NCBI RefSeq assembly: GCF_000743525.1
Contig: NZ_JQGK01000009.1
Coordinates: 1 to 64,000 of the forward strand
From: Sulfurospirillum sp. SCADC
GTDB taxonomy: Bacteria > Campylobacterota > Campylobacteria > Campylobacterales > Sulfurospirillaceae
Direction: 5' to 3'
Length of the DNA stretch: 64,000 nt
The notes beneath the pieces are model-generated. The model saw only the letters and a list, made by a program, of their open reading frames with translations. It was not told the DNA's origin and made no database searches. Positions 1 to 64,000 of the stretch are shown piece after piece. Made by a program: the position numbers and the translations under genes. Each line of letters opens with the position of its first letter. The stretch's first letter is position 1.

Positions 1-274
1 TGGGTTTTTCAGGGTCGACTATATAGTAAACCTCTTTGCGATGTGCAACACGAATGATTGTAATAACAAGCAACTCGCCCTCTTTAAGGTAAACAATGCG
101 GTAATCACCTGCTCGTTTACGAAATTTACCTTTGTGTTTACCCTTGAGTGCTTTATCGCCTAAAAAATGACCTGCTTGGAGTTCTAAAATCTTTGCAGCA
201 ACAAACGCTTGGATGCTTTTTTGAAGCTTCAAAAACTCTTTTTGGGCATCTTGCTCAAAGGCAACTTTATACAT
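1..274 (-). CDS. RelE/ParE-superfamily toxin of a type II TA pair, truncated by the window edge
   Basis: The frame starts with ATG at 274 and is open to base 1, giving 91 codons with no stop, so the C-terminus lies outside the window. The protein begins MYKVAFEQDAQKEF and carries the basic central stretch KGKFRKRAGDYRIVY followed by the strand LLVITIIRVAHRKEVY, the usual RelE/ParE fold pattern. Members of this family are mostly 85-100 residues, so very little is missing. Many are mRNA-cleaving or gyrase-inhibiting toxins; which applies here cannot be read. The start overlaps the stop of the antitoxin gene by 8 bp, a typical translationally coupled TA layout. Confidence 0.85.
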   Translation of the reverse strand, partial: MYKVAFEQDAQKEFLKLQKSIQAFVAAKILELQAGHFLGDKALKGKHKGKFRKRAGDYRIVYLKEGELLVITIIRVAHRKEVYYIVDPEKP

Positions 275-497
275 CAATGCCCGCTTGCTTGAAAACCTCT
301 TCCAAAGAAATCACAGTTGATTTACCACTTTTGAGATTGTCGATGCGTTTATCTGCTACCATCTCATCGAGCGTATCAAAGTAAAGCTCAATCGCCTTTT
401 CGATCAAACTGGTGCGGCTTTTATCCAGTTCACCTGCATACTCATCCAATGTGTCAATCATCTTTTTTTCGAGACGTATATTAATAGCCTGTTTCAT
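267..497 (-). CDS. Ribbon-helix-helix (CopG-like) antitoxin
   Basis: A 76-residue protein beginning MKQAINIRLEKKMIDTLDEY. The short N-terminal strand followed by two helices is the ribbon-helix-helix DNA-binding fold; the acidic C-terminal half would wrap the toxin. I chose ATG 497 over the longer frame (to 554) because AAGGTG sits in front of it and the longer version would run through the promoter. It is the first gene of a two-gene operon with the toxin, and the antitoxin would be expected to repress its own promoter at the dyad over the -10 box. Confidence 0.85.
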   Translation of the reverse strand: MKQAINIRLEKKMIDTLDEYAGELDKSRTSLIEKAIELYFDTLDEMVADKRIDNLKSGKSTVISLEEVFKQAGIDV

Positions 498-514
498 AAG
501 TAGCACCTTCTGTT

Positions 515-554
515 TTGTAGATACAATTGTAGTGCATATAACGCTACTTGTCAA
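515..554 (-). promoter_or_regulatory. Sigma70 promoter and dyad operator of the TA operon
   Basis: On the minus strand TTGACA (554-549) and TACAAT (531-526) are separated by exactly 17 bp, a near-ideal housekeeping promoter and the only clear -35 box of this quality that I noticed in the window. The palindrome TTGTAGATACAA (515-526) abuts the -10 box and is a plausible binding site for the ribbon-helix-helix antitoxin. Confidence 0.7.
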
Positions 555-563
555 TAACTTTGC

Positions 564-569
564 TATAAT
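564..569 (+). promoter_or_regulatory. -10 box for the glutathione peroxidase gene
   Basis: TATAAT preceded by TTTGC, the extended -10 form repeated upstream of other genes in this window (add, cosR). AAAGGAG precedes the ATG at 605. Confidence 0.6.
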
Positions 570-604
570 TTTCTACTCTTCATTTTACACACAAAGGAGT
601 ATTT

Positions 605-1081
605 ATGAGCATCTATGACTTTGAAGTGAAAACAATTAGCGGTGAAATCATCTCAATGAGTAGCTTTAAACACAAGGTTCTCCTCATCGTGAATGTCGCG
701 AGTAAATGCGCTTTCACCAGTCAATACGAAGGGCTTGAACGGTTGCATGAGAAGTACAAAGAGCAAGGGCTGGTTATCTTGGGCTTTCCGTGCAATCAAT
801 TTATGAACCAAGAGCCTTCAAGCGAAGAGGAGATCCAAAGCTTTTGCTCGCTCAATTATGGTGTGACCTTCCCAATGTTTGCTAAAATTGATGTCAATGG
901 TGAAAATGCTCATCCACTCTACACGTACCTCAAAGAGGCGCAAAAGGGGCTTTTGGGAAGTGAAGCGATTAAATGGAACTTCACCAAATTTTTAGTCGAT
1001 AAAAATGGAGTGGTGATCAACCGTTTTGCCCCTTCTACCAAGCCCGAATCTTTGGAAGTGGATATTCTTCTGTATTTATAG
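605..1081 (+). CDS. Glutathione peroxidase family thiol peroxidase (BtuE/GPx type)
   Basis: A 158-residue thioredoxin-fold peroxidase that reduces hydrogen peroxide and lipid hydroperoxides, in bacteria usually with thioredoxin rather than glutathione. The catalytic tetrad can be read directly: Cys35 in NVASKCAFT (cysteine where animal enzymes have selenocysteine), Gln69 in NQEP, and Trp124-Asn125 in KWNFTKF. Cys63 in FPCNQF and Cys81 are candidates for the resolving cysteine. No signal peptide is seen, so it should be cytoplasmic. The 3' end overlaps the convergent YeiH-type gene by 6 bp. Length and motif spacing are normal for the family. Confidence 0.93.
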
Positions 1082-2104
1082 CATCAAAGAGCATTTAACG
1101 ATAAAAAAGCCTCCCACTATGAGCCATACAAATAAAATACTTGCCAAATAAATAGGCTTCATGCCTACATTTTTAAATTTATCGATGCTCGTCTCCATCC
1201 CCAAAGCACTCATCGCCATTGTCAGTAAAAAAGTATCGACCGCGTTGATGTGAGCGACAAGATCAAGAGGAACCAAATCCAGAGAATTAAATCCTGCTAT
1301 AACGATAAAAAAGACGGCAAACCAAGGAATCGTGATTTTCTTTTTCTGCTTTTGGCTCAGGGTATGAGATGTTTGAACCAGCCAAAATCCTAAAATTACC
1401 AAAAAGGGGGCAAGCATCATGACCCGTATCATTTTGACGATAACTGCCGTCTTAGAAGCTTCCACGCCAACAGCATTTCCTGCTGCGACAACGTGTGCGA
1501 CTTCATGCAAAGTTCCTCCGATGTAAATGCCCATCTGCTCAGGGCTCAAAGGAATGATCCCGATTTTGTAGGCAAATGGGGAGAGAAACATCGCAAGGGT
1601 TCCAAAAACGACGACAGTTGAAACTGCGATGGCACTTTTATAAGGCTCTGCATTCAGTACAGGCTCGGTTGCAAGGACTGCGGCAGCACCACAGATAGAA
1701 CTTCCAGCACTCGTTAAAATAGTCGTCTCTTTATCCAGTTTCAAAAACTTTGTTCCCACGAAATAACCGATGATAAACGTTGAGCTCACCACCAAGCCAC
1801 TCGTGACAATGCCTGCAAGGCCTACGGCTTCGATGTTTTGAAACGTGATGCGAAAGCCGTATAACACAATGCCAGCTCGAAGAATGGTTTTAGTGGAAAA
1901 TTGAATGCCTAGAACCCACTCTTTGGGCAGTTTGGTACGAAGCGTGTTGGCATAGATCATCCCAAGAACGATGCCGATAATCAAAGGGCTAATGCCAAAA
2001 TGTTGAAAAAATGCAAAATCAGCCAAATAGGTCGCACTCATCGCAAAAAGCGCTACAAATAAAATGCCGCTGAGCGTATTGGTGCGATTCTCTTTTTGAA
2101 ACAT
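1076..2104 (-). CDS. YeiH/UPF0324 family putative anion (sulfate-type) exporter
   Basis: A 342-residue polytopic inner-membrane protein with about ten hydrophobic segments. The signature stretches [10 protein letters not shown] and SSICGAAAV are those of the YeiH (Cons_hypoth698, PF03601) family, whose members have been proposed to export sulfate or sulfonate-related anions; the substrate is not settled. It is transcribed divergently from a LysR-type gene 102 bp away, as in the E. coli yeiE-yeiH pair, so that regulator probably controls it. The nearby sulfur-respiration genes make a sulfur oxyanion an attractive but unproven substrate. Confidence 0.85.
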
Positions 2105-2161
2105 ACTTATCCTTTAAATCTTTCATTGATTATAAAACGATTTTTTTCACAAGTAAAATAA

Positions 2162-2178
2162 ATTATATTCGTTATAAT
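2162..2178. promoter_or_regulatory. Dyad operator overlapping the lysR -10 box
   Basis: ATTATA and TATAAT form a perfect 6-bp inverted repeat around a 5-bp centre in the yeiH-lysR intergenic region. The right half (2173-2178) is also a good -10 box for the LysR gene, whose ATG at 2207 follows an AAAGGTAAGG ribosome binding site. This fits the autorepression usual for LysR regulators. Confidence 0.5.
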
Positions 2179-2206
2179 CATAAATATTTTTAATTAAAGG
2201 TAAGGT

Positions 2207-3091
2207 ATGACCTTTCAAGAGCTCCGACTTTTTTATTATCTCTGTGAAGATTCGCACATCTCAAACTTGGCACAAAAGCTTGGCATTACGCAATCTGCGA
2301 TCTCGTTAGCGATCAAATCGCTTGAATCACACATCGGCGAGCCTCTTTTTGATCGTATTGGAAAAAAACTGGTGCTCAGCGAGACGGGGAAATTGTTTCG
2401 TGAGAAAACTCATGCCCATTTTTTAGCACTTAATGATGCAGAAGATTTTTTTAGAAACACGAAAGTATCGGGGATTTTAAACATCGCTTCGAGTAAAACG
2501 ATTGGGGATTTTATTACCCCACAGATTGTGTTTGATTTTTTGGCACAGCATGAACATGTAAAAATTCAAAAAGATATTCAAAACTCGGCGCAGATCATTC
2601 AAATGGTCAAAAATGCCACCATCGACATCGGGTTTATCGAGTCTTCGTGTGATGAAGCAGATTTATGCAAAGAGGTCATAGGCGATGACCAACTGATCGT
2701 TGTAAGTAGCGATCCTTGTCTTGCAGAGGGGACATTTTTCATCGATGAGCTGTTTCATAAAAAGTGGATTTTACGGGAAAAAGGCTCAGGCACGCGGGAA
2801 GTTTTTTTAGAGGCTTTGGGTGAAATTGCCAAAGATTTAACGATTTTTATGGAATTTTCCGAGTTTGAAGAGGCAAAAACCATTTTGTTGAACAATCCTC
2901 AGACCATCACCTGTCTTTCCAAAGTGGCTGTTGCTAATGAGCTGAAGCGAGGCGAACTTTTTGAAGTGACGCTTGTCAATTTAAAAATGGATCGGTCGTT
3001 TTACCTGATTTATCACAAGAGCAAATACCAAAGCAGGCTCTTTAGTGAGTTTAAAAATTTTGTCCACACAAAGATGAATTCTCCGTCATAG
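2207..3091 (+). CDS. LysR-family transcriptional regulator
   Basis: A 294-residue LysR regulator: winged helix-turn-helix at about residues 3-60 (helix LAQKLGITQSAISLAIKSLE) and a periplasmic-binding-type effector domain from about residue 88 to the end. Family members bind T-N11-A-like dyads and respond to a small ligand. The gene lies back to back with the YeiH-type transporter, its likely target, and resembles the CysB/CysL/YeiE branch that often senses sulfur or nitrogen compounds. Ligand identity is unknown. The stop codon lies inside a terminator hairpin shared with ribB. Confidence 0.9.
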   Translation: MTFQELRLFYYLCEDSHISNLAQKLGITQSAISLAIKSLESHIGEPLFDRIGKKLVLSETGKLFREKTHAHFLALNDAEDFFRNTKVSGILNIASSKTIGDFITPQIVFDFLAQHEHVKIQKDIQNSAQIIQMVKNATIDIGFIESSCDEADLCKEVIGDDQLIVVSSDPCLAEGTFFIDELFHKKWILREKGSGTREVFLEALGEIAKDLTIFMEFSEFEEAKTILLNNPQTITCLSKVAVANELKRGELFEVTLVNLKMDRSFYLIYHKSKYQSRLFSEFKNFVHTKMNSPS

Positions 3092-3107
3092 ATGAAGCCT
3101 ATGACGG
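3083..3107. terminator. Hairpin between convergent lysR and ribB
   Basis: CCGTCATAG (3083-3091) pairs with CTATGACGG (3099-3107) around a 7-nt loop. It covers the lysR stop codon and precedes the ribB stop by a few bases on the other strand. There is no U-tract, so termination may be weak or rho-assisted. Confidence 0.55.
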
Positions 3108-3115
3108 ATCAACGT

Positions 3116-3751
3116 TTAGAGTGTATGCGCTTTACGATACGCGATAATTTCATCAATGCTCACGATGGGAAAACCATGTTGTTCTGCAAAACGATAGATG
3201 GTATCCCCCACTGCCATAGTACCATCAGGATTGGTCAGCTCACACAAAACGGCATAGGGTGAGAGATGAGAAAGACGCATCAGATCGATGGAAGCTTCGG
3301 TATGTCCATCACGCTCTAACACACCACCTTTCTTTGCACGCAATGGAAAAACATGCCCTGGAGAGACGATCTTCGTTTTGCCATCGGGATGAATGGCAGC
3401 ATGAATGGTTGTGAGGCGATCTTTTGCACTCACACCTGTTGTAACGCCCTCTTTGGCTTCGATGGAGATGGTAAAACCGGTTTGGAATTTGGATTGATTA
3501 TGCGTTACCATCATGGGAAGTTCAAGGGCATCGACCTTTTCAGGGGGTAAACACAAACAGACGATGCCACTGCATTCGCGAATCAGCAGTGCAGTTTGCT
3601 CTGTGGTAAGCGAGTCTGCGTGGAAGATGATGTCTGCCTCGTTTTCGCGGTTGAAATTGTCCATAACGATTACGCCGCTATGGTTTTGAAGCGAAGCGAT
3701 GGCTTGCTTAACATGGTGGTGAAGGGAAGTTCCCTTACAGATTTGATTCAT
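3116..3751 (-). CDS. ribB: 3,4-dihydroxy-2-butanone-4-phosphate synthase
   Basis: A 211-residue RibB, converting ribulose 5-phosphate to formate and the four-carbon riboflavin precursor. The active-site loop DNFNRENEADIIF and the conserved segments GHVFPLRAKKGGVLERDGHTEA are intact. It is a single-domain protein without the RibA GTP cyclohydrolase half. ATG 3751 is preceded by TAGGAGT. It is monocistronic and sits about 96 nt downstream of an FMN riboswitch, so expression should fall when FMN is plentiful. The ribD gene at 40.6 kb is not in this transcription unit, so riboflavin genes are scattered in this genome. Confidence 0.95.
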   Translation of the reverse strand: MNQICKGTSLHHHVKQAIASLQNHSGVIVMDNFNRENEADIIFHADSLTTEQTALLIRECSGIVCLCLPPEKVDALELPMMVTHNQSKFQTGFTISIEAKEGVTTGVSAKDRLTTIHAAIHPDGKTKIVSPGHVFPLRAKKGGVLERDGHTEASIDLMRLSHLSPYAVLCELTNPDGTMAVGDTIYRFAEQHGFPIVSIDEIIAYRKAHTL

Positions 3752-3847
3752 GGGTTACTCCTAAGAATGAGTAAACTTACCAGAATCAGGGCATCTTTAA
3801 ATATAGACACACGATTTTGTCATCAACAATGGCAATAATGCACTACA

Positions 3848-4152
3848 TTCTCTCTCATCCGGACTTTAACCGTTGGTTTTGGAATCGCACCAAATCTGCT
3901 TGACCTTTTAACATTAGACTTCTTACATAACCCTTGAAAAAAGAGTATCGTCCATAGCACATCACTTTTTAAAACTAAAAACATCGCCATAGCTTTAGCT
4001 ATGACTCAATTTTGAGTTTTAAAAATTAACACACTCTGAACAAACTCTTCATCTTTTCAAGGGTTATGAAAGAAGTCTATTACATGTAAAAGCGCTCGCG
4101 GACTCTCTTTATTACAAGATTACCGCCAGTAGGGAGTTACACCCTGCCCTGA
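3848..4152 (-). ncRNA. FMN riboswitch (RFN element) controlling ribB, with an outsized variable arm
   Basis: Read on the minus strand, the conserved RFN blocks appear in order: TCAGGGCAGGGTGTAACTCC (4152-4133), CTACTGGCGGTAATC, AGTCCGCGAGCGC, then GCAGATTTGGTGCGATTCC, CAACGGTTAAAGTCCGGATG and AGAGAATGTAG. These match the P1-P6 core of the ribB leader of gammaproteobacteria closely, including a downstream CCTGATTCTGGTAA segment. The core is interrupted at the one position where the family tolerates length variation, between GAGCGC and GGTCAAGCAGAT, by a 186-nt arm (3906-4091). The whole element is about 305 nt instead of the usual 130-150. A TATACT -10 candidate lies just upstream, near 4172-4177. 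Confidence 0.93.
3906..4091. repeat. 186-bp near-perfect inverted repeat forming the riboswitch arm
   Basis: The left arm 3915-3940 and right arm 4054-4079 are complementary at 25 of 26 positions (TAGACTTCTT, then CATAACCCTTGAAAA). Complementarity continues outward to CTTTTA/TAAAAG, and inward with interruptions through TTTTTAAAACT, to a terminal hairpin CATAGC-TTTA-GCTATG. One TTACATGTAA palindrome (4080-4089) sits at the base. No reading frame is evident in it. It looks like a palindromic element settled in a tolerated position of the RNA. Confidence 0.8.
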
Positions 4153-4200
4153 GAAATAAGTTTCGATCAAAGTATACTGCAATAGACTTAAAAAATAAAA

Positions 4201-5082
4201 TTACTTTTTTGTAAGACTATTGGCAAGTCCCGATGCGACAATCAGTGCAAGCGCGATAAAATAGACCGGCAAAATGGGTTCATCAAAGACAAGGATTAGA
4301 AACGTTGCCGATAAAATTGGCGTGATAAAAATAAACGGTGCGACAAACGAAGCATCTGCATTTTGGAGGGCTTTAATCCAAAACAGATACGAAATGCCAT
4401 TCAGAAACACGCCATTAATGAGAATGTACAACCACTCTTTCCCCTGAGGAACCACCCATGAGGAGAACGTTTGCATCGAGATAAACGCATAGATGATGGC
4501 AGTCAAAAAGTATATGGTTACAGCATTGGCAAGATTGATGCTCACTTTTTTACTCAAAACAGAAAAGAGTGCAAACGATGTTGCACCTAGCAAAACCATG
4601 CCAATCACATTTATATTGGACAGATCGATTGAGGCAAAATTTCCTTTGGTGATCACAACGACGACGCCTAAAAACCCCAAACACACAGAAATGGTTTTCG
4701 ATAGAGTCAATTTTTCTTTGAGAATGACCAGAGAAAGGAGTACGATAAAAATGGGCCATGTATATTGCATGACCAGCACTTCAAGACCATTGGATTGTTG
4801 GTAACCAAAATACAAAAGAAGGTAGTAAAAAAAATCTAAGAAGCCAAGCAAGACTAAAAAAAGATACATTTTTCCAGAGTATTTGAGAAGCTCATGGGTT
4901 TTTTTCGTGTAAAAGGCTACGGTCAAAAGTGAAAGAAACGAGACAATGCTGGAGTAAAAAAGATACTGATGATGATCCAAAGTTGATTGCCCAAGTTTGG
5001 CAAAAACAGGGATCAACGACCATAAAAGAATGCACAGTGCTACGTAAATAATCCCTTGCATCGTTTGAGGAACCCGTTTCAT
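4201..5082 (-). CDS. EamA/DMT-family transporter
   Basis: A 293-residue integral membrane protein with about ten transmembrane segments in two EamA repeats (roughly residues 8-140 and 155-290). The second repeat carries the usual end GLANSLTKK just after the last helix. DMT transporters move amino acids, nucleobases, vitamins or drugs; the sequence does not reveal the substrate. It lies upstream of the riboswitch-controlled ribB on the same strand, but the riboswitch starts after its stop codon, so it is not under FMN control. It is divergent from the adenine deaminase gene. Confidence 0.88.
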   Translation of the reverse strand: MKRVPQTMQGIIYVALCILLWSLIPVFAKLGQSTLDHHQYLFYSSIVSFLSLLTVAFYTKKTHELLKYSGKMYLFLVLLGFLDFFYYLLLYFGYQQSNGLEVLVMQYTWPIFIVLLSLVILKEKLTLSKTISVCLGFLGVVVVITKGNFASIDLSNINVIGMVLLGATSFALFSVLSKKVSINLANAVTIYFLTAIIYAFISMQTFSSWVVPQGKEWLYILINGVFLNGISYLFWIKALQNADASFVAPFIFITPILSATFLILVFDEPILPVYFIALALIVASGLANSLTKK

Positions 5083-5120
5083 ATGTCTCCTTTTAAGAAG
5101 AGGATTATAGCCAATTTTAA

Positions 5121-8503
<3,383 letters not shown>

Positions 8504-8628
8504 TTTTGCTCCTTTTTAGAGGTTCGTTTCTTAGCATAAATCGCTTTACTTAAAAAGGTTCTTAACTGCATTCTATTTTGAGAGAGGTTGAACCATCGCG
8601 TAACATTTAAGATCAATGGTAGGCTTTT

Positions 8629-9681
8629 TTAACTCTGGCTAAAGATGCTGACACAATTTTTGCCTAACATTTTAGCGTGGTACATCGCCTTATCGCAACG
8701 GTTCACCAACGCATCCAAACTCATCCCTTTTTCGTACGCACACATCCCAAAACTGCACGTAAGGGTGCCGACACTTTCAAACACACTTTGAGTGATTAAC
8801 AGACGGATTTTTTCACATGCTTTTTGGGTCTCTTCGATACGCATATGGGGCAAGATCAGTAAGAATTCTTCGCCACCCCAACGCCCAAAGGTATCATTCA
8901 CCCGTATAGAGTTTTTCACAAGCTTTGCAAGGCGTTTGAGCACCGCATCCCCTGCATTATGCCCATACGTATCATTGATACTTTTAAAATTATCCACATC
9001 AAACAAGACAACGCATAAGGGCGTGTGATGACGCTCTGTCCTCTCAATCTCCACTTGTAAGATTTCACGTAATTTATGACGGTTATACGTCTGGGTCAGC
9101 TCATCCTCTTCGGCTAGTTTCTGAAGCTTCGTGTAGGAACGGTACAGAGCTAGTTCCATCACATAGACCACAAAGGTGAGTAAAACCATTGAAAAAACAT
9201 AGCGAAAAAAAGCAACCTTATCCCAAAGTCCATTTTGCCATACACCAATGCCCTCATGTGCCATCAAAAAGATATAGCCATAAAGGACAAAGGTGTAAAA
9301 AAGTCCTTTTTTATGCCCATTGAGGTTGATAGCAATCATACAAAAAAAGATATTCCAAATGAGCCCAAAGCTCTCATTTTTATTAATGTAGGTAAACGCA
9401 ACAAAGAAAATAAAAAAATAGGCGGTTACAAAAACCCTTCCGAGCTCAATGTTGTGTGTTTTCTTTAAAAAAAGTATGGCACCAACCGACGTTGCAAAAC
9501 AGATCGTATCGATCAAAGCGATGGTGTAATAGTGCAAAACCATGAGATTGTAAAAAAAGAAAAATCCAAATGTGACTGCACCCAATGAGGCAAATATCAT
9601 CACCAATGAATATTGCCTGCTCGCATACGAACTCAGTGGCATACGGTTAGAGATAAAAAAACGGTAAAAAAAGTTTAACAT
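8629..9681 (-). CDS. Membrane diguanylate cyclase (GGEEF)
   Basis: A 350-residue protein with about six hydrophobic helices in the first 190 residues (an integral membrane sensor of the MASE/7TM kind, not assigned further) and a C-terminal GGDEF domain. The motif is RWGGEEF with an RVND inhibition site at the usual distance, so it should be an active c-di-GMP synthase. I took ATG 9681 because GGGAG lies at the right distance; the longer frame would begin with TTG at 9696 inside that ribosome binding site. Confidence 0.9.
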   Translation of the reverse strand: MLNFFYRFFISNRMPLSSYASRQYSLVMIFASLGAVTFGFFFFYNLMVLHYYTIALIDTICFATSVGAILFLKKTHNIELGRVFVTAYFFIFFVAFTYINKNESFGLIWNIFFCMIAINLNGHKKGLFYTFVLYGYIFLMAHEGIGVWQNGLWDKVAFFRYVFSMVLLTFVVYVMELALYRSYTKLQKLAEEDELTQTYNRHKLREILQVEIERTERHHTPLCVVLFDVDNFKSINDTYGHNAGDAVLKRLAKLVKNSIRVNDTFGRWGGEEFLLILPHMRIEETQKACEKIRLLITQSVFESVGTLTCSFGMCAYEKGMSLDALVNRCDKAMYHAKMLGKNCVSIFSQS

Positions 9682-9791
9682 TACACCTACTCCCAATAAT
9701 CCTCATAATAAAAGCACCAGCCACTATATCGGTCAAAGGTTATAAAACTATCACATTGTATGCAAAAAAATTTAAAAATATTTTCTTATGC

Positions 9792-9805
9792 GGAATACTC
9801 CTTGC
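9792..9805 (+). promoter_or_regulatory. Candidate sigma54 promoter of the nif-type small gene
   Basis: GG (9792-9793) and GC (9804-9805) are exactly 10 bp apart, with CTTGCA at the -12 element. The -24 part (CGGAATA) is a weaker match to TGGCACG. A start about 12 bp downstream would leave a leader of some 25 nt with an ATAAGGAG ribosome binding site before ATG 9841. Confidence 0.4.
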
Positions 9806-9840
9806 AAATGAAACAGCAATGTCACATAAGGAGTGCCCCG

Positions 9841-10029
9841 ATGGATGAAAAAGAGCTCAAAAAAGAGTTAGCAAGACTCAAACGTTTAGCCGTTGAGATC
9901 GCAGGCGAAATTCACGATATTGTCGAAGATACCTTGTGGGTTAAATACAACGAACTGCCCATACTCTCCGCCAAAATCGTTGAAGCGATCCACGAGGCAG
10001 AGGCGTTTAAAGCGCAACACAATCTCTAA
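9841..10029 (+). CDS. Small helical protein resembling the nif-associated CCE_0567 family
   Basis: A 62-residue protein, MDEKELKKELARLKR to the C-terminus AFKAQHNL, predicted as two amphipathic helices around a short turn containing the pattern LP.L..K. Small proteins of the CCE_0567 type, usually coded beside nitrogenase genes and reported as metal-binding helical hairpins, share this length and the E-EL-K-K-L and LP-A-K-Y patterns. ATG 9841 follows ATAAGGAG. No other nif gene is in the window, so it is an orphan here. The 3' end overlaps xseA by 4 bp. Family assignment is from memory and moderately sure. Confidence 0.6.
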   Translation: MDEKELKKELARLKRLAVEIAGEIHDIVEDTLWVKYNELPILSAKIVEAIHEAEAFKAQHNL

Positions 10030-11279
10030 AGCGCTTTTTTCTCTAATGCTTTCGCTTTTAAAATGGTATGCGGTGTTTGAAGCTCGAAAAGTTCACCCTC
10101 TTCTATCTTTTCAAGGGCAATTTTTTTACCCCCTTTAACAATTCGAGCATAACACTCTTTTTGTTCACGTGTCGGCTCTTTAGAGTGAAGTGCTATCGTG
10201 TAAGAGGAGAGCAGTTGCTCTTTTGTAGCAATATTTTGTCTGGTTTGAAAGCTAATTTGCTCTTGGAGTAGCGTGACGTGGCGTGATTTTTCACGGTAGA
10301 GCAGTGCTATTTTATCGTTGTATTGACTCTGTAAAATACCAATTTCATTTTTCCATAACGAGAGTTTCTCATCGATGGAGCGTTTGGCAAAAAGGCGTGA
10401 AAGATGTGTTAAACTCTCTTCTTTAGAGCGTAAGATTCGTCCGAAGACAAGCGTGTAGTGCTCCATCAAACCATCGATGCGTTGCAACATTTCAACGCTA
10501 TCTGGTAGTATCATCTCTATCGCAGCCGAGGGCGTTGGCGCTCTCAAATCGGCGACAAAATCGCTGATGACATAGTCTATCTCATGCCCTACGGCGGAGA
10601 CAATTGGTGTTTTACATGTAAAGATCGCGTCTGCGACAATCTCTTCATTAAACGCCCACAAATCTTCCACACTTCCGCCACCGCGCCCAACGATAATGAC
10701 ATCAGCCCCAAGAGCGTCGGCACGTGCAACGTTCGCCGCGATGGAGAACTTTGCACCTTCACCTTGAACCAATGTATCGAGCAGTGTAATTTTGACCAGT
10801 GGCCAGCGTTTGGTTGCCACACGAAGCATATCTTGCAGTGCGGCACCTGTACCTGAAGTGACGAGCGCAATGTGATTGATAAAACGAGGTAAGGGCTTTT
10901 TGCGCTCCGCTTCAAAGTAACCTTTGGCTCCGAGTTTCACTTTGAGCTGTTCATACGCTTTTGCCAAAGCGCCGCTACCGGAAGGTTCCATCATCGTACA
11001 GTTGATCTGATAGGTTCCACGCGGTGAGAAAACGGAAATGGAGCCATAAACGACTACCGCCATGCCCTCTTCGACTTGAAATTTTAAGGCTTTGGTATTG
11101 CCTTTAAACATCACGCACGAGATGGAAGAGTCAGCATCTTTGAGGGTAAAGTAGAGATGCCCAGAGCTGTGGTATGTGGGTCTTGAGACCTCACCTTCCA
11201 CACTTACATGTAAAAAGGTGGTCTCAAGCAGAGACTTGATTTGGTTGTTTAAACTTGAGACACTAAGGGTTTGGCTCAT
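10026..11279 (-). CDS. xseA: Exodeoxyribonuclease VII large subunit
   Basis: A 417-residue XseA, which with XseB degrades single-stranded DNA from both ends. The N-terminal OB fold (about 1-100, with HVSVEGEVSRPTYHSSGHLYF) binds DNA; the catalytic domain has the motifs GTGAALQDMLR, DVIIVGRGGGSVEDLWAFNEE and SAVGHEIDYVISDFVADLRAPTPSAA; a coiled coil follows (about 290-380). The start overlaps the ubiE stop as TAATG, so the two are translationally coupled. No xseB follows it in this window. Confidence 0.96.
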   Translation of the reverse strand: MSQTLSVSSLNNQIKSLLETTFLHVSVEGEVSRPTYHSSGHLYFTLKDADSSISCVMFKGNTKALKFQVEEGMAVVVYGSISVFSPRGTYQINCTMMEPSGSGALAKAYEQLKVKLGAKGYFEAERKKPLPRFINHIALVTSGTGAALQDMLRVATKRWPLVKITLLDTLVQGEGAKFSIAANVARADALGADVIIVGRGGGSVEDLWAFNEEIVADAIFTCKTPIVSAVGHEIDYVISDFVADLRAPTPSAAIEMILPDSVEMLQRIDGLMEHYTLVFGRILRSKEESLTHLSRLFAKRSIDEKLSLWKNEIGILQSQYNDKIALLYREKSRHVTLLQEQISFQTRQNIATKEQLLSSYTIALHSKEPTREQKECYARIVKGGKKIALEKIEEGELFELQTPHTILKAKALEKKAL

Positions 11280-11998
11280 TAGCGTTTTTTAGCAATGACC
11301 AAAGTCGAGATGTCCATCGAAAAGCTTTTGACATATTCGGTTTCAAAGCCAGCAGTATCCAACTCTTTTTGAAGCATCGAAGGGGTTAAAAACCCTTCAA
11401 TGGAGTTTGGCAGATACTCATACGCCGCTCTATTTTTAGAGATAAGCCCACCCAAAATTGGAAGCACTTTGTTGAGATAAAAATCTTTAATCACGAAGAA
11501 AAAGCCCTTTTTCTCATCTTTGGTAAACTCTAAAATAACGACATAACCGCCTTGTTTCACAACACGTGCAAACTCGCTAAAGGCTTCTTGTCGACGTACG
11601 ACATTGCGAATACCATAGCTAATACTTAAAATGTCGGCACTCTCATTCGGAAGTGGAATTTCAGTAGCTTCGGAGATGACAAATTCAAACTCAGGGAATT
11701 TTTGCTTACCCACGTCGGTCATGCCAACGGAAGGATCAACCCCTAAAATCTTGCCAATTTCACGTTCAGCTTTTTTCGCTTGCTTTGCCCAGTAACCCAT
11801 CATATCGCCTGTGCCACATGCGACATCGACAATGAGATCGATCGGTTTGGTGTAGCGTGCAAACGTCTCATCGCAGGCAGTTTTGCGCCATTGAATGTCG
11901 ATTCCCATACTTAAAACACGGTTAGCCGTATCGTATGTCCCTGCGATCTCATCGAACATCTGAACAATTTTTTGTTGCTTGTTGTCGTTATTCTCCAA
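11279..11998 (-). CDS. ubiE: Demethylmenaquinone/ubiquinone C-methyltransferase
   Basis: A 239-residue class I SAM-dependent methyltransferase making the final C-methylation of (demethyl)menaquinone, the quinone used in anaerobic respiration. Motif I is VDVACGTGDMMGYW; the UbiE signatures YDTANRVLSMG and SYGIRNVVRR are present. The open frame extends to 12058 but I place the start at TTG 11998, giving MENNDNKQQKIVQMF, because AGGA precedes it and the upstream sequence is a run of hairpins. The role links to the quinol-oxidising Psr-type membrane subunits elsewhere in the window. Confidence 0.93.
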   Translation of the reverse strand: MENNDNKQQKIVQMFDEIAGTYDTANRVLSMGIDIQWRKTACDETFARYTKPIDLIVDVACGTGDMMGYWAKQAKKAEREIGKILGVDPSVGMTDVGKQKFPEFEFVISEATEIPLPNESADILSISYGIRNVVRRQEAFSEFARVVKQGGYVVILEFTKDEKKGFFFVIKDFYLNKVLPILGGLISKNRAAYEYLPNSIEGFLTPSMLQKELDTAGFETEYVKSFSMDISTLVIAKKR

Positions 11999-12041
11999 AA
12001 CAATTCCTACATGTAAAATTAAAAGCGTGTCAAAGTATTTC

Positions 12042-12107
12042 TGCCTCGCAAGAGGCAAGCTTCAGTGCGAAGTCGCAACGTAGCCCCAAGAGCTTTGCTT
12101 TTGGGGC
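12042..12107. repeat. Three consecutive hairpins between traT and ubiE
   Basis: TGCCTC-GCAA-GAGGCA (12042-12057), TGCGA-AG-TCGCA (12066-12077) and GCCCCAA...TTGGGGC (12083-12107, with an inner AGC-TTT-GCT) follow each other closely. The last one could end traT transcripts on the minus strand; the cluster as a whole is more than a simple terminator needs and lacks a U-tract. Confidence 0.6.
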
Positions 12108-12116
12108 GTGTCAAGG

Positions 12117-12887
12117 TTAAAACAGCCCTGCAATCTGTTGTGCGATTTTATCTTCTAAAATCGGCGTTGCTTCGGACAGTGTTAGATCCATTTTTGTCGC
12201 TTCGGCAAACATCATCGTACGGTGTTCAATGTAGTCACTCTCATACGATTGTGAAGCAGAGGAGTAGGTGTTGCTGTACATTTTTCCACTCGCATCTGCA
12301 TCGCGAATCGATCCACCAAAGCTGTTCATCGTACCCGATTTTTGACCATCTCTAATGCCCGCTTGTCCGCCCACATTGCCTGTATTTGCCATCACTTTGC
12401 CTTTGGCTTTTTCACGAATCACGATGTCCACTTGCATTTGGAAGATGGTATCTTCGGTCGCTTTTCCTATGAGTCCACCCACAAGTGCACCACCCAATCC
12501 CGCAGCTGCTATGCCTCTGTTACTTGATCCTGAATTTGCAATCGCTCCTGCGGCACCACCCATGAGCGCACCACCTACGACATTGTTTTCACTTTTTTTG
12601 TTACAAAATAAAATATTGGTCATGAGCACATACGTTGCCATTTCAGGATCATCTACGATGGTGTAGCCTTTCGCATACAGCGTCTGAATAATGCGATTTT
12701 CAAGATTAATCGGGGCGCCACTCGTATTTTTTGTCGAAACAAAAACGGTTCGTTTATCTTTTGCCACAGGATTAATAAAAACGCTCTGTGTCATCCGTGC
12801 ACTGGTTTGAAGCTCACTCGTGGCACACCCACTCATCAAAACAAGCGCAGCACTCAGTGCTAAGCTTACATGTAATGTTTTTTTCAT
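12117..12887 (-). CDS. traT: TraT-family outer-membrane lipoprotein
   Basis: A 256-residue lipoprotein: signal peptide with lipobox LMSGC (Cys21), then a TraT domain. The two glycine-rich membrane segments GGALMGGAAGAIA and GIAAAGLGGALVGGLIG are characteristic. Plasmid TraT gives surface exclusion and complement resistance; the function of chromosomal copies such as this, found in several sulfur-reducing Campylobacterota, is unknown. No conjugation genes are nearby, so it is not part of a transfer region. A strong dyad lies 23-49 bp before the start codon. Confidence 0.9.
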   Translation of the reverse strand: MKKTLHVSLALSAALVLMSGCATSELQTSARMTQSVFINPVAKDKRTVFVSTKNTSGAPINLENRIIQTLYAKGYTIVDDPEMATYVLMTNILFCNKKSENNVVGGALMGGAAGAIANSGSSNRGIAAAGLGGALVGGLIGKATEDTIFQMQVDIVIREKAKGKVMANTGNVGGQAGIRDGQKSGTMNSFGGSIRDADASGKMYSNTYSSASQSYESDYIEHRTMMFAEATKMDLTLSEATPILEDKIAQQIAGLF

Positions 12888-12909
12888 TGTTTATCCTTCT
12901 TAAAAATGG

Positions 12910-12936
12910 GTGTGATATTGTATCGAAATATCACAC
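12910..12936. terminator. Strong dyad upstream of traT: terminator or operator
   Basis: GTGTGATAT (12910-12918) and ATATCACAC (12928-12936) are a perfect 9-bp inverted repeat with a 9-nt loop. On the minus strand it lies downstream of the 12977-13756 gene and is followed by CCATTTTTAAG, as in a rho-independent terminator. It is also close enough to traT to be an operator. Confidence 0.55.
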
Positions 12937-12976
12937 ATTATTGCTAAAAGCATACTCCAAAAATCAAAATAAAATG

Positions 12977-13756
12977 TTAATAAAGCGCCTTTTTAAGCCT
13001 TTTGGCGATGCGAAACTCCTCTTTTTTAAGATACTTTTTCACAAAAAAAAGTAGGGGCATTTCACTCTTTTTTAAAAGGTAAAAACCACTCTGTTCACGC
13101 AGGAAAAAACGCATATCCAACAGCATGGTTGCATACGCCCTACTTTGCACAAAAGAGAGCAGGCGGACTCTGTCTTGGCTTAACAAGGGAGCCAATATTT
13201 TGAGCATTTTTTCTCTCATCACCTCATCAAAAATGACCGTTGAGATCTTCAACAGATAGCCAATATTTTCAGCTCGCTTAGCGATATTTTTGGGTGCTTT
13301 AGCATGATCTTCCAAAAGAAGAGCCACGTCGTATTCTAAAAATTGCATCTCACGGTAGAGAAGTACTTTGAGCACTTTGTGCGTGCTCATTCCTGAAGCA
13401 AAGGCAAATTCGAAAGGTTTAATGCCGATTTTGTCGCATTTTTTATACACGTCATAGAGTGAAAAATCATACGTCTGCGGCAGGCCAAACAAAGAGAGAT
13501 AACGGCTTTTGTAGCGTTTATCGCCACTCACGTCCGCGCATAAAAACGATTTTAAATCCTCTTCAAAATCTTCCATTTCGCCTAATGAATGAAACCGTGT
13601 TCCAAGCACTGCTAACCGCTCAGACGCATCGGGATGGTTTTCGATGAAGAGTTGTTGAAGGTTTTTCTTGTAAAAGGGGAACGTGGTGAGAATACGTTTC
13701 ACCACTTCCTTAGGATTTTGAATCAGATAACGTCGTTTCAGCGTAAACTTTTTCAC
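12977..13756 (-). CDS. Unrecognised basic protein, 259 residues
   Basis: I do not recognise a family. The protein is soluble in appearance (no signal peptide or transmembrane helix), predicted mainly helical, and rich in Lys/Arg at both ends (MKKFTLKRRYLIQ and RIAKRLKKALY). Recurrent leucine-rich helices such as HKVLKVLLYREMQFLEYDVALLLEDH suggest a helical-repeat body. It lies 10 bp downstream of the pyrophosphatase gene on the same strand, so the two are probably co-transcribed; that does not define a function. The even codon pattern and length make it a real gene. Confidence 0.75.
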   Translation of the reverse strand: MKKFTLKRRYLIQNPKEVVKRILTTFPFYKKNLQQLFIENHPDASERLAVLGTRFHSLGEMEDFEEDLKSFLCADVSGDKRYKSRYLSLFGLPQTYDFSLYDVYKKCDKIGIKPFEFAFASGMSTHKVLKVLLYREMQFLEYDVALLLEDHAKAPKNIAKRAENIGYLLKISTVIFDEVMREKMLKILAPLLSQDRVRLLSFVQSRAYATMLLDMRFFLREQSGFYLLKKSEMPLLFFVKKYLKKEEFRIAKRLKKALY

Positions 13757-13766
13757 ACAGAAGCTT

Positions 13767-14684
13767 TTAGAACTGCTTTTCCATGACAGGAATCACCTGT
13801 TTTTTACGGCTCAATACGCCATCAACCCACATTTCATGATTGATAAGCTTCGCGTTAAATGCGTTTTCAATTTTGCTTTCATCATCACTGACAACCAAAA
13901 ACTGCGAGCCTTCGATCATAATGTCGGTTAACAAAAGCATGATGGTATGGCGTCCGCCCTCTTCTTTGTAGGCTTTCATATCGGCAAAAAGTGCCTCTTT
14001 CATGCCATCAAAGACTTTGAGATCAACCACTTCAAGTTGACCAATACCAATTTTATTGCCACCCATTTCAAAATCTTTGTAATCACGAAGCAACAGTGTA
14101 CGTGGACTTGCTCCAATCACGGCTGATTTTACTAAGAACATCTCCATACCAAGGGCTTTAAAATCTTCTACCTCTGCTATTTTCGTTAGTTCTTTAACCG
14201 CTTTTGTATCTGCTTTTGTACACGTTGGTGATTTAAATAACACCGTATCACTTAAAATTGCAAGCATCATTGCACCCGCAATATTTTTAGGGATTTCAAT
14301 TTTATAGTGATCAAACATCTCTTTGACAATCGTATTGGTACACCCAACAGGGCGAATCCAACACTCAAGTGGCGTCGTTGTGGTAATGTCACCTAGTTTA
14401 TGGTGATCGACAATGCCTAAGATGTTCGTCTCTTTAAGATGGTGTGGTGCTTGAGCAAGGTCGGAATAGTCGGTAATGTAAAGATTTTCGCCTGAAAAAT
14501 CATTTTTCAAAAGTGGCTTTTCGAGATTAAATGTTTTTAAAATAAACTCCGTCTCAGGGCTAAGTTCGCCTTGACGAGCGGGAATACACGTCTCACCCAG
14601 TTGGGTTTTAAGATACGAGAGAGAAATGGCAGAGACGACAGAATCAGAATCGGGATTAATATGTCCACATGCGTAGGTTTTCAT
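13767..14684 (-). CDS. ppaC: Manganese-dependent (family II) inorganic pyrophosphatase
   Basis: A 305-residue DHH/DHHA2 phosphoesterase hydrolysing pyrophosphate to drive biosynthetic reactions. Metal ligands are in GHINPDSDSV, the DYSD strand and IVDHHKLGD; the C-terminal domain has the phosphate-binding SRKKQ. There is no CBS or DRTGG regulatory insert, so this is the simple form. It is divergent from the HemN-like gene, with a 315-bp intergenic region containing probable regulatory repeats. Confidence 0.95.
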   Translation of the reverse strand: MKTYACGHINPDSDSVVSAISLSYLKTQLGETCIPARQGELSPETEFILKTFNLEKPLLKNDFSGENLYITDYSDLAQAPHHLKETNILGIVDHHKLGDITTTTPLECWIRPVGCTNTIVKEMFDHYKIEIPKNIAGAMMLAILSDTVLFKSPTCTKADTKAVKELTKIAEVEDFKALGMEMFLVKSAVIGASPRTLLLRDYKDFEMGGNKIGIGQLEVVDLKVFDGMKEALFADMKAYKEEGGRHTIMLLLTDIMIEGSQFLVVSDDESKIENAFNAKLINHEMWVDGVLSRKKQVIPVMEKQF

Positions 14685-14999
14685 GGGAAATTCCTTTAGT
14701 TTTTCTGTAATTATAGCCGATTTAGCTCAAATTTTAGCCACGCTTCTCTTAAGGAGTAAAAGCCTTGTGGATTCATTGTGAAAAACATTTCCCCTTATTT
14801 TCTCCTTTTTTACATGTACTATTCCTTTTTTATTTCTTAATGTTTTAATTTACATAACCTTTTGTTTACATAAAAATTACGTTCATAGGTTTATAATACC
14901 TCTGAACATTTGTTATGGACATTTTATATCATTCTGAATGTCACAAAGAACCACTATAATGTACTTTAATGTGGCACGAAACGTTACTAAGGATTTAAG
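14685..14999. promoter_or_regulatory. 315-bp divergent intergenic region (ppaC / HemN-like gene)
   Basis: No gene is seen. It is very AT-rich. TATAAT at 14892-14897 is a good -10 box for the plus-strand gene. Upstream of it lie TTTACATAA (14849-14857) and again TTTACATAA (14865-14873). The second, read on the minus strand, forms GTAAT-N6-GTAAA (14880 to 14865), an 11-bp-period direct repeat like those before psrA2 and tsdA. The first copy is 16 bp away. A hybrid TTTACATGTAC at 14809 is a near match to the dispersed palindrome. Confidence 0.5.
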
Positions 15000-16265
15000 A
15001 TGCAAAGCCGACAATCAAAGATTATTACGAATGCGACCAGCTATTTTATGAGCCAATACACCAAGCACTATTTACATGTTGAGAAACCCTCTTTGGGATT
15101 GCCACCTCCTCCTGAAAACAAAAAATACCTTCTGTACATTCATATACCGTTTTGTACGATGTTTTGCCCATACTGCTCTTTTAACAAATTTACTTACACC
15201 AAAGAAGCTGCGACGCATTACTACACGCATTTACGTGAAGAGATTTTACATGTAAAAGAACTCGGCTATGATTTTAACTATTTGGTGATTGGTGGCGGTA
15301 CCCCATTGATCGATGAAGAGGAGCTTTTAAAAACCATTGAGTTGGTTCGAAAGCTCTTCTCCATTGAACACGTTTCGTGCGAGAGCGATCCTAACCATAT
15401 CAGACCCAAGACCATACTCCAATTGGATGGCTTGGTGGATCGTCTCTCCATCGGTGTTCAAACCTTTGATGATGTTCTGTTGAAAAAACTAGGACGTTAT
15501 GAAAAGTTTGGTTCAGGCGAAGAGGTGTACGCGAAGATTGCATCCATGTTGGGGATCTTGCCCATCACCAGTGTGGATCTCATTTTTAATTTTCCAACCC
15601 AAACAGAAGAAGGACTTATCAACGATCTTGAGACCCTTAAAAAACTCCGCCCCGAGCAGACGAGTGTCTATCCACTGATGACCTCTTCCTTAGTGAAAAA
15701 TAGCGTGAAAAAAACATTGGGTGAGTTCAGCCTTGAAAATGAATTTACTTTTTTTGGTGTGATCAAAGAGTCTTTAAAAGAGAACTATCCTTCTCGCCAT
15801 GGGTGGTCGTTTTCCAAAGAGAGTGAGCTGATTATTGATGAGTATATCATCGACAATGAAGAGTATGTGGGCGTAGGTTCAGGCTCATTTAGTTTCCTTC
15901 AAGACACGCTCTATCTCAATGAATTTGCACTGGATAAATACGCCACATTCATTGAAGAAAAACACTCAGCCGTGACCAAAGAGCGCACCTTTCCTGCCAA
16001 TTCTCAGATGTATTATCGCTTGATGGTCGATCTTTTCAATGGTAAACTCTCCAAGAAAAAATTTGCTGCCATGTTCGGTGAAAACATCAATGACGTATTG
16101 GGCAAAGAGCTAATGCTGCTTAAATTTGCCAAAGCGATCAAAGAAAATCACGAGAGTGTCACCACCACAGAGTTTGGCGACTACCTCTTTTTAGTCATGA
16201 TGAAAGAGTTTTACATGGGCATGGATCGCATCCGTAACGATGCGCGCAAAGGGCTTATCCTTTAA
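15000..16265 (+). CDS. HemN/HemW-like radical SAM protein
   Basis: A 421-residue radical SAM protein. IHIPFCTMFCPYCSF supplies the CxxxCxxC cluster ligands (about residues 52-59), followed by VIGGGTPLI and SIGVQTFDD, the SAM-binding strands of the HemN family. Relatives include oxygen-independent coproporphyrinogen III oxidase (HemN), the haem chaperone HemW and haem-degrading ChuW/HutW. The short N-terminus and divergent C-terminal domain prevent a choice; a plain hemN call would be overstated. It is monocistronic with its own promoter, and its 3' end overlaps the Cache sensor gene by 11 bp. Confidence 0.8.
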   Translation: MQSRQSKIITNATSYFMSQYTKHYLHVEKPSLGLPPPPENKKYLLYIHIPFCTMFCPYCSFNKFTYTKEAATHYYTHLREEILHVKELGYDFNYLVIGGGTPLIDEEELLKTIELVRKLFSIEHVSCESDPNHIRPKTILQLDGLVDRLSIGVQTFDDVLLKKLGRYEKFGSGEEVYAKIASMLGILPITSVDLIFNFPTQTEEGLINDLETLKKLRPEQTSVYPLMTSSLVKNSVKKTLGEFSLENEFTFFGVIKESLKENYPSRHGWSFSKESELIIDEYIIDNEEYVGVGSGSFSFLQDTLYLNEFALDKYATFIEEKHSAVTKERTFPANSQMYYRLMVDLFNGKLSKKKFAAMFGENINDVLGKELMLLKFAKAIKENHESVTTTEFGDYLFLVMMKEFYMGMDRIRNDARKGLIL

Positions 16266-17103
16266 AGGAGGCGAGGGAGAGACTCTCACTCCACGTCAGC
16301 ACAAAAAAGCCAATTTGCTCCCCATTGATGTCCACAATAGGAGAATACAACACGTAATAATCGCCGCGTTTAAAATACCCCGTACCTTGAAAATTGATCT
16401 CTTTAATAAAATTGAGACTATTGACCTCTTGATTCACAATGGTATAGTTATCGAGCATTAGTTTTTGATCGTAACTGGCTGCATTGGCGATAGGAAGGTA
16501 TTCATTTTTCATCAGCACGCACAGTTCAATCCCATCTTTTTTAAAATACGCATTCAAGTCTTTAAAATCTACTACGGTTTCAATCGTTCCAATATAATCA
16601 CTTTTTGCAAAAACCGGTGCAATCGCACGCATAAACATACCATGTCTTCCAATCTCAATGCCCTGAATCGGCTGTTTACTCTGTTTGATTTTCTCTAACG
16701 CATGGCGAAAGGTGCTAAGATCATCATTGGTCTGATTGCTGTAATCCCATAAGCGCATAAAGCTTTTAAACTCTTTGGTATGCAGATGCAGTCGTGCGTT
16801 TTCAAAGATGTTGGCTTGCGCCATACTGTTCCTGATTTCAAGCAGGTATTGCAAGCAGCGCTCCCTTTTTTGCTGGTTCAAACACGCAACCACATGCGGG
16901 CTTTTCGCCAAAATAACCGAACTTGCCAAAGAGACTTTGGTTGTCTCTTCAATCTTATTGTGCAAGGTTAACAGCAGCGCATCCATCTGTTTTTTAAGCG
17001 TTGCTTCCTCTTCATACGCAATGGATTTGTCGTACAAAAACAACATGACAAGCCCAAAAAAAAGCATCAGTGCCGCACTGAGAAAAAACCGTTTTTCTTT
17101 CAT
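16255..17103 (-). CDS. Stand-alone periplasmic Cache sensor, module 1
   Basis: A 282-residue protein with one N-terminal transmembrane helix (about residues 7-25) and a periplasmic double-Cache-like domain (about 30-275), resembling the dCache_3 'double sensory domain of two-component sensor kinase'. There is no kinase, methyl-accepting or GGDEF output domain. It is the last gene of the run RR-HK-sensor, overlapping the kinase stop by 4 bp. Homology to the 34.6-kb protein is plain over LHTK...DLSTFR and YIGTIE/FIGSLE. I infer that it binds a ligand and signals through the neighbouring kinase by contact in the periplasm. Confidence 0.8.
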   Translation of the reverse strand: MKEKRFFLSAALMLFFGLVMLFLYDKSIAYEEEATLKKQMDALLLTLHNKIEETTKVSLASSVILAKSPHVVACLNQQKRERCLQYLLEIRNSMAQANIFENARLHLHTKEFKSFMRLWDYSNQTNDDLSTFRHALEKIKQSKQPIQGIEIGRHGMFMRAIAPVFAKSDYIGTIETVVDFKDLNAYFKKDGIELCVLMKNEYLPIANAASYDQKLMLDNYTIVNQEVNSLNFIKEINFQGTGYFKRGDYYVLYSPIVDINGEQIGFFVLTWSESLSLASFKG

Positions 17104-18281
17104 TTTTCACCCTTTATCGTCTCATCATCCACGCTGTCTAAAAGCTTCTTTTTATCCAACCTAAAAATATAGGTAAAACACGATCCCTTGTTTTCATACG
17201 ATTCGATACTGATGTCAATGTCATTTTTATTGCAGATATTCTGCACAATATTAAGCCCCAAACCAAATCCTCCTTGTACCGAATCTTCCCGTTCAAAACG
17301 CTGAAACACTTTGTAGAGATCTTTGATACCCTGACCATAATCGTGAAAACTGAGCACACAATGCTCTTCATCTTTTGGCAAAAGCTTTATCTCCACCTTG
17401 CCTTGAAAAAAGGAGTATTTGATGGCATTGGAGAGGGTATTGTCGATGATGCGCTGCAGCTCGACTTTACTCATATAGATCATTATATCAGGCGCTACAC
17501 TGTACTCCAAATCAATGGACTTTGAAACAGCAATATCTTCAAAAAAAGCAATGCGTTGGTTCAAATACTCCGAGAGATTCATCCGCTCTTTGTTGTAGGT
17601 CACTTTTTTATGTTTGATGTAATATTCCACGTCTTCATAGGTCATCTGCATCTGTTTTGTGGCCGCTTTTATGCGTTGGAGATGCTTGGTAGAATTCACA
17701 TAGCTTGAAAGCAACTCCACGTTAATGTTGATCACGCCCAGAGGTGTTTTAAGCTCGTGCATCGAGTCATTAAAAAAGTCATTCATATAGCGCTGCATCT
17801 TTTTGTAGGGATAAATACTGGAGTGAATAAACACATTGCTCATCAAATAGATCAAAAAGAGCACGATAAAAAAGAGCATCGTGGTAATGAAAATAATCCT
17901 AGCATAGTTGAGTTGCAACTCCACCACAAGGTAGAGAAGTTTATTGGTGTGTTGAATTTTTTTTTGAAAATACAAAAAGGGGTATATCACACGTACTTTA
18001 AAATCAAGATCCATCAAAGATTCGTGAATTCCCTTATACAACAGTTGGTGGGTATCATCGTAGATGTTGATATGAAAGCGCACGCTTCGTGGAATGTCAA
18101 AGTGCTCTTTTTCAAAGATACTTTTTTCATGGGCATCCACCCACTCTAAAATTTCTTGAGTTGCTTTGTATTTCTCTTCCATGATCGTGCTTTGAATCGC
18201 AAAGTAACTGGGTACGCAAAAGAGCGCCATCACGATGAGGGTGTAGACTAAGACCGAGCGAAAAGGGTTAAGCGATAACAT
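17100..18281 (-). CDS. Sensor histidine kinase, module 1
   Basis: A 393-residue membrane histidine kinase: transmembrane helices at about 10-30 and 126-150 flank a small periplasmic segment of about 95 residues. The H-box is SMHELKTPLG with His175; the ATPase domain has NTLSNAIKYS (N-box), HDYGQGIKDL and GFGLGLNIV. The periplasmic part is too small for a full Cache domain, which fits sensing being delegated to the separate protein encoded next. It overlaps the response regulator gene by 14 bp and the Cache gene by 4 bp. Confidence 0.93.
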   Translation of the reverse strand: MLSLNPFRSVLVYTLIVMALFCVPSYFAIQSTIMEEKYKATQEILEWVDAHEKSIFEKEHFDIPRSVRFHINIYDDTHQLLYKGIHESLMDLDFKVRVIYPFLYFQKKIQHTNKLLYLVVELQLNYARIIFITTMLFFIVLFLIYLMSNVFIHSSIYPYKKMQRYMNDFFNDSMHELKTPLGVININVELLSSYVNSTKHLQRIKAATKQMQMTYEDVEYYIKHKKVTYNKERMNLSEYLNQRIAFFEDIAVSKSIDLEYSVAPDIMIYMSKVELQRIIDNTLSNAIKYSFFQGKVEIKLLPKDEEHCVLSFHDYGQGIKDLYKVFQRFEREDSVQGGFGLGLNIVQNICNKNDIDISIESYENKGSCFTYIFRLDKKKLLDSVDDETIKGEK

Positions 18282-18933
18282 CGATGCGGTATCCTAAACC
18301 ACGTGAAGATTTGATAAACGCTTCATCCACTTTAAGCCTGATCTTTCTGATGTACATGCGAATGTCCGCATAACTGATCTCTTTACCTTCCCAGACATTT
18401 TCACGAATCAACTCAATGTCGCAAAAGGTGTTTTTACGACGAATCAAAAAGCGCACCAAATCCAACTCTTTGGAGGTGAGTGAAACCGTTTTTCCTTCGT
18501 TTTTAAGCTCTCCTGTTTCAAAGTTAAAGACAAAACCGCAACTGAGGTGAAACGCACCATCACTGCTCGTTTGGTAATGTTTTTTAATGAGCTCACGTAC
18601 TCGAAGTTCCAACTCTTTGAGCTCAAAAGGTTTTTTGAGGTAATCATTACACCCAAGCTCATACCCAATTTCAATGTTGTCAATATCGACCAAGGAGGTC
18701 ATGATGATAATCGGTGTCGTGATATTCGCCTCTTTGATGTATTTGATCAGCTCATGCCCACTCAGCTTGGGCACTTTCACATCGAGTAAAAAGAGATAAT
18801 AGCACTTCTGCATAATCGCATCCAGCGCACTCTCTCCATCAAAAAAGGCATCGACTTCGTACCCCAAAAGCTCTAAGTACTCCTTAATGCTCTCATTGTA
18901 ATTGTAGTCATCTTCTAAGAGTAAAATCTTCAT
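18268..18933 (-). CDS. OmpR-family response regulator, module 1
   Basis: A 221-residue regulator with receiver domain (Glu7-Asp8-Asp9 acidic pocket, phosphoacceptor Asp51 in LLDVKVP, conserved TS and KKP further on) and a C-terminal winged helix. It lies 9 bp downstream of psrC1, so the psrABC1 operon and the three signalling genes may be one transcript. Targets probably include psr genes; OmpR-type proteins bind direct repeats with about one helical turn spacing, such as those found upstream of psrA2. Receiver sequence is close to that of the 35.5-kb regulator (ILLLEDD, YNESIKE, GYEVDAF). Confidence 0.93.
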   Translation of the reverse strand: MKILLLEDDYNYNESIKEYLELLGYEVDAFFDGESALDAIMQKCYYLFLLDVKVPKLSGHELIKYIKEANITTPIIIMTSLVDIDNIEIGYELGCNDYLKKPFELKELELRVRELIKKHYQTSSDGAFHLSCGFVFNFETGELKNEGKTVSLTSKELDLVRFLIRRKNTFCDIELIRENVWEGKEISYADIRMYIRKIRLKVDEAFIKSSRGLGYRIDVIA

Positions 18934-18942
18934 GCCTTCTCC

Positions 18943-19911
18943 TTAACCAAGATAAATTTGCCCTGCGTAAATGATGTAGTAACGCAGCATCAAGACGCCT
19001 AAAATGACCACCATTGAGTTAATCACAACATATCCCACGCGGTATACATGACTGCGCAAAGCGATGATGACCGTTATAAGAGGAAGCCCTAGTCCCACAC
19101 CAATGACCCCAAACCAAAAGATGCCTGCCCAAAAACCCTCCGTCAATGCCATCTTAGCCGCATGGGAAACATCGCCTCCTGCGTAAAACAGACCGATAAA
19201 AAAGAGCCCTAACAGAGGCAGTTCAGTTAAGATCACTCTGGTATCCAGCACCAAAAGGTACTTAATACTCTCTGGATTAATGGTGCTTTTAAAAAAAAGA
19301 AGTCCGATGAGAATGTTCACCGCAACACCTGAGGAGAGGCTTGAAGTTAAAAACAGAATCGGCAAAAGTGGGCTGTTCCACAATGGAATCGCATACAAAG
19401 CTGAGAGTAAAAACCCCGTGTAGGAGCCGACACAAAGAGCTGCGCCAAAGAGAAAATACTCAATAATTTTCGCATACGAATGAAAGCTTTTGACCACATT
19501 GATCAGACTCTCCAGTGGGGCAAAAAACGGGTATTTGATAACCGTGCGTTCAAATACAAGTAGCATAAACACCATGACGATGGGCGTGTAAATGAGCAAA
19601 AAAAGCACCCCCAAACTCATGACCGAAGTAATATTGTAGCGAATCAGCAACCAGTAAAAGGACAAAGGACGTCCTAAATCGATGACCAAAATAAGCAGTC
19701 CTAAAAAAATTGCCACAGGCGCTACAACGGAGCCCGCTTTGATCATCGCATCCCAAATAGAGGAGTTACTGCGTTCATGGCGGTTCCATTTGACGAGCAA
19801 CGCCACAATGATGGAACCAGAACTAAGACCTGCTAAAAACAGATAGATTGCAATCGCCCACGACCAATGAATCGCACTGTACTGCTCCACGCTTCCCCAC
19901 ATAGGACTCAT
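18943..19911 (-). CDS. psrC: NrfD/PsrC-type quinol-oxidising membrane subunit, Psr operon 1
   Basis: A 322-residue integral membrane protein with eight or more helices, family NrfD/PsrC. It should anchor the complex and take electrons from menaquinol for the periplasmic catalytic subunit. I start at ATG 19911 (MSPMWGSVEQYSAIHWSW) because it overlaps the psrB stop as ATGA and matches the MNQIWGSMEQYS start of the second copy; the longer frame to 20076 only reads psrB sequence in another frame. The end (YYIIYAGQIYLG) also parallels the second copy. Confidence 0.92.
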   Translation of the reverse strand: MSPMWGSVEQYSAIHWSWAIAIYLFLAGLSSGSIIVALLVKWNRHERSNSSIWDAMIKAGSVVAPVAIFLGLLILVIDLGRPLSFYWLLIRYNITSVMSLGVLFLLIYTPIVMVFMLLVFERTVIKYPFFAPLESLINVVKSFHSYAKIIEYFLFGAALCVGSYTGFLLSALYAIPLWNSPLLPILFLTSSLSSGVAVNILIGLLFFKSTINPESIKYLLVLDTRVILTELPLLGLFFIGLFYAGGDVSHAAKMALTEGFWAGIFWFGVIGVGLGLPLITVIIALRSHVYRVGYVVINSMVVILGVLMLRYYIIYAGQIYLG

Positions 19912-20474
19912 GATTTCATTCCTTTGCGGTTGGGGATAAACGCCACTTTGGGCTTTGTTCCAAGATGCGCTTTGGGAAACACCAAAACCTCTTTGTGCGA
20001 TTTTTGATGCACGAGAGAGTGTTTGTGCCGCATATCGCCAAAACTCAGCGCATCGGTCGGACAGATACTGACACAAGCAGGTAACAGCTCCTTAGAAACC
20101 CGTGTTTCATAGCAAAAATTACACTTCTCCACCACGTTTTTCAGAGGGTTGATAAAGCGTGCATGGTAAGGACAAGCGAGGATGCAGTATTTACATGCAA
20201 TGCACGCTCTCTCATCAATATGCACCAAACCATCTTTGCTCTGAAACGAAGCATTCGTCGGACACACACTCACACAGGGAGGATTTTCGCACATGACACA
20301 GGAGAGTCGCTCGAAGTTCATCCCCAGATTGGGAAATTCACCTTTGGTGTGAAGATGCACTTGAAGTCTATAAACCTCATCAGGCACGCTATTTTCCACG
20401 CGACACGCCACACTGCAAGCTTGACACCCGATACAGAGGTTTTCATCGTAAATCAGTCGGTACTGTTTTCCCAT
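19908..20474 (-). CDS. psrB: Four-cluster ferredoxin subunit, Psr operon 1
   Basis: A 188-residue electron-transfer subunit with cysteine groups for four [4Fe-4S] clusters: CIGCQACSVACR, CVMCENPPCVSVCP, CIACKYCILACPYHAR and CNFCYETRVSKELLPACVSICP. It passes electrons from the PsrC quinol site to the molybdenum subunit. There is no Tat signal; such subunits are exported with the PsrA partner. It lies 9 bp after psrA1 and overlaps psrC1 by 4 bp. Confidence 0.95.
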   Translation of the reverse strand: MGKQYRLIYDENLCIGCQACSVACRVENSVPDEVYRLQVHLHTKGEFPNLGMNFERLSCVMCENPPCVSVCPTNASFQSKDGLVHIDERACIACKYCILACPYHARFINPLKNVVEKCNFCYETRVSKELLPACVSICPTDALSFGDMRHKHSLVHQKSHKEVLVFPKAHLGTKPKVAFIPNRKGMKS

Positions 20475-20483
20475 CGTTTGACC

Positions 20484-22769
20484 CTACGCCTTGATGATAT
20501 TCACACCAACATTGGTGATCATAGCACCACAAATGGGTGCGGATGCCAAGGAGAGAAACTTTGAAACATTGGTTCCTTTCCCGTGTGTTCGCGCAAGTGA
20601 AGGCGCATCACGACCAAAGCCCATGTAAGCAAACAGCGTATCGGGACGAATGCCCTCCGTGATAAAAACAGTCGCCTTCTCCTTAGCAATGGCGTTTTGA
20701 AGGTAAAAGGTATCGCCCATTTTGAGTCCATGCGCCTTTGCAGTTGAGGGGTGCATCCATATGGGATTGGAGGAGAGAAGCCTAGAAAGGTAAGGCACAT
20801 TTTGCGTATGCCCATTGGTGTGCACGGCACTTTTGCCACTGGTAAGCACATAAGGCAATCCTTGGCTCACGTCCATATCGACACTGCGTGGTACTCCATA
20901 CCCTTTAAAGATTTTTTCAACCGCATCACAATAGATCTCAATTTTTCCTGATGGTGTTTTAAGATGCGTTAAAAGATGCCCAAAACAACCCTGTGCATCT
21001 ACCCAAGCACGGCTTTTGGGATAGCGTTCACAAAAGCGTTCCACCAAAGAAGATTCTCGTGCACAAAAAAATGGCACATCAAACGATGCGACACCTCGTA
21101 AGAGCAAGGTTTGCAAAAGCTCCGCGTTGCCTTTGGCTTGAAACGCCCGAAGTTCACTGCTGTTTTTCCACGCGTAATGGCTTCCATATCCCATGCGCTC
21201 TGCCAACGCTCTTATGATTTCAATCGCACTTTTGTTCTCATGCAAAGGAGCGACGATTTTATTGCGCATCGCATACGTGGGAACTTTACATGTAAGCGTG
21301 CTAATGCCCTCATCACGCTCCAAATAGGTACATTCTGGCAAGATGACATCTGCCATCATGGCGGTATCACTGAGGTAAATGTCATTGACCACGATAAATT
21401 CGAGCTGTTCCATCGCCTCTTTCATCTTTTGCGGATCGGCTACGGTAATGAGCGGATTGTGACGGGTTAAAAACCATCCCTTAATTTCATACGGTTTTTG
21501 AGAGAGTATGGCTTCGGGAATTGCGGTTAAAACGCCGTGTTGTTTTGAGACAAAACAGTATGCTCCCTCTTCTCCTGCCCCATCGATGCGTGGTTCATTA
21601 ATTTGTAGGCGTGGAAAGGGGTCATTTAATTCAGGCACAATGGACTCTTTTGCCAGTGCATTCACACGCTTTGCACTCTTTGTCAAATAGATTCCGCCCT
21701 CTTTTTCCACATTCCCCATCAAAATATTGGCGATCAAAATAGCCCGTGACCTTTGAAACTCCGCCTGCGTCGTAGTCGCTTTGTGCCCCCAGTCAATAAT
21801 ACACCGAGGAGTTGCTGCGTACAGTTCTGCTGCAATGCGCTCCACCACACTAGCATCAATGCCTGTGCGTGTTTGTTGCCATTGAGGCGTTGTCTCTTTG
21901 ACGGCATCCACCAAGGCATCAAACCCAATGGTGTACTGTTCGACAAAGGTGTGATCGAATTTGCCATCTCTGATCCATACATGTAAAAGCGCCAGTACAA
22001 AAGCAAGATCACTGCCTGGCTTGATGGAATGCCACTCATCGGCTTTGGCGGCAATGATGGAAAAACGAGGATCGAGTACCACCAATTTTTTAGAAGGATT
22101 GGCGCAAAAGTGTGCCATCGCTTTGGTGAGAGAAATGTCTAAGCCCTCAAAAAGGTTGTGCCCAAAGTTGAGAATGTACGTCGCATTTTCAAAATCACGG
22201 TGAAGTTTTTCGCCAAAGGTGTGATGAAATGCACTCTCAATGGCGATAGGACAGGAGCTCCAATGGGAGAAGACATTGGGTGAGCCAAAGGCAGAGGCGA
22301 AGGAGCGCAAAAGGTCATAATGCTCGCCTGTTTTAGACGAAAAGATAACACTGCGCGCCCCATACCGCTCTTTCAGCGCGGAGAGTTTGGTGGAGACAAG
22401 GTTTAATGCCTCTTCAAAGCTCGCTTCCCTCCACCTGTTTTCACCACGCTTTCCCACGCGGATCAAGGGACTTACAAGCCGTTGGGAATCGTACAGTTGC
22501 GAAGAACCCGCAACGCCTTTAGCACATAACGAGGTTCCCATCTCTTTGGCAAAAGCGTTGCCTTGAAGCAAGACGGTTTTGCCATTGATCACGCGTGCTT
22601 CCATGGGGCAACGACTGCTGCACATCTCACATATAGAGCGAACAAATTTATCTTCGCCCCGAAGTGCGACTTCGCCTAAAGCGCCCAAGCTTCCAGGTAT
22701 CAATACCGTCGCGGTTGCACTTTTTGTTGCAAGCTTTAAGAAGTCTCTTCGCGCTTGAAAATATGCCAT
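20484..22769 (-). CDS. psrA: Molybdopterin oxidoreductase, polysulfide/thiosulfate reductase type, operon 1
   Basis: A 761-residue catalytic subunit of the complex iron-sulfur molybdoenzyme family. The Tat signal is ARRDFLKLATK; the N-terminal cluster is bound by Cys47, Cys50, Cys54 and Cys82; the probable molybdenum ligand is Cys173 in WSSCPIA, as in PsrA/PhsA. Substrate could be polysulfide, thiosulfate or a related compound; sequence alone does not decide. It shares domain order with the 27.3-kb copy but many loops differ, so this is an old duplication. It is preceded by the FIST-EAL gene after 45 bp, without an obvious terminator between them. Confidence 0.9.
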   Translation of the reverse strand: MAYFQARRDFLKLATKSATATVLIPGSLGALGEVALRGEDKFVRSICEMCSSRCPMEARVINGKTVLLQGNAFAKEMGTSLCAKGVAGSSQLYDSQRLVSPLIRVGKRGENRWREASFEEALNLVSTKLSALKERYGARSVIFSSKTGEHYDLLRSFASAFGSPNVFSHWSSCPIAIESAFHHTFGEKLHRDFENATYILNFGHNLFEGLDISLTKAMAHFCANPSKKLVVLDPRFSIIAAKADEWHSIKPGSDLAFVLALLHVWIRDGKFDHTFVEQYTIGFDALVDAVKETTPQWQQTRTGIDASVVERIAAELYAATPRCIIDWGHKATTTQAEFQRSRAILIANILMGNVEKEGGIYLTKSAKRVNALAKESIVPELNDPFPRLQINEPRIDGAGEEGAYCFVSKQHGVLTAIPEAILSQKPYEIKGWFLTRHNPLITVADPQKMKEAMEQLEFIVVNDIYLSDTAMMADVILPECTYLERDEGISTLTCKVPTYAMRNKIVAPLHENKSAIEIIRALAERMGYGSHYAWKNSSELRAFQAKGNAELLQTLLLRGVASFDVPFFCARESSLVERFCERYPKSRAWVDAQGCFGHLLTHLKTPSGKIEIYCDAVEKIFKGYGVPRSVDMDVSQGLPYVLTSGKSAVHTNGHTQNVPYLSRLLSSNPIWMHPSTAKAHGLKMGDTFYLQNAIAKEKATVFITEGIRPDTLFAYMGFGRDAPSLARTHGKGTNVSKFLSLASAPICGAMITNVGVNIIKA

Positions 22770-22814
22770 ACTTTACCTTTTCCTAGTTTAATACTATTGT
22801 ACGATAATTTGACT

Positions 22815-25616
22815 TTAATACGAAATAATGGGGCTTGGCTTGCTGAAAAGGTAGCCTTGCGAGAAGTTTACATGTAAACCCAAAAGCTTCTCTTGAATCG
22901 CTTCACGATCAACAAATTCAGCGACAATCGTATAGCCCATTTTGTGCGCAAACGAGATGATGGTTTCGACTGTCATCTCGATGATTTCGTTCGTATCGAT
23001 CTCTTTAATCAGTGAGCCATCGATCTTAATCATATCGACTTCAAGCTTTGCGAGGTAGGCAAAATTGGAGTAACCTGTCCCAAAGTCATCGATGGCGATG
23101 CGACATCCTAGCTGTTTTACTTCGTGAATAAACGCGGTAATTTCGTCAAAATTTTCAATGCCCTCAGACTCAACGATCTCCAAAATAACGCGGTGTCCGC
23201 AGTTGTATTTTTTGATCGTTTCGTACAAACACTCTTTAACCGACAGGGATAAAATATCGCCCTTGGTGAGGTTGATCGAAAAATCCACTTCAAAATCTTT
23301 AAGGTATTCAAACGATTTACGGATCATGATTTTGGTCAGTTTTTCATACAGCCTCGTCTTTTTCGCTTGATCTAAAAAGTAGTAAGGACTCAGATAACTG
23401 CCATCCTCTTCGTGCAGACGCATCAGCACTTCGTATTTGGTAATTTTGTGCAACGTGTTGTCATAAATGCCTTGGAAAAAAGGAACAATGCGGTCATTTT
23501 CAATCGCGGCATTGATCTTGTGAATGACTTGAAGGTTCTCTTTGGTTTTGGCTTTAAGAGATGGATTGATGTCATAAAAAACCACGGCTTTATGCTCTGT
23601 CTTTGCCTCTTTGAGTGCGACATGCGATTGCATGTAGATCGCATCGGTCGTTCCCTCCGCAACGCCCACATTGAGTCTCACTACGACTTCATAGCCTTTG
23701 ATGGTAAAGACTTTTTTCTCAATACGGTGAATCAAGCGTTTGACTTTATCGCGCACGTTTCGAAAATTTTTAGGATCTTTCTCCATCAGTAAAACAGCAA
23801 ATTCGTCTCCGTTAATGCGAAAAACAGCGTCAGGATGTCCATCAAAGGTCTCCACCAAAAAATGCGCCACGTCTTGCAAAAGTTCATCACCCACGTCGTA
23901 GCCTAAATAGTCATTGATCTCGGAGAATTCGACTAAATTAAGCAAAATCAACAGCTTCGCACTCTCATCCAAACGCATTTTATGAAAGAGGGCTTCACGG
24001 TTTCCATACCCTGTGAGCTCATCTTTAAAATGCTGCTCAATCAACTGCTCTTTTAAAATCAGATCGGTAATGTCAAAATGGGCACAGATGTATTCTAGTG
24101 TATTGCCTGCTTCATCAAAAATTGGCATGACGGTATTTTGTAAGTAATGTATTTTCCCTTTTTTATCGACACCTTGAACAATTCCTTTCCAAATTTGTTT
24201 CGCTTTCAGTGTCTTCCAAAGTGTCGCGTAAATCGTAGTATCCGCGTCATTGGGTCTAAACATCTGGTGCGTTTGACCTAAAAGCTCTTCGCGTGAATAG
24301 CCTGCTACCTCGCAAAAAGGTTCACTCACATAGGTTAATTTTCCTTCCAAATTCATCTTAGAGACAATACAACACTCATCCAGTGCCATCTTGTACTGAT
24401 TGAGAAAGTTTATATTGACATCCAGTTCATGTTGCGTGGTGTTGACCAAATGGGTCAGGGATTTGAGTGTGGAGCAGTTAAAGGCTGGTTTTTCGCCCAA
24501 AGGATGAGAAATAACATAGTCCGACTCACTAAGCGATACCACGGTTGTTGTCACATTCAAAAGTTGGTTTTTATGCGGTGAGTGAAAAAACTCTCCATAG
24601 GTAAAAAAGCCTGCCGTGGGAGCGATTTGCTGTAAAAGTCCTAATTCATAATTGAGCTGTTTTGAAAGAAACAGTTTACGAGCACTGCACGAATAGATAA
24701 AAATAGCATCGGATGGTTTTTCATTGATCTCGTCTTGCATCACAATGGCTCTGTCGATAATCGCTTCGACATTGCCAATCGCAAACCGTACTTTCTCGCC
24801 TGTTTCAAAATGCCCTGCAAAGGTTAAGGAACCGTCTATGTTGGCACTAATTAAAGAACGACACACATCGACCTCGTCTGAGATTTTGACAAAGGGAAAC
24901 TCCATCGCACTGCTCGGAAGATTTTGAACCACATCGTTTCCTAAATAGTGCCGATACACCTCTTGGATCGGTTGATGATCGATCTCGTAAATCGTTCCTT
25001 TATTCACGTTGGTGACACAGAGTTCTTTGCCAACTTGCGTCCATGCAAGAGAGTAGTTGGTGTTTACATGTAAGCTTTTTCCGCTTAAGGTTACAAGCAC
25101 AATGCCTTGAGAAAGTATCTGTTCTTCGCAAATAATAAACGCGCTTTGGAAGAAAAAATCATCCGCAGCATTGCCACCGGAGAGCGGCATATCGGCTTTG
25201 AGCATATTAAAGCCTTCCACAAAATCTTCGCTGTCATTCTCTCCAAAAGGATACGCAAGGGCGATACACACTTTGGTGTCTTCTTCGAGAATCGTTGCGG
25301 CAGCTTTTTGCCCACTGGCAAAATTGACCGCTTCAAAATAGTAGGCTTTGGCGTGACTTTTTTCAAGATGGCAAAAACTGATTTGAATGGTACCCGTTTT
25401 GATGCGACCCGATTTGATTTCACCTGCGGTGCTCGCACCGATGATGACAGATTTGGGAAAGGTATTTTTGAGAAAATGGAGGATTTCGGTTAGGGTTGCG
25501 CGATCCGTATTGCCACAGAAAAGTTGAATAAAAAGATGATCTTTGGGTCTAAAGTAGGTTCGTGCAAAGTGTTCTAACGCCTCAAGTGTTTCATAGGTAT
25601 AATTAACTAACTTCAC
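22815..25616 (-). CDS. FIST-PAS-GGDEF-EAL protein, probable c-di-GMP phosphodiesterase
   Basis: A 933-residue cytoplasmic protein: FIST_N (about 28-190), FIST_C (about 220-370), PAS (about 405-520), GGDEF (about 530-690) and EAL (about 695-930). The cyclase motif is degenerate (INGDEF), while EAL residues look complete: YEVLMRL, SINLTKGD, LEIVESEG, IDDFGTGYS, KIDGSL, AEFV and SQGY. It should therefore hydrolyse c-di-GMP, with the GGDEF domain possibly sensing GTP. FIST domains are thought to bind small amino-acid-like ligands. The gene stands between the two Psr operons on the same strand, which suggests but does not prove a link to respiration. Confidence 0.9.
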   Translation of the reverse strand: MKLVNYTYETLEALEHFARTYFRPKDHLFIQLFCGNTDRATLTEILHFLKNTFPKSVIIGASTAGEIKSGRIKTGTIQISFCHLEKSHAKAYYFEAVNFASGQKAAATILEEDTKVCIALAYPFGENDSEDFVEGFNMLKADMPLSGGNAADDFFFQSAFIICEEQILSQGIVLVTLSGKSLHVNTNYSLAWTQVGKELCVTNVNKGTIYEIDHQPIQEVYRHYLGNDVVQNLPSSAMEFPFVKISDEVDVCRSLISANIDGSLTFAGHFETGEKVRFAIGNVEAIIDRAIVMQDEINEKPSDAIFIYSCSARKLFLSKQLNYELGLLQQIAPTAGFFTYGEFFHSPHKNQLLNVTTTVVSLSESDYVISHPLGEKPAFNCSTLKSLTHLVNTTQHELDVNINFLNQYKMALDECCIVSKMNLEGKLTYVSEPFCEVAGYSREELLGQTHQMFRPNDADTTIYATLWKTLKAKQIWKGIVQGVDKKGKIHYLQNTVMPIFDEAGNTLEYICAHFDITDLILKEQLIEQHFKDELTGYGNREALFHKMRLDESAKLLILLNLVEFSEINDYLGYDVGDELLQDVAHFLVETFDGHPDAVFRINGDEFAVLLMEKDPKNFRNVRDKVKRLIHRIEKKVFTIKGYEVVVRLNVGVAEGTTDAIYMQSHVALKEAKTEHKAVVFYDINPSLKAKTKENLQVIHKINAAIENDRIVPFFQGIYDNTLHKITKYEVLMRLHEEDGSYLSPYYFLDQAKKTRLYEKLTKIMIRKSFEYLKDFEVDFSINLTKGDILSLSVKECLYETIKKYNCGHRVILEIVESEGIENFDEITAFIHEVKQLGCRIAIDDFGTGYSNFAYLAKLEVDMIKIDGSLIKEIDTNEIIEMTVETIISFAHKMGYTIVAEFVDREAIQEKLLGLHVNFSQGYLFSKPSPIISY

Positions 25617-25708
25617 GTTATTACCTTATTTTAAAGTCTTACATGTAAAAGGCCTTCATCAAAAATGATTATAAGAAGTATTTTACAAAGTGAAACATAA
25701 AAAGAAGG

Positions 25709-25735
25709 CAAGCTCCCCTTCAAAAAGGGAGCTTG
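25709..25735 (-). terminator. Rho-independent terminator after psrC2
   Basis: CAAGCTCCC (25709-25717) and GGGAGCTTG (25727-25735) form a perfect 9-bp stem with a 9-nt loop, starting 12 bp after the psrC2 stop; on the minus strand it is followed by CCTTCTTTTTATG. It separates operon 2 from the FIST-EAL gene. Confidence 0.85.
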
Positions 25736-25746
25736 AGAGCAAAAAC

Positions 25747-26712
25747 TTATCCTACGAAGGTTTGCCCTGCGTAGAGAATATAAAGGCGTAAAAAAACAAC
25801 ACCGATCAGTACGACCAGTGAGTTGAGCAAAATATAGCCTACACGGTACGCATGGTGTTTGAGTGCCGTGATCGCAATCAAAAGAGGTGTTGCAATGCCT
25901 ACACCAATAACGCCTCCCCAGAAGACAAACGCCCAAATACCTGTTGTCAAGGCTTGTACAGCAATGATGGCTTTATCACCACCTTGGAAATACATCCCCA
26001 CAAAGAGAGCAAAGAGGAGTAACAATTCCATTGGAACGACTCTTAAATCCAACTCTAAAAGGTACTTGGCATTTTTCTCATTGACTTCTGATTTGAAAAA
26101 GAGAAGCCCAAAAAGAATCGATGCTGCAATGCCAGAAGAGAGTCCAGATGCCAAGAACAGAATCGGCAACAGCGGTGTGTTAAACAGAGGATAACTGTAC
26201 ATCGCTGAGAGTAAAAACCCTGTATAGATGCCGATAATAACGGCAAATAAGAAGAGTGTTCGCTCTAACCATGCAGGATTGTCACCAACTTTATCCAAAA
26301 GACCTTTGAATGGTCTGAGTAAGCCTGCAAACGGACCTGTTTCAAACAGCCATGGTTTAAATTTAATCGCCGCGTAGATGAAACTAAGAGGTGTATAGAT
26401 AAAAAGACCTAAAACACCCAAGGTCATCACCGAACCAAAGTTATAGTGAATCAATAATTTCCAGAACATTAACGGACGGGTTAAGTCAAAAATCAACAAA
26501 ACCAACCCTAGACAAATCGTCAGAGGTGCTAACAAAGCGCCTGCTTTGATCAGTCCATCCCAAGGAGGCTTGCCGTTACCCTCTATCCATTTAACGATTA
26601 ACGACGTCATCGCCGCACCAGCTGAGAGACCTGCTAAGAAGAGATAGACCGCAATTGGCCAATGCCATACGAGTGTTGAGTATTGCTCCATTGAGCCCCA
26701 TATCTGATTCAT
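25747..26712 (-). CDS. psrC: NrfD/PsrC-type quinol-oxidising membrane subunit, Psr operon 2
   Basis: A 321-residue membrane protein of the NrfD/PsrC family, begins MNQIWGSMEQYSTLVWHW and ends YILYAGQTFVG. Conserved blocks YLFLAGLSAGAA and FLLSAMYSYPLFNTPLLPILFLASGLSSG are shared with the operon 1 copy. Its role is menaquinol oxidation and electron delivery to PsrB. The ATG overlaps the psrB2 stop (ATGA). A clear terminator follows, so this gene closes the operon. Confidence 0.93.
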   Translation of the reverse strand: MNQIWGSMEQYSTLVWHWPIAVYLFLAGLSAGAAMTSLIVKWIEGNGKPPWDGLIKAGALLAPLTICLGLVLLIFDLTRPLMFWKLLIHYNFGSVMTLGVLGLFIYTPLSFIYAAIKFKPWLFETGPFAGLLRPFKGLLDKVGDNPAWLERTLFLFAVIIGIYTGFLLSAMYSYPLFNTPLLPILFLASGLSSGIAASILFGLLFFKSEVNEKNAKYLLELDLRVVPMELLLLFALFVGMYFQGGDKAIIAVQALTTGIWAFVFWGGVIGVGIATPLLIAITALKHHAYRVGYILLNSLVVLIGVVFLRLYILYAGQTFVG

Positions 26713-27281
26713 GATCTGATCCCTCCTTTATGATTCGGTACGATAAACATTTTTGGTTGAGTGCCTAAAGACTCTTTTTGACGATACGTGACGCGCTCTG
26801 AGAGTGCTTTATTGATCTTGCTTTTCGGATCATTGAGATCACCGAAAATAAGTGCATCGGTTGGGCACACCGTGACACACGCTGGCTCTTCACCTCTTGC
26901 CAATCGTGATTCATGACAGAAGGTACATTTATCAGGCGCTTTGGTCACAGGGTGCACGTAACGCGCTTGATACGGGCACGCGGCAACACAGTACAAACAG
27001 CCTACACACAAGTCGTTATCGATCAAAACAATTCCATCTTCATTTTTATACGAGGCGTGTGTTGGGCAAACACTCACACAGGGTGTGTTTTCACATTGGA
27101 CACACGATTGGCGGTGGTATTCGTAGCCTAAGCCTCCATTGGGGTACTCTTCTTGTTTGACCCATACTTGTAAACGGTACACGGATTCTGGTATTTGATT
27201 TTCCGATCTACACGCAACATTGCACGCTTGACAGCCGATGCAGAGATTGTTATCGTGGATCATTCCATATTTTTTTGCCAT
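26709..27281 (-). CDS. psrB: Four-cluster ferredoxin subunit, Psr operon 2
   Basis: A 190-residue iron-sulfur subunit with four cysteine groups (CIGCQACNVACR, CVQCENTPCVSVCP, CVGCLYCVAACPYQAR, CTFCHESRLARGEEPACVTVCP). Spacing matches the operon 1 paralogue throughout, with only a small insertion. It lies 15 bp after psrA2. No export signal of its own; presumed to travel with PsrA. Confidence 0.95.
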   Translation of the reverse strand: MAKKYGMIHDNNLCIGCQACNVACRSENQIPESVYRLQVWVKQEEYPNGGLGYEYHRQSCVQCENTPCVSVCPTHASYKNEDGIVLIDNDLCVGCLYCVAACPYQARYVHPVTKAPDKCTFCHESRLARGEEPACVTVCPTDALIFGDLNDPKSKINKALSERVTYRQKESLGTQPKMFIVPNHKGGIRS

Positions 27282-27296
27282 TGTTTTCTCCTCCCC

Positions 27297-29588
27297 TTAC
27301 GCTTTTTTGACTTTGACGCCAACGACATGCAGGTTCATACCTGAATTTGGCGAGACCAAAGGCGAATAAAGCGAATTGCTGTTAACACCTTTTCCATAAG
27401 CTCGTTTGAGCTCTTTACTGATGTGACCAAAGCCAAAGTACGCAAACACGGTATCTTCTCTTACCCCTTTGGTGACAAGGGCTTTGCCTTTTTGCGTGCT
27501 GTATTTGTTATAAACATCGATCTTGTCACCGTTTTTAATGCCAAGGCGTTCCGCCGTTTTAGGGTGAATCCACACCGCCGCATCATCCAAAAGGTTGTTC
27601 AACCATGCGTTATTCCCGTTGTGACCGTTGGTACGTACCGCAGATTTGCCATTGATAAAGTAGAGTTCATCTGCTTCTTTGTATTTGTAAGGCTCATAAC
27701 TTAAAGCGCCTTTTTTAGAAACGGCTTCGAGTTTTGGGCTAAACAATTTGATTTTATGAGGGAAATCGATCGTGCCCTCTTCATTGACTTTGCTTGCTGC
27801 ACTGGGGTATTTTTTCACAAATGCTGCCACGCTTTTTTTATCTTGTAACAGCAAAGGTACCCCAAAACTTGCCATGCCTGTTGCTTTGAGTTTCGCCAAA
27901 AGATCGATGTTATCGCCCACTTGTTGCAAGCGGTAATCTTCGATGTCTTGGTATGGGAAATACGCACCCAGTCCCATTTTCTCCGCTAACTCTTTCGCGA
28001 CTCTCCAACCAGGACGACACTCACCAATCGGTTCGACCACTTTTTGACGACCAACCCCATAACTTGGATTTTTACTACCACTGGCGGTAAACTCTTCGTC
28101 TCGCTCTAAATAGGTTGTATCAGGCAGAACGATGTCAGCAAACCACGCCGTATCAGAGACTTGAATATCATACACAACGACCAAGTCCATCGCTTTAAGC
28201 GCTTTGATGACCGTTTCGGTATTGGCTTGTGTCATGACAGGATTGTTACGGGCGATAAACCAACCATGGAGTCTGTAAGGAACACCCGGAAGATCTTCCA
28301 ACGTCGCTTTAGGGATCAAAGTAACAATGCCATTGCCTTTTTTTGCCAAGAAAAATTCACTGTCTTTTTCGCCAATACGATCAATGCGTGGTACTTCTAC
28401 CTTTGGATAGGCAGGGATTTTTGGCTTTTTAAGCACGGGCGCTTTGGCATCGCTTTCGCCTAAATATTTATTGTAAAAACCTGCACTTTTATTGAGGTAG
28501 TAGCCACCCTCTTGCTCTATGGCACCCACTAAAACATTACACATCATAATCGCACGACGTAGTTCTAACTCTTGAGGTGTCAAAGTGACTCGGTGACAGA
28601 AATCAAACAGAGCTTTAGGAGCCGCTTTGGCAAATTCATGCGCCATGCGTTTGATGACTTCTGCTGGAATGTCACACTCTAATGCCATTTTTTCAGGGGT
28701 ATACTCTGCAATACTGGCTTTGAGCTCCTCGAATCCTTCACAGTATTTTTCAACGAATTTTTTATTGTAAAGATTGTCGTTAATCAGCGTGTGCATAAAG
28801 GCAAGAACAAACGGAAGATCATGCCCTGGTTTGATCGGATGCCACTCAGTAGCTTTGGCTGCCATCGTTGAAAAACGTGGATCGAGTGAGATAACTTTGG
28901 CACCATGCGCTAACGCATCCATGTATTGACGGGCATACGAGATAACAATGCCTTCAAAGACATTGTGGCTGAGATTGATGATGTATTTTGCTTTCGCAAA
29001 ATCACGACTGACTCCACCTTCAAAAATATCGTCCATCGCCAAATCGTACGCCAATGGACAGGTCGCTTCATGCCCAAAAAGGTTGTGTGAACCATACGCT
29101 TGCGCTAAATTATGAAACCATGTTTTATTCCAACCGCTACGTGCTGTAAAAGCGACCGTATGCGCACCGTGTTTTTGCTTGATCTCATCCAGTTTTTTGG
29201 CAATGAAAGTGTATGCTTCGTCCCAACTGACCTCTTTCCACTTTCCCTCTCCTCGCTCACCCACACGCATAATCGGTTTGACCAAACGTTGTGGATCATA
29301 GAGTTGATTGAACCCAGCACTTCCACGAGCGCAGACTTTGCCACCTCGCCCTTTATCCGCAGGATTGCCGCGAATAAACATTCCCTTCCCCTCTTCCACA
29401 CGCGCTTCAATGGTACACGAACTCGTACACATCTCGCAAATACTCGGTGTAAACTTCGTCGTACCTTTGTAGTGCTTTTTACTCTCTTCCATCGCCCCAA
29501 GAGTCCCTGGTATCGACGAGAGACTTGCAACGGCCGCTGCAGTAGAAGAGAGTTTTAAAAATCCTCTTCGGCTAAGCATTTGAGTCAT
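27297..29588 (-). CDS. psrA: Molybdopterin oxidoreductase, polysulfide/thiosulfate reductase type, operon 2
   Basis: A 763-residue catalytic subunit with Tat motif [10 protein letters not shown], cluster ligands Cys51, Cys54, Cys58 and Cys86, and probable molybdenum ligand Cys177 in [10 protein letters not shown]. Length and organisation are those of Wolinella PsrA, so this is the better candidate for the classical polysulfide reductase, a periplasmic enzyme reducing polysulfide to sulfide with electrons from menaquinol. ATG 29588 follows AAAGGATG. Two 11-bp-period direct repeats lie 49-164 bp upstream, marking a regulated promoter. Confidence 0.92.
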
Positions 29589-29953
29589 CTTTCATCCTTT
29601 TCATAAGATTTCATACTGCAATCTTAGAAAAGCTATGTAAATTTTATGTAAACTTTAAAGACGACTTTTAAATACCATTTTTGTAGAAGATTTTAGATAA
29701 CTAGGCTTTTTAGCGTGCTTTAGGGCATTACATGACGTAAAAAGAACGTAAATTTTGATGTTTTTACGTTTACATGTAAAGATGCTTTGTTTAAAAAGAA
29801 GTCGTAAGCGTTACAAATAAAGCTTTTTTTCATAGAATAAACATGGCGGTTGGTTTTTTGATATGTGAAAACTCTTTACATGTAAAGATTTGTAGACAAA
29901 ATTTGGCTAAAATTTAACGTATAAAATTGGCGGTTAACAAGCTGAAATTAAAA
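29589..29953. promoter_or_regulatory. 365-bp region upstream of psrA2 with two regulator boxes
   Basis: No gene is seen. GTAAA-N6-GTAAA occurs at 29637-29652 and again at 29737-29752, exactly 100 bp apart; both pairs have an 11-bp period, typical of OmpR-family binding. Two TTACATGTAA palindromes lie further up at 29770 and 29876, each extended to TTTACATGTAAAGAT. TAAGAT (29621-29626, minus strand) and TATGAA (29610-29615) are possible -10 boxes for psrA2. Confidence 0.6.
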
Positions 29954-30526
29954 TCAAGCCCTCCTATTCTTTCTAAATAAATTTTTAATATATTTGATTT
30001 TGAAATAAAAAAACAATTTTATCTTCTGAAGAACACTTTCTCGATATATTGGGAATGGCACATAACTTTTTATAAAATTTGAAATTTCACTGTCGTTGAT
30101 TTTCTCACCATTTATTGTATGTTTGAAATTCAAAACATATATTTTATAAATGAAATATCCAATGGGATTTACTAAAATGAACAAGGAAGAAGATATGACA
30201 AATAACCATGTTGGAATCGTGTATTCTGGAATGATACCTGCAAAAAGCAAGAATAAAAATGAAAAAACTATGGCTATTATTGAGAAAATTACAGTTATCA
30301 CGAATAAATATTTGATTTTAGAAAATGCTTTTTTTGAAAATTTATTACCGTCTTGTAATATAAAGAAATTATCATCTTCTGCGAGCCCTTTACCTTTAGA
30401 TTGTGTCAATATTATTTTTACAGATTCTAGATAGACATCTCTATAAGTTGCAATCAAATAGCCTAAGATGAAATTTGTTGCAAATGCCACCTCATATATA
30501 CTAGTAATATTTTCCAGTTTGACCAT
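29954..30526 (-). CDS. Unrecognised AT-rich membrane protein, 190 residues
   Basis: I do not recognise a family. Two strong transmembrane helices lie at about residues 72-97 and 103-130, with a soluble N-terminal part and a basic C-terminus ending KYIKNLFRKNRRA. A good AAAGGAG precedes ATG 30526. The codon use is more AT-rich than in neighbouring genes, with many Ile, Lys and Asn codons, and the gene stands alone between non-coding stretches beside a toxin-antitoxin pair; both points suggest an acquired gene. Confidence 0.65.
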   Translation of the reverse strand: MVKLENITSIYEVAFATNFILGYLIATYRDVYLESVKIILTQSKGKGLAEDDNFFILQDGNKFSKKAFSKIKYLFVITVIFSIIAIVFSFLFLLFAGIIPEYTIPTWLFVISSSLFILVNPIGYFIYKIYVLNFKHTINGEKINDSEISNFIKSYVPFPIYRESVLQKIKLFFYFKIKYIKNLFRKNRRA

Positions 30527-30653
30527 GTATTAATCTCCTTTATATTAACTAACGTTTGACTTCATCGACAATTTTACTATTAGGTGACTTTCAACTCTTT
30601 ACATGTAAAGGCAACACAACCGATAAACTCCAAGGATAAAATACCGCCATTCT

Positions 30654-30935
30654 TTAGTCTATAACATGCTCTTGATATTTTGTCAAACCAAAAATCTCAA
30701 TTTTATCTTCGTTGATACGATACACAATCGTGTAGCCTTTGTAAACTAGATCACGAATGGATTCATCATTAAAATAGATAGATTTTCGGCATTTCAAAGG
30801 ATGAAAGACAAGTGAGTGAATTTGGGTTAGAAGATCGTTTTTAAATTTTAGAGCATTTTTTGGACTATCGTTTGCTATGAAACGAAGTTGGCTTTCAAAG
30901 CGTTTGAGAAAACTCTCTTTGAACTCAATGCGCAT
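30654..30935 (-). CDS. RelE/ParE-superfamily toxin
   Basis: A 93-residue protein beginning MRIEFKESFLKRFESQLRFI with the family core KCRKSIYFNDESIRDLVYKGYTIVYRI read in parts as basic strand, turn and C-terminal strand. I use ATG 30935, which overlaps the antitoxin stop region by 11 bp, rather than the TTG nine bases upstream. Target (ribosomal mRNA or gyrase) cannot be read from the sequence. Second gene of a TA operon. Confidence 0.85.
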   Translation of the reverse strand: MRIEFKESFLKRFESQLRFIANDSPKNALKFKNDLLTQIHSLVFHPLKCRKSIYFNDESIRDLVYKGYTIVYRINEDKIEIFGLTKYQEHVID

Positions 30936-31161
30936 ATTCGTCAAGCACGTTGTTCATGTGCGCTTCAAACTCTTCAAGCGATACCATGGTTGCATGACCA
31001 CTTTTAAGCTCTTCAAGCTCTTTTTCAAGGTAGGCTTTATCGTGCATAAATTGGCTATTTTTCTCAATCTTCACTTGATTGAAAAATCGACTATCCAAAG
31101 ACTGCAAAATACTCAAAAACTGGGCTGCATAGCCCTCTTTGACATCGATGACAACTTGCAT
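30925..31161 (-). CDS. Antitoxin of the second TA pair
   Basis: A 78-residue protein, MQVVIDVKEGYAAQFLSILQ at the N-terminus and an acidic C-terminal half (EKELEELKSG, LEEFEAHMNN). The pattern suits small antitoxins partnering ParE/RelE toxins in Campylobacterota; I cannot assign a DNA-binding fold with confidence. GGAGC precedes the ATG, and TATAAT on the minus strand (31192-31187) is a likely promoter, overlapping the end of the upstream radical SAM gene. Confidence 0.75.
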   Translation of the reverse strand: MQVVIDVKEGYAAQFLSILQSLDSRFFNQVKIEKNSQFMHDKAYLEKELEELKSGHATMVSLEEFEAHMNNVLDEYAH

Positions 31162-31187
31162 TTTTGCTCCTTTAAATCATAAAACGA

Positions 31188-32864
31188 TTATACCAAACTT
31201 CTCTTTTGATGCAGTGTTTCGATCTCTTTATCACTCCAAACACCATAAGAATCGCGGTACGGCTCTTTTACATGTAACGGTTTTGAAGCCGTAGAATGTG
31301 TGGCGACAATGCCCTTGATGTCGCTGGTTTCATCATTGGCAACGTGCACGTCAAAGCCTGCGAGATTGAGTCCGATTTGGCTTACATGTAAAGCGGTTGA
31401 GGCGACTAAAACGCCATCAGGTTTGAGTAGTTTTTTCAGAGCTTGGAAGAATTCCAAGGTGACGAGCGAAGCGTTATTGCTCTCGATAAAGGGGTCTAAA
31501 AAGATCACATCAAATTTCTCGCTCAAAAGCGTGACACCGTAGCGTGCTTCGACATTTTGGAAGTCAATCCTCGCGAAATCATCTTCGTAGGTTTTACATG
31601 TAAAAAGTGCGTTCAATATCTTTACATGTAAAGCATTGGGAACGATAGCAGAAGCTCTCTGTAAAAGCATGCGGTCTTGGTCGATGGCGTTTACATGTAA
31701 ACGATTTTGGGCTAAGGTTTGGGCTAATTCTATGGCTTTAAACGTGGTGTAGCCCATCCCAAAACCGATCTCTAAAAGGTTCACATCGCCTTTTTCAAGG
31801 CGTGCTTTGAGGTCTGATTTTTCAAGAAAAAGTGTTTCGGCTTGGGTGTAAGCGCCCGCTTTGGGATGGTAATAATCATGGTACGTTTCATTCCATAAAG
31901 TCGAACTTCCATCTTTTAGATCGATTTTTTGTGGTATTTCATCACTTTCTTCACACTTGGACTCGACCAAATCACCTTGTTTGATACCCCGATAACGCAT
32001 CGTTTGGGCGATGTATTCGCCAAATTGTCCTTTTGCCATGTGCCATGTGGGGGCGATAAGTTCATAAGCTGGTGTGTCGGTGGCAAGACGTAAAATGGGA
32101 ATGGTAGAAGGAATATAACGCAACAGCTCGATGAGCGCTTCGGCGTATGCGTACTCGTTTAAAAGCGCAAAAGGTGTTTGTGCGTATTCGCGTGCCAAAT
32201 CGGTCTTTTCGATGATATGCAAATTGTGAAATTTAATGCCATCAATGCCCGCGTCCACCAAGCCTTTCAAACTCTGTTTCCACATCTCTAAATTCTCATT
32301 TGGCAAGCCGATAATGAGATGCGCATAGACCTTCAAACCTTTACCATGTAAACGCTTAATCGCATCCAGCGAACAGGCAGCATCGTGTCCTCGGTTCATG
32401 CGCGCTAAGCTTGTATCGTGCAAAGTTTGCACGCCAAGCTCAACTACGACGTCTAGTTTTTGGTTTAATTCACTCAAATATTCCAACGTCGATTCGCTGA
32501 GACAATCGGGTCTGGTGCCTACATGTAACGCCCGAAACGGGTAGAGCGACAGCAGGTTTTCATACGCCTCTTTTTGCCTAACCAACGAGGCAAAGGTTCC
32601 CGTGTAGGCTTGAATGTACAGCGCAAACGAAGAGGCTTTGTACCGCCTTTTCGCAAACGAAAGCGCTTTTTCAATCTGCTCTTCCACGCTTTTTGCGTCG
32701 GCAATTTGCGCCGCACGCGCACCGTGTTCAGGACAAAAAGAGCAGCCGCCACTGCCATCTTTTTCACGGTTGGGGCAGCCAAATTCAAGATTGACCGGAA
32801 TGCTAAAGAGCGCTTCGCCATACTGAGCGAGCATAAAATTTTTATGGCTAAGGTAGGGGAGCAT
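31188..32864 (-). CDS. Radical SAM (YhcC/TIGR01212) protein fused to an MnmC-like methyltransferase
   Basis: A 558-residue two-domain protein. Residues 1-310 match the YhcC/TIGR01212 radical SAM family: PYLSHKNF, then cluster cysteines C30, C41 and C44 with the unusual wide first spacing of that family, and VELGVQTLHD. Residues about 335-530 resemble the MnmC/DUF752 methyltransferase domain: DGSSTLWNETYHDYYHPKAG, LLEIGFGMGYTTF (SAM motif I) and VIFLDPFIESNNASLVT. MnmC methylates tRNA wobble uridine; a tRNA or rRNA substrate is a guess here. ATG 32864 overlaps the previous stop as TAATG, so I reject the longer frame. Five TTACATGTAA palindromes fall in the methyltransferase half. Confidence 0.85.
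   Translation of the reverse strand: MLPYLSHKNFMLAQYGEALFSIPVNLEFGCPNREKDGSGGCSFCPEHGARAAQIADAKSVEEQIEKALSFAKRRYKASSFALYIQAYTGTFASLVRQKEAYENLLSLYPFRALHVGTRPDCLSESTLEYLSELNQKLDVVVELGVQTLHDTSLARMNRGHDAACSLDAIKRLHGKGLKVYAHLIIGLPNENLEMWKQSLKGLVDAGIDGIKFHNLHIIEKTDLAREYAQTPFALLNEYAYAEALIELLRYIPSTIPILRLATDTPAYELIAPTWHMAKGQFGEYIAQTMRYRGIKQGDLVESKCEESDEIPQKIDLKDGSSTLWNETYHDYYHPKAGAYTQAETLFLEKSDLKARLEKGDVNLLEIGFGMGYTTFKAIELAQTLAQNRLHVNAIDQDRMLLQRASAIVPNALHVKILNALFTCKTYEDDFARIDFQNVEARYGVTLLSEKFDVIFLDPFIESNNASLVTLEFFQALKKLLKPDGVLVASTALHVSQIGLNLAGFDVHVANDETSDIKGIVATHSTASKPLHVKEPYRDSYGVWSDKEIETLHQKRSLV
31268..31700. repeat. Densest cluster of the dispersed TTACATGTAA palindrome
   Basis: Copies start at 31268, 31382, 31594, 31622 and 31691. 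Window-wide starts of the exact 10-mer, by hand: 4080, 5401, 5784, 6036, 10612, 11205, 12866, 15246, 21286, 22868, 25064, 25639, 29770, 29876, 30599, these five, 35474, 36542, 39608, 40574, 41093, 51888, 53364, 54232, 57425, 61602 and 61624. Inside genes it reads as Leu-His-Val or Thr-Cys-Lys depending on frame. Near matches with one change occur at about 12007, 14811, 15074, 21977, 32519, 40288, 41301, 46625 and 58368. Confidence 0.9.
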
Positions 32865-33211
32865 TATTTGGAAAAAATTTTGCGTATTTTGGAGAGTCCT
32901 AACTGCATACCACTGAACATCATCACGTTTGCCATCTTTTTCCACATCGGCTTTTCATAACAGGGATCAGGGCATTTGCGACAACTCGGTTTGTTCTCAT
33001 GCGGACAATTTTTAAGCTTACCATACGCATAGAGGAAAAGCGTCTCGCACTCTTCGCAGATATGATAGGGAAGGTCGCATAAGCTCTCCTCTTTAAAGCA
33101 GACCTGCAAAGTGCCTTTTTTTTTGGGAACATCGTGATGTTTTTTGTCGCAATGCAGTTGAATAAAACGGTGCAAAGTTTGCGTATCGGAGATGAGTTTT
33201 TCTTTGTTCAT
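32864..33211 (-). CDS. YgbA-type (nitrous-oxide-stimulated promoter family) cysteine-rich protein
   Basis: A 115-residue protein matching the YgbA_NO family (PF11756): CEECETLFLYAYGKLKNCPH, then KPSCRKCPDPCYEKPMWKKM, an array of seven cysteines likely to bind a metal or cluster. The family is linked to nitric oxide stress through its regulation in other bacteria; its biochemical role is not something I can read here. It is translationally coupled to the radical SAM-methyltransferase gene (TAATG), so the two products probably act together. A structured 150-nt leader precedes it. Confidence 0.85.
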   Translation of the reverse strand: MNKEKLISDTQTLHRFIQLHCDKKHHDVPKKKGTLQVCFKEESLCDLPYHICEECETLFLYAYGKLKNCPHENKPSCRKCPDPCYEKPMWKKMANVMMFSGMQLGLSKIRKIFSK

Positions 33212-33260
33212 GGAGGCTCTTTTCTGATTTTTACTAGCGTTTTTATAAAACTCTCAACAC

Positions 33261-33366
33261 GCGTTTAAAGCAAAGCTCCAAACGCTACGTTAACACTGGG
33301 TTTTCTTCGGCAGAAAGCCCACGCACCTATGGTGCTACAAATTTAACTTTGAAAAAGTGTATTATA
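33261..33366 (-). promoter_or_regulatory. Promoter and structured leader of ygbA-type gene
   Basis: TATAAT on the minus strand (33366-33361) is a good -10 box about 150 bp before the ATG. Between them are three hairpins: GCACC-ATA-GGTGC (33323-33335), GGGCTTTCT...AGAAAACCC (33298-33320, one mismatch) and GCGTTT...AAACGC (33261-33285). The rest of the 256-bp intergenic region shows nothing else beyond the tsdA terminator. Confidence 0.45.
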
Positions 33367-33437
33367 AAGAATATAGTCTAAACTTAACGTTATTGCAAGA
33401 AAACAGTGTTAATTTTTAAAGCAGTGGTTGGAAGTCT

Positions 33438-33459
33438 GTGGCAAACCGAAATTTGCCAC
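33438..33459 (-). terminator. Hairpin after tsdA
   Basis: GTGGCAAA (33438-33445) pairs with TTTGCCAC (33452-33459) around a 6-nt loop, 8 bp beyond the tsdA stop. The U-tract is missing on the minus strand. Confidence 0.6.
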
Positions 33460-33467
33460 ATTAAAGA

Positions 33468-34472
33468 TTATTCTGCTTTTTTCGCAGGAATAATAATCCC
33501 TTGATACGGACCAAATTTATGTTGGTGGCGTGTTTTGCCATCGTTGTAAGGTCCAACATCGCTATCAGGCACTTTCATGTTAAGATCAGGAAAATCTTTT
33601 TCACGATTGGCTTTGACATCGCGTGGTTTGTCGTAGTTATTGATGTACGCTGCTACGTTGTAGGCTTGCTCGTCGGTGAGAACACGGTTGTGGTTGTCCG
33701 CACCCAAAGGCATATTGGCTACGATCCAGTCTGCTGCGCGAAGCACGCGGTACATGCCAGCACCCGTGTTGTAGCTGTCTTTGCCCCAAAGTGGAGGAAA
33801 TTCGTACCCATTGGCTTTGCCTTCACGTTTCACACCTTCGCCGTTTTCACCATGACATGAAGCACAATGCTCTGCATACACTTTCTCACCTTTAATCGGA
33901 TCGGCCGCTTGGCTCATGACCATTTTGCGGTTGACCTGAGGAAACTCAGCGCCTTCGACTTTAGCGCCAACAGGAATGCCTTGTGCCAACCAGTACATGT
34001 ACGTCACAATCGCACGCATCTCTTTTCCATTTTCAGGAAGCGATTTGCCATTCATACTGCGGTTCATACATCCATTGACACGCTCTTCAATACTGCCGAT
34101 GTTTTCATCGCGGTTGCGGTATTGAGGGAAGTTTCCAAACGTTGCCATAAACGGTGCTGACCATCGCTTGGTGCCTGCATCTTGGTGACACGAAGAACAG
34201 GCAAGGTTGTTACCCGCGTAACGCATTTTAGCATCCGCAACTTCGGGACCGATGTATTTGTAGGTTTCATGCACCAGTGCTTTTCCATAACGCACGGTCT
34301 CCCCAAAAAGATTGTTCGGAATCGTGCTCTCATCAGGTGCTTTCCAATCCTTCACCACAACAGGTTTAAATCCTTTGTCTGAGCGTTTAGCTAGCTCCGC
34401 CACGTCCAATGCAAAAAGCCCGTTTGCCCCTAAAAAGAGTAGTGCCATTCCAAGCATCGATACTTTTTTCAT
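33468..34472 (-). CDS. tsdA: TsdA-type dihaem cytochrome c (thiosulfate dehydrogenase / tetrathionate reductase)
   Basis: A 334-residue periplasmic cytochrome with signal peptide (about 1-21) and two haem sites, Cys92-Cys95-His96 in CSSCHQDAG and Cys203-Cys206-His207 in CASCHGENG. Cys135 in ERVNGCMNRSMNGKSLP sits where TsdA has the unusual cysteine haem ligand near the active site. TsdA interconverts thiosulfate and tetrathionate; in Campylobacterota it often works as a tetrathionate reductase. It is divergent from a Cache-sensor two-component module, the direct repeat GTCAA-N6-GTCAA lying over its promoter region, so that module probably controls it. Confidence 0.88.
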   Translation of the reverse strand: MKKVSMLGMALLFLGANGLFALDVAELAKRSDKGFKPVVVKDWKAPDESTIPNNLFGETVRYGKALVHETYKYIGPEVADAKMRYAGNNLACSSCHQDAGTKRWSAPFMATFGNFPQYRNRDENIGSIEERVNGCMNRSMNGKSLPENGKEMRAIVTYMYWLAQGIPVGAKVEGAEFPQVNRKMVMSQAADPIKGEKVYAEHCASCHGENGEGVKREGKANGYEFPPLWGKDSYNTGAGMYRVLRAADWIVANMPLGADNHNRVLTDEQAYNVAAYINNYDKPRDVKANREKDFPDLNMKVPDSDVGPYNDGKTRHQHKFGPYQGIIIPAKKAE

Positions 34473-34520
34473 CTCTTACCTCCTTAAAATTTTCTCTAAC
34501 CACCATCATAGTTTTTCTAC

Positions 34521-34564
34521 GTCAATTTTTCGTCAATTTCCGAAGCGCTCTTTTGAGCTATAAT
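34521..34564. promoter_or_regulatory. Divergent control region of tsdA and Cache module 2
   Basis: GTCAA (34521-34525) and GTCAA (34532-34536) form a direct repeat with an 11-bp period inside ACGTCAATTT-type units. TATAAT at 34559-34564 is the -10 box of the plus-strand sensor gene. For tsdA the repeat lies some 50-65 bp before the ATG, around the -35 position. Confidence 0.6.
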
Positions 34565-34591
34565 GTGAACAATACATCCAAAGGAGCTCTC

Positions 34592-35539
34592 ATCAAAACG
34601 TTTCGTGCATTTGCACTCTTTTTTGGACTCTTTTTCGTCCTCATACTCACTCTTGGCTTCTTGATCTATCGTGCGAATCACAACCTTTACATTGAAGATG
34701 CTAAAAACAGCGTGGAGAGTGTGCTAGGCCTTACCCAAGAGCTCATTTCCCACGAAAAGCAACTGGCTCTCAGCATTGCGCTGATGCTTGCTCAAAATGA
34801 GACACTCAAAGAAGGCTACCTTACCAATGATAGGGCGTTACTTTTTGAAACATTACAGCGCGAAATTTCTAAAATCAAACAGTATTTACAGATTGAAACC
34901 CTTGAAGTGCAACTTCATACTAAAGATGCCAAAGCCTATGTGCGCAGCTGGGATTTTGAAGATTACGGTGATGATCTCTCCACATTTCGCAAAGGCATAG
35001 CGCTGCTTCAACAAACCAAAATGCCCCTCGTTGCCATTGAACTTGGCAAACGTCTTAACATTAAAGCACTCTGCCCTATTTATGCTAAAAATGAGTTTAT
35101 CGGCTCTTTGGAGATCATTATCCCTTTCGATGAAGTCGCTCAAAAACTGAACGCCAAAAAGATCAATTTTGTCATTTTAATGGATAAAGAGCTTTTAGAA
35201 ATTGGCGCGTGGATGAAAGAACTAACCCAAATCGATCACTACGTCATCGTCAGTAACAGCTGCCCTAGCGAGTGCATCAATGCTCTGAGTTCCATCATTT
35301 CGACCTCTACGGTGGAAAGAGGATTTGCACGAGAAAACGGTGTACTCTTTGGCTTCACACCCCTCTTTGACATCGAAGCCAAGCAGGTGGGCTACATTGG
35401 CATTTGGTTTGCAGAAGCCTTGCTCAAAGAGTCACTGCTGCTTCGAGCCTCGCTTTCACCTCGTTCAACACCTTTACATGTAAAGACGCTGGAGCCTGCT
35501 ATGGAAGAGTCCCAAAAACATGAGATACTGATCCGATGA
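34592..35539 (+). CDS. Stand-alone periplasmic Cache sensor, module 2 (apparent ATC start)
   Basis: A 315-residue protein: N-terminal transmembrane helix (about residues 4-28) and a periplasmic double-Cache-like domain to about residue 275, with no output domain. It is a clear paralogue of the 16.3-kb protein. The frame is open further upstream (ATG 34409) but that part would precede the -10 box. A strong AAAGGAG ends five bases before ATC at 34592, and no ATG, GTG or TTG is in range, so the start codon appears to be ATC. It overlaps the regulator ATG by 4 bp. Order here is sensor-RR-HK, the reverse end of module 1. Confidence 0.75.
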   Translation: MKTFRAFALFFGLFFVLILTLGFLIYRANHNLYIEDAKNSVESVLGLTQELISHEKQLALSIALMLAQNETLKEGYLTNDRALLFETLQREISKIKQYLQIETLEVQLHTKDAKAYVRSWDFEDYGDDLSTFRKGIALLQQTKMPLVAIELGKRLNIKALCPIYAKNEFIGSLEIIIPFDEVAQKLNAKKINFVILMDKELLEIGAWMKELTQIDHYVIVSNSCPSECINALSSIISTSTVERGFARENGVLFGFTPLFDIEAKQVGYIGIWFAEALLKESLLLRASLSPRSTPLHVKTLEPAMEESQKHEILIR

Positions 35540-36195
35540 AAATTTTACTACTGGAAGATGACCACACTTACAATGAGAGCATTAAGGAGTCTTTAGAAGA
35601 GATGGGCTATGAAGTGGATGCCTTTGAAGATGGACTTGTTGCACTGGATGCACTGTTTGATAAACAGTACCATCTTGCCCTTTTGGACATTCGCGTACCC
35701 CATCTAGATGGCTATGAGATTCTTAAAGAGATTCGCAAAGCGAAGCTTGATTTGCCGATCATTTTCATCACGTCGCTCACCGACATTAACAATCTCTCAT
35801 TGGGCTATGAGCTTGGCTGCAATGATTATTTGCGCAAACCGTTTTCACTCAAAGAGCTTCAGTACCGCGTCTCTCAAACACTCAAAAGTTACCACCTCCA
35901 TACAACGCTGGGTGTGATACCGCTCCCCTATGGATTTTCCTACCATAGCGATGACCAAAGCCTTTGGTTTGAGGAGATGCAGGTCAATCTCAGCAATTAT
36001 GAGCGCAAACTGCTCTTTGTGTTGGTGAAAAATAGGGGCAATTTTATCTCCACAGAGCTCATCCACGAATACGTTTGGGAAGGTAAGGAGGTCGGCGATA
36101 ATGACATACGCATGCTGATTAAAAAACTGCGCGACAAAACCGATAAAGAGTTTATTATTACCGCGAAAGGGATAGGATACAAAATTGAAAAGTGA
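35536..36195 (+). CDS. OmpR-family response regulator, module 2
   Basis: A 219-residue regulator with receiver (Glu7-Asp8-Asp9, phosphoacceptor Asp51 in LLDIRVP, RKP switch lysine) and a winged-helix output domain ending IITAKGIGYKIEK. Overlaps the Cache gene by 4 bp and the kinase gene by 11 bp. Likely targets are its own operon and tsdA through the 34521-34536 repeat, and perhaps psrA2 through similar repeats; this is inference from site resemblance. Confidence 0.93.
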   Translation: MKILLLEDDHTYNESIKESLEEMGYEVDAFEDGLVALDALFDKQYHLALLDIRVPHLDGYEILKEIRKAKLDLPIIFITSLTDINNLSLGYELGCNDYLRKPFSLKELQYRVSQTLKSYHLHTTLGVIPLPYGFSYHSDDQSLWFEEMQVNLSNYERKLLFVLVKNRGNFISTELIHEYVWEGKEVGDNDIRMLIKKLRDKTDKEFIITAKGIGYKIEK

Positions 36196-37354
36196 GACCA
36201 AAAATGCGTTTATGTTCGCGATCATTCTTACCTTCTTGACCCTCTTGCTGGTCTCGTTTCCCCTTTTAAATTACCTCTCGGCATCGTTTCGCCTTTCTCA
36301 ATTTAATCAAGAAAGAGAGCTACGTCTTTATGCCGCAGAGATAGAAGAGAGCATTTACGCGCTTTCACCTTTGCAAAAAACATTTCTGTTTCCTCGCTCT
36401 ATTCTGTACAAAAGTGCACTCGTAGACGCTTCCAATCGTGTTGTTTTTTCGTTAATCAAAGAGCCCATTCCCTCTTTTGAGAGTCCATTTTATACCGGTG
36501 AGCACGCCATCTTTTACAAACAACCCTTACGCAAAAATCTTTTACATGTAAACTTTCTCATCGTTCAAAAAGAGCTTTCGTACTCGCAGGTTATATTGGA
36601 TATTTTGGTGATGGTGGGCGTTGTGCTCTCTGGCATGTTTATCATCTCATTTGTACTGATGAAGATGTTGCTCAAACCACACATCGAAGCATCAACACGC
36701 ATGAATCATTTTTTCACCGATGTCATGCACGAACTTAAAACGCCTCTGGGTATCATGCAACTTAACATCGAAGGTTTAGTGAGAAAATACAAAGACAAAC
36801 GCCTCAGTCGTACGCTTGCGGCACTCTCAACCCTTTCAACGTTGTATGATGATCTCGAGTACCTCATTAAAAACAAAACGATCACCTACACAACCGAACT
36901 GCTTAATTTTTCGACGTTTTTGGAAGATCGTATTGCGTATTTTGAAGCCTTGAGCGCTTCAAAGGAGATTTTGATTTGTTCACACATTGAACCAGAGCTT
37001 TATGTACGCATCAACCGCATTGAGCTTCAACGCATCATTGACAACAACATCACCAATGCGATCAAATACTCGCCAACGCAAACCATCATCGACGTTGCAT
37101 TAAACGCAGACAATGGCAAACTCTGTTTTACCATCAAAGATCACGGTGTGGGCATTAAAGAGGTCGATAAAATTTTTGAGCGCCATTACCGAGGTGACAT
37201 TTACAAAGGTGGTTTTGGCATAGGTCTAAGTATTGTAAAAAGTATTTGCGATAAGTACGGTGTTGTGATTGAAGTACAATCGGAAGAGAAAAAGGGGAGT
37301 GAATTTAGGTATTGGTTTAGAGAAGAAGCAAAGGAGGAGAAAATCTCCTCCTAA
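36185..37354 (+). CDS. Sensor histidine kinase, module 2
   Basis: A 389-residue membrane kinase: transmembrane helices at about 10-30 and 137-163 around a periplasmic stretch of about 105 residues, H-box DVMHELKTPLG with His182, N-box NNITNAIKYS and G-box GFGIGLSIV. The start is TTG 36185 within the regulator's end, with GGATAGG ahead of it. As in module 1 the periplasmic segment is small, consistent with a separate sensor partner. Its last codons form half of a terminator hairpin. Confidence 0.92.
   Translation: MKSETKNAFMFAIILTFLTLLLVSFPLLNYLSASFRLSQFNQERELRLYAAEIEESIYALSPLQKTFLFPRSILYKSALVDASNRVVFSLIKEPIPSFESPFYTGEHAIFYKQPLRKNLLHVNFLIVQKELSYSQVILDILVMVGVVLSGMFIISFVLMKMLLKPHIEASTRMNHFFTDVMHELKTPLGIMQLNIEGLVRKYKDKRLSRTLAALSTLSTLYDDLEYLIKNKTITYTTELLNFSTFLEDRIAYFEALSASKEILICSHIEPELYVRINRIELQRIIDNNITNAIKYSPTQTIIDVALNADNGKLCFTIKDHGVGIKEVDKIFERHYRGDIYKGGFGIGLSIVKSICDKYGVVIEVQSEEKKGSEFRYWFREEAKEEKISS
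37333..37351. terminator. Bidirectional hairpin between kinase 2 and csp
   Basis: GGAGGAGA and TCTCCTCC are perfectly complementary around AAA, overlapping the last codons of the kinase gene and lying just after the convergent cold-shock gene. Confidence 0.65.
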
Positions 37355-37357
37355 AGA

Positions 37358-37573
37358 TTATAGTGCTGTTACGTTCTCAGCTTGTGGGCCTTTTGGACCT
37401 TCGCCTAGTTCATAAGTAACTTTTTGGCCTTCTGCCAAAGATACACGACCATAACCTGATCTATTTACTTGACGAAAGTGTACGAATACATCTTTTCCGC
37501 CATCATTTGGTTGGATAAAACCAAAACCTTTTTCATTGTTAAACCATTTAACGGTTCCCTCTAATAAAGCCAT
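37358..37573 (-). CDS. Cold-shock-domain protein
   Basis: A 71-residue CspA-type protein, a single OB-fold nucleic-acid chaperone. RNP1 is KGFGFIQ and RNP2 is DVFVHFR; the start [14 protein letters not shown] is canonical. It probably melts RNA secondary structure in the cytoplasm. ATG 37573 has a CAGGAGC ribosome binding site. It is monocistronic. Confidence 0.95.
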
Positions 37574-37748
37574 CTAATGCTCCTGTTATAAGATCGAAAA
37601 GTAGAAAATTGAGTATTTTTGGAGTATTTAGGATGCTAACTAAAGGTCACGTATCACAAAACTACCAAAGATGAACTCGAACCTCATCTTTCTAGGAAAA
37701 TAGTGTATCTTATTTTTTAAAATAAAGCAAATTTAAATCGCTTTTAAC

Positions 37749-37754
37749 TATACT
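37749..37754 (+). promoter_or_regulatory. -10-like box directly before the 37760 gene
   Basis: TATACT ends six bases before the ATG. If used, the transcript would start at or near the start codon, giving a leaderless mRNA. The only Shine-Dalgarno-like bases (AAGG) are one base from the ATG, too close to work. Confidence 0.35.
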
Positions 37755-37759
37755 AAGGC

Positions 37760-40282
37760 ATGAAAATAGCAAAAACATATGCACTTTACAGCACAATCAT
37801 CCTCTCTTGCACACTCATCTTAATGACCAGTGTCTGGTTTAGTCAAAAAACGCAAGAACAACGTCAGATTGTACACGAGCAAAGAAGTGTGTTTGAACGC
37901 TATAAAGCTGTCTTAAATCTTGAAAAAACCTCCATGATGCACATGAGCCTTAACTACTCACGTTGGGATGAAATGGCGGCATTTGTGAATACCCAAGATT
38001 TAAGCTGGAGTCAGGCTCATTTGGAGCCTCTGCTTCCCACATTTGGGCTTGATTATATTTTTATCTTTGATGCTTCCAAAAAGCAGGTTTATCGCCATAA
38101 AAGTAACGCCGTTCAAACCATAAATGTTGATTTATCCTCTTTGGATGCTTCAACACTCTCTTTTAAAGAGTTTTTCCACTATGAAGATGGGGTTTTCATC
38201 CAATTTTTTTTAGCGCCCATTCATAGCTCGGCGGATGTGAAACAAAGCGGCGATGCAAAGGGATTTTTGCTTTTAGGGCGACTTTTTGATGATGCTTTTC
38301 TCAAAAGTATGGAAGAGGCAACCCTTGGAAAGGCATCGCTTCTTTCTGCAAGTGATCATCCTACCTTACACGAAGATTTTGGGCTACCACTTCGCTCCTT
38401 GCATGATGACGTGATCGGTTATCTTCATTTTTCCTACATCTCCTCAACGCTTCTTTTTATGGCGGAAATACAAAACTTTCTTATTTTGGCAGGACTTATT
38501 ATTGTCTTAGGTGGCATTGTACTGTTTCATGTTCTTACGTATAAGATTATCTTCACACCGATTCGATATATCTCCATGGCACTTAAAAGCCACAATCTCA
38601 ACTACATAGCAGCTCTCTCACGTCAAGAGCATGAACTGGGTGAAATTGCGCATCTCATTTGCGAACATGAAAAACAATCCCATCTCTTAGAACACTACAA
38701 AGAGGCGATTGATGAAAATACGATTGTCTCCAAAACCAACGCTAAAAGCATCATCACCTATGCCAATAAGCAATTTATAGCGATCTCAGGCTACACCGAA
38801 AAAGAACTTTTAGGTAAACCCCATAACATCGTTCGCCATCCAGACAACCCTCAAAACTTCTTTAAAGAGATGTGGGAGACCCTCAAAGAGGGGAAACCAT
38901 GGAAAGGCGTTGTGAAAAACCGTCGCAAAGATGGCAGCACCTACTATGTTAAGTCGGTGATTATGCCACTGTTTGACGAGCAAGGAGCGATTCAGGAGTA
39001 CATCGCGATTCGCTACGATGTCAGTGAGCTTTTTGAACAGGTAGAACACTTGCGCAAAGAGAAACTCATAGAGCTTCCCAGTCGCAAGTTTCTCTTTGAA
39101 GCGATTGAACGCACCCAAACACCACACTTAGCCATTCTTAATATTTGTGGATTTCGTGACATCAATACTCTGCATGGGCAAGCCTTTGGAGACCTCTATC
39201 TGCGTCATTTAACCCTTAAAATTAAACAGCTGATGCCAAAAACGTGGCAATTCTTTCATCTCCAAAGCGACGAATTTGCCCTCTTTTGTGACGCACCGCT
39301 TCTTGACCAAGCGTTTAACAACGAGTGCCAACACATTCTTGCCATACTCTCGCACGAAGGACTTTTCATACACCAATCGTTTTACCCACTCACCCTTCGC
39401 TTTGGCATTGCCAATGGGGTTGGGTATCTTTACAACCGTGCGGAAATTGCCATGAAAGAGGCACGCGCATCGCACAAAAACTTCGTAGTTTACGATGATA
39501 ATAAGGGCTTTGAAGAGCGTCTCCAAAAAGACATTCAGTGGAATGAAACCATCATGAGTGCACTTAAAGAGAACCGTTTTACGATCTTTTTGCAGGAAAT
39601 TGTTCCTTTACATGTAAAGAAAAATGCGCGCAAAAAATATGAAGTGCTGATTCGCCTCATCGATACCGATGGACGGATTATCTCACCTTTTCATTTCATT
39701 GATCTTTCCAAACGTATGCACTTGTACGACCAACTCACGCGTTTTGTCATTCAAGAGGGGTTACGAGCTGCTTTGGAGCTTCATTGTGATATTTCGATTA
39801 ATATCACCAAAGAAGATATTATGAACCAAGAGACCACGGCATTTTTGATGGATATGTTACGCCAATACCCTACACTGCAAGGACATATCACCTTAGAACT
39901 TGTCGAATCAGAGGGCATTGAAGACTCCACAGAAGTGCAAATATTTTTGCAACAGATACGCACATACGGCTGTTTGCTTGCGATTGATGATTTTGGAGCT
40001 GGGTATTCTAACTTTGAATACTTACTGCGCCTCAATGTGGATTTCATCAAAATCGATGGCTCATTGATTAAAAACCTTGACACCGATGCCAATGCGTATG
40101 CAACGGTGAAAACAATTACCCATTTTGCTAAAAACTTGGGGATTTTAGTGGTCGCTGAATTTGTTCACAAAAAAGAGATTTTAGATAAAGTCAAAGAGCT
40201 TGACATTGACTTTGTGCAAGGGTTCTACCTGCATGAACCTTCCCCAAAAACAAAACTAAAGAGTCATTATGTTAGCCATTGA
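37760..40282 (+). CDS. Membrane PAS-GGDEF-EAL protein, probable c-di-GMP phosphodiesterase
   Basis: An 840-residue protein: helix 8-28, a CHASE4-like periplasmic domain (about 30-230, with NYSRWDEMAAF), helix 235-262, linker, PAS/PAC (about 310-430), degenerate GGDEF (LQSDEF at about 505) and EAL (about 600-830). Catalytic EAL residues look intact: YEVLIRL, SINITKED, LELVESEG, IDDFGAGYS, KIDGSL, AEFV, VQGF. It should degrade c-di-GMP in response to a periplasmic signal. Its EAL domain is close to the FIST-EAL protein at 22.8 kb. The end overlaps the DUF309 gene by 14 bp. Confidence 0.9.
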   Translation: MKIAKTYALYSTIILSCTLILMTSVWFSQKTQEQRQIVHEQRSVFERYKAVLNLEKTSMMHMSLNYSRWDEMAAFVNTQDLSWSQAHLEPLLPTFGLDYIFIFDASKKQVYRHKSNAVQTINVDLSSLDASTLSFKEFFHYEDGVFIQFFLAPIHSSADVKQSGDAKGFLLLGRLFDDAFLKSMEEATLGKASLLSASDHPTLHEDFGLPLRSLHDDVIGYLHFSYISSTLLFMAEIQNFLILAGLIIVLGGIVLFHVLTYKIIFTPIRYISMALKSHNLNYIAALSRQEHELGEIAHLICEHEKQSHLLEHYKEAIDENTIVSKTNAKSIITYANKQFIAISGYTEKELLGKPHNIVRHPDNPQNFFKEMWETLKEGKPWKGVVKNRRKDGSTYYVKSVIMPLFDEQGAIQEYIAIRYDVSELFEQVEHLRKEKLIELPSRKFLFEAIERTQTPHLAILNICGFRDINTLHGQAFGDLYLRHLTLKIKQLMPKTWQFFHLQSDEFALFCDAPLLDQAFNNECQHILAILSHEGLFIHQSFYPLTLRFGIANGVGYLYNRAEIAMKEARASHKNFVVYDDNKGFEERLQKDIQWNETIMSALKENRFTIFLQEIVPLHVKKNARKKYEVLIRLIDTDGRIISPFHFIDLSKRMHLYDQLTRFVIQEGLRAALELHCDISINITKEDIMNQETTAFLMDMLRQYPTLQGHITLELVESEGIEDSTEVQIFLQQIRTYGCLLAIDDFGAGYSNFEYLLRLNVDFIKIDGSLIKNLDTDANAYATVKTITHFAKNLGILVVAEFVHKKEILDKVKELDIDFVQGFYLHEPSPKTKLKSHYVSH

Positions 40283-40583
40283 AGCATTTTTACATGTTGT
40301 TGAGAATGATGCGTTTGTCGAAGGACACGAAGTACTGGAAGTGGAGTGGCACCGTTTGAAAAAACTCCCCAATTCCGAAGATGAGGCGAAAATCCTTAAA
40401 GGGCTGATCAACGCCTCTACCGCTTTAGCGTTGGCGTGCAAAGGCAAAAAAGAGGGAGCATTGCGCGTGTGGCAGACGTATGAAAAATACGCCCCACTGA
40501 TTGCTTCAACCCCTTCATCCTTAACCGAACGCTACGAAGAGGCTCAAGCGCTTTTATTACGCAAATATGCACTTTACATGTAA
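40269..40583 (+). CDS. DUF309 family protein
   Basis: A 104-residue helical protein with the DUF309 signature EGHEVLEVEWHRL and ILKGLINASTALALACKGKKEGALRVW. These small proteins are widespread but their function is not known to me. It overlaps the upstream phosphodiesterase gene by 14 bp, so the two are coupled. Its stop codon is the TAA of a TTACATGTAA palindrome (40574-40583). Convergent with ribD, 4 bp apart. Confidence 0.88.
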   Translation: MLAIEAFLHVVENDAFVEGHEVLEVEWHRLKKLPNSEDEAKILKGLINASTALALACKGKKEGALRVWQTYEKYAPLIASTPSSLTERYEEAQALLLRKYALYM

Positions 40584-40587
40584 ACGT

Positions 40588-41601
40588 TTAGACGGTGTGT
40601 TTAAAGTACCAGCTCATCGTATCTTCGCCCACTCTTTGAGCAAAAATCTTTTGTAATCCTGTGGGTAAAATAATCGTCTTTCCCTCTTTTTCATGCGGTG
40701 ATTCAAAGATCAAATACCATCTGATTTCGTTTGAAAGGGCATCCAAAAGCCCTTGCCCGCCTTCAACCATCACCATTTTAGAACCATTGACGCTGGTAAG
40801 ATCTGAAGCAATGGTTACGGAGCGATCAGGAATATCAAACAGAGGAATAGTGCGATCAAAATCGTTGTGATGGGAGTAAATAAGCACATCCGGTGCTTTC
40901 CCCTCACACAGCCTCGCATCTAAAATGGGGCGATCTATCCGAACCGTATTACCACCAATCACTAAAAGATCACAGCGATCTCGCAAACGATGCACCATAA
41001 CGCGTGAATCAAGCGATGTAATGATTCCCCCCGTTGCCACACCATTCGCACTGAGGGCGAGTTTAAAAAAGAGAAACGGCTCTTTGTTTTCTTTACATGT
41101 AAACGGACTTAAGAGCAGATCGCACGCCTGTTTCAGACATCCAAAATGCACCTCCATCCCTTTACTTTGAAGATACGCCCCACCGCCTTGTGCGCGACTT
41201 TCATCAGAGGAGCCAATCACAATTCGTTTAAAATGAAGCGCTTCAATCAAGGAGGAACATGGAGGGGTTTTGCCAAAATGGTGACACGGCTCTAGGGTCA
41301 CATGTAAAGAGAGATTGTGGAAAAGATGGGTGTGATATTTTTTTAAAAAAGTGTGGAGTTCGCTCGCCTCTTCGATGTCACTGATGCGTCTATCGTCCGT
41401 GAGTTTTTCGTACGCTGCTTTAATCGCAAGCACTTCAGCGTGAGCTGATCCCGCTTTTTGGTGTGCACCAACACCCAAAATATCGCCTTGGTCATTGCTT
41501 ACAACCGCTCCCACCGCAGGGTTTGGAAACGTCAGCACCTGATACGCCCAAGCAGCATCAAGTGCTTTTTGCATTAAAAGAGTGTCAAACGCGCTTACCA
41601 T
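40588..41601 (-). CDS. ribD: Riboflavin biosynthesis deaminase/reductase
   Basis: A 337-residue bifunctional enzyme deaminating the pyrimidine intermediate and reducing its ribose side chain. The N-terminal deaminase has zinc ligands in AHAEVLA and TLEPCHHFGKTPPCSS; the reductase part begins at about residue 175 with FFKLALSANG and is somewhat shorter and more divergent than in E. coli. It overlaps rimP by 7 bp at the end of the long nadA-to-ribD gene run, and is not preceded by a riboswitch, unlike ribB. Confidence 0.93.
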   Translation of the reverse strand: MVSAFDTLLMQKALDAAWAYQVLTFPNPAVGAVVSNDQGDILGVGAHQKAGSAHAEVLAIKAAYEKLTDDRRISDIEEASELHTFLKKYHTHLFHNLSLHVTLEPCHHFGKTPPCSSLIEALHFKRIVIGSSDESRAQGGGAYLQSKGMEVHFGCLKQACDLLLSPFTCKENKEPFLFFKLALSANGVATGGIITSLDSRVMVHRLRDRCDLLVIGGNTVRIDRPILDARLCEGKAPDVLIYSHHNDFDRTIPLFDIPDRSVTIASDLTSVNGSKMVMVEGGQGLLDALSNEIRWYLIFESPHEKEGKTIILPTGLQKIFAQRVGEDTMSWYFKHTV

Positions 41602-42023
41602 TCAAAATAAGTTCGGATACTTTCGATCTCAGCCAGTGAAATCTGTTTGAGTTCATTTTCAACGCGCACAGAGGCAACGTTGTCAACAAAGCTTTCAAGA
41701 AGTCCGATGAATTTCTCTTTATTCGTCAATTTGACTTTGACTTTTTCACCAATAGAAGCTGTAAAATGCTCCGGTTTGGTGAGTTTGCGCTCAATGCCTG
41801 GAGAGCTGACTTCAAAAAGATACTCACCCTCAAGTGGCGGTTCCAAATCAAAAATAGGCGATAAAATACGGCTGATTTCCGCACATTTATCCAAACTAAT
41901 GCCCTCTTTGGATGTGATATAAATTCTAAAAATTTTTTTATCGTATTCGTTTGCAATTTCGGTATCGTAGAGCGATACACCGCAACTCTCTACAAGTTTG
42001 ACCATCTGTTCTTTATCAAGCAT
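41595..42023 (-). CDS. rimP: Ribosome maturation factor
   Basis: A 142-residue RimP, needed for 30S subunit assembly. The start MLDKEQMVKLVESCGVSLYD and the core LEPPLEGEYLFEVSSPGIERKL are typical. ATG 42023 overlaps the rbfA stop by 8 bp and follows AAGGTAAG; the longer frame is only rbfA sequence read in another frame. Confidence 0.94.
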   Translation of the reverse strand: MLDKEQMVKLVESCGVSLYDTEIANEYDKKIFRIYITSKEGISLDKCAEISRILSPIFDLEPPLEGEYLFEVSSPGIERKLTKPEHFTASIGEKVKVKLTNKEKFIGLLESFVDNVASVRVENELKQISLAEIESIRTYFEW

Positions 42024-42393
42024 CGTTGTTCTTACCTTTTTTGAGCTCTTCTTCCACTTTTGCAAACAGCGCATCCATCTTATTTTGGCGCTCTAAGCTA
42101 TCATCGAAATAAAACGTGAAACGTGGGCAGCGAAACCAACCTTCTGCTTGCATACAGTGGGTTTGAATATGACGCTGAACGCGATCCAATCGTGAAAGAA
42201 TATAATTTTTCTCTTTTTCATTATAAATAGAACCATCTAAATAGACGTTCGCATCGTATTTTCCACGACTACATTCAACATCTACCACACAAACCCCGCG
42301 AAGCATCTCATCTTCTAAGGTTGAAAGCGCTTCAGGGATCAATTCCCTTAAAACGCTTTGGGTTCTCTGGATTTTAATACTTTTGTCTATCAT
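42016..42393 (-). CDS. rbfA: Ribosome-binding factor A
   Basis: A 125-residue KH-fold protein that helps mature the 16S rRNA 5' end during 30S assembly. The N-terminus IKIQRTQSVLRELIPEAL and the strand GVCVVDVECSRGKYDANVYL are family-like. It overlaps infB by 4 bp and rimP by 8 bp, the usual infB-rbfA-rimP order. Confidence 0.93.
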   Translation of the reverse strand: MIDKSIKIQRTQSVLRELIPEALSTLEDEMLRGVCVVDVECSRGKYDANVYLDGSIYNEKEKNYILSRLDRVQRHIQTHCMQAEGWFRCPRFTFYFDDSLERQNKMDALFAKVEEELKKGKNNDA

Positions 42394-45047
42394 AGTTTCG
42401 CTTTTTCTTCAACCTCTTTAAAGCTTTCGATATAATCGCCCACTTTAATGTCGGTGTATCCTGTGATACCTACACCACACTCAAACCCTTTACCCACCTC
42501 TTTAACGTCCTCTTTGAAACGCTTAAGGGATGAAACACTGCCTTCATAGATGATGACGCCATCACGAATAACCCTGATTTTAACACCACGATTGATCGTA
42601 CCATCGGTAACGATACAGCCAGCAATATGTCCTAATTTTGGCACAGCAAAGACTTCTCTAACCATGGCTTGACCGATATTCTCTTCCCGAATCACTGGAG
42701 CCATAAGCCCTGTGACTATGTTGGTGACATCATCAATCAAATCGTAGATGATATTGTACGTTTTAATCTCAACACCAGCACTTTTGGCTTTCTCTTTCAC
42801 CACACCTGTTGGGCGTACATGGAAACCTAAAATGATACAGTCTGAGCTCGCACTCGCAATCGCAACATCACTCTCCGTAATGCCACCAATACCTGCACTC
42901 ACAATGTTAACTTTGGTTTCAGAGTTTCTAATTTTCTCTAAACTTCCTTTGATCGCTTCAAGACTTCCTTGAACATCCGCTTTGATAATCACAGGCAATG
43001 TTTTTAAAGCACCCTCTGCAATCATCGCACTGAGATCATCCAAACTCACTTTAGTTGTTTTGGAGAGCTCTTTTTGACGGAGGTATTCTGCTTTTTTCTT
43101 CGCATATTCACGTGCAATTTTATCGCTCTTAACGCTAATCAGTGTATCACCAGCACCTGGGACTTCACTAAGCCCTAGTACAACAACCGGCTCACCAGGA
43201 AGTGCCTCTTTGACGGAACGTCCAAGGTCATCGAGCAGTGCTTTGACTTTACCAAAAGCAACTCCCGCAACGACAATGTCGCCGACACGCATCGTACCGT
43301 CTTCAACCACAACAGTTGCCACAGGACCACGCCCTTTTTCGAGGGAGCTTTCAATGACGGTTGCTTTCACTTCACGGCTAGGATCGGCTTTGAGTTCTAA
43401 AAGATCCGCTTGCAATAAAATGGTCTCAAGCAGGTCTTCAATACCCATTCCCGTTTTAGCAGATACCGGTACAAATTCGTGATCTCCACCCCAATCAACA
43501 GGTGTAATGCCTAGTTCTGCCAATTGCGCTTTGACAAGATCCGGATTGGCCGCTTCTTTGTCCATTTTATTGACCGCGATAATAATAGGCACACCCGCTG
43601 CTTTTGCATGCTCAACAGCCTCTTTGGTTTGAGGTTTAACACCATCATCTGCTGCGACAACAACGATAACAATGTCGGTGACTTTAGCACCACGTGAACG
43701 CATTTCCGTAAAGGCTTCGTGACCTGGTGTGTCAATAAAGGTAATGTTTCGACCATTTTTCTCTACCATATAAGCACCCACGTGTTGGGTAATGCCACCT
43801 GCTTCACCTGCAGCCACTTTGGCACTTCTAATGTAATCTAAAAGAGAGGTTTTACCATGATCTACGTGACCCATGATGGTGATAACAGGAGCACGCTCAA
43901 CCAGAATTTGATTATTGGCGTCACCTTCATCATCGTATGCTTTAACGTAGTCAAATGCCTCTTGATCATTAACAGTTGTCACGTTAATGCCAAAAGTCTC
44001 TGCTAAAATTTCAATCGAATCTTTATCTAAAAAGTCGTTTTTGGTAAACATAACACCTAAAGAGAAAAGCTCTTTAATCACTTCACTCACCGGTTTATTG
44101 ATCTTTTCAGCAAACTCATAGACCCTAATCTCTTCAGGAATTTCAATCGCACTAATCGCTTCACTCTCTTGCACTTGTGCTGGACGACGTCTACGCTTGC
44201 GCCCAACTCTTTGAATACCTTGCATCACAAAATTGGTTTTTTTAGTGGTTCGAATTTGGCTTGGATCGATCTGTTTTTTCTTTTTCGCTTCTTCATTGAC
44301 CAAAAGACCCACATTAAGATCGGGAAGAACAATCATGTCCTCCTCTTCCGTATCAATACTGTTGTCTGCCATCTCAATATTTAAAGCAATATCCAACTTC
44401 TCTGTCGTGGATTTTTTCTCAGCAGGTACTTTTTTAAGCTTCTTTTTCTTTTTCTGAAGTTCACTTGCACTGTTAGACGCAGCAAACATGGACTCCATAC
44501 TCCTTGAAGGTGTACTCTCACGTGAGCCATAAAACGATGATGGACTTTGTCTTACTTCAACTTCGACCTCTTTGACTTCAGGTCGCTTCTTTTTAACAAT
44601 CACCAGACCTCTGCGCTTTTGTACATTCGTTGGATCGATTTTATCAGCTGTGTCTACTTTATCTTCGGCAACATCTGATCCTACGTTCTCAACCACTTCT
44701 TTGTGAGAAGCAGTGGGAGCGGCATGACCCATTTCAAGCTCTTTTTCTTTCAATGTCTTCGTTTTAGGAGCAACAACTTCGTGTACTTTTGGTTTTTCAA
44801 CGACAGGCAGTGGTGTCTCTATGACTTCAACTTTTTTAATCTCTGGAGCTTTAGGTTGAGGAGATGGCTTACTGGTTTGTGCAGTCTCTCCGCTTAAGAC
44901 GTAATTCATGAGTTTTTCGGCATCTTCTGTACTAATTGAACTTGAATGCCCTTTGACATCAAGCCCAAGATCTATCGCTTTATCAACGATCTCTTTGTTC
45001 TTCATGCCCAGTTCTTTTGCTATTTCGGTTATACGAACTTTATCCAT
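42390..45047 (-). CDS. infB: Translation initiation factor IF-2
   Basis: An 885-residue IF-2, the GTPase bringing initiator tRNA to the 30S subunit. N-terminal helix domain DKVRITEIAKELGMKNKEIV, a long charged linker (about 50-300), then the G domain from about residue 388 with GHVDHGKTS, DTPGHEAF and NKMD, followed by beta-barrel and C-terminal fMet-tRNA binding domains. It overlaps ylxR by 8 bp. Confidence 0.97.
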   Translation of the reverse strand: MDKVRITEIAKELGMKNKEIVDKAIDLGLDVKGHSSSISTEDAEKLMNYVLSGETAQTSKPSPQPKAPEIKKVEVIETPLPVVEKPKVHEVVAPKTKTLKEKELEMGHAAPTASHKEVVENVGSDVAEDKVDTADKIDPTNVQKRRGLVIVKKKRPEVKEVEVEVRQSPSSFYGSRESTPSRSMESMFAASNSASELQKKKKKLKKVPAEKKSTTEKLDIALNIEMADNSIDTEEEDMIVLPDLNVGLLVNEEAKKKKQIDPSQIRTTKKTNFVMQGIQRVGRKRRRRPAQVQESEAISAIEIPEEIRVYEFAEKINKPVSEVIKELFSLGVMFTKNDFLDKDSIEILAETFGINVTTVNDQEAFDYVKAYDDEGDANNQILVERAPVITIMGHVDHGKTSLLDYIRSAKVAAGEAGGITQHVGAYMVEKNGRNITFIDTPGHEAFTEMRSRGAKVTDIVIVVVAADDGVKPQTKEAVEHAKAAGVPIIIAVNKMDKEAANPDLVKAQLAELGITPVDWGGDHEFVPVSAKTGMGIEDLLETILLQADLLELKADPSREVKATVIESSLEKGRGPVATVVVEDGTMRVGDIVVAGVAFGKVKALLDDLGRSVKEALPGEPVVVLGLSEVPGAGDTLISVKSDKIAREYAKKKAEYLRQKELSKTTKVSLDDLSAMIAEGALKTLPVIIKADVQGSLEAIKGSLEKIRNSETKVNIVSAGIGGITESDVAIASASSDCIILGFHVRPTGVVKEKAKSAGVEIKTYNIIYDLIDDVTNIVTGLMAPVIREENIGQAMVREVFAVPKLGHIAGCIVTDGTINRGVKIRVIRDGVIIYEGSVSSLKRFKEDVKEVGKGFECGVGITGYTDIKVGDYIESFKEVEEKAKL

Positions 45048-45291
45048 TCGACCCTATCTCCTTAAAAATTTTACCAAATTCCATCATTGCTTTGTGATTT
45101 GTTTTGCATTTATTGTTGAGTATTTTTACAACTTTCTTTTCATTGTTTGTCATACATGCCTTGCAGATATAAAAGCTTCTTCCAACTTTGGAAAAGAGCA
45201 TGAGCTCTCCATTTACAATCTGCAATCTTTGTAAACTGTCTTGTAAAGATCTTTCTCTACAAACAATGCACATTCGTATGGGTTGACTCAT
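45040..45291 (-). CDS. YlxR-family (DUF448) RNA-binding protein
   Basis: An 83-residue protein with the YlxR pattern RMCIVCRERSLQDSL and GRSFYICKACM, the two cysteine pairs perhaps holding a metal. It lies directly before infB, as in many bacteria, where YlxR is thought to act on RNA or on nucleoid-linked regulation. Function in this group is unproven. Confidence 0.88.
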   Translation of the reverse strand: MSQPIRMCIVCRERSLQDSLQRLQIVNGELMLFSKVGRSFYICKACMTNNEKKVVKILNNKCKTNHKAMMEFGKIFKEIGSNG

Positions 45292-45326
45292 TTTTGCGCC
45301 TGATTATATCAAATTTTAGCTGTCTT

Positions 45327-46211
45327 TCAGCTTTTTACGATTTCAAAACCGTTATTATCTAATTCAAAGATTTCTACTCTAAACATCCCAAACGCATTCT
45401 TAAGGGCTATGGCAACCTTTGGAGCATCTTCTGCCTTCACGAGATTGAAAAACGATGAGCCACTTCCTGAGAGGGTACTCATAAGCGCACCACTTTTTAG
45501 AGCAATCTCACGTACTTCAAAAAGTTCTTTCATCTGCTTCATACGACGATGTTCGTGCATACAGTCTTTGGATGCCACTCTTAAAAATTCCCAATTTTCG
45601 CTAAACAACGCTGCTGTGAGTAAAGATGCACGCGAAAGATTGTACACCACATTTTTCATGGGGTATGATTTAGGAAGCAGTGTCCTCGAATGCGCTGTGG
45701 ACATAGGGCGATCAGGAATCACCATCACCACTTTAAGCTTCTCTCCAAGCACTTTTTTCAATGTTTTGACTCTTCCACTTTCTACTACAGAGCTGGTAAA
45801 ACCTCCAAAAACGGCGGGGGCAATGTTATCAGGATGCGTTTCATATAAGATGGCTTTATTTAAAATAGTCTCTCGACTCGCTTTCACGCCTGCCATCTCA
45901 TAAGCACTGGCAATGGCACCCACAATGACAGCGGAACTGCTTCCTAGCCCTCTTGAAAAAGGGATTGTATTGTAAAACTCAAACCTGAAAGGATCTTTTT
46001 TACCCGCTAATTCTTGATAAATATCGTAAAAAATGGAGACAAAAATATTGTTTTTTTTCAGTTTTGCATTCTCTTCACCCTCGCCTTTAACAGAGATACT
46101 CTGGTAACTTGAAGGTTTAATGCAAACTTCATTGTAAAGTGCGATGGCAAGACCTAAACAATCAAATCCGGGTCCTAAATTGGCACTGGTCGCCGGTATC
46201 TTTATCTTCAC
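45327..46211 (-). CDS. thrB: Homoserine kinase
   Basis: A 294-residue GHMP kinase phosphorylating homoserine in threonine synthesis. ATP loop PFSRGLGSSSAVIVG and N-terminal PATSANLGPGFDCLGLA are diagnostic, with the C-terminal glycine-rich GALMSTLSGSGSSFF. It stands between tsaB and ylxR-infB, an arrangement I recall from Campylobacter. Confidence 0.96.
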   Translation of the reverse strand: MKIKIPATSANLGPGFDCLGLAIALYNEVCIKPSSYQSISVKGEGEENAKLKKNNIFVSIFYDIYQELAGKKDPFRFEFYNTIPFSRGLGSSSAVIVGAIASAYEMAGVKASRETILNKAILYETHPDNIAPAVFGGFTSSVVESGRVKTLKKVLGEKLKVVMVIPDRPMSTAHSRTLLPKSYPMKNVVYNLSRASLLTAALFSENWEFLRVASKDCMHEHRRMKQMKELFEVREIALKSGALMSTLSGSGSSFFNLVKAEDAPKVAIALKNAFGMFRVEIFELDNNGFEIVKS

Positions 46212-46220
46212 ACATCGCTC

Positions 46221-46679
46221 CTAAACTGCTGGTAACATATAAAGTGGTTCAATTTCGTTCGTAAAAAGGGTTTCATCTAAAACTTTTGGTAAGGTAAAAT
46301 GTTGCTCCACAGGGCTTTCTAACTGCACCGTGGTAATCGCTTCTGTCTCTTTTATAAAATAGAGATTGCGCATTGCACGAATCGCTCTTCCTTCGTTAAA
46401 GACAAATCCATCGCAGGCTAAAAGAGGAATATTCAGTGTAATACTAAGCGTTTTTAAAAAAATATAGGTAATTTTAATCGCCATAAAACTTCCAGGTCCC
46501 CTCGCAAAAAAGAGACGTACTGGACGATACTCTTTTAAAATAGCCTCAAAAAGCAAGGGCAAAACTTCACTTGTTTGATCCATTGTCTCATACGTTTTAA
46601 TGAGCTGGTTATTTTCATAAATGCCTACATGTAAAGGCGAAGTAAGCGTTATAACAACAATATCAACGGCAGTTTTTAT
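46221..46679 (-). CDS. tsaB: TsaB-like t6A biosynthesis protein (apparent ATA start)
   Basis: A 152-residue ASKHA-fold protein, partner of TsaD in making N6-threonylcarbamoyl-adenosine on tRNA. FARGPGSFMAIKITYIFLKTL matches the GPGSFTGLR region of TsaB. The first ATG (46583) would remove the conserved first strand DIVVITLTSPLHVGIYE, which is open and in frame upstream. The frame can only begin at ATA 46679, overlapping the lpxC stop, with AAGGTG six bases before it. The protein is shorter than E. coli TsaB, as expected in this phylum. Confidence 0.8.
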   Translation of the reverse strand: MKTAVDIVVITLTSPLHVGIYENNQLIKTYETMDQTSEVLPLLFEAILKEYRPVRLFFARGPGSFMAIKITYIFLKTLSITLNIPLLACDGFVFNEGRAIRAMRNLYFIKETEAITTVQLESPVEQHFTLPKVLDETLFTNEIEPLYMLPAV

Positions 46680-47560
46680 GCGTACACCTTCTCAAATTCT
46701 TGGGCTCTTTCAACACTCAATGTGCGAATTTCATAATTGCTTGGATCTCTTAAAATCGCTTTGGTCAACTCATGATTTAAGTTATGACTTCCTGCAAAAG
46801 AGGTGTAGTCTCCTAAAAAAGGAGCCCCCAAGAGGGATAAATCGCCAATCGCATCTAAAATCTTGTGTCTGACAAATTCATTGGAAAAACGTAATCCCTC
46901 AGGATTGAGAATCTTCGTCTCATCTAAAACAACCGCGTTATCCAAAGAGCCACCAAGCCCAAGACCGCGAGCACGTAGCATTTGGACATCTTTCATAAAG
47001 CCAAACGTACGTGCACGTGCTATCTCTTCAATAAAATTTTTCTTGCTAAATTCAAAGTGATACTCTTGTTTCCCAATGGAAGGATGTGCAAATTCAATCA
47101 TAAAGTTATAGGTAGGCTTAAGACTCGGTGTGACGCGTGCAAATTTCTTGCCATCGGCAACTTCAACCTCTTTTTTGAGGATCAAAACCTGTTTCGTTGC
47201 ATCCAATTTTCGCTTTCCCGCTTCATCGAGCATCATACAAAAACTGGCACTGCTTCCATCCATAACAGGTACTTCCGCACCATCAAGAACCACTCTAATG
47301 TTGTCAATCCCATACGCATAAACGGCAGAGAGAAGATGTTCAATCGTTGAGATATAACCACTTGCATTGCCAATGACCGTTGCCATTTGCGTATTCACAA
47401 CATTGTGTGGCAGGGCTTGAACCAAGAGTCCTATATCACTTCGGTAAAAAAGAATACCGCTATTGGCTTCAAGAGGCTCAAGACGTATTTGAATAGGCTC
47501 ACCTTTATGAAGCCCAATTCCTACACCGCTGACTGCTTTGGCTAATGTGGTCTGTTTCAC
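46676..47560 (-). CDS. lpxC: UDP-3-O-acyl-N-acetylglucosamine deacetylase
   Basis: A 294-residue zinc deacetylase for the committed step of lipid A synthesis. TTLAKAVSGVGIGLHKGEP opens the protein; zinc and catalytic residues lie in STIEHLLSA and FVRHKILDAIGDLSLLG, with the later His in SHNLNHELTKAIL. Overlaps minC by 4 bp and tsaB by 4 bp. Confidence 0.97.
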   Translation of the reverse strand: MKQTTLAKAVSGVGIGLHKGEPIQIRLEPLEANSGILFYRSDIGLLVQALPHNVVNTQMATVIGNASGYISTIEHLLSAVYAYGIDNIRVVLDGAEVPVMDGSSASFCMMLDEAGKRKLDATKQVLILKKEVEVADGKKFARVTPSLKPTYNFMIEFAHPSIGKQEYHFEFSKKNFIEEIARARTFGFMKDVQMLRARGLGLGGSLDNAVVLDETKILNPEGLRFSNEFVRHKILDAIGDLSLLGAPFLGDYTSFAGSHNLNHELTKAILRDPSNYEIRTLSVERAQEFEKVYA

Positions 47561-48150
47561 ACAACTTCCTTTATCTCAAGAACGTTATTGCGCATAACGA
47601 TTTTTTGAAGCACATTTTGTTTGATCATCTCCCGATCCACGATCTCACCATTAAAAATGAGGTGACCTCTAAGGCTTATGCCACTGAGCACGATATATTC
47701 ACCATCGCACTGTACTAATCCGTCAATAATACCATAAATACTCATACTCTCTTCACAAAAGACTTTCGCACCGCTGTTAACGCGTCCAAAAATCACAATC
47801 GGTAAACTCTCCACAATCTCTTCACCTGATCGAATAGGACGATCATAAAGCTTGAGTTTTGGCATCTGCTTTGGTGGTTCTTCTTCTAAAACTTTCTCTT
47901 TTTGAGGCGCTTCTTCAAGAGAGGGTGCCTCTTTTTTAATACCACCAAAACGAATGTTACACTGATTGATCTCTTTATAACAGACACCACTTTGCTCTAA
48001 AACAAAGGCAATATTCTTCGTAATTTCACCTTCTATAAGCAAAAAGAATTCCCTTAAAAGAAGGCTATTTTTTCTAAAATAGTCTAAAAAAGAGGCTTCA
48101 TCATCAATCTCAATATGAAACACTCTGACGTTTTTTTGCGTTACTTTCAT
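47557..48150 (-). CDS. minC: Septum-site determining protein MinC
   Basis: A 197-residue division inhibitor that keeps FtsZ from polymerising at the poles. The C-terminal beta-helix domain (about 100-197: RPIRSGEEIVESLPIVIFGRVNSGA read in parts) is typical; the N-terminal domain is divergent. minD and minE are not in the window. Overlaps both neighbours by 4 bp (ATGA). Confidence 0.9.
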   Translation of the reverse strand: MKVTQKNVRVFHIEIDDEASFLDYFRKNSLLLREFFLLIEGEITKNIAFVLEQSGVCYKEINQCNIRFGGIKKEAPSLEEAPQKEKVLEEEPPKQMPKLKLYDRPIRSGEEIVESLPIVIFGRVNSGAKVFCEESMSIYGIIDGLVQCDGEYIVLSGISLRGHLIFNGEIVDREMIKQNVLQKIVMRNNVLEIKEVV

Positions 48151-49517
48151 CGATCCATAATCTTCTTTGCTGATTCTATTACATTAAAAATACTCTCTTT
48201 AAGCCACACCTCATCCATCCACTCTTCGGGTCTGACATCCACACCTTGAACATACATGCCAAAGTGAAGGTGATCTCCTAATGCTAAGCCTGTTAAGCCT
48301 GTTTTGGCGATAGACTCTCCTGCTTTGACCACATCACCCTCTTTGACCATATAACTAGAACAGTGCCCATACAGTGAATAAACGCCCAAACCATGGGAGA
48401 TAATGATGTTGTTGCCGTAAATGCCGTTTTCACGTGCAAAGACAACAACCCCATCGTTCGAAGTTTGCATAGGAGCTTGCGCATTACTGGCAAGATCCAA
48501 CCCTAAATGGTAGGACTCACTGGTAGGTTGCTTCTCATACTCATAATAACGGTGATCCCCAAAACTGGCAACCACTTTGCCATTGCGAAGCGGATAAAAT
48601 GGTTTTAAATAAAATCCATTGATAGGGTCTATGGAAACCGCAGAGGTTACTTTTAAAATATTGGCTTCATTGCCTTGGCGCATATCTTCATTGACAAATT
48701 TAAATTTTTCGAGTTTTGAAAGAGAGGAGCGTTCAGGAGCCATCTCCGCAATCAAATCGGCGATTTTCCCATCTAAAAAGCGATCTTCCAATGCAATCGT
48801 AGATGTTTTGTACTTTTTATCTTGTAAAAAATACGGTACATGCGATTTGGTTAAATTTCCTGCGCGGTCTATGGCAATCACAGAAGCACTAAAACTTTCG
48901 ATACTTGTAGGCCATGCCACTAGCGTGATGTAATAACCCTCTTTGTAAAACGGTGTCGGATAAAATTTCTTACCAAAATTCGTCTCAACGTAGAGTGATT
49001 TCATCGCTTCATCTTGCGCTTTAAAAATCACCGCCGCAACACCACCCTTCATAATCTTATACGAACTTCCAATGATATTGACATCAGGTCTTTTGGTATC
49101 GACTTTAATCACCGATTTGGCACTGACACTATTGCCAGAGAAGAAATTCCATTTACTTGCATCGACTGCTTCGATTGTTAATTCAAATACTTTTTTATTG
49201 GCACCAAACCCCACTTTGGGAAAAGAGAGGTTTAAATCAACCATTTTTTCAGCTGATTTGAACTCTTTTGTCTCTAGAATAACGCTTTTTTCACCATCAA
49301 AGAGCGAAGCACGTACAAAACGAACTCCGCTTGCATCGGCTATCTGCACTTTAATCGGATCTTTTAAATTCCACTCTATCTCTTTGGGAAGAACGATCTG
49401 GGGAGCTTCTCTTTCAAATAAATTGGAGTTAAATACAAACGCAACACCCCCTACAAGGAGTAAAAAAATAAACCCTAACACAAAAGCGGCTATAGATGAT
49501 GTTCTCTGTTTTTTCAT
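48147..49517 (-). CDS. M23-family peptidoglycan endopeptidase, membrane anchored
   Basis: A 456-residue protein with an N-terminal transmembrane helix (about 9-30), a beta-rich periplasmic region and a C-terminal LytM/M23 domain (about 330-440). Zinc ligands are visible in SYHLGLDLA and DHLHFGMYV, with the supporting GHCSSYMV. It cleaves peptide crosslinks in the cell wall and may help cell shape, as M23 enzymes do in Campylobacter and Helicobacter. It is coupled to minC and nrnA by ATGA overlaps. Confidence 0.92.
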   Translation of the reverse strand: MKKQRTSSIAAFVLGFIFLLLVGGVAFVFNSNLFEREAPQIVLPKEIEWNLKDPIKVQIADASGVRFVRASLFDGEKSVILETKEFKSAEKMVDLNLSFPKVGFGANKKVFELTIEAVDASKWNFFSGNSVSAKSVIKVDTKRPDVNIIGSSYKIMKGGVAAVIFKAQDEAMKSLYVETNFGKKFYPTPFYKEGYYITLVAWPTSIESFSASVIAIDRAGNLTKSHVPYFLQDKKYKTSTIALEDRFLDGKIADLIAEMAPERSSLSKLEKFKFVNEDMRQGNEANILKVTSAVSIDPINGFYLKPFYPLRNGKVVASFGDHRYYEYEKQPTSESYHLGLDLASNAQAPMQTSNDGVVVFARENGIYGNNIIISHGLGVYSLYGHCSSYMVKEGDVVKAGESIAKTGLTGLALGDHLHFGMYVQGVDVRPEEWMDEVWLKESIFNVIESAKKIMDR

Positions 49518-50458
49518 TCTTTGTCTATCCTTTTTATTTTGTCCACAATTTCATCTCGAAGCATTTTGGGATCACAAAGGGGTACTTCAAACCCTGCAGC
49601 AGTCTTGTGACCGCCACCTTGATACTCCAACGCCACTTTGGAGACATTAATATCTTTACTGCGTAATGAGACTTTATAGCCTCCCTCTTTCTCTTCCAAT
49701 ATCATAATAGCAATGGTAACATTTGCAATGCTTCTGAGCATATTGACAATATTTTTGGTATCGTCTCGTTTGGCACCTGTTGCTTCCAGGGCTGCTTTAT
49801 CAAAAATAATAGTCGCGATGCGTCCATTTTCATAAAGATCAAAATGGTTGAGCATGTACCCATAGAGTCTTATCTTTGAAAGCGATTCTCTGCGTTTCAC
49901 TTTAGAAGCAATCTCTTTTGGATTGGCACCATCTTTCACCAGTTGCGCCACAATGCTAAAGGTAAATTCATCCATATCACCATACTGAAAAAACCCTGTA
50001 TCATCTGCAATCGCCGTGTAAAGGCACGTTGCACAGGCTTGGCTCATCTCAATGCCATTGGCTTTTAAAAGCTCATACACGACCATTCCAGCACTCGTGA
50101 AGCGATCTACGACAAGGTTGATGTCTCCAAAATAGTGGTTGGTGAGGTGATGGTCAATGTTGATAATCTCATAATCTCCCAGAGGGATTTTGAGCCTATC
50201 ACGGGTTGAGCAATCACAACTGACCACCAGATCAAAATGCTTTGGTAAGCTATTTTTAATTTTTGAAAATCCTGGTAAAAAATCGTACACGCGCGGTAAT
50301 TCACTGTTTTTGTTGTAATGCGTTACTTTTTTCCCTGCGCGGATCAGTACATCATACAACGCTAGCGCACTTCCTAGAGTATCACCATCGGGATGTACAT
50401 GAGAGACAATAACAATATGCTTGGCGTCTTGCATACGCTTCCACGCTTGGTGATACAT
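49514..50458 (-). CDS. nrnA: DHH-family nano-RNase / pAp phosphatase
   Basis: A 314-residue DHH-DHHA1 phosphoesterase of the NrnA type, degrading very short RNAs and often 3'-phosphoadenosine 5'-phosphate. Motifs: SHVHPDGDTLGSA, VVSCDCSTRDR, NIDHHLTN and, in the DHHA1 domain, YQGGGHKTAAGFEV. It may also finish breakdown of pGpG from c-di-GMP turnover, an inference. First gene of the tightly coupled nrnA-M23-minC-lpxC-tsaB set. Confidence 0.92.
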   Translation of the reverse strand: MYHQAWKRMQDAKHIVIVSHVHPDGDTLGSALALYDVLIRAGKKVTHYNKNSELPRVYDFLPGFSKIKNSLPKHFDLVVSCDCSTRDRLKIPLGDYEIINIDHHLTNHYFGDINLVVDRFTSAGMVVYELLKANGIEMSQACATCLYTAIADDTGFFQYGDMDEFTFSIVAQLVKDGANPKEIASKVKRRESLSKIRLYGYMLNHFDLYENGRIATIIFDKAALEATGAKRDDTKNIVNMLRSIANVTIAIMILEEKEGGYKVSLRSKDINVSKVALEYQGGGHKTAAGFEVPLCDPKMLRDEIVDKIKRIDKE

Positions 50459-50522
50459 TTTAACTCCACATTCGTAAAACGGTAATTATACTTAATTTTG
50501 ACTGAAAAGTTATTGATGCTCC

Positions 50523-51581
50523 CTAGCGCATTTTTTTAGAGCTTTTGTAGACAAACGCCAATACTTCAGCAACAGCCTTGTAAAGATTCTCAGGAATAAT
50601 CTCACCTATATTGCATTTTTTATAAAGCTCTCTTGCCAATGGAGGGTTCTCAACAATCTGAATATTATAATTCATCGCAATCTCTTTAATGCGAAGTGCT
50701 ATGTAATCTGTCCCCTTAGCAATCACTTTAGGTGCTGCCTCTTTTTCTTGGTTATAGCGAATGGCTACAGCATAATGCGTTGGATTGGTGATAACGACAT
50801 CGGCTTGGGGAATCTCTTGCATCATGCGCTTACGCGTCATCTGCATCTGAATCTGCCTAATTTTGGCTTTAATCTTAGGATCACCTTCCATCTGTTTGTA
50901 TTCATCTTTCAACTCTTGCTTGCTCATCCGCAAACTTTTAAAGTAGTTGTAGCGGACAAACATCAAATCCGCTAAGGCAAGCACCAAAAAGAGCAATAAA
51001 ATGACGGCAATTAAGATAAGCATTTTCTCTTTGAGCCATGCCAATTGATCATAAAGTGGAAAATAGATAACCGTAGGAAGCTCTTTGGTAAACGAGAGTA
51101 AAAAATAGTAGCACACCCATAAAATCACACTGACTTTGATGATAATTTTAATCGACTCTACCGCCTTTTTCATCGAAAAAAGATTTTTGAGCCCTTTCAC
51201 CGGATCCAGTTTTGAAAGATCAGGGATCAGTGGTTTAGTGGTAAAAATAAAACCTGTTTGCATCACATTGGCTAAAATTCCAGAAATCGCCACCGCTAAA
51301 GAGAGGGGAATGACCATAAAAATAACTTCACGAAAAGAGATCATTGAGATTTGAAAGGTTGCTTCTTTGGTAATTTCGGTGCCAATGAGAGATTGATAGT
51401 AGAGATACAAATAGACGACGCGTGATTCTATCCATGATAAGAGCGCTAAAAAGGCAACCAATGCCACCACCAACGTGACAAACGCGCTGGTATCTTGACT
51501 TTTGGGAACATTGCCGTCTTTTCTGGCATCTTCAATCTTCTTGGAACTGGGTTCTTCCGTCTTTTCTTGATCATCTGCCAC
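50523..51581 (-). CDS. flhB: Flagellar type III export protein FlhB
   Basis: A 352-residue export-gate protein: four transmembrane helices in the first 210 residues and a cytoplasmic domain with the self-cleavage motif VITNPTHYAVAIRY (cut between Asn and Pro), which switches secretion from hook to filament proteins. N-terminal DDQEKTEEPSSKKIEDARK is canonical. It is isolated from other flagellar genes and lies between nrnA and nadC. Confidence 0.97.
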   Translation of the reverse strand: MADDQEKTEEPSSKKIEDARKDGNVPKSQDTSAFVTLVVALVAFLALLSWIESRVVYLYLYYQSLIGTEITKEATFQISMISFREVIFMVIPLSLAVAISGILANVMQTGFIFTTKPLIPDLSKLDPVKGLKNLFSMKKAVESIKIIIKVSVILWVCYYFLLSFTKELPTVIYFPLYDQLAWLKEKMLILIAVILLLFLVLALADLMFVRYNYFKSLRMSKQELKDEYKQMEGDPKIKAKIRQIQMQMTRKRMMQEIPQADVVITNPTHYAVAIRYNQEKEAAPKVIAKGTDYIALRIKEIAMNYNIQIVENPPLARELYKKCNIGEIIPENLYKAVAEVLAFVYKSSKKMR

Positions 51582-51601
51582 AGTGCAACATTCCTACTTA
51601 C

Positions 51602-52432
51602 TTAGATCACGGTTTTATGGGTAATTTTCATTGAAAAATCAAGCCAAACCGCGTGATGAATCAAACTCCCACTGCTAATCGCATCCACCCCTGTTTGAGC
51701 ATACGCTACGATATTTTCTTTGGTGATGTTGCCACTGGCTTCTAAAAGCACATGAGGGAAATCACTGTTTTTATACGCAACAACCGCTTCGATCGCTTCA
51801 TACGACATATTGTCACACATTACAATATCGGCGCCACATTGCATCGCAAACTTCGCAAACTCCACATCTTCACACTCAATTTCAATCTTACATGTAAAGG
51901 GAAGTTTCTCTCTGGCTTCTTCAATAAAAACATTCAGATCGTCGATGGTTTTCAGATGAGTATCTTTGATCATCAAGCAATCATCCAAGCCCATTCGGTG
52001 ATTATTGCCACCACCGCAACGAATGGCGTATTTTTCAAACACGCGCAAATGCGGTCTGGTTTTTCGTGTATCCAGCAGTTTAACACGGTAGCCTTCAAGT
52101 ACTTTTTTATACGCAGCAACATTGCTCGCAATGCCACTGGCATGTTGCATGAGATTTAAAATCGTTCGCTCGCACCGCAAAATATTTTTGGATTTGCCTT
52201 CGATTAACGCGACCAAATCCCCTTTTTGAAGCGTATCGCCATCGTCAAAGTAGAAGGTAACATCCAGTTTGTTCATCTTGCACAGCGCTTTAACATAAGG
52301 CTTTCCTGCAAAAATCCCCTCATCTTTGCAGATGATATTGGCACTCGCGAAACTGTCTTTTCCCACCAATGAAAAAAGATCTCCTCTGCCGACATCCTCT
52401 TCAAGTGCTTTTTTAACAAAGGATTTAATCAT
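51602..52432 (-). CDS. nadC: Nicotinate-nucleotide pyrophosphorylase (carboxylating)
   Basis: A 276-residue quinolinate phosphoribosyltransferase of NAD synthesis. DVGRGDLFS, LNLMQHASGIAS, LDTRKTRPHLRVFEKYAIRCGG (read in parts) and DIVMCDNMS are diagnostic. It overlaps nadA by 4 bp, so both de novo NAD enzymes are coupled. Confidence 0.97.
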   Translation of the reverse strand: MIKSFVKKALEEDVGRGDLFSLVGKDSFASANIICKDEGIFAGKPYVKALCKMNKLDVTFYFDDGDTLQKGDLVALIEGKSKNILRCERTILNLMQHASGIASNVAAYKKVLEGYRVKLLDTRKTRPHLRVFEKYAIRCGGGNNHRMGLDDCLMIKDTHLKTIDDLNVFIEEAREKLPFTCKIEIECEDVEFAKFAMQCGADIVMCDNMSYEAIEAVVAYKNSDFPHVLLEASGNITKENIVAYAQTGVDAISSGSLIHHAVWLDFSMKITHKTVI

Positions 52433-53421
52433 AGCTCAAACATCCGATTTAACGCTGCATAAGCCCATTTTCGGGTCTCTTCAGAAATCATGATTTCATT
52501 CTCAAATCGCCCTTCTTTGATGCTAAGAAGCACATTGTACACATCTTGGAGTGTGGTTTCATTCATCGTAGGACACTCTGGCTTTGTTGAGGAGAGCACA
52601 TAAGTATTCTCTTTGCGCAAACGCTTGATCATATTGTATTCCGTGCCAATGGCGACTTTTTGATCCAACGGAAGTTTTTTCACGTAGTCGATAATCTGAC
52701 TGGTTGAGCCCACAAAATCGGAGAGATCACACACTTCAGGCTTGCACTCTGGGTGCGTCACGATGAGGATGCCCGGATACTTAGCACGGTAAAACGCGAT
52801 GTCATCGACATCAAAAAGCTGATGAACCGAGCAAAAACCGTTGTAACATAAAATGTCCGCTTCCTTAGGATCACTTCCGTCCCCCACAACGCATGATTTT
52901 AGCCCCATCTCTTTGGCGATGTTTTGTCCCAAACAGCGATCGGGAACAAAGAGAATTTTTTTGTTGCTCTCCAGTGCTTTGGTGATAATTTTTTTGGCAT
53001 TGGAGCTCGTGCACACATACCCGCCCATCACGCCAATGCGCGCTTTCACATCTGCTGATGAGTTGATATATGTCACTGGCAAAATGTCTTCTTTGGCAAT
53101 GCTCGCTTTTTCTAAAAGGGCTACATTTTGATCAAAATAATCCACATCAATCATCCGAGCCATCGCACAACAGGCGATTTTAGGCATTAAAACACGTTTT
53201 TCAGGCGCTAAAATCTTGACACTTTGTCCCATAAATCCTACTCCGCAAAAGAGCAAATAGGGATTTTTATCTTTGGCTGCCCACTGAGCAAGTTGAAGCG
53301 AATCTCCTGCAAAATCAGCCAGTTCGAACACTTCATCTTTCTGATAAAAATGGGCCACGATGCTTACATGTAACTCGTCTTTGAGTTTTAAAATTTCTGC
53401 TTTGAGTTTTGAATTATCCAC
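52429..53421 (-). CDS. nadA: Quinolinate synthase
   Basis: A 330-residue [4Fe-4S] enzyme condensing iminoaspartate with dihydroxyacetone phosphate. VSIVAHFYQKDEVFELADF, the cysteine segments LLFCGVGFMG and HPECKPEVCDLSDF, and the C-terminal TKPECPTMNET supply the conserved residues and cluster ligands. First gene of the minus-strand run ending at ribD; its -10 box lies at 53454-53459. Confidence 0.97.
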   Translation of the reverse strand: MDNSKLKAEILKLKDELHVSIVAHFYQKDEVFELADFAGDSLQLAQWAAKDKNPYLLFCGVGFMGQSVKILAPEKRVLMPKIACCAMARMIDVDYFDQNVALLEKASIAKEDILPVTYINSSADVKARIGVMGGYVCTSSNAKKIITKALESNKKILFVPDRCLGQNIAKEMGLKSCVVGDGSDPKEADILCYNGFCSVHQLFDVDDIAFYRAKYPGILIVTHPECKPEVCDLSDFVGSTSQIIDYVKKLPLDQKVAIGTEYNMIKRLRKENTYVLSSTKPECPTMNETTLQDVYNVLLSIKEGRFENEIMISEETRKWAYAALNRMFEL

Positions 53422-53453
53422 CCTAAATTCCTTACGTTCTATCGAAAAAACTT

Positions 53454-53495
53454 ATTATAGCGTTAAAGAAATAATAACAAAATTATTGCTATACT
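53454..53495. promoter_or_regulatory. Divergent nadA / plsY promoters
   Basis: TATAAT on the minus strand (53459-53454) serves nadA with a leader of about 25 nt; TATACT at 53490-53495 serves plsY, whose GTG start at 53522 has GAAGGA before it. Confidence 0.55.
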
Positions 53496-53521
53496 GTGGC
53501 AATTTCAATGAAGGATTGTGT

Positions 53522-54148
53522 GTGGATTTTCTCTATAATATTAACGTTCAATTTTATATTTTAAGCTATCTTGTGGGGGGCATTCCGTTTGGCTTACTCT
53601 TAGCAAAACTCTTTACCGGTCAAGATATTCGAGAAGCAGGAAGCAGAAGTATTGGAGCGACCAATGTACTTCGGGTGCTTAAAGAGACCAATCCCGTATT
53701 GGCGAAAAAACTCGCCATTGCTACGGTTATTTTAGATGCACTGAAAGGCATTGTTCTTTTACTCGTTGGTAAATTTTTGGGACTCAGCATCGAGACATTG
53801 TGGGCGATTGCTATTTTTGCCGTCATTGGACATTGCTACAGCCCTTATCTTAAATTTGAAGGCGGCAAAGGTGTCGCAACAGGAGCTGGTGTACTGTTTG
53901 TCATGTTGCCTATTGAAACCTTGATTGCTTTTGTGACATGGTTTGTTGTGGGCAAAGTGCTTAAAATCTCTTCGTTATCATCACTACTTGCGCTTTGCGC
54001 TTTGATTCTCTCTTCGTTTATCCTTCATCCTGATCTTGAAGGGATTAAAACTCATGCGCCGATTTTCATTATCGCATTTTTGATTGTGTATAAACACATT
54101 CCCAATATCATTCGACTCTTTCAAGGCAAAGAATCGAAAGTTGTCTGA
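53522..54148 (+). CDS. plsY: Glycerol-3-phosphate acyltransferase
   Basis: A 208-residue membrane enzyme acylating glycerol 3-phosphate from acyl phosphate, the product of PlsX (62.6 kb). Motifs GGIPFGLLLAKL, GSRSIGATNVLR and FEGGKGVATGAG are the three PlsY active-site loops. The start is GTG 53522; the longer open frame overlaps the divergent promoters and is rejected. Stop and the folB ATG overlap as TGATG. Confidence 0.95.
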   Translation: MDFLYNINVQFYILSYLVGGIPFGLLLAKLFTGQDIREAGSRSIGATNVLRVLKETNPVLAKKLAIATVILDALKGIVLLLVGKFLGLSIETLWAIAIFAVIGHCYSPYLKFEGGKGVATGAGVLFVMLPIETLIAFVTWFVVGKVLKISSLSSLLALCALILSSFILHPDLEGIKTHAPIFIIAFLIVYKHIPNIIRLFQGKESKVV

Positions 54149-54483
54149 TGCAGATTCATATTCACAATTTAACGTTTGAAACAATTGTAGGCATTTTGGA
54201 AAAAGAGCGCCTCACCCCTCAAAAGGTTACGTTACATGTAAAGATTGCGTACGATTATCATGAGAATAATTTCATTGATTATGCTAAAGTTTCTGCTTTT
54301 TTAGAATCTGAAATGAACGCGATGCGCTACTTTTTGCTCGAAGATGCCCTGAAGGATTTAAGTCAAAAACTTAAAGTTTTCTATCCACAAATGTCAAAAC
54401 TCAGGCTCAAAATTTTAAAACCTGATATTTTGCCAAATGCGATAGTTGGGGTTTCGCACACGATTGACTACGCCAAAAATTAA
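54148..54483 (+). CDS. folB: Dihydroneopterin aldolase-type protein
   Basis: A 111-residue T-fold protein of folate synthesis. IHIHNLTFETIVGILEKER carries the conserved start with the catalytic Glu, followed by an acidic DYAKVSAFLE segment. Sequence is rather divergent, so an epimerase or other T-fold role is possible. Coupled to plsY. Confidence 0.85.
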   Translation: MQIHIHNLTFETIVGILEKERLTPQKVTLHVKIAYDYHENNFIDYAKVSAFLESEMNAMRYFLLEDALKDLSQKLKVFYPQMSKLRLKILKPDILPNAIVGVSHTIDYAKN

Positions 54484-54533
54484 AATTTAATTAAAAAAAC
54501 TTTAAATCTAGCTAAAATTATGCTATAATCCCG

Positions 54534-54539
54534 TTTAAA
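54534..54539 (+). promoter_or_regulatory. -10 box of the cosR-like operon
   Basis: TATAAT in the context TATGCTATAAT, 24 bp before the ATG at 54563, with AAGGAA as ribosome binding site. Confidence 0.6.
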
Positions 54540-54562
54540 TTTTAGCAACTAAGGAATTTATA

Positions 54563-55234
54563 ATGCGAATTTTAATCGTTGAAGATGAAGTAACCCTCAA
54601 TAAGACTATTGCAGAAGGCTTACAAGAGTTCGGGTACCAAACCGACAGCTCTGAAAACTATAAAGATGCAGAATACTACATTGGTATTCGTAATTATGAC
54701 CTCGTTTTAACAGATTGGATGCTCCCTGATGGCGATGGTGTTGATCTTATCAACCTCATTAAACAAAAATCTCCTCGTACAGCTGCAGTGATTATCTCTG
54801 CAAAAGATGACAAAGAGAGCGAAATTAAAGCCCTTAAAGCAGGTGCGGATGATTACATCCGTAAGCCATTTGATTTTGATATTTTAGTCGCTCGTATCGA
54901 GGCTCGTCTTCGTTTTGGCGGCACCAATGTTATCAAAATTGATGACCTTACGATCGATCCCGATGAAGAAAAAATTACCTACAAAGGTCAAGAGATTGAA
55001 CTTAAAGGTAAGCCGTTTGAAGTATTAACACACCTTGCTCGCCACAGCGACCAAATCGTCTCTAAAGAGCAACTCCTTGATGCAATCTGGGAAGAGCCAG
55101 AGCTGGTAACACCCAACGTTATTGAAGTTGCTATTAACCAAATTCGTCAAAAAATGGACAAACCATTGGAAATCTCAACGATTGAGACCGTTAGACGAAG
55201 AGGTTATCGATTTTGCTTTCCCAAAAAAGTATAA
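54563..55234 (+). CDS. cosR: CosR/HsrA-type OmpR-family response regulator with intact phosphoacceptor
   Basis: A 223-residue regulator whose DNA-binding half (GKPFEVLTHLARHSDQIV, PNVIEVAINQIRQKMDKP, RRRGYRFCFPKK) is, from memory, almost identical to Campylobacter CosR and Helicobacter HsrA, essential regulators of oxidative stress and metabolism. In those the receiver is atypical and the protein is an orphan. Here Asp51 is present in LVLTDWMLPDGDG with Asp8 and the RKP lysine, so normal phosphorylation looks possible, and a kinase gene overlaps by 22 bp. Confidence 0.93.
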   Translation: MRILIVEDEVTLNKTIAEGLQEFGYQTDSSENYKDAEYYIGIRNYDLVLTDWMLPDGDGVDLINLIKQKSPRTAAVIISAKDDKESEIKALKAGADDYIRKPFDFDILVARIEARLRFGGTNVIKIDDLTIDPDEEKITYKGQEIELKGKPFEVLTHLARHSDQIVSKEQLLDAIWEEPELVTPNVIEVAINQIRQKMDKPLEISTIETVRRRGYRFCFPKKV

Positions 55235-56523
55235 GAGAAAGTTTTATATTACAATTGGTGTCCGCTTCGGCGACACTGATTGTAATCTTTTCCGTCATCC
55301 TCTACAACTACATTAAAATCTCTATTTTTGAAGATATTACCCAAGAACTCACCAAACAAGCTAAAATTATTGCAACTTCCCGCACGAGCTCCATTGAGCG
55401 CATGGGCATTAATATTTTTGATCCATCCCTCAGTTCGATCAATAACCCAAACGATGTGCAAGTGACCATTGCGATTCGTGTCAATCAAGGGAATGTCCCT
55501 TCGTTTGAACACAGTGAAAAAGATAACCAAAAATTTTTGACCATCTACTACCCACTGGAGAAACGCGAACATTACTTCATCTCGATCACTAAAGATATTT
55601 CCAATACCGATATTTTACTGAACAAAATTCTTAAAAACATTTTGAGCATTAACCTTACCGCGATCTTCTTGATCCTTTTTTACGCGCTTTTCCTGTCTCG
55701 AATGCTGGTACTTCCTATTCGTTCTTTGACCAACAAACTTGCCAATATGAATGAAAATTTTTTACAGATGATAGAGACGCAAAAGCTCCCTAGTGAGTTT
55801 CAACCATTGGGTTTAAGCATCAATAAACTGGTTGAGCGTATTCAAATTTTTGTGAACTCTCAAAAAGAACTCTTTATCGGCGCCGCACATGAACTTAAAA
55901 CGCCTTTGGCGGTCATGAAAACCAAGAATGAAGTGACCCTTTTAAAGCCAAGAGAGAATGAAAAATATATTGACACGATCAAAAGCAATAACCAAACGAT
56001 TAACGATATGAACAAGATGATTAGCAATATCTTAGAGATTGGACGGCAAGAAGGGGCGCAGTTTGAAAAACCTGTAGAGATTGATTTGATTGCTTTTTTA
56101 AAAGAACAAGTGAATAATTACACTATTTTAGCCAAGATGGAAGATAAAAATCTTATTGAAGAGATCGCACCTTTAAGCTATAAAATGATGCTTCAACCCA
56201 CTCTTTTGATTCATATCTTACAGAATTTTGTTCAAAATGCGATCAAATTCACACCAAAACATGGAAATATCACGATTCAAGCACTGCTTTTAAAAGAGGG
56301 GTTTGTGGTACATGTGATTGATGAAGGGATTGGCATCGATGAGAGTAAAGATCTTTTTGCACCGTTTAAACGCTATGGAAATCAAACAGGTGCAGGGCTT
56401 GGACTTTTCCTTGCCAAAAATGCCGCTGATGCTATTGGGGCAAAAATCACCCTAAAAAACAGGGAAGATCGGCAAGGAACCATCGCCACACTCTTACTTC
56501 CTCTTCGCAAACGCTCTCTTTAA
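55213..56523 (+). CDS. Sensor histidine kinase paired with the CosR-like regulator
   Basis: A 436-residue membrane kinase: helices at about 12-34 and 143-165 around a periplasmic domain of about 110 residues, H-box GAAHELKTPLAVMKT with His226, N-box NFVQNAIKFT and G-box GAGLGLFLAKN. The signal is unknown. Strong overlap with the regulator gene and the intact Asp51 there support a genuine pair. ATG 55213 is inside the cosR end. Confidence 0.93.
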   Translation: MLSQKSIRESFILQLVSASATLIVIFSVILYNYIKISIFEDITQELTKQAKIIATSRTSSIERMGINIFDPSLSSINNPNDVQVTIAIRVNQGNVPSFEHSEKDNQKFLTIYYPLEKREHYFISITKDISNTDILLNKILKNILSINLTAIFLILFYALFLSRMLVLPIRSLTNKLANMNENFLQMIETQKLPSEFQPLGLSINKLVERIQIFVNSQKELFIGAAHELKTPLAVMKTKNEVTLLKPRENEKYIDTIKSNNQTINDMNKMISNILEIGRQEGAQFEKPVEIDLIAFLKEQVNNYTILAKMEDKNLIEEIAPLSYKMMLQPTLLIHILQNFVQNAIKFTPKHGNITIQALLLKEGFVVHVIDEGIGIDESKDLFAPFKRYGNQTGAGLGLFLAKNAADAIGAKITLKNREDRQGTIATLLLPLRKRSL

Positions 56524-56590
56524 ATTTCGTTAAAGTATTTTTAGTGTATAAACTCGTCAATAAATTTGACTTTAAATAAGGAAAACAAGC

Positions 56591-56842
56591 ATGTCTTTAA
56601 TGATCACGGAAGAGTGTATCGCGTGTGACGCGTGTCGCGATGAATGCCCCAATGGGGCAATTGAGGAGTCTGATCCTATTTATATCATTGATCCTGATGT
56701 GTGTACAGAGTGCGTTGGTCACTACGATGAGCCTGCCTGTATCTCTGTATGCCCGGTTGAGTGCATCGTTGCAGACCCCGATAATATCGAAAGCGTTGAA
56801 GAGCTAAAGCTAAAATACGAACAGCTTAATAGCGACCTTTAA
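56591..56842 (+). CDS. 2[4Fe-4S] ferredoxin (YfhL/Alvin type)
   Basis: An 83-residue ferredoxin with cluster groups CIACDACRDECP and CTECVGHYDEPACISVCP. The eight-residue insertion in the second group and the C-terminal extension mark the Alvin/YfhL class with low-potential clusters. It carries electrons in the cytoplasm; partners unknown. Its stop overlaps the ppx ATG. In Campylobacter a ferredoxin gene holds the same place near cosR. Confidence 0.94.
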   Translation: MSLMITEECIACDACRDECPNGAIEESDPIYIIDPDVCTECVGHYDEPACISVCPVECIVADPDNIESVEELKLKYEQLNSDL

Positions 56843-58308
56843 TGTCTAAACGCACAGCCATTATTGATATAGGATCTAACTCTGCAAGAATGGCAATCTT
56901 TGAAAAAAGTAGCCGTTTTGCTTTTCACCTGATTAATGAAACCAAAAGTCGTGTCCGCATTGGAGAAGGCGCTTACAACTTTGGTGGCGTATTGCAAGAA
57001 CCTGCACTGAAACGCGCTTTTACAACGCTTGAGGAGTTTGGTCATGTCATTAAAGGGTATAAGTGCAACAAAGTACTCTGTATTGCTACATCTGCACTCC
57101 GCGATGCGCCTAATGCCAACGCCTTTATTAACCAAGTTCATCATGCGCTTAATATCAATATTAAAATTATTGAAGGAACGAAAGAGGCGTATTATGGTGC
57201 TGTAGGAGCCCTAAACTACCTTAAAACGATTCAGAATGCTGTGACAATTGATATTGGTGGAGGCTCAACCGAGCTTGCTAAGATTGAAAATGGACTCATT
57301 GTTGATACTATTTCACTTAATATTGGCACCGTTCGACTCAAAGAACTCTTTTTTGATAAAAAAATCCCTCTGGAAAAAATTCGCTCTTTTATCAACGAAG
57401 AGATTGAAAAAATACCTGAACGTTTTACATGTAAAGAGATGATTGGCATTGGAGGAACACTCAGATCGCTTTCTAAGATCATTATGGAGCGCACCCATTA
57501 TCCTCTTAAAACGGTACATGGCTTTGAGTATGAGATCGCTTCGCATGCCTCTTTGGTGAATGCCATCGTTAGTTCGGATGTTTTGGGGCTCAAAAATCTG
57601 GGTGTACGAAAAGATCGCTTTGATACAATGCGTGAAGGGTGCATCATCTTTCAATCCATTGTCCAAAAGCTCTCCAGTGAAACAATGATCACGAGCGGTG
57701 CGGGAATTAGAGAAGGAGCTTATTTATGCGATCTTTTGCATTCCCATCACCATAAATTCAGCGTTGATTTTAAACTCAGTCTTCGCAGTTTTAAAGATCG
57801 CTTTTCATTGATGGAAGAAGACAATCTCTATATTAAACGGGTTTCACACCTTCTTTTTGATACGCTTTCTCCTCTTCATGGCATACCAGATAACTTCAAA
57901 TACGAACTGGGTGTTGCTGCAGAACTTCATAACATAGGAACAAAGTTAGGGTTTTATCAAAATCATCTTCACAGTTTCTACTTTATTTTAAATAACCTCA
58001 ATTATGGTTTTTCACATGAAGAAAAAATCCTTATTGCGATGTTGATTAAGTATCACGTCAATAAACTTCCAACACAAGAAGATATGACGCTTTATAAAAC
58101 TCTTTTACCCGATATGCAAACGGTTCAATGGCTCAGTTTTATCCTCTCTTTAGCCAAAGCCATTAACAGCGATATGCGTCGCAGCAAAATTTCCTTTAGC
58201 TATCAAAATCATACCTTGAGCATTCAAGCAGAGAAGAGACTTTTTTTAGCACGCGAACAGATTAAGCAGCTGATTAAACCAGCCTCTTTTGCGATTATTA
58301 TTAAGTAA
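56842..58308 (+). CDS. Ppx/GppA-family exopolyphosphatase / guanosine pentaphosphatase
   Basis: A 488-residue ASKHA phosphohydrolase: AIIDIGSNSARMAIF and TIDIGGGSTELA form the two phosphate loops (residues 4-20 and about 136-147), and a C-terminal HD-like domain (about 310-488) follows. The family hydrolyses polyphosphate and/or pppGpp; which dominates is not decided here. It overlaps the ferredoxin gene by 1 bp. Confidence 0.93.
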   Translation: MSKRTAIIDIGSNSARMAIFEKSSRFAFHLINETKSRVRIGEGAYNFGGVLQEPALKRAFTTLEEFGHVIKGYKCNKVLCIATSALRDAPNANAFINQVHHALNINIKIIEGTKEAYYGAVGALNYLKTIQNAVTIDIGGGSTELAKIENGLIVDTISLNIGTVRLKELFFDKKIPLEKIRSFINEEIEKIPERFTCKEMIGIGGTLRSLSKIIMERTHYPLKTVHGFEYEIASHASLVNAIVSSDVLGLKNLGVRKDRFDTMREGCIIFQSIVQKLSSETMITSGAGIREGAYLCDLLHSHHHKFSVDFKLSLRSFKDRFSLMEEDNLYIKRVSHLLFDTLSPLHGIPDNFKYELGVAAELHNIGTKLGFYQNHLHSFYFILNNLNYGFSHEEKILIAMLIKYHVNKLPTQEDMTLYKTLLPDMQTVQWLSFILSLAKAINSDMRRSKISFSYQNHTLSIQAEKRLFLAREQIKQLIKPASFAIIIK

Positions 58309-58341
58309 TTTAGGAAGTTTAGAAGTTAGAAACGAAGAAGA

Positions 58342-58366
58342 CCAAGGAAAGAGACTCTTTCCTTGG
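58342..58366. terminator. Perfect hairpin between ppx and bamA
   Basis: CCAAGGAAAGAG and CTCTTTCCTTGG flank a single A, giving a stem of at least 11 bp between two convergent genes; it should work in both directions. A CTACATGTAAG near-match to the dispersed palindrome follows at once. Confidence 0.8.
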
Positions 58367-58378
58367 CTACATGTAAGC

Positions 58379-60637
58379 TTAAAATTTCTGACCGATTGTA
58401 AATTCAAAGGATGCTTTTTCATCCCCTGCTTCATCCATAACGGGTTGTGCAAAGATAAGCCCAATCGGTCCTAATGGAGAGACCCATTCAAGCGCAATAC
58501 CCGTACCACCACGTTTAATATTTAAATTATCTTCACCAATCATACCATAGTCAAAAAAGAGTGCAGCGCGCATTTTAAGACGTTCGATCAATGGGAAGCT
58601 CGCTTCTACGGTATTAATGAGCATTGTGTTACCACCAACAAGCGCACCTAAAGGCTCACTTGATGTTGCCGTCGTACCTCTTGGAGAAATGGAGTTAGAC
58701 TCATAACCACGAATGGTTCTAACACCACCCATATAGTATTTCTCACCAAACGAATATTTTTCATCTGCATCATTGATGGCAAGGTATTTGAACTGTGCTT
58801 TGTAACGTAAAATTAAATCATAATCGATCAAATCTTGCAGACCATAATAGGTTGCAAATTTATTGACACTGCTCATAAACTTCTCATCACCACCCAATCC
58901 TGCAATCTCTAAACTGCTGCTTGCAGCGATACCACTGCGGGGAAGGTAGTAATCATCCGTATTGTTAAATGAGATACCAGGAACAATCGAGCTTTTAAGA
59001 GTTCTATCTGTTGTCAAGCGATCTTCATCTATTAAATATTGAAGAGAATCATCAAGACTCGAAAGCTTCGATTGTTCCAAAATATACCCTATTGAAACAC
59101 CCCAGTTACGTGCAATTTTGCGTCCCAAAACAATATTAATACCATATTTTTCTTCATCATAATAGTCGTAGTCATTGTCAGCGGCATAAATTTTACCACC
59201 GAGGCTGTACACAGAGTCAAAAAGGCGTGGGTTGCTTAAAGAGAGTGCACCGTTAAGCTCACTATCAGATCTTTCAACATCAATACCCGCTCGCAAGCCT
59301 GAACCAAAGATATTGCCATCAGACACACTCGCACTTAACAAAAGTCCATCGGATGAGCCATAACCAATACCACCACCGATGGAACCTGTTGAAGCCTCTT
59401 TGACATTAATGACTAAGTCCATAGAGTTTTTACTCAAACGCTCCTCTTTAATCTCAACATCTTCAAAATAACCTGTTCGCTTAAGCGCACTCTTTGTATC
59501 GGTAACATCGGTTCTGCTGTAAAGATCATTATTGGCTAGATAGATTTCTCGTCTGACAACCCGATCAATCGTTCGGCTATTGCCTGCGATTCTGACATTA
59601 TTGATATAGACTTTTTCACCGGGGATAACACGGTATGTGATGTTTGCGATATGGGTTGCTTTGTCGTTTTTAACATCCGGAACAATTTTCACAAACGCAT
59701 AGCCAAGATCGGCGACCTTGGTTTCAATCAGTGTCATATCTTTACGAAGTTTTGCAACGTTAAAGACTTTTCCATTTTGAAGGAACATCGCTTTAATCAC
59801 TTCATCGCTATCGATAAAGCCTTCTGGAATTTCAATCGCAATCGTACCCACTTTGTACTGTTCGCCTTCGCTGATACTGTACACAAGATCAGCGGTATAG
59901 CTATCAAGGTAGGTTTTTAAGAAAGGTTGACTCACTTCACAGTCCAAGTAACCTTTTTGCATATAGGTATCTTTAATACGTGCAGAATCATGCTCTATAT
60001 CACTGGTTTTAAGCTTTCCATCGTTAAAGCCCCACATCCAAGGAAGCCACTCTTCTGCCTTGTTCGCAATATTGGGCTCAACATCATCATAATCCAGCTC
60101 TTTTGTACCACATAAGGTAACGTTTTTAATCACAACGTTTTCACCGCGGTTAATCACAAAATCCAATGACATTGAGAGTTTTTCACTCAACGGAGTCGTT
60201 TTGATCTCAACAACGGTATCAAAGTACCCTTTATCTTCATAAAACTTAATAATTTTGAGTTTGGAGAGTTCTGCTCGTTCCGCATCATACACTTCACCTT
60301 TTTTGATGCCTGCAAGCTTATTCATTTCATCTTTGTCGCTATCGCTAATGCCTAAAAAATCGACCTTTGCAATCACGGGTTTTTCTTTCACATGGATCAA
60401 TAGAGCACCTTCGCTCACCTCTTCGACCCAAACATCTTCAAAATAGTTCTGTTTGTAAAGCGTTTTGACTGCTTTATCGATTTTTTCCATATCGACAGAG
60501 TCACCAGCTCTCATATCGATCATCTCTGAAGCCATCTCGGGAGAGAGGTGGATCAAACCATCAAACTGAAGGCTTTTTAACGGAGCCGCACACAAAGTAG
60601 TCGCGACAACAAGAGACAACGCAGTTATTTTTTTCAT
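58379..60637 (-). CDS. bamA: Outer-membrane protein assembly factor BamA
   Basis: A 752-residue protein with signal peptide (about 1-18), five POTRA domains (about 20-350) and a 16-strand barrel (about 385-752). It inserts beta-barrel proteins into the outer membrane. Barrel signatures GGIGYGSSDG and the VRGYE-like VRTIRGYESN of strand/loop 6 are present; the protein ends in aromatic Phe (TIGQKF) as usual for barrels. Divergent from tyrA. Confidence 0.96.
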   Translation of the reverse strand: MKKITALSLVVATTLCAAPLKSLQFDGLIHLSPEMASEMIDMRAGDSVDMEKIDKAVKTLYKQNYFEDVWVEEVSEGALLIHVKEKPVIAKVDFLGISDSDKDEMNKLAGIKKGEVYDAERAELSKLKIIKFYEDKGYFDTVVEIKTTPLSEKLSMSLDFVINRGENVVIKNVTLCGTKELDYDDVEPNIANKAEEWLPWMWGFNDGKLKTSDIEHDSARIKDTYMQKGYLDCEVSQPFLKTYLDSYTADLVYSISEGEQYKVGTIAIEIPEGFIDSDEVIKAMFLQNGKVFNVAKLRKDMTLIETKVADLGYAFVKIVPDVKNDKATHIANITYRVIPGEKVYINNVRIAGNSRTIDRVVRREIYLANNDLYSRTDVTDTKSALKRTGYFEDVEIKEERLSKNSMDLVINVKEASTGSIGGGIGYGSSDGLLLSASVSDGNIFGSGLRAGIDVERSDSELNGALSLSNPRLFDSVYSLGGKIYAADNDYDYYDEEKYGINIVLGRKIARNWGVSIGYILEQSKLSSLDDSLQYLIDEDRLTTDRTLKSSIVPGISFNNTDDYYLPRSGIAASSSLEIAGLGGDEKFMSSVNKFATYYGLQDLIDYDLILRYKAQFKYLAINDADEKYSFGEKYYMGGVRTIRGYESNSISPRGTTATSSEPLGALVGGNTMLINTVEASFPLIERLKMRAALFFDYGMIGEDNLNIKRGGTGIALEWVSPLGPIGLIFAQPVMDEAGDEKASFEFTIGQKF

Positions 60638-60766
60638 ACTGATTAGCCCTAGAATTTATTTTTTTAGATATTTTGAATATAATACCATCTCTAGAATTAA
60701 GTGCCTATTAAACCTCATATAAGGTTACAGATAAGTGCTCGAAGATACGGCAGAAAAGGAGTTTGG

Positions 60767-61594
60767 ATGGTTATTGGTATTGTTGGACTTGGTTTGATGG
60801 GAGGCTCTTTAGGTTTAGCACTCCAGAACACCAAATTGGTCTCTAAAATTGTTGGCTTCGACCACAATCTGAGCCACTGTGAAGAGGCATTAAAACTCAA
60901 TCTCGTACACGACATTGTCTCTTTTGCTGAGATTAAAGCCTGCGATGTGATTTTCCTTGCCATTCCTGTTGGAGGTATTATCAAAGCACTTCAGGATCTC
61001 AAAGATGTGCGCGATACCACTACGATTATTGATTTAGGAAGTACCAAAGCGGAGATCGTAGCCTCTGTACCTGAATCGATTCGATCCAACTTCATTGCCG
61101 CGCACCCGATGACCGGTACCGAAAAATTTGGCCCCAGTGCAGCGATTCAAAATCTCTACCATGATAAAGTGGTTGTTTTATGCGATACTGACAACAGCAA
61201 TGACTTACACAAAAACCGAGCGATTCAAATGTTCTCCCACATTGGAATGAAAATCGTCTTTATGGACCCAATATCCCACGATGCGCATGCTTCGTTTATC
61301 TCACATCTTCCCCATGTGATCAGTTACGCGCTGGCAAACAGTGTTATGGGACAAGAAGATCCTAAGAGCATTTTAGCCCTTGCAGCAGGCGGTTTTAGGG
61401 ATATGAGCCGCGTGGCTAAGAGTTCGCCTCACATGTGGTCGGATATTTTTAGACAAAATAAAACCAATCTTTTAAGTTCGATTGAAATATTTGAGCAAGA
61501 GCTTGAAAAGTCAAAAAAAATGATTGAAGAAGAGGACTGGAGTGGTCTTGAAGCGTGGATGAGCAAAGCCACGACTTTGCATAAAATTCTCTAA
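60767..61594 (+). CDS. tyrA: Prephenate dehydrogenase
   Basis: A 275-residue NAD-dependent enzyme of tyrosine synthesis. NAD loop GIVGLGLMGGSLGLAL at the N-terminus and active-site HPMTGTEKFGP are clear. I start at ATG 60767 after AAAAGGAG; the longer frame from GTG 60701 would place sequence before the nucleotide-binding strand. bamA-tyrA adjacency is also known from Campylobacter. Confidence 0.95.
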   Translation: MVIGIVGLGLMGGSLGLALQNTKLVSKIVGFDHNLSHCEEALKLNLVHDIVSFAEIKACDVIFLAIPVGGIIKALQDLKDVRDTTTIIDLGSTKAEIVASVPESIRSNFIAAHPMTGTEKFGPSAAIQNLYHDKVVVLCDTDNSNDLHKNRAIQMFSHIGMKIVFMDPISHDAHASFISHLPHVISYALANSVMGQEDPKSILALAAGGFRDMSRVAKSSPHMWSDIFRQNKTNLLSSIEIFEQELEKSKKMIEEEDWSGLEAWMSKATTLHKIL

Positions 61595-61633
61595 AAAAGC
61601 TTTACATGTAAGCTTTTTTAGGGTTACATGTAA
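61595..61633. terminator. Bidirectional terminator built from the TTACATGTAA palindrome
   Basis: AAAAAGCTT-TACATGTA-AGCTTTTTT (61594-61619) forms a long stem with U-tract in both directions between convergent tyrA and fabH. A second copy of the palindrome, again followed by AGCTT, lies at 61624-61633. Confidence 0.8.
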
Positions 61634-61636
61634 AGC

Positions 61637-62629
61637 TTATTGACCACCAAAACGTACAAGAGCGCTTGCCCAGGTAAAGCCACCACCAAAGGTATCTAAG
61701 AGCATCAGATCACCTTTTTTAATACGTCCCTCTTCATACGCATCGTTCATTGCCATCGGAATAGAAGCTGCGGAAGTATTGCCATATTTTGCGACCGTTA
61801 AAACGGTTTTTTCGATAGGAAAATTCAGTTTCGCACGTACTGCTTCGATGATTCTAAAATTGGCTTGATGCGGGATAAAATGATCAATTTGCGAAGCATC
61901 AATGTTATTTTTTTCTAAAATATCGATCACATCATTGGTCAAAGTTTTCACCGCCACTTTGTAGACTTCATTGCCTTGCATTTTGATGTAATTGAGTTTC
62001 GTATCCAGCGTCTCTTGGGAGCATGGGTATTTGGATCCACACCCTGGAGTGATGAGAAGATCGCCATAACGACCATCCGCGGAGGCGTGAATATCTAAAA
62101 TAGCTTCGTTTTTGTTCTCAGTCGCACCAATAATCGCAGCGCCTGCACCATCACCAAAGAGAATACAGGTACCTCTATCGGTATAGTCAATCATACTACT
62201 GATTTTCTCAGCACCGATAAGCAAAATATTTTTTTTCATCCCAGATTCAATAAAAGCTTTTGCCATGGAGAGCATATAGACAAAACCACTGCATGCAGCG
62301 CTGATGTCAAATGCCATGACATTGTTAATATCTAACTTTCCTGCAATCACACACGCGGTTGATGGCATACATAAATAATCAGGAGAAAGTGTCGCACAGA
62401 TGATAAGATCAATCTCATCTTTTTCAATTCCTGCACGTTCAATGGCCTTTAAAGCTGCTTTGACACCTAAATCACTGGTTGATTCATCGTCCGCAGCAAT
62501 ACGTCTCTCTTTAATTCCTGTACGCTTCTCAATCCACTCATCACTGGTTTCAACCATTTTTTCAAGATCGCTGTTGCTGAGAATGCGAGAAGGAGCATAA
62601 CCTCCAATGGATTTTAAAGATGCGTACAC
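61637..62629 (-). CDS. fabH: 3-oxoacyl-ACP synthase III
   Basis: A 330-residue ketoacyl synthase starting fatty acid synthesis from acetyl-CoA and malonyl-ACP. Catalytic Cys in SAACSGFVY, His in [10 protein letters not shown] and Asn in [10 protein letters not shown] are present. It lies 9 bp after plsX, in the usual DUF177-rpmF-plsX-fabH order. Confidence 0.97.
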
Positions 62630-62638
62630 GTTTATCCT

Positions 62639-63631
62639 TTATTGCTCTAGTAGTGCTATTTTTTGCTCAATATCAGCATTGATATTGGAAGTTGAAAAAT
62701 TAATGGCTTGAAAAATAGCATTTTTAACCGCTTTAGAGTTGCTTTTGCCATGCCCGATAATCGCACAACCGTCGATGCCAATCAGTGGAGCTCCACCGTA
62801 CTCTGCATAATCAACTTGTTTTTTAAGCACTTTAAAGACTTTGCGCATCAATACTGCCCCAGCAATTGCTAAAGGAGAGCGCCTTACATTTTGCTTAATA
62901 ATCTTGGTAATTGAATCGGCAACGCCTTCACTGGCTTTGAGTAAAATATTACCCACAAATCCATCGCAAACGATGACATCCACAGAGCCATCAAAAACAT
63001 TATTGCCTTCGACATTACCGACAAAACTCTCACATTTTTTGAGTGTTAAAAATGCCTCTTTTGTAATTTCATTGCCTTTACTCTCCTCTTCACCATTTGA
63101 GAGTAAGCCAACTTTAGGCTTAGCAATGTTCAGCACATCTTTGGCATAGGCTTCGCCCATAACCGCAAATTGTGCTAAATGCTCTGCTTTACAATCCACA
63201 TTGGCACCCACATCCAATACCAAACTCAACCTTCCAGGAACAGCGGTTGGCATAATGGTAGCAATAGCAGGACGTAAAACACCTTTGAGTCTTCCAATAC
63301 GCAAGGTTGCTAAACTCATCGTTGCGCCACTGTGCCCCATGGAGACAACAGCATCTGCTGTTTTCTCTTTAACCAAATCAACGGCTTTATAAATAGAGGT
63401 CTCTTTGCGTTTGAGAGCATTGGTTGCGGCTTCGTGCATATCAAGAACATCCGTAGCTTCAACAAATGAGATTCTGTCTAAATATTCATGAGGGGTAAGG
63501 GATCTAAGAAGAGCAACCTCCCCGACAAGAAGTGCTTTAAAATCACGTTCTCTTAATGCGTGAAGTGTTCCTTCAACAATGGGGGCAGGACCGAAATCCC
63601 CGCCCATCGCGTCAATTGCTATGGTTAGCAT
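62639..63631 (-). CDS. plsX: Phosphate acyltransferase PlsX
   Basis: A 330-residue enzyme making acyl phosphate from acyl-ACP for Pls[15 protein letters not shown]-type start ([20 protein letters not shown] in parts), [13 protein letters not shown] and [12 protein letters not shown] are typical. The ATG directly abuts the rpmF stop. Confidence 0.97.
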
Positions 63632-63784
63632 TTAGTTTTTATATTCGCCTGTCGTTTTGTTCACTCTATGAGGCATTTTCCATGTTCCATCGGTGTCTTT
63701 AACAGGCATAGGAAGAGTAACTTTGTAGTGTGTTCTTCTTTTTGCGCTTCTGGTTTTACTCACGCGTCTCTTAGGTACAGCCAT
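63632..63784 (-). CDS. rpmF: 50S ribosomal protein L32
   Basis: A 50-residue protein starting [20 protein letters not shown] and ending NKTTGEYKN, found by translating the gap between plsX and the DUF177 gene. The start is canonical L32; the cysteine pairs of zinc-binding L32 are absent. GGAG precedes ATG 63784, only one base after the upstream stop. Confidence 0.96.
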
Positions 63785-63785
63785 T

Positions 63786-64000
63786 TTATTCTCCTTTTAG
63801 TTGTTCACATTGTCCACAATAGTGGTAATCGCTTTTGAAAGCTTCGATCTCGCTTTGCAGTATTGCAGCAAGGTCAATCGAACCGTCAAAAAACTCTATT
63901 ATATTTAAAAGCTCTTCACCCTCAGTATCTTCATAGAGACCTTCACTTGCAAAGACTTCCACCCCTTCATTCACCATCAGCTTAAAACTTTCAGCACATC
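63786..64000 (-). CDS. DUF177/YceD-family protein, N-terminus outside the window
   Basis: The frame is open to the right edge and reads [16 protein letters not shown] at the border, so ATG 63977 is internal. About 71 C-terminal residues are visible, acidic, ending [10 protein letters not shown]. The ESF and [14 protein letters not shown] segments and the place directly before rpmF identify YceD/DUF177, linked in other bacteria to 23S rRNA or 50S formation. Confidence 0.82.

Follow-up and report, generated by a model that had tools for sequence, protein, structure and literature searches.

A palindromic MITE within the ribB FMN riboswitch of Sulfurospirillum sp. SCADC, in the loop of the variable arm

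The ribB leader of Sulfurospirillum sp. SCADC contains a long inverted repeat inside an FMN riboswitch, which raises the questions of where this repeat came from and whether the riboswitch can bear it. We analyzed the locus within the window (the whole 64,000-nucleotide stretch of one contig) and compared it with other Sulfurospirillum genomes. The explanation as a whole, to which we give a probability of roughly 0.93, is that the arm is a MITE of the IS5 family kind inserted in the variable-arm loop, with the riboswitch core unaltered.

An FMN riboswitch split by a long hairpin

The FMN riboswitch (4160..3843, minus strand) precedes a gene that we take to be ribB from sequence-family knowledge and the riboswitch context, and it is split in two by a 75-bp hairpin. 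No Rfam family matched anywhere in the window at the gathering cut-off, which is 66.2 bits for the FMN family (RF00050). At a relaxed threshold, RF00050 gave two partial matches, each covering one aptamer half: 4160-4025 (43.1 bits, 1.7e-8) and 3945-3843 (42.1 bits, 3.2e-8). These scores are below the cut-off because the insert splits the aptamer, and the uninterrupted orthologous aptamers score 107-121 bits. The insertion thus makes standard annotation miss this riboswitch, and the case shows how one interrupted in this way is lost. When the insert is left out, all the conserved core blocks and helices can be aligned with those of 17 orthologues, in agreement with the original prediction, and the folding energetics described below point the same way. 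The leader segment GCCCUGA (3792-3786), a candidate for alternative pairing, is kept in nearly all the relatives aligned.

The 186-nt arm (3905 to 4090) folds into a single rod with 75 base pairs (-77.8 kcal/mol, z -12.8), and none of 200 shuffled sequences folded as well. The hairpin is therefore real and not a product of chance. The arm also matched microRNA hairpins weakly in Rfam, which we set aside as chance matches of an AT-rich long hairpin. The inverted-repeat arm and its folding as one long rod had both been foreseen from the sequence, and both stand; several details need revision. The outer repeat (3915-3940 / 4054-4079) is complementary at 25 of 26 positions (96%), as had been noted for a 26-bp main stem, but the palindrome spans the whole element and not that stem only. 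Likewise, the 186-nt arm does contain a long inverted repeat, but its foreign part is only 163 bp (3916-4078) plus one 3-bp duplication. Nor has the variable arm been replaced. Its native stem (CUUUUAC...GUUAAAAG) is retained and the MITE sits in the apical loop, so that the extra DNA is an extension of the arm. In most relatives the variable arm is CUUUUAC-loop-GUAAAAG or near it. The coordinates are collected in Table 1.

Table 1. Features of the ribB leader and the inserted element (positions in the window)
Feature	Position	Strand	Evidence
FMN aptamer (RFN element) of ribB, MITE-interrupted	3843..4160	-	RF00050 half matches; alignment with 17 uninterrupted orthologues
Aptamer 5' half, including 5' side of variable-arm stem	4079..4160	-	RF00050 matches, folding, alignment
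Aptamer 3' half, including 3' side of variable-arm stem	3843..3915	-	RF00050 matches, folding, alignment
163-bp palindromic MITE, AGACTTCTTACATAACCC ... GGGTTATGAAAGAAGTCT	3916..4078	.	13 full own-genome copies; copies in other Sulfurospirillum; empty sites of sister copies
Left terminal inverted repeat and adjoining arm	3916..3940	+	First 18 bp equal the IS end at 17/18 positions
Right terminal inverted repeat and adjoining arm	4054..4078	-	Last 18 bp identical to the IS end
Target-site duplication ATT, left copy	3913..3915	+	AWT consensus over 57 copies
Target-site duplication ATT, right copy	4079..4081	+	AWT consensus over 57 copies
Leader GCCCUGA, complementary to aptamer 5'-strand UCAGGGC (4146-4152); candidate alternative pairing of the expression platform	3786..3792	-	Sequence; conservation
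ribB (presumed), 3,4-dihydroxy-2-butanone 4-phosphate synthase, 211 aa, intact	3116..3751	-	

A dispersed family with target-site duplications and empty sites

We found 13 full-length copies of the element in the SCADC genome including the riboswitch one, to which the others are 87-95% identical. A DNA search with the arm showed that at least 13 of 24 Sulfurospirillum genomes carry the element at full length, and a collection scan found copies in S. cavolei UCH003, S. diekertiae JPD-1 and others. The 57 full copies that we aligned were drawn from the loci fetched, and those common to several species are not independent. They are short (162-166 bp) and non-coding, with ends AGACTTCTTTCATAACCC ... 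GGGTTATGAAAGAAGTCT and an inverted repeat over their entire length. Just outside the ends stands a 3-bp direct repeat, A-W-T. Identical 3-bp flanks occur in 26 of the 57 copies, nearly all of them A-N-T; the expectation is 12.0, and none of 5000 re-pairings gave more than 21.

Some other sequences resemble parts of the element. Derivatives of about 80-95 bp with MITE ends and internal deletions are found in the SCADC genome at C3:62850, C10:44790 and C15:71098 (L093, L094 and L095). A second palindromic repeat, with ends AGACTTCTTGCATAACCTAAC, occurs at L069 780-940 (G006) and at about 1020-1075 of L096 (contig C11 of the SCADC genome). The L069 repeat has the central 28 bp of the MITE, TGAGTCATAGCTAAAGCTATGGCGATG, with a different stem between, as if modules had been exchanged. 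A solo MITE end adjoins TTACATGTAAT upstream of an hsp20-like gene in two genomes (G013 and G022).

We then searched the genus for empty sites with the joined 130-bp flanks of 12 SCADC copies. One copy has an empty site in G007 (260/260 bases, 98%), and full-length uninterrupted sites for other copies were found in G005 and G019. Alignment of filled and empty sites gave 167-bp gaps, that is, the 164-bp element plus the 3-bp duplication: the filled site reads ...AATATAATA ATT (element) ATT CAAATG... and the empty one ...AATATAATA ATT CAAATG.... At the riboswitch, all 17 related FMN aptamers aligned are without the MITE. The position of the empty site is clear there, yet the sequences do not line up base for base, because the short loop varies by a few bases between species. 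Some insertions elsewhere have the same flanks in several species, and thus the family is not all recent.

The suggestion that the arm is a small palindromic mobile element is thereby supported by four independent lines: the copies, the target-site duplications, the empty sites, and a transposase-bearing element with the same ends and duplications (below). The opposite pattern, with the same arm in all relatives and no copies elsewhere, is contradicted by the data. A lineage-specific elaboration of the variable arm, old and grown by local duplication, might be imagined since FMN variable arms generally vary in length (143-164 nt for the relatives' aptamers), but its chances are practically nil: the 162-166-bp sequence recurs at numerous further loci, together with target duplications and empty sites.

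A probable mobiliser of the IS5 family

Among the DDE_Tnp_1 genes, we found in one congener (G019) a 907-bp IS in four copies that are 99-100% identical. Its ends are exactly AGACTTCTTTCATAACCC; the MITE consensus thus has 18-bp ends identical to those of a transposase-bearing element, and the duplications agree (AAT/AAT and ATT/ATT in the two IS copies inspected). The IS has two overlapping frames (44-505 and 424-885) that meet at an A7 run. When they are joined by a -1 shift, the product matches the IS5 family transposase model NCBIfam NF033581 with 167.9 bits (cut-off 140), and the frame pieces match PF13613, PF13359 and PF01609 above cut-off, which places this partner element, with its IS5-type DDE transposase, in the IS5 family. 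It has only some 18-24 bp of the ends in common with the MITE. A search of the SCADC genome turned up neither this IS nor its transposase, in an assembly of 38 contigs from which a multi-copy IS may be missing. From these ends and duplications, the G019 IS or a relative is the probable mobiliser of the MITE.

The ISL2-group elements ISCaa2 and ISCaa3 likewise have two overlapping frames with -1 frameshifting, a length of 914-916 bp and 20-23-bp inverted repeats (PMC3196728). The G019 IS resembles them in size (near 907-916 bp), in its ends of about 20 bp and in its frameshifted two-frame transposase, and its placement with the ISL2 group is one of likeness in these three features only. The riboswitch element differs in keeping the ends only. 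Related IS were seen in G016, G023, G007, G014 and G010 (for example, L137 1060-1975); their end has four mismatches (AGACATCTTGCAAAACTC), and they show 65-67% DNA identity to the G019 element, with up to about eight copies per genome.

The TA flanks of most copies had prompted a reading as an IS630/Tc1-mariner element with TA duplication. It was rejected, as the empty sites show a 3-bp duplication, and no DDE_3 (IS630-type) transposase was found above cut-off in the genus.

Placement and evolution of the copies

None of the 57 copies lies within a reading frame of at least 80 aa in a simple ORF call. Divergent genes flank 21 copies and convergent genes only one, indicating that the copies are mostly in 5' regions. 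They are often 14-60 nt upstream of a start codon (for example, L074, L075, L077, L078 and L079), and may carry or alter promoters or leaders. As the family sits directly upstream of many Sulfurospirillum genes, it could shape their leaders. We scanned 60 copy-bearing loci with Rfam and found no riboswitch in them and only one tRNA nearby; the FMN arm is therefore the sole structured-RNA target seen.

The variable-arm loop may have been hit more than once. In the FMN riboswitch of another species (G009), one of the 17 aligned, the loop of the variable arm (L071 1500-1530) reads CTTTTACATGTAAT followed by AGACTTCTTACATGTAAAAG, that is, AAT and then nine bases that match the beginning of the MITE end. 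It holds TAGACTTC, identical to the MITE end. This loop is a probable deletion scar of an independent MITE insertion in the same loop, graded no higher because the match extends only 8-9 nt beyond host sequence. It is plausible, as had been proposed, that this loop is the only tolerated place in the aptamer.

Across the 57 copies, 17 of 48 rod pairs have changed on both sides, with 85 covariation cells against 19.8 in shuffles. Sliding the rod partners by one column lowers the cells to 11-23. Therefore, the two arms of the rod evolve together, which could reflect selection for the hairpin or template-switch correction within the palindrome. In one copy (L128 619-780, G007), the inner stem-loop is inverted relative to the outer arms. 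This fits hairpin- or cruciform-mediated flipping, and also template-switch correction.

We also noted highly repeated short palindromes in the window. The decamer TTACATGTAA occurs 31 times against 0.08 expected (for example, at 4080-4089, 10611-10622 and 31593-31701), with 24 of the 31 sites in ORFs, and TTTACATGTAAA occurs 15 times against 0.03 expected. This 12-mer is present 657 times in the SCADC genome and 14-792 times in every Sulfurospirillum genome searched; a second genus of the family has 27 and other families of the order 0-1, and the reversed control gave 0-3. As for a possible targeting of these palindromes by the MITE, the density of TTACATGTAA is 1.75 per kb within 30 bp of MITE copies versus 0.3-0.9 per kb beyond 60 bp, but this comes from just six sites, and on reversed flanks the pattern used matched AATGTACATT as well. 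The iterated palindrome resembles the highly iterated palindrome HIP1 of cyanobacteria. Among the literature matches listed for the decamer, none concerns Sulfurospirillum.

Effect on the riboswitch

We compared ensemble energies with the consensus aptamer pairs forced. Forcing the native aptamer costs 11.0 kcal/mol with the MITE and 11.1 without it, and 11.5-12.4 kcal/mol in seven relatives. The aptamer pair probabilities with and without the MITE agree within 0.01, and the balance of the UCAGGGC:GCCCUGA pairing is 1.5 kcal/mol in both cases. By computation, therefore, the insertion is modular, and the earlier expectation of an undisturbed FMN pocket holds at this computational level.

In our reading, a non-autonomous, fully palindromic MITE of the IS5 family kind entered the apical loop of the variable arm at an AWT target and duplicated 3 bp (ATT) there. 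It would have been moved in trans by an IS5-family transposase that is now undetected in the SCADC genome. In the RNA, the element would fold on itself as a rod and join the native arm helically, so that both the FMN pocket and the downstream alternative pairing would be left undisturbed. Judged from folding and conservation, the riboswitch probably still works.

Alternatively, FMN control might have been impaired or lost through the insertion, so that ribB would be expressed constitutively or at a reduced level. On general grounds, with an insert of 163 nt the polymerase reaches the 3' half of the aptamer later, and the rod could attract RNases or pause the polymerase. However, the core residues match the conserved ones of the relatives, the folding energetics are unchanged, and ribB is intact, with a product 94% identical to RibB of the nearest relative. 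We regard a loss of control as unlikely.

A selected functional extension seems quite improbable. In this reading the arm would be a site for RNase III or a protein, through which the ribB leader is processed or stabilized, so that the switch would act as an RNA in two pieces. The 75-bp rod would suit such a role, RNase III cleaves similar MITEs in Neisseria (PMC10969869), and the covariation across copies suggests that the hairpin is kept as a hairpin. Yet the element is absent from the aptamers of all other species aligned, and the same sequence is found at unrelated intergenic sites. Moreover, the covariation belongs to the whole repeat family and may come from template-switch correction of the hairpin rather than from selection at this site. 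A more elaborate scheme is something of a long shot: the variable-arm loop would be a repeated landing site for this MITE, to judge from the intact insertion here and the apparent 8-nt end scar in G009, and RNase III would cut the rod to give a split, two-strand FMN riboswitch controlling ribB.

Comparison with known systems

The inserted MITE is a known kind of element in an unusual landing site. The riboswitch shares all the conserved blocks and the alternative leader pairing with other members of RF00050, but differs in that its variable arm bears a 163-nt transposable hairpin and its score is under the cut-off. It amounts to a natural experiment on how much foreign RNA an aptamer can bear, since the hairpin is larger than the aptamer itself and the core is apparently intact. 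In the part of the literature that our search covered, we saw no description of a MITE within a riboswitch aptamer. The closest precedent for a repeat in a riboswitch leader is a BOX element that lies between two T-box riboswitches in the trp operon leader of pneumococcus (PMC3049150). There, too, a repeat element and riboswitches form a composite leader, but the repeat is between two riboswitches, whereas here it is within a single aptamer, in the loop of a peripheral helix.

In function, the nearest counterparts are the Correia elements (CREE/NEMIS) of Neisseria, since RNase III cleaves the hairpins that they form in transcripts. Like the element described here, they are small palindromic MITEs in intergenic 5' regions that are co-transcribed with neighbouring genes and predicted to form long hairpins. 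By analogy, the rod in the ribB leader RNA would likely be an RNase III substrate. The Correia elements differ from the Sulfurospirillum family in their ends; the latter has a 3-bp AWT duplication and an IS5-family partner, and the RNase III cleavage known in Neisseria is a prediction here.
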